Below, piece after piece: positions 1 to 21,722 of a stretch of 21,722 bases of DNA (positions are counted from its first letter, which is position 1; each line of letters opens with the position of its first letter). The position numbers were made by a program, and so were the translations under genes. This stretch comes from a virus, in the IMG/VR virus record IMGVR_UViG_3300021185_000097, positions 1 through 21,722 of that record, one strand, 5' to 3'. The notes below the pieces were generated by a model. The model was not told the DNA's origin, searched no databases, and was given only the letters and a program-made list of their open reading frames with translations.

Positions 1-1554
1 ACTTGGTCGATAAAAACCACCAACAGATGCTGGAATAGAAGCCGTGTTAGTTCTAAAATAAAACGTATTAGCCCTTGCATCACCAGCAACATCAAGCTCA
101 TAGGCTGGCGAACTCGTGCCGATGCCAACATTCCCGCTGCTGTCGATGCGCATGCGTTCTGTGAGGGTGGTGCTTCCGCCGAAAGGACGAGTTTCAAATA
201 CTAATTCGCCGCCCGGAATAGTCGAGGTTGTGTCTGCTTCGGTTTTAACTGTAGCAACGACTTGCTGACCGCCAACAGAGGTGTCATCACTCTTAAATTC
301 GATTGAGCCAATATCATATGGCGTAATACCAACCCCACCACCTGTAGTGCCGCTTAACCGAAGCACACCACCAGAAGTGTCGGAAATTTCAAGATTTGTG
401 TCAGGCGAACTCGTGCCGATGCCAAAGTTGCCGCTGCCATCAAACCGCGCAAACTCGCTATTGTTATTACCAAAGCTGATAGGGTCTACAGTATGGCTGC
501 CAAACTTTATCTGACCCATTTTGGTGGAATCAACTTGACGCTCAATAACGTGTTTGGCTTCCTCCCAAGTTGAACCGTTTGATTCGCGCTTTGCATAAAA
601 CCGAAGATGGTCAGAGTTTGTCACGTCATATACTAGGTCAAGCGCGTTTTTCACATCACCAGATGTCGAGCCGAGTGTGTAGTCATAGCCATTGCCAACA
701 GTCAAAAGTGACGATGTTGTCGTGCTGTTAATCCCTATGCTTCCGTCTGCTAGGATGCGCATGCGTTCTGTTGTTCCTTGCAGAAAACGTGTAAAATCGC
801 TTGTTTTTATTTCAAGGCCAGTGCTTGCCCGAATACCATACGCTGAGGAAAAAAACTGCAACTCATTTGTGCTTGCCATTGAAGCTGTGCCATCAACAGT
901 CAGCCCATCAGCCGTGACCGTGCCACCGACATCAAGCGGCTTGTTAAGCTGCCACTTGTCGCCCGTGCTGACATAGGTAAAGGTCGCACTCGCACCATCA
1001 ATCGTGATGCCAGAGCCGTTAGCCGCAGCAGCGTCAGCCGCGCCGGAGGCCAGCACGATATTCTTGTCATCGACCTCAAGCGTGGTGCTGTTGATGGTGG
1101 TTGTCGTTCCGTTGACTGTAAAGTCGCCGCCGACAATAACTGCGCCTGTCGTGGTCAGTGCTGTCAGGCTGCTGATGGTTTCGCCGTTCAGTGCTGTAGC
1201 AATCTGCGCGCCTGTTTGGTCGGCTGTGGCTGATGCCTCAATGCCGTCCAGCTTAGTGCCGTCTGCGGCGACATCACGCCCGTCAACAGTGCCACCGACA
1301 GTGATGTTGTTCGTCGCGTCAACCGTTGTGAATGAGCCAGCCGCCGCCGTTGTCGCGCCGATAGTCGTTCCGTCGATTGTGCCGCCGTTAATATCAACAG
1401 TCGATAAAACATCTTGCTCAATGGCATTGTTCAATTCTTCGCGTGTGATTTTCTTGGTCTGCCCAGTGCTGGTGTCAACAACAACAAACACATCAGTCGC
1501 GGCTGTGTTCGAGCCAGTGATTGCATCTAATTCGGATATTTTCTTGTCAGTCAT
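1..1554 (-). CDS. Tail fibre protein, C-terminus cut by the left window edge
   Basis: I translated this frame codon by codon from the ATG at 1554 to base 1: 518 codons without a stop, so the gene continues beyond the window. The start MTDKKISELDAIT has a GAGG 7 nt upstream and lies just after the preceding fibre gene. Residues about 88-115 carry a DGRDVAADGTKLDGIEASAT segment, which I know from marine phage fibre proteins. Three copies of a fibre repeat follow: TERMRI..DGSIGI at about 262-275, FARFDGSGNFGIGTSSP at 368-383, and TERMRIDSSGNVGIGTSSP at about 465-483. Repeats of this kind form trimeric beta-rich shafts and often precede an intramolecular-chaperone domain, which would lie further left. 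Role: receptor-binding or side fibre at the tail tip. Family call confident; receptor unknown. Confidence 0.85.
   Translation of the reverse strand, partial: MTDKKISELDAITGSNTAATDVFVVVDTSTGQTKKITREELNNAIEQDVLSTVDINGGTIDGTTIGATTAAAGSFTTVDATNNITVGGTVDGRDVAADGTKLDGIEASATADQTGAQIATALNGETISSLTALTTTGAVIVGGDFTVNGTTTTINSTTLEVDDKNIVLASGAADAAAANGSGITIDGASATFTYVSTGDKWQLNKPLDVGGTVTADGLTVDGTASMASTNELQFFSSAYGIRASTGLEIKTSDFTRFLQGTTERMRILADGSIGINSTTTSSLLTVGNGYDYTLGSTSGDVKNALDLVYDVTNSDHLRFYAKRESNGSTWEEAKHVIERQVDSTKMGQIKFGSHTVDPISFGNNNSEFARFDGSGNFGIGTSSPDTNLEISDTSGGVLRLSGTTGGGVGITPYDIGSIEFKSDDTSVGGQQVVATVKTEADTTSTIPGGELVFETRPFGGSTTLTERMRIDSSGNVGIGTSSPAYELDVAGDARANTFYFRTNTASIPASVGGFYRPS
107..428. repeat. 22-bp direct repeat inside the fibre gene (107-128 and 404-425)
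   Basis: Bases 107-128 and 404-425 are identical over 22 nt. They encode the GIGTSSP part of the fibre repeat. A second pair, 145-161 and 754-770, is identical over 17 nt and encodes the ERMRI part. Identity at DNA level inside a protein repeat suggests recent duplication or gene conversion, or a substrate for fibre recombination. Confidence 0.7.
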
Positions 1555-1558
1555 TACC

Positions 1559-2407
1559 TTACCTCATTCCAAAGACGCGGAATTTGTAACTTGCGTTGTT
1601 CCCGCTCCTGTCATCTCTATAAAACTTGAGCCTGTCCCAAGCCTCATTGTAGCTAACCTCATCCGATGAAAGATTATATTTGATGTCATAATCTTGAGAG
1701 TCAAAAGTGTCTCTTAGGGTTATTGTATACTTTCGGTCGAGAACCTTAATGGCAGTAGGGGCGTCTGCATTGTTCCAGTTATGTATTGTTATACTGCCGC
1801 TTGCCCCCTCGTCAGCGAAGAACTCATCAAAAATTCTATAGGTGCTTGTCGTCGCGCCGTAGAAAGTCAGATATTCTCTGCGGTTAGATTCCCCAGCGAA
1901 TATGACCTTTACCGTTCTGTATACGCTAAGACCTGTAAGTATTTGTGTCGTATCTCCATTCCCCGTTGCGCCGCCGACATACTCCCAGCCAGAAGCCGTA
2001 ACATTGGCAGCAATCGATTGCTTAACCCTCAAAGGGGTCATTACTTGCGTGTTTTGACTGCCAGCCTCTGCGGTTGTCTGTGACGCTACTGACAGGTCAA
2101 TGAGTGTCGTGCCGCCACTATTCTTAACAGAAGTGCCAGAGCCAGATGCGGCTTGGATGACATCCGTGCGGACTTCCATCTGGTTGTTGGTCTGGTTCAG
2201 ATATCCAACAATAATCCAACCTGTGTCTGCCTCGTTCCGCATCTTTAACACGTTGTTCGCGGTGTCATACCAGAACATATTTGCGTTGGTAACGGTCGGA
2301 GCGGTAGAGCTACTGTTGTTCGTCAGGATAGCTTGTAATACGTTGTTTATGTCAGCCCGTGCGTTGGCACTGGTCTGGTTGTCGATTACATAATCATGTG
2401 TTGCCAT
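1559..2407 (-). CDS. Tail fibre / receptor-binding protein
   Basis: This 282-aa protein starts MATHDYVIDNQTSANARADI and continues with a N-N-V-L-Q-A-I segment, an N-terminus I recognise from marine tailed-phage fibre proteins; it probably docks the fibre to the tail tip. A short beta-rich domain with FWYDTANNVLKMRNEADTGW follows at about 45-65, a motif seen where fibre units display a small globular repeat. The C-terminal half (about 140-282) has no family I can name and probably carries the variable, receptor-facing part. Its start overlaps the stop of the J-like gene as TAATG, so it is translationally coupled to the tip protein. A second fibre gene follows 4 nt downstream. Fibre role confident; the exact attachment partner is inferred. 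Confidence 0.85.
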   Translation of the reverse strand: MATHDYVIDNQTSANARADINNVLQAILTNNSSSTAPTVTNANMFWYDTANNVLKMRNEADTGWIIVGYLNQTNNQMEVRTDVIQAASGSGTSVKNSGGTTLIDLSVASQTTAEAGSQNTQVMTPLRVKQSIAANVTASGWEYVGGATGNGDTTQILTGLSVYRTVKVIFAGESNRREYLTFYGATTSTYRIFDEFFADEGASGSITIHNWNNADAPTAIKVLDRKYTITLRDTFDSQDYDIKYNLSSDEVSYNEAWDRLKFYRDDRSGNNASYKFRVFGMR

Positions 2408-5016
2408 TAGTTATACTCCACGAAGGCCGTTAACTCGTCAATGCTTGGCGAAATGTTTTCCGCTTCCGAGACTAATACTACACGAAAACGGAACGCTCTG
2501 CCACTAAAGTCGCCCGACTTAAACAGCTTATAGTCAGACCAGATGGGAGAACCAGAAGGGTCGTCATTGGTTGTCGAAATATAGAACAAAACATTTTGGT
2601 CTGCAAACTGCGGGTCAGACCAGCTATCCCATAGGCCAGACCAAGTGTCCCAGTTGCCAGACACATCATCCCATAACCCTGCACCCGAATTAAATCGGGT
2701 TACAGAAGCATCAATTCTCGACCTAACGCGGCGCACTGAGCCTGTGTCAATGTAGTTGCTAAAGTCGTAAACACCTGTGGCGGGATTGGCCTCTGACGCG
2801 CCTGTAGTGCTGACCAAGCGCAAAGTGTTTGACGTTACGGCCAAGTTTGTCTTTGTGCCAGAGAACGTGGTGTGTTCAGCCTGTGTGCTTGTGTTGGAGA
2901 AGTCTTCTAGGTCGCCAGACGGGACAACAACACTGGTGTATGCCGTGCTGTTGTTGCCCAGCTTATCATACGCACGAATTGTGTATGTGCCAGAGCGAGC
3001 GGGAACGGTAACACTGTTGGCGGGTCTGGCCACCTTATCTACAGCAGTTGTTGCATTAGCCCAACTCGCCCCACTTTCTTCTGTGGCGTGTCTAATGCGG
3101 TAGAAGCTCAAATCCAAGTCGGTCACTGCTTGCCACTCAAGGTTAAGCAATGCACCGCCGACTGTGGCGTTGAAGTTGGTGACGTTCTGAGGCGGGTCTG
3201 CAAAGGCGTTTACTGAATAGCTAATTACATATTCGTATTCGCCACGAATGCCAAACGTGTTCACAGACCGCGCTCTGATGTCATATTCCACATTCTCAAC
3301 GTCGATAATCTCAAACAAGCCCAACTCGCCTACACCGACTTGAGTGTATTCAGTATCGGTGGACTTCTTGTATTCCACCTCAACGAAGTCGATACGCTCT
3401 GGTGAGCCAGATGTCACAGTCACTCCAAGAACCGTAAACACAGCCTCATTGATGACACGAGCCTCAGTCGAGACGTTTACGCCGACAGGAGGTGAAACAA
3501 ACGCATCTGCCAAAGACGTGTTGTTCGTCTCAAAGGCTGTCTCGTCAGCGTCCCAATCGTAAACGGCTTGGCTGATTTCACCCAGAGACAGGTTAATCTC
3601 CAGCATGGTGTCTCCTGTTGGAGAGAACTGCCAAGCTAACACCTCGAAGGTCTTCTCTGTCCAACCAGCCCTTGTGTTGGTCAGCTTGACGACATCTCCG
3701 ACCTGAACCTGCATCGCACGAAGACCCATTGTTGCATTGACCACGACCTGCTCTCGGTTACGATACAGTAGGACTTTAGCAATGCGCTGTGCCATTGTGC
3801 TGGTTGATGTGAAAAGCAGGTCTAGGCTGGTCTTGACTTCCTCACCGTTGTCAACGTCTGCGATTGTGTTGCTGCTCAATCTGACCTCTGGGTAGTCTGT
3901 CTGCATCCAGTTGGTCTCTGCGCCACTGAACTTACCATTCACAATGTTAAAGTTTTCTTGTCGGCTGCGGCGCGTTTGAATTTGCACATTGCCGCGTAGG
4001 TCATCTTCATCAAACGTATAGACTGGCGTGGTGTATGCGCCAGCCTTGCAGCGAAACTTACCTTGGGCATACCAAATAGAGCCAGCCATCGATTTGGTTA
4101 AGCTCTCAATAACTTTATCAGGCTGTGTGCCTGTCGTGAACGAACCATTGACCTCATAACGGTTCTCTGTCCCGCCCACAGCCAAGGCCACATCTTCACC
4201 GCACACATTGGCCGATGCGATAAAAGATGTGTCGCCTATCTCGTCAGCGTCAGCGTTAATGCCGTAATCGGATGTCAAATAATCACGCAGACATAAAGCT
4301 GCGTTGGCCGTCCAAGCTGTCGATTGTGTGTTTGGGTTGTATATCTTTTTCCCCTTCACAACAGCAGAGATTTGCGGCTCGCCCTGTGGGAATGTTTCTT
4401 GGTTGAACTCAAGTCGAACGTAAAGATATGCGATACCTTGTAGTCTGTGGTCATTAGTCCAACGGCCAGATGCAAGCACTAAGTCGTTGGGTGCGATTTG
4501 GTCATCCGCGCCAAGAAACGCAGCACAGTAAACCTTGCCATCATATTTATCTGGCGAGGTTGATACTTGCAGTGCAGTGGTTAGCCCTGAAGCGAACGTC
4601 AACGGCTCGTCGTTAAGGTAAACTTCCTCAACACTCTCAATTTCATGACCAGCCAAGGCCACCAATATATGCAGGAACTTGTCGCCGCCCGTAGTCTCTT
4701 TGTAGATAATCGCACCGCCGACCTTGGTTTCGCCGTAGATGACAGCGTGGTCTGCTGCTGGCGACAACCCAGCTACGTCATAACCAGTCAGATTGTTGCC
4801 AGAGTTCACATCCTTGACATCAGGCGAGAGCAGCTTGGCTGCGGTTGACAGTGCAAATGTTACGGCGAAGTGTGTCCAGAAGCTCGTTCCAATCAACGCG
4901 GCAGCCCCGCCAATGGCTGCGGTTGTTGCTGTTGACAAAAGAGCAACAGCCGCACTAACAGGGTCAGCCGAAGCCACCGTGGGAATTAGCATCATAGGAA
5001 TTAGTAAACGCCACAT
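2407..5016 (-). CDS. Central tail-tip / host-specificity protein (gpJ-like)
   Basis: The chosen start, ATG at 5016, lies 2 nt after the stop of the peptidase gene and gives 869 aa; a longer in-frame start at 5112 (901 aa) would run deep into that gene. The N-terminus is hydrophobic (MWRLLIPMMLIPTVASADP), then an Ala-rich stretch, then a long beta-rich tip domain of the phage-tail type (about 100-480; KVGGAIIYKE, EDDLRGNVQIQTRRSRQENFN). Two fibronectin-III-like segments follow (about 510-605 and 608-700). A short Trp/Asp repeat (GLWDDVSGNWDTWSGLWDSW) sits at about 780-799. Size and place between the NlpC/P60-like gene and the fibres match lambda gpJ, the tip hub that contacts the receptor and closes the tube. 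Host range probably depends on this protein and the next two. The TAATG at its end couples the first fibre gene. Confidence 0.85.
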   Translation of the reverse strand: MWRLLIPMMLIPTVASADPVSAAVALLSTATTAAIGGAAALIGTSFWTHFAVTFALSTAAKLLSPDVKDVNSGNNLTGYDVAGLSPAADHAVIYGETKVGGAIIYKETTGGDKFLHILVALAGHEIESVEEVYLNDEPLTFASGLTTALQVSTSPDKYDGKVYCAAFLGADDQIAPNDLVLASGRWTNDHRLQGIAYLYVRLEFNQETFPQGEPQISAVVKGKKIYNPNTQSTAWTANAALCLRDYLTSDYGINADADEIGDTSFIASANVCGEDVALAVGGTENRYEVNGSFTTGTQPDKVIESLTKSMAGSIWYAQGKFRCKAGAYTTPVYTFDEDDLRGNVQIQTRRSRQENFNIVNGKFSGAETNWMQTDYPEVRLSSNTIADVDNGEEVKTSLDLLFTSTSTMAQRIAKVLLYRNREQVVVNATMGLRAMQVQVGDVVKLTNTRAGWTEKTFEVLAWQFSPTGDTMLEINLSLGEISQAVYDWDADETAFETNNTSLADAFVSPPVGVNVSTEARVINEAVFTVLGVTVTSGSPERIDFVEVEYKKSTDTEYTQVGVGELGLFEIIDVENVEYDIRARSVNTFGIRGEYEYVISYSVNAFADPPQNVTNFNATVGGALLNLEWQAVTDLDLSFYRIRHATEESGASWANATTAVDKVARPANSVTVPARSGTYTIRAYDKLGNNSTAYTSVVVPSGDLEDFSNTSTQAEHTTFSGTKTNLAVTSNTLRLVSTTGASEANPATGVYDFSNYIDTGSVRRVRSRIDASVTRFNSGAGLWDDVSGNWDTWSGLWDSWSDPQFADQNVLFYISTTNDDPSGSPIWSDYKLFKSGDFSGRAFRFRVVLVSEAENISPSIDELTAFVEYN

Positions 5017-5017
5017 A

Positions 5018-5440
5018 TCAGACCGCCCAGAAAATATCGTTAACTTGTGCTTGTAAGAATAGCACACCTTCGTCATAAATAAACGCCACCTTATCACCAA
5101 CGCAGACACCAAGAGCGAGATTGGTTACTTGGTTCTCCGATGGTCGTCCAACAAGTGAGCCGCGTGGCGGTATCTTGACCTGTAGTCGCATGAGCCTTCT
5201 GTCGAGTGCTTGCTCTATGCTGGCAAAGCCCTGAGCCTTTAGCAGTTTAACGTAATGTCGTTTTGCCCCATACGCTGTTTTATACTCGCCTGTCCAATCG
5301 GGAGCCAGAGGGTTACCAGTCATCGCTATGTGCGCTTGATTTGCGAAGCTCAAACAATCATTGTCGCCCCAAGCAAATGGCTTATCGCGCAAACCATCAA
5401 TCAGGTCGTCTAAATTGTGAGACCATTCTGGCAGGCGCAT
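5018..5440 (-). CDS. NlpC/P60-like cysteine peptidase of the tail tip (DUF6950-like)
   Basis: This 140-aa protein starts at the ATG at 5440, which overlaps the upstream stop as TGATG; a TTG at 5452 in frame would add four residues. The motif PFAWGDNDCLSFA near residues 21-33 matches the WG..DC motif of NlpC/P60-like proteins, with the Cys as likely nucleophile. The C-terminal part (RGSLVGRP, LGVCVGDKVAFIYDEGVLFL) fits the small phage family usually labelled DUF6950. I do not see an obvious catalytic His in the usual place, so it could act mainly as a tip structural protein. Position before the J-like gene equals lambda gpK and GTA gp14, which trim peptidoglycan during DNA entry. Family fairly sure; enzymatic activity inferred. 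Confidence 0.75.
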   Translation of the reverse strand: MRLPEWSHNLDDLIDGLRDKPFAWGDNDCLSFANQAHIAMTGNPLAPDWTGEYKTAYGAKRHYVKLLKAQGFASIEQALDRRLMRLQVKIPPRGSLVGRPSENQVTNLALGVCVGDKVAFIYDEGVLFLQAQVNDIFWAV

Positions 5441-6066
5441 CACCGCCCCCAAGCGAACTTTTTGTCTTGCAAATCGTTGACAAACTCGAAGCCCAAGTCG
5501 TTTGGGAAACGAGACTTTTGGCTTTCGTGTGTGTAACGGCGCACACGCGGACGCTGCAAATCAATCAATCGGCTCTCAACACCAACAGCAATAGTCGATG
5601 TATCAGCACCTTCGTCTATGTTCATTTGGTCGATGTATCCACTAAAGATTTCAGACATTACGTTTTCAGTGTTTGGCGCCAGACTTAGGGCGGAACCGTC
5701 TTCGTTAAGCACCAAAGACCCGTTCTCTTGCAACAATAACTCGCCGTTAGCGTTAGCAACACCAAAGAATATTCTACACTTGCGGCCTTGATACGGTTCT
5801 TGCAGGGCAAGGCTAATCAACTCGCTTGGTATTCCAGAGAGAGTTAGCGTTGCTCCTCTAGCAGCAACCTCTGACGTTTCGTCAATCGTTGAGACCGCAA
5901 GCATATTGCCACTACCAACATATGTGTCGCCGCCTATTACTTGCTCGCCAAGGCCAGACCAGAAGCGCAACGTCGATGTTTCGAACGATAACTCAACAGC
6001 AAAGAATGGCGTAATCTCTGACGCGATAAGTTCTGTAGACAGGGCTGTTGGTAAATCTCGGCTCAC
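5440..6066 (-). CDS. Tail tip / baseplate hub protein (DUF2163-like)
   Basis: This 208-aa protein begins with a GTG at 6066 that overlaps the upstream stop (GTGA), giving MSRDLPTALSTELIASEI. It has the pattern of the DUF2163-like hub proteins: an N-terminal SFETSTLRFWSGLGEQVIGG strand pair, then TYVGSGNMLAVSTIDE, and a central AARGATLTLSGIP. A middle insertion (about 110-140, ELLLQENGSLVLNEDGSAL) looks like a small repeat, LLLQENGSLVLNEDGS. The gene sits between a Dit-like protein and the NlpC/P60 protein, the same order as gp12-gp13-gp14 of the rhodobacterial gene transfer agent and L-K in lambda. It probably forms the ring that joins the tube end to the gpJ-like tip. Role from context plus family resemblance. 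Confidence 0.65.
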   Translation of the reverse strand: MSRDLPTALSTELIASEITPFFAVELSFETSTLRFWSGLGEQVIGGDTYVGSGNMLAVSTIDETSEVAARGATLTLSGIPSELISLALQEPYQGRKCRIFFGVANANGELLLQENGSLVLNEDGSALSLAPNTENVMSEIFSGYIDQMNIDEGADTSTIAVGVESRLIDLQRPRVRRYTHESQKSRFPNDLGFEFVNDLQDKKFAWGR

Positions 6067-6695
6067 GTTATCGCCTCAACTGCGGAAAACGATATTCCAA
6101 ACAACTCAACTTCGCTAATTGACCAGCTTGTCTCGTTGCTCGAAAGGCGGAAAACGCCCTTGGCGTTGCTGACTGTAACGGAGGAACCGTCTGCTGGTGC
6201 TGTCCGAATAGACGGATAGATGTCAAAGCTGGCCTCACCAGACGCAGAGGTCGTCACATCGTTTAACACTTTGTGCAATGTTGAGGACGATGCTGTGCCA
6301 AGCTGGATGTAGTCCCCAGCCTTCAGATACCCGCTAACACTGACGGGAAGCCCGTCAATGGTTAAGCTGCTGCCTGTTTGTCCCGCGCCGTTGACAACTG
6401 GCGTGCCTGCTGTCGTAGCAGCAGACCCGCGAGGCGTTGCACCAGACGGGTCGCCAAGAAGAAACGTGCCTTGCTGCCCCTTGAGCTTTACCAGAAACGA
6501 GACCCAATCCTCGCCTTCATCACGGGTCATGGGCGGTAGGGATATGTCAGCTTCCCACTGTTGGCCTGAGTGAGAGATAACCTGTTGCTTTAGCGTGAAT
6601 GGCGATTGAGATATGCCGACAACATTACGAACCCTCAGGCTTATGGAACGAATGCCAGACACAGTGGGCAATGTTAAGGGGTATGAATAAGCCAT
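6063..6695 (-). CDS. Distal tail / minor tail protein (Dit- or gpM-like position)
   Basis: This 210-aa protein starts MAYSYPLTLPTVSGIRSI with an ATG that overlaps the stop of the tape measure gene (TAATG). It contains SLRVRNVVGISQSPFTLKQQ and a motif GQQGTFLLGDPSGA near residues 74-87, which I associate with minor tail proteins that wrap the distal tube end. The central part is Thr/Ser/Gly-rich. The gene directly follows the tape measure, where lambda has gpM and many siphoviruses have Dit. It probably caps the tape-measure-tube complex and receives the next hub protein, with which it overlaps by 4 nt. Structural role is confident from context; the exact homologue is uncertain. Confidence 0.6.
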   Translation of the reverse strand: MAYSYPLTLPTVSGIRSISLRVRNVVGISQSPFTLKQQVISHSGQQWEADISLPPMTRDEGEDWVSFLVKLKGQQGTFLLGDPSGATPRGSAATTAGTPVVNGAGQTGSSLTIDGLPVSVSGYLKAGDYIQLGTASSSTLHKVLNDVTTSASGEASFDIYPSIRTAPADGSSVTVSNAKGVFRLSSNETSWSISEVELFGISFSAVEAIT

Positions 6696-8218
6696 TAGAA
6701 CGCCTTACTAAATGAGCCGCCACGCTGCTTGGCATCCAAGACAGCCGCCTTGGCGGAGTTCGAAATCTGAGGCATAAGCTGTGCAATTTCTGCGCGAACA
6801 GTTTGCGACACGCCCGTGCTGATGTTTAGCGTCTGGTTAACGGTGACACCACCGCCTCCACCTATCTGGTTGTTCGGGACAATAGACCCCGACGAGCTTG
6901 GTGTAAACAACTCTGGGCCTCTTTCGCCGACTAGAGTGGTTCTCCCTCTCTGCATGGGCCCCCCAATAGCGGCTGTTGGAGTTGATGTTTTTTTAAAGAA
7001 CTCGAGGCCGCCAAGTGCGCCAGCCAGTGGGCCAGTGATGCTTTTCTGTATCATAATTTTCAGCAGGTCATTGATTATGCTTGCGGCCATGCTCTTGAAC
7101 GCCTCTTTGGCAGACTTAGTCCCGTTTACTACGGACACTAGACTATCTGTCAAAGTGTTGACGCCTTTTACGGCTATGTCTGCTAGTTTTGCCTTAACGT
7201 CTTCGGACGCCTTGGAAAAGGTCTTTAACTTAGCAACAGACTTCTGAAGTGATGTCTCCATTCTCTCGATGCCATCCGCCGCGCCTTCGCCGCTCTCTCC
7301 AACCTTGTCAACCGCGCCACTGACAGAATTGTATGCGTCAGCTATGGCACGCATCTTTTTGGCAGCTTCCGAGCCGAACGCTTCTTCTGACATCTTACTA
7401 AACATAGGAAGCGTGGCGAAAGTTTTGTTAAAGAACTTGGCAAACGCGACTTGCAGAACACCCAAGTTCTCAATCAGCCTAGCGAAAGACACTAACACGA
7501 CTTGGGTTATGACTTTGGCGACAGACGCGAGGACAGGCAATACTGCAACTGTGATTTGCTGCCCTATTGAGACGAAAGTTCTTTTCAATTTGTCAAAAAG
7601 GTCGTTGGCTTTCTCAACAGATTTGGCTTGGGGGCCAGTTAGCTCAATGCTTAACTTGTTAAACTCTGCACGAGTTTCCGCCAACTGCGCCGAACCGTCT
7701 TGAAGCATGTTGACCATGCCAGCACCAGAGCGACCAAACAAATCCATCGCGATGCGGACGCGGTCAGCAGGAGCCTTAATGCCTGTAAAGCCGTCAGCAA
7801 CCTCGCCTAACAAGGTGTCCGAATCCTTTAAAGTGCCATCATTGTTGGTGAGGGTAATCCCAAGGGCCTCAAAAGCCTTGACGCCCGTTCCCACACCACC
7901 AGAGGCTTCAGAGATTGACTTGTTGAACTTCTCAAAACCCTTGGCCAACTCGTTCGCATCTGTGCCTGTTTGAGACGCGGCAAATTGCAGTGTCTGTAGT
8001 TGGTTGACGGTTACGCCAAGGCGAGATGATTGTTTAGCGAGGCTGTCGATATCTGATGCCAGCTTCTTAACTCCAGCAGCAGTAGCGAGGCCAGTTAACG
8101 CGCCCTTAACACTAAAGATAGAACCTTTGACCTTATTCAATCCGCCTCTAACAGACGAAAATGCAGCCCTTGTTTTATCAAAGGCGACAATAGGAATTTT
8201 AAGAGGTGTTTCGGCCAT
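6695..8218 (-). CDS. Tail tape measure protein
   Basis: This 507-aa protein starts MAETPLKIPIVAFDKTRAAF. It has long helical segments (about 40-130 and 290-390), a hydrophobic stretch at about 220-265 (ITVAVLPVLASVAKVITQVV), and the C-terminal signature GRTTLVGERGPELFTPS (about 424-440) followed by Gly-rich and VNQTLNIS segments that I know from tape measure proteins. It sets tail length, occupies the tube lumen and is ejected ahead of the DNA. At roughly 1.5 angstrom per residue the tail would be near 75 nm, half that of lambda. Its start overlaps the frameshift extension of the tail chaperone, as in lambda G/T-H. Confidence is high. Confidence 0.92.
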   Translation of the reverse strand: MAETPLKIPIVAFDKTRAAFSSVRGGLNKVKGSIFSVKGALTGLATAAGVKKLASDIDSLAKQSSRLGVTVNQLQTLQFAASQTGTDANELAKGFEKFNKSISEASGGVGTGVKAFEALGITLTNNDGTLKDSDTLLGEVADGFTGIKAPADRVRIAMDLFGRSGAGMVNMLQDGSAQLAETRAEFNKLSIELTGPQAKSVEKANDLFDKLKRTFVSIGQQITVAVLPVLASVAKVITQVVLVSFARLIENLGVLQVAFAKFFNKTFATLPMFSKMSEEAFGSEAAKKMRAIADAYNSVSGAVDKVGESGEGAADGIERMETSLQKSVAKLKTFSKASEDVKAKLADIAVKGVNTLTDSLVSVVNGTKSAKEAFKSMAASIINDLLKIMIQKSITGPLAGALGGLEFFKKTSTPTAAIGGPMQRGRTTLVGERGPELFTPSSSGSIVPNNQIGGGGGVTVNQTLNISTGVSQTVRAEIAQLMPQISNSAKAAVLDAKQRGGSFSKAF

Positions 8219-8345
8219 CGTTTATATGCTCCAGATACGCAACCCATTCGACGAGTTCATTGTAGGGCATTTCTTCAATTTCGCCAATGGTCTTTCCAAG
8301 GCGGTCGGCCAGAGCGATAACCATCAATCGGTCATCGCTTAGTCC
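8199..8345 (-). CDS. T-like extension of the tail assembly chaperone, reached by -1 frameshift
   Basis: This is a -1 frame continuation of the chaperone gene and has no strong start of its own. From the slippery site at 8345-8351 the frame reads GLSDDRLMVIALADRLGKTI, then a G-E-I-E-E-M-P-Y-N segment, then ELVEWVAYLEHINDGRNTS and a stop at 8199. The ADRLGKTIGEIE...ELVEWVAYLE pattern is typical of the second domain of tail chaperones. The fusion would be 114 + 48 = 162 aa. It binds the tape measure protein and recruits tube subunits while the short form covers the rest; neither enters the virion. Its end overlaps the tape measure start by 20 nt. An independent start at the internal ATG after TTG is possible but has no well-spaced Shine-Dalgarno. 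Confidence 0.8.
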   Translation of the reverse strand, partial: GLSDDRLMVIALADRLGKTIGEIEEMPYNELVEWVAYLEHINDGRNTS

Positions 8346-8686
8346 TTTTTTGCGTCATCCACCTGAGAGATATCGCCCATGAGTTCACCAGCCACGGAGG
8401 AGACCACGCCAACAGGTTGACGCATAAGGACTGGCTTGTCGGCTATGTCGAATGCCTTGTTGCCCTCAGCGTCTTTGGCAATCAAGATAACCATATCGAC
8501 GAGACCCTCGACGGTCATGCTGTTGAGGAAGTCAGGATGCTTGCGTTGAATTTTATTGAAGTCACCGCAGCTTAGTGGGGTGGCGAAAAGAACCAAAGGC
8601 CCGTTCTCGTCACCCCATTGTGCTACCTCGACACGCTTTGCGTCGAGTGTTGTTTTTGCGCTAATGCGCTCGCCTAGTGCAGACAT
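8339..8686 (-). CDS. Tail assembly chaperone, short form (gpG-like)
   Basis: This 115-aa protein (MSALGERISAKTTLDAKRVE) lies between the tail tube and tape measure genes, the position of lambda gpG. It is acidic and without membrane or signal features. The internal segment PLVLFATPLSCGDFNKIQRK and the MVILIAKDAEGNKAF part fit tail chaperones that survey tape measure length. The stop codon follows the A AAA AAG heptamer by one codon, so a minority of ribosomes should make a longer product ending in the T-like domain. A GGGGTGG tract 4 nt before the ATG is a usable ribosome-binding site. Family call rests on position, the frameshift and the T-like domain more than on residue identity. Confidence 0.8.
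   Translation of the reverse strand: MSALGERISAKTTLDAKRVEVAQWGDENGPLVLFATPLSCGDFNKIQRKHPDFLNSMTVEGLVDMVILIAKDAEGNKAFDIADKPVLMRQPVGVVSSVAGELMGDISQVDDAKKD
8345..8351 (-). other. Programmed -1 ribosomal frameshift site A AAA AAG
   Basis: The last codons of the short chaperone read GAC GCA AAA AAG GAC TAA, which gives A_AAA_AAG in the right phase, the same heptamer as in E. coli dnaX. An AGGTGG 7 nt upstream could act as the stimulatory Shine-Dalgarno-like element. The zero-frame stop follows one codon after the heptamer, and the -1 frame then stays open for 48 sense codons. Confidence 0.8.
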
Positions 8687-8710
8687 AGTGCCACCCCTTG
8701 TCTGTTAAAG

Positions 8711-9097
8711 TTAAACGGTTGTTTCGGTCAGTGCGCCTGTTCCTTGAACGGACAGAGCCATCTCAACCATGCCATCAAAAGATGCAGTAACTGAGCGGCC
8801 AGTAACAATGCCAGAACCAGTGTAGTAAGTGTCGCCAGCTTCAGCACCTTCTGGGTATACAGAGAAGGTGACAGATGTGCCAGCATCAACTGCGTTCTGT
8901 GCAGTGTCTGTTTCGTCGAAGAAGACCTCGAAGGATGCGCTGAAAGTTGTCAAGCCAGCAACGTATGTGCGAGCAGAGTCGCCCATAGTTGTGTTCTCGA
9001 TGGTCTCGCCAGAGCTTTCGATTGTGTAAGAGCGAATCTCGGATAAGGTATCGCTGCCGATTTTTACAGTGCCTTCACTGCCAGTATGAGTTGCCAT
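8711..9097 (-). CDS. Major tail tube protein (gpV-like)
   Basis: This 128-aa protein starts MATHTGSEGTVKIGSDTLSE and consists of beta strands throughout: SYTIESSGETIENTTMGD, TYVAGLTTFSASFEVFFD, VTFSVYPEGAEAGDTYYTG and VTGRSVTASFDGMVEMALSV. The ENTTMGD and TFSASFE..FD..D..Q elements are hallmarks of phage tail tube proteins (the lambda gpV / TP901-type fold). It polymerises as hexameric rings around the tape measure to form the tube. The short length means no Ig-like C-terminal decoration as in lambda gpV. A GAGG 8 nt before the ATG overlaps the end of the 55-aa gene upstream. Confidence is high. Confidence 0.88.
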   Translation of the reverse strand: MATHTGSEGTVKIGSDTLSEIRSYTIESSGETIENTTMGDSARTYVAGLTTFSASFEVFFDETDTAQNAVDAGTSVTFSVYPEGAEAGDTYYTGSGIVTGRSVTASFDGMVEMALSVQGTGALTETTV

Positions 9098-9100
9098 GAT

Positions 9101-9268
9101 TTATGCCTCGTTGGTTTGGGTTGCTTTAGGTTTTGGTGTTTTAGCCTTCACCTCGGCTTTTGGCTTGGCCTTATCAGTAGCCCAACCCTTCTTCAGAAGG
9201 TTCTCGACTTTGTCTTCCCAGACTTCAATTGCGTCAGAGCCTTTGTAAACTGTAACTCGCTTTGCCAT
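9101..9268 (-). CDS. Small basic tail-module protein, 55 aa, unknown function
   Basis: The ATG at 9268 (MAKRVTVYKGSDAIEVWEDK, with AGGA 8 nt upstream) begins 10 nt after the gpU-like gene ends; a longer in-frame ORF from 9505 would overlap that gene by more than 200 bases and is not credible. The first 30 residues form a compact domain ending VENLLKKGWAT, and the rest is a Lys/Pro/Ala tail (KAKPKAEVKAKTPKPKA). I recognise similar small proteins next to tail tube genes in other phages, but know no function. It stands just before the tube gene, so a role in tube assembly or as a minor virion part is possible but not shown. Confidence 0.7.
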   Translation of the reverse strand: MAKRVTVYKGSDAIEVWEDKVENLLKKGWATDKAKPKAEVKAKTPKPKATQTNEA

Positions 9269-9278
9269 AGTGTCAATC

Positions 9279-9722
9279 CTATACAGCAGTTTCGATATCG
9301 TTCTCGATTGTAGCATATAAAACTTCAACCGTAAAACTCCCAACACCGACAGGCTGGTCGCCCTCTCCTGCGTAAGTCGCTTCAAATCGAGTGAGCTTCG
9401 TGTCCTTCGCATTGCCGCCACGAGTAACGTCTGCGGCAAGGGCTTCGGCGACCTCAACAGCAATCGTGTCGAGCGTGTCGTCGATGTTCGATGTGCCTTT
9501 GACATATGCCTCGACAGTAACGTCGAGAGAGCGCATCTGTGTGCGAGGGGTTGTCATCGTGGTGTATTCGACATCTTCGCTGTTGGTGTAGATGCAGAGA
9601 CCCGAAACCTTGGCTTCAGCCAGTGGGTAGAAGCGCGTCTGATATACGCTCGAACCAGTCGTCGCCAGACCCGTCAAGGTCGTTGTGATGTTGTCTCTGA
9701 TTGTCTTACGGACGTGAGCCAT
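9279..9722 (-). CDS. Tail terminator / completion protein (gpU-like)
   Basis: This 147-aa protein (MAHVRKTIRDNITTTLTGLA) matches the general build of minor tail U proteins: an N-terminal helix R..IRD.....LTGL, the strand-forming GSSVYQTRFYPLAEAKVSGL, IYTNSEDVEYTTM, and a central helix DTLDTIAVEVAEALAAD. The ATG overlaps the stop of the FII-like gene as TAATG. In lambda, gpU hexamers cap the finished tube and provide the surface that binds the head. Note that in lambda gpZ lies between FII and U; here these two genes touch directly. Family moderately sure. Confidence 0.75.
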   Translation of the reverse strand: MAHVRKTIRDNITTTLTGLATTGSSVYQTRFYPLAEAKVSGLCIYTNSEDVEYTTMTTPRTQMRSLDVTVEAYVKGTSNIDDTLDTIAVEVAEALAADVTRGGNAKDTKLTRFEATYAGEGDQPVGVGSFTVEVLYATIENDIETAV

Positions 9723-10033
9723 TACTGTTTCTCCAGAACCAGCGTAGTGACGCCAGTGCCATCAGGTTGGACAACAGTAACCCGATAGCTGACGCCAGAA
9801 ATTACCATAGTGTCACCCTCAGCAGCAGATGACACAGAGGCTGTGGCACACTGGAATCGGGGCTGATTTATCGCGAATGCAACACTGCCGCCACTGTCAA
9901 GCTCAAGGTATTCTTGGTCGTAAATGCCGAGAACATTCGTGCTTGAGCCACCCTGCGGAGTATAGGACGCAGTAACCGCAAAGTCGTCAGCCTCAAAAAA
10001 GACTGCAAGTTCGGTTGCGGTTTCAACTGCCAT
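9722..10033 (-). CDS. Head-tail joining protein (gpFII-like)
   Basis: This 103-aa protein begins MAVETATELAVFFEADDFAV and ends VVQPDGTGVTTLVLEKQ. The pattern FF..DDFA..A.Y...GG, LGIYDQEY and the terminal DGTG.T.L.LE are characteristic of the phage head-tail joining family (PF05354, lambda gpFII). It binds the portal-connector end of the filled head and makes the attachment surface for the tail. Its ATG overlaps the stop of the upstream 70-aa gene (TAATG), and its own stop overlaps the U-like gene. Confidence is good. Confidence 0.82.
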   Translation of the reverse strand: MAVETATELAVFFEADDFAVTASYTPQGGSSTNVLGIYDQEYLELDSGGSVAFAINQPRFQCATASVSSAAEGDTMVISGVSYRVTVVQPDGTGVTTLVLEKQ

Positions 10034-10245
10034 TAGTCGGCCTCTGGGGTGTCGAAGTCTGTTACGGCTCGGTTAGCAACCTTCTTGGGTGCTTTTACTT
10101 TCTTAGGCTGCGGAGCAGATGTTGCCTCTACGCGACCCATTGCGACAAGCGAACTGCTTTCGTTCGTGTCGTTAATCTCTACCACGTCTCCAGCTTTGGC
10201 TTTGATGCCGCTTACGACTGTGTTCTTCAATACTAAATAAAACAT
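10033..10245 (-). CDS. Small protein at the gpFI position, 70 aa, unknown function
   Basis: MFYLVLKNTVVSGIKAKAGD starts 28 nt past the capsid terminator stem with an AGGTGG ribosome-binding site 4 nt upstream. Residues 1-40 look like a small beta domain (KAKAGDVVEIND...SLVAMGRVEA) of a type common near phage head genes; the end is a Lys/Pro/Ala tail (PQPKKVKAPKKVANRAV). Lambda gpFI, a packaging accessory protein, occupies this slot between capsid and FII, but I see no sequence likeness that would prove homology. As the first gene after the terminator it would be transcribed by read-through or by an unseen promoter. Confidence 0.65.
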   Translation of the reverse strand: MFYLVLKNTVVSGIKAKAGDVVEINDTNESSSLVAMGRVEATSAPQPKKVKAPKKVANRAVTDFDTPEAD

Positions 10246-10261
10246 ATTTCCACCTGTGTCT

Positions 10262-10298
10262 AAAAAGAAGGTAGGAGAGAGGCCGAAGCCCCTCTCCC
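10262..10298 (-). terminator. Rho-independent terminator after the capsid gene
   Basis: Read on the minus strand, GGAGAGGGGC-TTCG-GCCTCTCTCC forms a 10-bp stem (one G-U pair) with a UUCG tetraloop (10274-10297), followed by TACCTTC and T5. It lies 20 nt beyond the capsid stop. The T tract begins a few bases after the stem, so termination may be partial, which would lower expression of the connector and tail genes relative to capsid. Confidence 0.85.
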
Positions 10299-10316
10299 GT
10301 TTCTTATAGTTAGTGC

Positions 10317-11546
10317 TTACGCACCGTCATTATTTACCGCAAAACTAACCGCATTTCGAACCGAAACGTCGACGGTTTGCAAGGCTGTCACGTTGACAGT
10401 TCCGCTTGTGCTGTTGCTGTATGGGTCAACAACGATGTCTAATCCACCATAAAGACCAACGAGGCAATCTTGGAAATTTCCAAAGAACAAATCGCCAGCA
10501 GTGACTTGGTTCGAAACAATGGCGTTATAACCATTGATTTGACCGTCTGGGCCAACTACGAACTGACCCGAGCCAGCGTCTTTCAGTGCTGTTTTCAGCG
10601 CACCATACATGGAGGCTGGCAGGATGTAAGCCAAGCTGCCCAACAGAGCGTTGTCTTCAGCAACGGCAGTTTCCATTGCAACAACTTCTGCGAAGGTTGG
10701 GTTAGCAGCAGCGAACGAAGTCGGGGCATTGATGCCCGAAGTGTTCTTGATGCCTGTAGGCTGACCCGACGAACCAGAACCTTGAAGCGCACCGTTGTCG
10801 ATTGCCAAGGCGATGCCTTGAGCAAGGTCGTTACGGATGAGGTTCTCGATGTCCAAAGAAGACTGTTGCATCATAAGGCGCGTAATTTGCGTATGTGCGC
10901 CAACCACGCGGGGAGTCATCGTAACTTGACCAAAGGTAGGCTCGCTCTCAGCAGAGGCAGCACCTTCAGTTGCAATCCAACCAGCAGACGAAGCAGCCGA
11001 TTTCTTAGGAATGGCAACAGAACCTTGCAGACCGTTAAGAACAGTTGCACCAGCAGCCATTACGCTCGAAGCGTTGCGAAGCACGTCGATGAAGTCGCCG
11101 CCACGGAAGTCTTCCGCAATCAGGGCTGCATCATCAGATGTGTTTACATCGCGTGTCCACGAACGAAGAACTTCGGTAGGAAGCATTACGCCACGGGCGT
11201 TACGGCCAGTTGCGCGTTGTGCGGCTTCGGAAACTTCCATTTCGAAGCGAGCATCTTCTTGGGCTTGACGGTCGGATGGGTTAGCCATTGCACGGATAGC
11301 GCGCATTACGCTGAACTCACGAACTTCTGTTTTGGTCAGACCAACTTCAGCAGTTTCGAGAGGCTTGTCGCCGATAACTTCGAGCAGTTCACCACGGAAC
11401 TGGTCAAGAGTTTTATCTTCGGCAACAGCTTTAGCAGCCATGTCGCTACGTTCGTGCTTTGCGCCCAATTCAATAATTGTGGCGACTTCTTTGTTACGCG
11501 AAGAACGTGCTTCTTCGGCAACAACATTGATATCGATGTCAGACAT
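10317..11546 (-). CDS. Probable internally initiated major capsid protein, 409 aa
   Basis: This is the capsid part of the polyprotein read from its internal ATG at 11546 (MSDIDINVVAEEARSSRNKE). AAGGAG stands exactly 6 nt before the ATG, the best-spaced ribosome-binding site in the gene, and the product length is normal for an HK97-type capsid protein. Separate initiation would supply the hundreds of capsid copies a head needs without equal amounts of protease. The mature protein would begin after the delta region, perhaps near GRNARGVMLPTE. Whether the long form, the short form or both are made cannot be read from sequence alone. Confidence 0.65.
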   Translation of the reverse strand: MSDIDINVVAEEARSSRNKEVATIIELGAKHERSDMAAKAVAEDKTLDQFRGELLEVIGDKPLETAEVGLTKTEVREFSVMRAIRAMANPSDRQAQEDARFEMEVSEAAQRATGRNARGVMLPTEVLRSWTRDVNTSDDAALIAEDFRGGDFIDVLRNASSVMAAGATVLNGLQGSVAIPKKSAASSAGWIATEGAASAESEPTFGQVTMTPRVVGAHTQITRLMMQQSSLDIENLIRNDLAQGIALAIDNGALQGSGSSGQPTGIKNTSGINAPTSFAAANPTFAEVVAMETAVAEDNALLGSLAYILPASMYGALKTALKDAGSGQFVVGPDGQINGYNAIVSNQVTAGDLFFGNFQDCLVGLYGGLDIVVDPYSNSTSGTVNVTALQTVDVSVRNAVSFAVNNDGA

Positions 11547-12632
11547 TTGTGTCTCCTTAGTTTCGATAATTTCAGTTTTAGGTTTGATTGAGGTGTCCTT
11601 AGCCCGACCAACGCCTACAGTTTCATCCGCAGGAATTGAGACCAAAGATACCTCGTGGATTTTCCAAGAGTTGACGCGGTAGCTATCCTCGCCTTCCCTC
11701 TGCATTTTGCTGACTTGGTAGCCAACACTGATGTTGGAACGGATGCCATCCGTTACGTCATCAAACACCTCTTTAGCCATTCCGTTCTTACCAAACCGAA
11801 CTGTTGCTCGCAACACGCGAGACGAACTATCGAGAGTAACATCCTCTACCACGCCTATTTGGGAGCGAGGGTCGTGGTCGAGTAAGAGCGGCATACGCCC
11901 AGACTTCGCAAACGACAAATCAACACTCTTTTCGGTGTGGTCGAGAATTTCTTTGCCGAAGCTGCGCTCTACAGGTGCTTCACTGGAGACTGCAATCTTT
12001 ACTCGGCGTGTTTCAGCATCAATCGCACCAGACATCATGTCAGTGGCGCGGCGATGGATTTCGGTTGTGAGGAAGCGTTCTTCGTCGGTTTCGTCCGAGG
12101 CTTCAACCACGGCTTCTTCGACTACTTCTTCTGCTTCGGCTTCTTCTGCCTCAGCTTCGTGCTTCTCAAAAGTGACGGTAACTGTTTCGTCAGTTTCCTC
12201 AACAGCAACAACATGACGTTCCTCTGTCTCATTCACTTCGACTTCAACTTCGGGTGTTTCTTCACTCATGTCTAAATCCTTTTCCAGAGTTTCATCAATG
12301 TTACGCTCTTTGTCTTCTTTTTTCAATAGGTCGGTAATACCCTTCGACCATGTGAAGCCTGCGCTTCCACCCCACAAATCCCATGCAATTCTCCAAGCCG
12401 TAGGCCCACCATCAGTCTCTTTGGCATCGTAGTGCTTCGCCTTGTTGGTGGCGTGTCGGCTGAAGTAGCTGTGCATCCGCTTGACGGTGTCTTCTGACAA
12501 ACGCTTACCGCTAGAGATGTCACGCGCACGCGCAACGCCAACGGCTGTTCCGCCGCGACCATATTCGCGCCGCCACTCTAGGCCACGCTTGGCAGCAGTG
12601 ACCATTCCTTTGGTTGGGAGATAACTAGCCAT
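10317..12632 (-). CDS. N-terminal domain + prohead protease (S78) + HK97-fold major capsid polyprotein
   Basis: One uninterrupted frame from ATG 12632 gives 771 aa (a GTG at 12641 would add three). Domains: residues 1-100, a phage accessory domain (YGRGGTAVGVARARDISSGK, LSEDTVKRMHSYFSRH, AWRIAWDLWGGSAG); about 122-187, a Glu-rich linker; about 190-345, an S78 protease with likely catalytic His in LLLDHDP (253), Ser in NISVGYQ (302) and Glu in KIHEVSLVSIPAD (327); about 363-771, a capsid protein with a charged helical delta-like region (to about 465) and an HK97-type shell domain (IATEGAASAESEPTFGQVTM, DNGALQGSGSSGQPTGI, GYNAIVSN). Usually these are separate genes; here no stops divide them, but good Shine-Dalgarno sites precede Met122 and Met363. 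No separate scaffold gene is visible, so the delta region or acidic linker may scaffold. Domain calls confident. Confidence 0.9.
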   Translation of the reverse strand: MASYLPTKGMVTAAKRGLEWRREYGRGGTAVGVARARDISSGKRLSEDTVKRMHSYFSRHATNKAKHYDAKETDGGPTAWRIAWDLWGGSAGFTWSKGITDLLKKEDKERNIDETLEKDLDMSEETPEVEVEVNETEERHVVAVEETDETVTVTFEKHEAEAEEAEAEEVVEEAVVEASDETDEERFLTTEIHRRATDMMSGAIDAETRRVKIAVSSEAPVERSFGKEILDHTEKSVDLSFAKSGRMPLLLDHDPRSQIGVVEDVTLDSSSRVLRATVRFGKNGMAKEVFDDVTDGIRSNISVGYQVSKMQREGEDSYRVNSWKIHEVSLVSIPADETVGVGRAKDTSIKPKTEIIETKETQMSDIDINVVAEEARSSRNKEVATIIELGAKHERSDMAAKAVAEDKTLDQFRGELLEVIGDKPLETAEVGLTKTEVREFSVMRAIRAMANPSDRQAQEDARFEMEVSEAAQRATGRNARGVMLPTEVLRSWTRDVNTSDDAALIAEDFRGGDFIDVLRNASSVMAAGATVLNGLQGSVAIPKKSAASSAGWIATEGAASAESEPTFGQVTMTPRVVGAHTQITRLMMQQSSLDIENLIRNDLAQGIALAIDNGALQGSGSSGQPTGIKNTSGINAPTSFAAANPTFAEVVAMETAVAEDNALLGSLAYILPASMYGALKTALKDAGSGQFVVGPDGQINGYNAIVSNQVTAGDLFFGNFQDCLVGLYGGLDIVVDPYSNSTSGTVNVTALQTVDVSVRNAVSFAVNNDGA
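11553..11558 (-). promoter_or_regulatory. Internal Shine-Dalgarno AAGGAG for the capsid start
   Basis: AAGGAG with a 6-nt spacer before ATG 11546, inside the coding sequence of the protease-capsid gene at the junction of the two domains. Confidence 0.7.
12277..12281 (-). promoter_or_regulatory. Internal Shine-Dalgarno AAGGA before Met122
   Basis: AAGGA with a 7-nt spacer before ATG 12269 (MSEETPEVEVEV), at the junction of the N-terminal domain and the acidic linker/protease. It would allow a form lacking the first domain. Confidence 0.5.
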
Positions 12633-14124
12633 CGTCTTCACCTGTTTCTACATCTGGTGTAGCTGGTGACTTGTTGCCGAATGGCTCGAACGCCATAGAC
12701 AGACCGAAGCGTTCGGCCATCTCTTTGTCGCTCTGGATTTGCGAGAACAGGTCTTCGACATCGCGCCCGTAATTGGCGGCGACATCGCTCATGCTCAACA
12801 GGCCATTGTTGATAGCGGTGACGGACGCAGCAATCTCACGCTGAGGGTCAACCCAAGCAAAGCCACGGCCACGGAAGATAGCGTTCAGAGAGAACTTGTT
12901 GAACTTTTCTGAGGTCGCTGGGATGTTCATCGAGCCAAAGTCGAGCGCACTATCTAGCCAAGCTGTGAACACTGGTTCGCAAAAATGCTCGATGATAAAC
13001 GACTGGAGCATCTTGTAGTTATCGCGCTCCTCGATGGTTCCTTGACGGATAGACGAGTAAGACACACCAGTCAGGTCGTTTGCCAAGCTGGTGTAAGATA
13101 CGTTCAAGCCAGACGCTATACCGCGAAGAACTGCCTTCTCGAAACTGTCGAAAGCAGTCGTCGGATGTGTAGGGTCAATCATCTTGAAGTCGTGGCCTTC
13201 AGGCAACTGATAGACGCTGGCAGGCTCCATGTCGATAATCGGGACTTCGTCAACTTCATCGTCGCCAACAAACTCGTCGCCAGACGGTGTTGTGATGATG
13301 CCGAACTTGGCTGCTGCTGCGCGTGCCGCCACCAACTCAGCTTCGCGGTATCCGCCAAGCATCTTGAGTGAGGCGATTACTGGAGCCATGAACGGTTCGC
13401 CACGGGTCTGATACTGACGCTGCTGCATAAAGACGTGTATCATCTCAGATGCGTCAACGCGAGACAGCTTTGCAGAGTTTTGCGCCGTGGAAATCGCCAT
13501 GTCGTTTGGATGGCGTGTCTTGACGTAGTAGGCGACAGGTCGGTGATACTGGTCGAGTTCGACGCCCATACGGATTTCGTTGCCGTTCTGTGCGCGACCA
13601 TTCTTCTCGGTGTCAACCATTTCAGGCTCTAGGAACTGGATAGAGAATCCGTCTTTGTAGCGGCTGCTGCGGACTTTCTTTGCAAACACTTCTCCGTCAC
13701 GGGCTAGTGCCTCAGCAACATAGCGTTGGCAATCAAGCCAAGACATGCGGCCAGAAACCTCTGGGCCTCCGAGCTTGCACCAACGGGCGAAGCTGTCTTC
13801 CACAATCTTGTTGCCTTTGGCGTCAAGAGAGTTGTCGATGTTACGAGCGCGGACTTGAAGGGTGAAGCCCTTTTCTCCAACCACGTTTGTCTTGACCATG
13901 TTCAGGAACCGCTTGGCATACTCGTTGTTACGAGCCAAGTCGCGGCTGCGGTTGCGAAGAACCGTGAGCGAGTTGTTTAGCTCTGCATCAGCAGATGTGT
14001 TGCTGGCTAAAAAGTCAGCGAACAAACGACCCTGATTTGCTCCAGAATAGCTGCGTCTGCCGCTTGGCATTTTACGCCGCTTAGGAGCCGCCTCATTGCG
14101 ACGAAGAAAGTCAAAGAGTGCCAT
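12625..14124 (-). CDS. Portal protein (lambda gpB family)
   Basis: This 499-aa protein (MALFDFLRRNEAAPKRRKMP) is of the lambda-type portal family (PF05136). Typical elements are LRNRSRDLARNNEYAKRFLN (about 56-75), the ..NVVGEKGFTLQ segment, FARWCKLGGPEVSGRMSWLD, DGEVFAKKV, FLEPEMVD, IHVFMQQRQYQTRGEPFMAP and ASGLNVSYTSLANDLTGVSY. Length is near lambda gpB (533). Twelve copies form the ring at one capsid vertex through which TerL pumps DNA. A GAGG lies 6 nt before the ATG, and the gene starts immediately after the gpW-like gene stop. Its 3' end overlaps the protease-capsid gene by 8 nt (17 nt if that gene starts at GTG). Confidence is high. Confidence 0.93.
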   Translation of the reverse strand: MALFDFLRRNEAAPKRRKMPSGRRSYSGANQGRLFADFLASNTSADAELNNSLTVLRNRSRDLARNNEYAKRFLNMVKTNVVGEKGFTLQVRARNIDNSLDAKGNKIVEDSFARWCKLGGPEVSGRMSWLDCQRYVAEALARDGEVFAKKVRSSRYKDGFSIQFLEPEMVDTEKNGRAQNGNEIRMGVELDQYHRPVAYYVKTRHPNDMAISTAQNSAKLSRVDASEMIHVFMQQRQYQTRGEPFMAPVIASLKMLGGYREAELVAARAAAAKFGIITTPSGDEFVGDDEVDEVPIIDMEPASVYQLPEGHDFKMIDPTHPTTAFDSFEKAVLRGIASGLNVSYTSLANDLTGVSYSSIRQGTIEERDNYKMLQSFIIEHFCEPVFTAWLDSALDFGSMNIPATSEKFNKFSLNAIFRGRGFAWVDPQREIAASVTAINNGLLSMSDVAANYGRDVEDLFSQIQSDKEMAERFGLSMAFEPFGNKSPATPDVETGEDDG

Positions 14125-14706
14125 TTAGAACCTCATCAGAATAGTGGATTTAGACTTTCGCCCGTGCTTGATTGCTTCTTCTCGCTTATGCAGCGCGACT
14201 TCTTTTTTGTAAAAGGCTCGCCAGTCAACCAGTTCGCTTGGCGAATACTTGCTGAGAGAGCGGCCAGCAATCGAGTAACTCGACACATCGCTGTCGGCCT
14301 TGCCTTCAAGAATGCTTTCAATCTTGCCTAGCATAATCTCAGCGTGACCGCGTGGGTCGAGATTGTTGTCGTAGTCGCTTTTGACATCGAACTCGCCACG
14401 GTCTACGACCAGCCGATTGCTGTCGCTGTTGCGGACAACTTCCAACTGGTAGTGGTAGTGGCCAACATCATGGCTGTCTGTAACGCTGCTCGCTTGAGTG
14501 AACAGATAGTCGTCGCCACTTGCTGTAGCGGTGACAGTTATCTCACTGGAGTTACCAGTAGCAATCCGAGCCACAAAGTTCATGGTGTAAAGATTGTTCG
14601 GATAGTCAGAGGATAATGTGCTGACCTTGAACTGGAAGAAATCGCCTACGATTAGTTCTTCGGGAACGCCCTCTGGGGCATTTGCTGCATCAAATAAATT
14701 ACCCAC
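14125..14706 (-). CDS. gpW-like head completion protein with an N-terminal beta domain
   Basis: The GTG start at 14706 (MGNLFDAANAPEGVPEELIV) has AAGGAG 6 nt upstream and overlaps the end of the 43-aa gene by 8 nt. Residues 1-115 form a beta-sandwich-like domain (DFFQFKVSTLSSDYPNNLYT ... YHYQLEVVRNSDSNRLVVDR). The C-terminal 75 residues (AEIMLGKIESILEGKADSDV, then SSYSIAGRSLSKYSPSELVD, then WRAFYKKEVA) resemble the helical IAGRS...S..EL...R..Y..E pattern of gpW-type completion proteins. Its place between TerL and portal equals lambda gpW (68 aa), which plugs the connector. Here the protein is nearly three times longer. Family moderately sure. Confidence 0.6.
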   Translation of the reverse strand: MGNLFDAANAPEGVPEELIVGDFFQFKVSTLSSDYPNNLYTMNFVARIATGNSSEITVTATASGDDYLFTQASSVTDSHDVGHYHYQLEVVRNSDSNRLVVDRGEFDVKSDYDNNLDPRGHAEIMLGKIESILEGKADSDVSSYSIAGRSLSKYSPSELVDWRAFYKKEVALHKREEAIKHGRKSKSTILMRF

Positions 14707-14830
14707 GACACGCTCCTTGCGTAAAGAAGTTCTGTTTCTTGTCTCTTGCCTTAACGATTTTAGCGTGTCGGCCTTTTCTGCGTATCTTGTTTTTGATACG
14801 AGGCCCGTCGAGTTTTGACTTCATAGCCAT
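14699..14830 (-). CDS. 43-aa basic miniprotein between TerL and gpW-like
   Basis: The ATG at 14830 overlaps the TerL stop as TAATG, and the frame runs to a TAA at 14699 that overlaps the next gene by 8 nt. The product (MAMKSKLDGPRIKNKIRRKG, then RHAKIVKARDKKQNFFTQGA and CRG) is rich in Lys/Arg. The pattern RKGRHAK...K..K.......G recalls tiny RKG.HAK...KN....GQGR proteins that I know between terminase and portal genes of other phages. Its function is unknown; the charge suggests contact with DNA or the terminase. A second in-frame ATG two codons downstream is also possible. The stop-start overlaps at both ends and the charge bias speak for a real gene. Confidence 0.65.
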   Translation of the reverse strand: MAMKSKLDGPRIKNKIRRKGRHAKIVKARDKKQNFFTQGACRG

Positions 14831-16695
14831 TAACGCCATCCGTTCACAAATCCACCGTCTCTGCGAGGCATTTTTCGCCTCGTTTTTTCGACAGCTTTGG
14901 TTTCGTTTTGGTCGCTTGACTTACCAGCCATAGACCTCTGTGCAATTATATTAACATTGACGCCGACTATTGACAATGCCGCTAAAGCGTAAACTCTACA
15001 GTCTAACGCTTCGTTGCGTGGGCGTATTTTCACCCACTCTCTGCGGTGAAAACCTCTGTGGTATTTCTTGACAACCTTCTCGGCTGTCAACATCTTGAAA
15101 TATTCTTCGGTGTAGCTGCTTGGAAAATGACAATACCCAGCCCCTACTTCCTTTATCTTCAGGTGAGAGTAGACCATCTCCTTGGCTGTATCCACACCAA
15201 TCGGAAACAGCTTGCACTTGATATGATTGTTGGTGCTTGGCTTGCCGACAATCGGCTTGCCCTCACCGCCGACACCTTTGATTGCAAACACCCGACGAGA
15301 CAGACGTGGCTTGCAGTATTTGTAAACAGCTTGCGTATGGTGGCCACCTGTATCGATGGCCGTTGCTTTGATTTGCAACTCTCTGCCGTCTTCCGTTTTG
15401 TATGTTAGCGCGAGAAAGCCGTCCAAGTCTGCCCACACCTGAGCAGAAGCAGGGTCTCCATAGATAGCACGAAATTCGATACTAAAAGTGGCGGAATCAC
15501 GCCCGTGTCCCAAAGTCTCCATTTCGAGCCTATCATCTTGCACATCAATACCTGCTGTGACGAACACGACATCCTTGGGGAGACTGTCTGGCGTGTAGTC
15601 TTCGCGGTTGTTTGCCACCTGATATTCGTCAACACCTTCGCCAGAATTGTCCTCCCAGCTTTCGCCGAGATAGGTATTTACCCAAACACGAAGCGTCTCT
15701 GGCAGCTTCTTCGCTTCGAGGAAGTCAGCCACGGCAGAAGACAGAGGTGTCCACGGACTGCACAAACCAGATAGTCGGAAACCCGCCCTTCCGACAAATG
15801 GCGCGGTGGCTCGCCATTTCCCTTTGCGGATAGCTTTATACCTAGCCGCATCGTCCCAGACCCCGCCACATTCCTCACAGGCATAGTAGGCCGTATCAGG
15901 TTTGCCATCGTCCCAGTGGACATTCGACCACTTCAAAGTCTGGTGGTGGTCGCATTCGGGGCAACTGACATGATACTCACGTTTGTCTGTGTTTTCAAAT
16001 AGGGCTTCAATCTTTGATGAACCTTTAACGGTCGGTGTCGATACCGCGACTTCCTTCCTGTTCCAAAAGGTTGCGCTACGCTTGCGAGCCAGTTCGTATG
16101 GGTCGCCCTCATCACCAGCAGACACAGGCCAACGGTCTAACTCATCCGCAAGGATTACGCGAACAGGTCGGCTGGCCAAAGAGGCGGGGCTGTTTGCGCC
16201 GCACATTGTGATGTGACCGCCGAAGAAACTTTTCTTTAGTGTTGTATTGCCACTGTCGCGAGACTTGGGGTCAGCGACTTTGCCTTGCAGCACAGGACTG
16301 TCTCGCAACATTGGCGCGAGCCTGTCCTTCGAGAATGTCTGCGCCATGTCGAGTGTGGGCTGGATACACAAGATGGGAGACGGGCTTTGATGCACATGGT
16401 AGCCAATCAAGTTGAGTAGCATTTCGGTCTTGCCAACCTGAGCGCACGACATGATGACGACCGCCTCAATCTTGGGGTCGCTAACCGCGTCCAATATCTC
16501 TCTCTGATATTCTGCTCGGCTTGTGCGCCACGCGCCGACCTCAGCCGAACTCTCGGGGGAGAGCTTGCGATATTTATCCGCCCATTCGCTAACAGTCAAT
16601 TTCGGAGGCGGTTTCATAGCCTTGCGAATGGTAGTCTTCAGCCTTAGCTCAAGCGTCTTCTTCTGCTGATTGCGTATTGTGTCCGACCAACTCAT
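14830..16695 (-). CDS. terL: Terminase large subunit (lambda gpA family)
   Basis: This 621-aa packaging motor protein starts MSWSDTIRNQQKKTLELRLK with AGGAGG 6 nt upstream. ATPase: Walker A SCAQVGKT at 83-90, Walker B VRVILADE with D184-E185, coupling motif STP at 219-221. A CxxC-x24-CxxC zinc-ribbon-like insert is visible (C245, C248, C273, C276). Nuclease: acidic residues D384 (TAGIDVQDD), D448 (ATAIDTGGHH) and D565 (ALDCRVYA). This fits PF05876 in full length. It cuts concatemers and translocates DNA into the prohead with the TerS subunit; gpA relatives usually cut at specific cos sites. The gene overlaps TerS by 47 nt. Confidence 0.95.
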   Translation of the reverse strand: MSWSDTIRNQQKKTLELRLKTTIRKAMKPPPKLTVSEWADKYRKLSPESSAEVGAWRTSRAEYQREILDAVSDPKIEAVVIMSCAQVGKTEMLLNLIGYHVHQSPSPILCIQPTLDMAQTFSKDRLAPMLRDSPVLQGKVADPKSRDSGNTTLKKSFFGGHITMCGANSPASLASRPVRVILADELDRWPVSAGDEGDPYELARKRSATFWNRKEVAVSTPTVKGSSKIEALFENTDKREYHVSCPECDHHQTLKWSNVHWDDGKPDTAYYACEECGGVWDDAARYKAIRKGKWRATAPFVGRAGFRLSGLCSPWTPLSSAVADFLEAKKLPETLRVWVNTYLGESWEDNSGEGVDEYQVANNREDYTPDSLPKDVVFVTAGIDVQDDRLEMETLGHGRDSATFSIEFRAIYGDPASAQVWADLDGFLALTYKTEDGRELQIKATAIDTGGHHTQAVYKYCKPRLSRRVFAIKGVGGEGKPIVGKPSTNNHIKCKLFPIGVDTAKEMVYSHLKIKEVGAGYCHFPSSYTEEYFKMLTAEKVVKKYHRGFHRREWVKIRPRNEALDCRVYALAALSIVGVNVNIIAQRSMAGKSSDQNETKAVEKTRRKMPRRDGGFVNGWR

Positions 16696-17122
16696 GCAGT
16701 GCCTCCTCTATCATTTCCTCAATAACGTCTTTAGCCTCTGCCGCATTGGCGCAGTTAATTACTAGCGGAGCCGACTTGCTAGGGATGGCAAGCAGTCGCG
16801 TCTTGACTGCGCTGGCCTGCTCTCCGAATTGCTTGGCCACGTCATCGATGTAAACAAGTTCGCCACGAAGCATAGAGTTTTCCATCTCCTTAGCGTCTGC
16901 TTGTTCCTTCGCAAGCCTTGCTCGTTCTTCGCCAAGGTCTAGTTCGCCTGCGTTAACACGACCAGCCGCAACCTTGCGGAGATGGCGGATGTATTCGGTG
17001 CGAGCCTCGACAACGTCATACTTCCCGCGTTCTTTCTTGGTTATTATCTCTCTAGCTATTAATTCGCCAACCATTTTGGTTGATAAATCTAGCTCTTTTG
17101 CGACTTGAACTAATGACGCCAA
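16649..17122 (-). CDS. terS: Terminase small subunit (Nu1-like), TTG start
   Basis: The open frame extends up to a GTG at 17164, but the TTG at 17122 has AGGAG exactly 6 nt upstream and yields MASLVQVAKELDLSTKMVGE, which fits the short Nu1 N-terminus (a winged helix-turn-helix at residues 1-30). The product is 157 aa. Residues about 60-100 form a charged coiled coil (EERARLAKEQADAKEMENSM), and the later part (VYIDDVAKQFGEQASAVKTR) matches the Nu1-type dimer/TerL-contact region. It recognises the packaging site and loads TerL. A terminator-like element and a G6 run lie just upstream, where lambda has cos. Family confident; start choice well supported. Confidence 0.85.
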   Translation of the reverse strand: MASLVQVAKELDLSTKMVGELIAREIITKKERGKYDVVEARTEYIRHLRKVAAGRVNAGELDLGEERARLAKEQADAKEMENSMLRGELVYIDDVAKQFGEQASAVKTRLLAIPSKSAPLVINCANAAEAKDVIEEMIEEALHELVGHNTQSAEEDA

Positions 17123-17128
17123 TTTAAT

Positions 17129-17133
17129 CTCCT
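17129..17133 (-). promoter_or_regulatory. Shine-Dalgarno AGGAG that selects the TTG start of TerS
   Basis: AGGAG with a 6-nt spacer to TTG 17122; the alternative GTG at 17164 has only a G run directly before it with unsuitable spacing. Confidence 0.7.
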
Positions 17134-17188
17134 GTTGAATTTTTTGAGCATACCTTAAAAACACCCCCCTAGTAAGACACCTCAGTCT

Positions 17189-17224
17189 AAAAAAAAATCG
17201 TGGTTTGAATTACCCGCAAGCACG
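17189..17224 (-). terminator. Probable terminator with T9 tract before the packaging genes
   Basis: On the minus strand CGTGCTTG-CGGGTAATT-CAAACCACG can fold to 7 bp with a 1x2 internal loop, followed by A and nine T. The stem is weak but the T9 tract directly after it is the longest in the window. It lies between the gpZ-like gene and TerS, so it would end replication-module transcripts. Confidence 0.5.
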
Positions 17225-17254
17225 CATTAGGCCAGAAGAACCTAGCCAATTTAT

Positions 17255-18052
17255 TTACCTAGCTGTCTTGATTGCCCTTCGATATGCTGACTTGAAGTTC
17301 TTCCCAATGTTGTCGCGAACATATTTGTTGCCTGCTTCATAGAACGGATACCGTTTCCTATATGTCGGTGGCTTGTCCATAAAGTTCAAAATCTTTTTGC
17401 TCTGGTCGCCTACGCGCTGACGAATACCAACAGCCACGCCGCCCTTGCTCGCAATGTAAAAGCCTTGAGAGCCACGCTTCTTAGCATTGGCTCTGTATCC
17501 GCTCTCACCGAACGCCTGCACCTGCGACAATATCTTGGTGTAATAGCCAGCCGTCAGGTTGCCTGCTGAGTTGAGCGGCGCGTCTTTGGCTGGGCCTGCG
17601 TATATCTTACGGCCAACCTTTGCGCTCAGTGCTATCTCGTGACGCTTCTGCCCCCTGCGTCCGCCCTTGATGTTAGGCGTCAGATACTTGCTCGCGGGTG
17701 TTCCCTTGCCTGCGAACTCACGAAAGAAAACAGAAGCATTGATGGGTCTGTCCTTCTTGTTGGCAGTCTTCTTGGCCAAGAAGCTCTTGGTGTAAGCCGT
17801 TGGCTTATGAAGGGTAGACCTCAACTGTTTCTTTTCTTCTCGCTCAAGACCCTCAACGGTTCTGGTCATGGCTAGTGCTATGGCAAACGGTAGCTGCTCT
17901 CTCTGAATGTTGTTCAGGCTTCGCATGACCTTGCTTATATTGCTATCGACGCTCATGTTCACGCCAATGCCTGACAAGTCCTTAGCAGCCGAGCCTTTTA
18001 CTGCTGAACCTGCTGCGCCTCGTGCCAATAATCCTAACAGTGGTGCTGCCAT
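17255..18052 (-). CDS. Minor tail protein Z-like (tail completion)
   Basis: This 265-aa basic protein (MAAPLLGLLARGAAGSAVKG) has the layout of lambda gpZ: LPFAIALAMTRTVEGLEREE (about 54-73), many Lys/Arg, a central GGRRGQKRHEIALSAK, then GFYIASKGGVAVGIRQRVGD and a PPTYRKRYPFYEAG...RAIKTAR C-terminal helix. Other phages carry the same LP.A.A.A..R and P.Y..R..F motifs. It is longer than lambda gpZ (192 aa) because of an Ala/Gly-rich N-terminus. GpZ acts with gpU at the head-facing end of the tail. Here it is displaced: it lies upstream of TerS, coupled (TAATG) to a replication-module gene, not between FII and U. Moderately sure. Confidence 0.65.
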   Translation of the reverse strand: MAAPLLGLLARGAAGSAVKGSAAKDLSGIGVNMSVDSNISKVMRSLNNIQREQLPFAIALAMTRTVEGLEREEKKQLRSTLHKPTAYTKSFLAKKTANKKDRPINASVFFREFAGKGTPASKYLTPNIKGGRRGQKRHEIALSAKVGRKIYAGPAKDAPLNSAGNLTAGYYTKILSQVQAFGESGYRANAKKRGSQGFYIASKGGVAVGIRQRVGDQSKKILNFMDKPPTYRKRYPFYEAGNKYVRDNIGKNFKSAYRRAIKTAR

Positions 18053-18567
18053 TAAAACGGAACCTCGTCTTCTTCAAGCTCTCGCAGGCTCATAACCTCC
18101 GCCCCTTTGAACAGCGACTTGACTGTATGGACATCGGCCTGACTGCGCCAAGCACGGACAATCCGCGCTATCTCTGTGACATTATACACAGTAAGGCCAG
18201 TGTCCGCCAGTGTCGCATCGATGTTGTCTTTGACGATGACAATCTGCAACTCGTCCTTGCCATCCTCTCGTGGGGCAGTCGCGTGCCATATTTCGGGGCT
18301 GACTGCCCCATGGCCACTTGCAACGGCCTCATCTTCTAGTGCCTTCCACCCGCGCATCATCACGGTGGCGCGGCGCACAACCTCGTCGGCGTCCTCGTTG
18401 TGCAGTGCTACATCGAGCTTTGCACGAGCAGCCTCGAACTTCGCACCAGTCTCAGGACTTACCAGCGTCTCAAGACGCCCCTTGCCCCATCTGCGTTCAA
18501 TGTCGGCGGCTACTGCATCCAGTGGCTTAAGCGCGCCATTTATCTTGTCGTGGTCGAAACTATTCAT
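18052..18567 (-). CDS. Unknown replication-module protein with an SSB-tip-like C-terminus
   Basis: AAGGAGG 11 nt before the ATG at 18567 supports MNSFDHDKINGALKPLDAVA (171 aa); an in-frame ATG at 18627 would give 191 aa and overlap the upstream gene by 20 nt, but lacks a good ribosome-binding site. The protein is soluble and mainly helical (ADIERRWGKGRLETLVSPET; ARAKLDVALHNEDADEVVRR; MMRGWKALEDEAVASGHG), with a beta-rich middle (DELQIVIVKDN). I recognise no enzymatic motif. It ends LREL-EEDEVPF, close to the acidic DDDIPF tip of bacterial SSB, a docking peptide for replication and repair enzymes. It lies between the PD-(D/E)XK-like and Z-like genes. Function unknown. Confidence 0.75.
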   Translation of the reverse strand: MNSFDHDKINGALKPLDAVAADIERRWGKGRLETLVSPETGAKFEAARAKLDVALHNEDADEVVRRATVMMRGWKALEDEAVASGHGAVSPEIWHATAPREDGKDELQIVIVKDNIDATLADTGLTVYNVTEIARIVRAWRSQADVHTVKSLFKGAEVMSLRELEEDEVPF

Positions 18568-18578
18568 CGGGACATAAT

Positions 18579-18585
18579 CCTCCTT
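18579..18585 (-). promoter_or_regulatory. Shine-Dalgarno AAGGAGG for the 171-aa protein
   Basis: A full AAGGAGG consensus, 11 nt before ATG 18567. The spacing is long but the match is perfect, and it lies inside the frame of the alternative longer start. Confidence 0.6.
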
Positions 18586-18607
18586 ACCGATTGCATCAAG
18601 GTCGTAT

Positions 18608-19021
18608 CTACTTCTGCGCGTTATCATCTAGGAACTCTGACGAGGCTTTATGCACGGTCATGCCGACATAGGTGTTAGAAACAATCGCGCCATTGTGGGT
18701 GTGGTCTGACTGGGTCACATATAAGTTACCAACGTCAATCGGCTCGCTTGGTTGCGTGTCATGTTCGGCGACCAGCAGCAAGCCATTCTTCTTGGCCTCT
18801 ATGCACAAGAACAACAGTGCCATCAGTAGACGCCTCTGACCCATCGGGAACGGTGCGCCTGCACACTTCAATTCACCGAACACAAATGTGTCACCGCGCA
18901 CGTCATACGCAAAGTCGATGTCCGTGGGAGTGAAGCCATTCAGCTTCATGTTCGAGAAGTCTTTTAGTTGCGCCATACGCTCAGGATAGAGGATGCCTGT
19001 CTGGCCTAAATCTATAGCCAT
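18608..19021 (-). CDS. Small PD-(D/E)XK-type nuclease-like protein
   Basis: This 137-aa protein (MAIDLGQTGILYPERMAQLK) starts after an AGGA 8 nt upstream, in a TAATG overlap with the 39-codon ORF before it. Residues 30-62 read FTPTDIDFAYDVRGDTFVFG, then ELKCAGAPFPMGQ: an Asp pair (D34, D36), then a beta strand with E50-x-K52, then a Gln (Q62). This is the D...(D/E)xK arrangement of the PD-(D/E)XK nuclease fold as in VRR-NUC or Holliday-junction-resolvase-like phage proteins. The remainder (LLMALLFLCIEAKKNGLLLV) is a hydrophobic helix and core strand that would complete the fold. It may resolve or trim replication intermediates. The family is inferred from motifs alone. Confidence 0.6.
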   Translation of the reverse strand: MAIDLGQTGILYPERMAQLKDFSNMKLNGFTPTDIDFAYDVRGDTFVFGELKCAGAPFPMGQRRLLMALLFLCIEAKKNGLLLVAEHDTQPSEPIDVGNLYVTQSDHTHNGAIVSNTYVGMTVHKASSEFLDDNAQK

Positions 19022-19140
19022 TACTTTTTCCTCACTGTGATTAACACATTATCACACACACACATACTATAGGTATGTGTGATGTGTGTGATAACTTGTG
19101 CGGTCGTGATAAATGTTGTGATAAGTTTGTGATAAACCAT
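19021..19140 (-). CDS. 39-codon ORF through the iteron region (possible leader or by-product)
   Basis: The frame starts at the TAATG overlap with the primase-helicase stop and ends with a TAA that overlaps the ATG of the next gene in the same way. The peptide (MVYHKLITTFITTAQVITHI, then THTYSMCVCDNVLITVRKK) is a low-complexity string of Ile/Thr/Val/His, because it is read through the TTATCACA repeats. It may be a true small gene, a translated leader that couples the next gene, or chance. The double overlap is the only support. Confidence 0.35.
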   Translation of the reverse strand: MVYHKLITTFITTAQVITHITHTYSMCVCDNVLITVRKK

Positions 19141-19270
19141 TACTCAGCACCCCACCGTTCATTGATTAACTCATTGTTATGAATGACAAAAGTGCCATTA
19201 TCACAAGCCCAATCATTTGTGATACGTTTGTGATTTTCAGTGTGATAAGCCTTGCCATGCTGTGTGATAG
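19036..19270. repeat. Cluster of about 12 TGTGATA(A) iterons: candidate replication origin
   Basis: TGTGAT begins at 19036, 19078, 19087, 19117, 19128, 19218, 19229, 19241 and 19263; a CGTGATAA variant is at 19105; the inverse TTATCACA is at 19049 and 19198. Several neighbours are 11 or 12 bp apart (19105/19117/19128 and 19218/19229/19241, then 22 to 19263), one helical turn, as expected for initiator-binding iterons. The array spans the last 130 bp of the primase-helicase gene and the following gap. Phages such as lambda place iterons within or next to the initiator gene. Confidence 0.6.
19049..19094. repeat. 46-bp imperfect palindrome within the iteron cluster
   Basis: TTATCACACACACACATAC (19049-19067), a 5-nt TATAG centre, then GTATGTGTG-ATG-TGTGTGATAA (19073-19094): 19 bp of complementarity with a 3-nt bulge. 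It is a dyad bounded by iterons and could extrude as a cruciform, bind a dimeric initiator, or form an RNA hairpin just before the next gene's start. Confidence 0.75.
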
Positions 19271-21062
19271 ACCTGCGGTTCAATTCCTGCTTAAAATCGG
19301 TCAATTTGATGCCTTGGAACTCGCCATCTTTGGTCGCAAATCCATCATCTAGCATGTCGCGCAGCACCTGCAACGCGAAGTCACGCCACTTGCTACCCTT
19401 GCTCAATGACTTCTGTTTTGGAGCATTTGCCATCACATCCAGCACCAAGCTGGTCTGCTCTTGCCCGAACGCCTCGCGCACGAATGACACCTCGCGAGCC
19501 TCAAGCCACATTGGCTCGGCCTCCTCGACATCCTTCTGCTTAGGGTTCTTGACGCATACCTGTTGCGTCTCAGCTTTACGCTCAAGCGATATTGCAGTAT
19601 CTACTGCGCCCAGCAGTGCGCTACTCCCCCTCAGCCCCTTCTCTATTTGCTTGCCTGAGTGATGAACAGCCAATACCGTGCAATCGAACTGCTCGCGCAG
19701 GATATCGCAGTTCCTGACGAATATACCCATGTCAGTCGCGCTGTTCTCGTCTGCACCACCGAACGAACGCGCCAGTGTATCGACCACGAACAGGCATGGG
19801 TTCTCGTCGCCCAGCATGTCTCGGACAGCCTCAGCGAGCAGCGTTACGTCCATACCGTCCGCCTCTGCCATCGAGATAGGGTTCGTGACCGCATAGAATG
19901 GCACACCATCCATAGATAGCTTGCGGTCTCTGTGCCACGCCTCGGCGCGATTGGTAATGCCTGATTGGCCTTCCATAGCCAGATAGACCACAATGCCCTG
20001 CTGGGTAGGCCGACCATTCCAATCAGCACCATGGGCAATAGACAATGCCCAGTCCAAAACTGCAAAACTTTTATAACTCGCTGGCGCGCCAAAGACCACT
20101 GCGAACGACTTCTCGATAAGATAGTCAGCCACCATAAATGTTGGCGGTGGCGTGTTGCTTAACTCTCCGAGCGTTCGCAGCTTGATTTGTCGCTCGAACT
20201 TTCGCTCAGGAACTTGTTCACTGCCGATATGTAAGCCTGTCGGCGTTGATGGCTGACCTGACTGGTCTGGCGCGATATGAATATCTCCAAGCCTTCCCGC
20301 AAGCCCCTTGGCAATAGTTGAGGCTGCTTTCTTCTTGAACTCGTCAATTCCTCGTCCTTCGGCATTTAAGTCTCCTGTTCTGCTAACTACTTTTCTTTCA
20401 TACTGCGGATAAACATTCTCGACCATCCAATCGACCGTGGGAAATAGACCGAACTGGCGGTAATAATCAGACACCGAAGCCATAACCAAAGAAGCCATGT
20501 AGCTTTCCCTCCCGTCACGGATACGGCCAAAAGCATCAGTATCAGAACCACCCAGATGACCGACAAGAGACCCAGAAGGTGTGCCGCTAGCTTGTGCTGC
20601 AATCTCTGTCGGGAACTCTGCAAAGTCATTGTCGTTCAGCCATTTGTATCCGATGCTTCTAGGGAATATGACGTAACCGCCAGTGCCGCGAATATCGGTC
20701 GCCGCTTGCTTGCCGATACCTGCACGATTACGGATATCCCCCGAATGCTTATAATAATAATGTAATCCACCGCTCTGGGTCTCTGCAACCCGCGTGGCTC
20801 CTAGCATCTCTTTGTTCTCTTCGACCCACTGCATTCCCTGCTTGCCGTCTCGGACATCAACGTCCACGACAGACAGCCCAGACACCTCGCCAGTGGGGAC
20901 ACCAATCAGTGCCGCACCAGAAATGCTGAACAGTCGCTCGACCTCATCTGGGTCTTGTGTAGCTGCCTTAAAGCCGCCTTGGCAGACTGGCCGCTTGTTT
21001 TTGTCGCACGGGAAAACAGGGTATTCCTCTGAAATCTCAAGTGCTGTGCTTAGTAAATCCAT
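19140..21062 (-). CDS. Primase-helicase fusion: prim-pol domain plus RepA-type AAA ATPase
   Basis: This 640-aa protein starts MDLLSTALEISEEYPVFPCD with a GAGGTGA just upstream. Residues about 5-180 are a bifunctional primase-polymerase (prim-pol) domain: catalytic D67/D69 in SVVDVDVR, GGLHYYY with H101, and ATDIRGTGGYVI with D123. Residues about 305-500 are a RepA/DnaB-like ATPase: Walker A GAPASYKS (325-332; the usual Gly before Lys is Tyr, a known phage variant), Walker B CLFVVD with D428, HH at 467-468, and RGSSALLGAVDTAI with a possible Arg finger R478. The C-terminal 70 residues (HGKAYHTENHKRITNDW) may bind DNA. It would prime and unwind at the origin, which probably overlaps its own 3' end. 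No separate polymerase or primase gene is in view. Confidence is high. Confidence 0.88.
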   Translation of the reverse strand: MDLLSTALEISEEYPVFPCDKNKRPVCQGGFKAATQDPDEVERLFSISGAALIGVPTGEVSGLSVVDVDVRDGKQGMQWVEENKEMLGATRVAETQSGGLHYYYKHSGDIRNRAGIGKQAATDIRGTGGYVIFPRSIGYKWLNDNDFAEFPTEIAAQASGTPSGSLVGHLGGSDTDAFGRIRDGRESYMASLVMASVSDYYRQFGLFPTVDWMVENVYPQYERKVVSRTGDLNAEGRGIDEFKKKAASTIAKGLAGRLGDIHIAPDQSGQPSTPTGLHIGSEQVPERKFERQIKLRTLGELSNTPPPTFMVADYLIEKSFAVVFGAPASYKSFAVLDWALSIAHGADWNGRPTQQGIVVYLAMEGQSGITNRAEAWHRDRKLSMDGVPFYAVTNPISMAEADGMDVTLLAEAVRDMLGDENPCLFVVDTLARSFGGADENSATDMGIFVRNCDILREQFDCTVLAVHHSGKQIEKGLRGSSALLGAVDTAISLERKAETQQVCVKNPKQKDVEEAEPMWLEAREVSFVREAFGQEQTSLVLDVMANAPKQKSLSKGSKWRDFALQVLRDMLDDGFATKDGEFQGIKLTDFKQELNRRSITQHGKAYHTENHKRITNDWACDNGTFVIHNNELINERWGAE

Positions 21063-21113
21063 AACTCACCTCAAAAGTTCCTCAACTCATATACCCCTCA
21101 CCCACCTCAAGTC

Positions 21114-21149
21114 GGGGTCGGCGCAGAGGGGAGTAAATGCGCCGACCCC
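21114..21149. repeat. Perfect 12-bp inverted repeat with 12-nt loop upstream of the primase gene
   Basis: GGGGTCGGCGCA (21114-21125) and TGCGCCGACCCC (21138-21149) are exact complements, a GC-rich stem far stronger than its surroundings. No T tract follows on either strand, so it is not a standard intrinsic terminator. It lies 13 nt after the stop of the ssDNA-binding-like gene and 51 nt before the primase start: a possible mRNA-end stabiliser, attenuator or protein-binding dyad. Confidence 0.8.
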
Positions 21150-21162
21150 TGTGAGCTACAGC

Positions 21163-21722
21163 CTAGAACTCATCGTCAGACGATGGTTCACTGGCTGCTG
21201 CTGCTGGTGCGGGGGAGGAGGAACCACCGTCACCAGTTTCTGCAATATCGCCAAATTCGCTTGGACGGTCAATCAATTTAACCAGTTCGAAGTTCGGGAT
21301 ATTGGTATTGCCACGACCAATTTTAGTCGGGGTTGCGCCGTTGTATGCCACCACGGCGGCTTTGCCTGCCACATCGCTCGATGCTTCCCACTTGCCGTAT
21401 AGCTCTTGGATTGCCATCGTTGCGCCTACTGAAGTTGTAGACCACTCGCGGACTGACTGTTCTTCGCCGAACATCTCCTTGGACATGATGTTGACTTGGA
21501 AACCACGCTTCCAGTCACGCCCGTCATCGGGTTTGTCTACGCGGACATCCAGACTTGGGTCTAGAACCCACTCGGGAGCCTCGCCCTTCGCGAAGACAGC
21601 GTAACCAGTTCGGATAGACCCGAAGTCGAACGCTGCTTTCGTGAAGGTCACAACGCCATCGGCAGTTTGCCATGATGCTGTGGACGGAGCGTAACGAACA
21701 TATGGTGTGTATCCGCTTTCGC
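21163..21722 (-). CDS. Probable phage ssDNA-binding-like protein, N-terminus cut by the right edge
   Basis: The frame is open to the window edge: upstream of the GTG at 21651 it reads ESGYTPYVRYAPSTASWQTA, then DGVV, so the true start lies outside and at least 185 residues are present. The body (TFTKAAFDFGSIRTGYAVFA; PEWVLDPSLDVRVDKPDDGR; WKRGFQVNIMSKEMFGEE) is beta-rich and OB-fold-compatible, then a Ser/Ala/Pro linker and an acidic SSDDEF end. An acidic disordered tail ending in Phe is typical of single-stranded DNA-binding proteins such as T7 gp2.5 and bacterial SSB, and the primase-helicase is next door. I know similar phage proteins mostly as hypothetical; the SSB role is inferred. Confidence 0.6.
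   Translation of the reverse strand, partial: ESGYTPYVRYAPSTASWQTADGVVTFTKAAFDFGSIRTGYAVFAKGEAPEWVLDPSLDVRVDKPDDGRDWKRGFQVNIMSKEMFGEEQSVREWSTTSVGATMAIQELYGKWEASSDVAGKAAVVAYNGATPTKIGRGNTNIPNFELVKLIDRPSEFGDIAETGDGGSSSPAPAAAASEPSSDDEF

Follow-up and report, generated by a model that had tools for sequence, protein, structure and literature searches.

The window analysed here is a whole IMG/VR virus record of 21,722 bases, classed as linear, whose genes lie mainly on the minus strand. The presumed initiator gene (19140–21062, minus strand) encodes a protein of 640 amino acids (aa), which combines a prim-pol domain, a RepA-type helicase and a C-terminal domain. The Prim-Pol domain (PF09250, E 1e-26) occupies residues 11–152 (20607–21032, minus strand), and the helicase domain, of the AAA_25/RSF1010 RepA-like type (E 4e-35), occupies residues 298–472 (19647–20171, minus strand). 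A profile search with the helicase among solved sequences returned a single match, RSF1010 RepA (1g8y, 3.5e-8), and 1g8y is also the top Foldseek match of the predicted helicase structure. At the C-terminus, AlphaFold arranges the last ~80 residues in the a-b-a-a-b-b order of a winged helix, with moderate confidence (pLDDT about 75). From this topology, residues 558–635 (19158–19391, minus strand) are predicted to form a winged helix, which, given the covariation in relatives, is presumably the reader of the iterons described below. Foldseek gave no significant match for this domain, and Pfam gave none for the C-terminal pieces, with only sub-threshold winged-helix matches for loci L036 and L122.

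A conserved gene of 137 aa (18608–19021, minus strand) comes next and forms the downstream border of the proposed origin. Its product carries a D..GELK motif, is possibly a PD-(D/E)xK nuclease and has relatives in L050–L061; neither Pfam nor PHROG returned a match. Upstream of the initiator gene, the product of the gene at 21163–21720 (minus strand) has an acidic DDEF tail, as found in single-strand binding proteins (SSBs). Its identity as an SSB is unconfirmed, and BLASTP found no similarity to the SSB of Roseobacter phage CRP-406. The TerL and portal proteins of the window match those of CRP-406 at 58% and 71%, respectively, and the gene order is similar to that of the CRP-822-type roseophages. 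CRP-406 is one of this group, whose paper is silent on iterons and on a replication origin (PMC12629253).

At the 3' end of the initiator gene, an array of 11 copies of TGTGAT(A), or (T)ATCACA on the gene strand, extends from 19036 to 19270 (array, clusters and dyad are given without strand). The array takes in ~130 nt at the end of the gene together with the 118-bp gap after it, in line with the original prediction, whose count of about 12 copies has to be lowered to 11. Cluster 1 (19036–19135) lies in the gap, with TGTGAT at 19036, 19051 (reverse), 19078, 19087, 19117 and 19128. Cluster 2 (19199–19270) lies inside the gene, with copies at 19200 (reverse), 19218, 19229, 19241 and 19263. All eight TGTGATA copies of the window fall within 19050–19269, while dinucleotide shuffles give an expectation of 1.86 for the whole window. 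TGTGAT occurs 17 times, 11 times in the array and six times in the other 21.5 kb, and the array is unique in the window. The count of the 8-mer TGTGATAA, which had been proposed as a check, gave six copies in the array and none in the rest of the window. When all 6-mers were tested, ATCACA/TGTGAT reached 11 copies in 235 bp, and the maximum for any 6-mer in 100 shuffles was 5. The predicted helical phasing holds locally, since neighbouring iterons lie 9, 11, 11, 12 and 22 bp apart, which fits one or two helical turns, and the repeat spacing peaks at 9–11 bp; the two clusters do not share a single common phase.

Inverted iterons form the outer arms of a 46-bp near-palindrome, which we find at 19049–19094 as predicted. 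No other short-loop hairpin in the 21.7 kb scores better than its core, CACACATAC-CTATA-GTATGTGTG (19059–19081), and by analogy with RSF1010 it is a candidate ssi-type primase site. Meanwhile, a promoter-like sequence, TTATCA-17-TATAGT, overlaps the dyad on the minus strand (19066–19094), and in L007 the corresponding centre reads TATAAT. No intrinsic terminator was found.

A nucleotide search of annotated phages with the window gave no match, so relatives were sought by protein. Of more than 580 helicase relatives, 80 were kept; a scan of bacterial genomes returned no relative. In the close relatives, an array lies at the same spot or within about 200 bp downstream, and many distant phages also have one at this place; the repeat differs by clade (TTATCACA, ATCCATA, CGTCAAC, GGTACGA, GTACCGA and others). 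The place of the array is conserved among related phages, whereas the repeat sequence itself is not. Among the close relatives, the repeat is ATCACAA in L007, TCACAC in L015, ATCCATA in L008 and L011, CATGAAG in L009 and L012, CGTCAAC in L014, L016, L021 and L022, CGGCTACC in L019, CGTGTACG in L079 and GTCCTTG in L080. In the strong arrays of this group, one 7-mer is present in 4–8 copies, compared with about 2 in shuffles. L009, L010, L012 and L017 did not pass this test, and the arrays of L018 and L024 lie just outside the stretch that it covered.

These unrelated repeats bear on the idea that the locus is a DnaA-dependent origin, in which the repeats are DnaA boxes short of one C. TTATCACA is indeed similar to TTATCCACA, and the original prediction had left room for a diverged DnaA-type site. 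However, the box TTWTNCACA is absent from the array region (the window has just two, which begin at 647 and 18182), and relatives carry CGTCAAC, ATCCATA or GTACCGA at the same place. Because of both observations the DnaA reading is unsupported, and we regard it as highly improbable.

The arrangement extends well beyond the close relatives. More distant prim-pol/helicases (L025–L049) are accompanied by GGTACGA or TGTCCGA repeats. Annotated phages with an array include CRP-406, CRP-811, Alteromonas PB15, Salicola CGphi29, Vibrio 1.076.O, Rhizobium 16-3 and Rhizobium N65, and arrays are also present in the E. coli phages sortsyn and welsh and in Streptococcus Javan46. Sortsyn (L311, array AACGTTA) and welsh (L312, array GCGGGACA) are recorded on E. 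coli K-12 MG1655, and would be convenient laboratory systems. At 72 further helicase loci, the array directly follows the stop codon in most, with the repeats GTACCGA, CATCCGA, GCACCGA, AACCGAA, CGGGACA, TGTCCAA and so on. At eight loci (L248, L256, L267, L278, L281, L289, L292 and L293) a gene is inserted, and the array, 0.7–1.2 kb beyond the helicase stop, still fits the helicase type. Most of the inserted genes read like ones for proteins of the PAPS-reductase or methyltransferase type. We did not see an array after the gene in the RepA-type phages Gordonia Widow, Nocardia KYD2, Mycobacterium Bobby, BFK20, SETP7 and Caulobacter GB2A. In Serratia phage Susuwatari (L315), a very long G/C-rich hairpin with a CTAGAG centre and GTCAGGGAT repeats follows position 3385, a layout that looks related to the iteron arrays but different.

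Two parts of the locus remain constant while the repeats change, namely the hairpin centre (CCCTATA..GGG or similar) and a site of IHF consensus. The CTATA-type centre of the dyad is kept in relatives (CCCCTATA..GGGG), with the variants CTATA, CTTTA and CTTAA. For the exact IHF consensus WATCAANNNNTTR, the array regions (12.4 kb in total) contain 13 sites and the remaining 247 kb contain 17, a 15-fold enrichment. In the window, the IHF-like site TAACAATGAGTTA (19167–19179, minus strand), with one mismatch to the consensus, is located between the two iteron clusters, inside the last codons of the gene. In close relatives, the stretch that encodes the C-terminal motif NNGLVN contains the IHF site, exact or with one mismatch, while the site is non-coding in phages such as Rhizobium 16-3 and Vibrio 1.076.O. 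Since the site is coding in some phages and non-coding in others, it seems to be the DNA itself that is conserved. We also notice that the codons for the predicted recognition helix and wing contain the in-gene iterons and the IHF-like site, which agrees with the earlier suggestion that the repeats constrain the C-terminus of the protein.

The variable centre is also of relevance to the possibility that the array is an operator or promoter of the downstream operon, where a phage repressor or an autoregulating initiator would bind repeats around the -10-like TATAGT. A promoter match of 9/12 at 19094–19066 on the minus strand, and four promoter-like sites where 0.8 are expected, are in line with such a role. 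Across relatives, however, no -35 element is conserved and the centre changes between CTATA, CTTTA and CTTAA; the array is tied to the helicase, while what follows it downstream is not fixed, and the two can be separated by an inserted gene. We consider this explanation unlikely, and transcriptional control could be a second role of the locus instead of an alternative.

Comparison of the proteins shows that the repeat type tracks the winged-helix-like C-terminal domain of the initiator, and not the catalytic domains. The strongest covariation comes from the family L243–L297, which is distant from the window and has no prim-pol match. Among pairs with at least 95% catalytic identity, those with the same repeat average 87% C-terminal identity (minimum 72, n=100) and those with different repeats average 51% (maximum 64, n=69), though the pairs are not independent. 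The mean information on repeat type in this family is 0.33 per C-terminal column and 0.05 per catalytic column. The repeat type changes four times on the C-terminal tree, which is the minimum for five types, compared with eight times on the catalytic tree. Residues of the predicted recognition helix differ with the repeat, with NARRFKE for GTACCGA, KNNRFWE for CATCCGA, DYRRFKE for GCACCGA and KSNRFRE for AACCGAA. In the close group, at 79–88% catalytic identity, residues 555–597 are 64–82% identical when repeats match and 39–50% when they differ. L079 and L080, whose repeats differ, share 97% identity over the catalytic part but 42% over residues 555–597. The catalytic tree places L012 with L008, while the C-terminal tree groups L009 with L012 and L008 with L011, matching the repeats. 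We rejected the TCACA trio (window, L007 and L015) as proof of covariation; its agreement is partly circular because the iterons lie in the compared codons, and ahead of the iterons the C-termini are only 22–33% identical.

At the DNA level, most pairs with different repeats lose homology 256–300 bp before the stop codon and regain it after the array, whereas pairs with the same repeat are homologous without a break through the gene end. The breakpoints of this cassette fall at the start of the C-terminal domain. L025 and L036 are an exception, with homology up to 26 bp before the stop despite differing repeats. The agreement between repeat and C-terminus can arise from linkage of neighbouring DNA alone. 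The gene-insertion loci and the concentration of changes in the recognition helix speak for function.

Phage DNA packaging provides another setting for such an arrangement. In lambda cosB, repeats are read by a winged-helix terminase small subunit, and an IHF site is also present. The combination of repeats, IHF-like site and dyad in the window resembles cosB by analogy, and the array might accordingly be read as a cos or pac site. The terminase genes start about 1.9 kb downstream of the array, with a Nu1-like terS candidate (16649–17164) followed by a gpA-type terL on the same strand. Yet the array stays with the helicase where the terminase is distant (about 8.5 kb in Rhizobium N65 and about 6 kb in Alteromonas PB15), and its repeat type tracks the helicase C-terminal domain. 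A packaging site is therefore very unlikely in our judgement.

Iteron arrays of plasmids can also serve as centromeres. By this analogy, the array could be a plasmid-like partition site, or another non-replication site hitch-hiking with the helicase gene. We give this reading hardly any weight: the scan of window genes recognised none for partition, the repeats covary with a domain of the initiator itself, and a strictly lytic life cycle is described as probable for the CRP-822-type relatives (PMC12629253).

Taken together, 19036–19270 is very probably a phage replication origin, bound by the initiator of the adjacent gene via its C-terminal domain, with IHF-type bending, loading of a RepA-like ring and prim-pol priming. 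The computation shows that the array exists and where it lies, that arrays built from other repeats recur in related phages, that the C-terminus is predicted to form a domain, and that repeat and C-terminus covary. The prediction of an origin with sites for a phage initiator is strengthened by the position, by iterons, dyad and IHF-like site together, by an architecture that is kept across families and by the covariation of repeat and C-terminus. Cumulative GC skew, which had been put forward as a check, was uninformative, as it is nearly monotonic in the fragment and its extremum is not consistently at the array in four complete relatives. The origin reading outranks the packaging-site, operator, DnaA and partition readings, which are weaker rivals. 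We infer that a cis-encoded initiator binding its own downstream iterons is the best explanation of these sequence patterns.

We further infer how binding, bending, helicase loading and priming may give origin activity. The C-terminal winged-helix-like domain of the 640-aa protein would bind the TATCACA iterons of the two clusters, which follow each other at roughly one helical turn. A bending protein, either IHF or one like it, would occupy the site between the clusters and bring them together. The bound initiator may then assemble its RepA-like hexameric helicase ring at the array and open the DNA. Finally, the prim-pol domain would start primers, perhaps at the extruded hairpin with the CTATA loop, like RepB' at the ssi hairpins of RSF1010.

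To our knowledge, the majority of phage origins are unmapped. If our reading is right, a helicase gene that can be recognised in the sequence would also reveal the origin beside it, in phages from the sea, fresh water and soil as well as in those of E. coli and Streptococcus. Nature provides many pairings of a C-terminal domain with a repeat, some of them in near-identical proteins whose repeats differ, and these would allow direct tests of initiator-origin specificity and of how it evolves. Such pairings also suggest why phages might switch specificity, namely for compatibility with co-infecting phages, satellites or decoy origins. A broader proposal, for which we see an even chance, is that these loci represent a class of phage replicons which is very large but has gone unrecognised, with self-recruiting RepA-type initiator-helicases. 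The C-terminal winged helix and the downstream iterons would be exchangeable as a pair, with repeated switches of specificity, and the code between recognition helix and repeat bases would be readable. Origin incompatibility, or decoy origins and satellites, are possible drivers.

As in cis-encoded iteron origins in general, the repeats cluster beside the initiator gene and are rare elsewhere. In SaPI/PICI elements, rep is followed by an ori with iterons, which lies directly 3' of rep and is functional in PICIs (PMC6092414). This rep-ori module also has two iteron sets, which the C-terminal domain of the initiator helicase reads (PMC6092414; Ubeda 2007, as cited in PMC7581432), and the C-terminal domain of Cch2 from SCCmec binds downstream direct repeats (PMC7581432). 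The proposed origin of the window likewise directly follows the initiator gene, with iterons in two sets and a C-terminal domain as presumed reader. One of its iteron clusters overlaps the 3' end of the gene, and an IHF-like site lies between the clusters. The Rep helicases of SaPI/PICI type are of a different kind from the window helicase, which is RSF1010 RepA-like (AAA_25), fused to a prim-pol and phage-borne.

In RSF1010, RepC acts on iterons, RepA unwinds and RepB' acts at ssi hairpins (PMC4234260; PMC4538821). The window shares with this IncQ system a RepA-type hexameric helicase, as judged from sequence and predicted fold only, an archaeo-eukaryotic-type primase, iterons and hairpins. 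However, RSF1010 uses three proteins where the window has one polypeptide, and no separate RepC-like protein was seen among the neighbouring window genes scanned. The helicase-fused C-terminal domain appears to be the iteron reader in RepC's stead. Phage P4 alpha, as summarised in PMC4234260, also joins primase, helicase and a winged-helix origin reader in one polypeptide, like the predicted organisation in the window. Its primase is of the bacterial Toprim type, whereas in the window protein a prim-pol domain is combined with a RepA-type helicase.

The plasmid pRN1 encodes the prim-pol protein ORF904, and a downstream stem-loop is probably its origin (PMC4234260). Common to both are a PF09250 prim-pol, a C-terminal winged helix (predicted in the window) and an origin (proposed in the window) with a stem-loop, directly adjoining the 3' end of the gene. 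pRN1 has an SF3 helicase and a 100-nt stem-loop without iterons; the window lacks the former two, and has iterons and a RepA-like helicase. The locus would work in the manner of SaPI/PICI, RSF1010 and pRN1, but because each has a defining feature found absent here, we place it in none of them. Direct repeats also overlap the initiator gene in the lactococcal TP901-1/Tuc2009 and lambda origins, where they lie inside the gene and a replisome organiser or O protein acts as initiator in place of the helicase itself (PMC8965321; PMC11447400). In Gordonia phages, winged-helix parts are shuffled among replication initiators (PMC10684548). We found no description of such an array for RepA-type phage helicases in the open-access literature, to which the search was confined. 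The general kind of origin is known from SaPI/PICI, P4 and RSF1010; what is new is a RepA-type phage version in a single chain, whose specificity switches fast.
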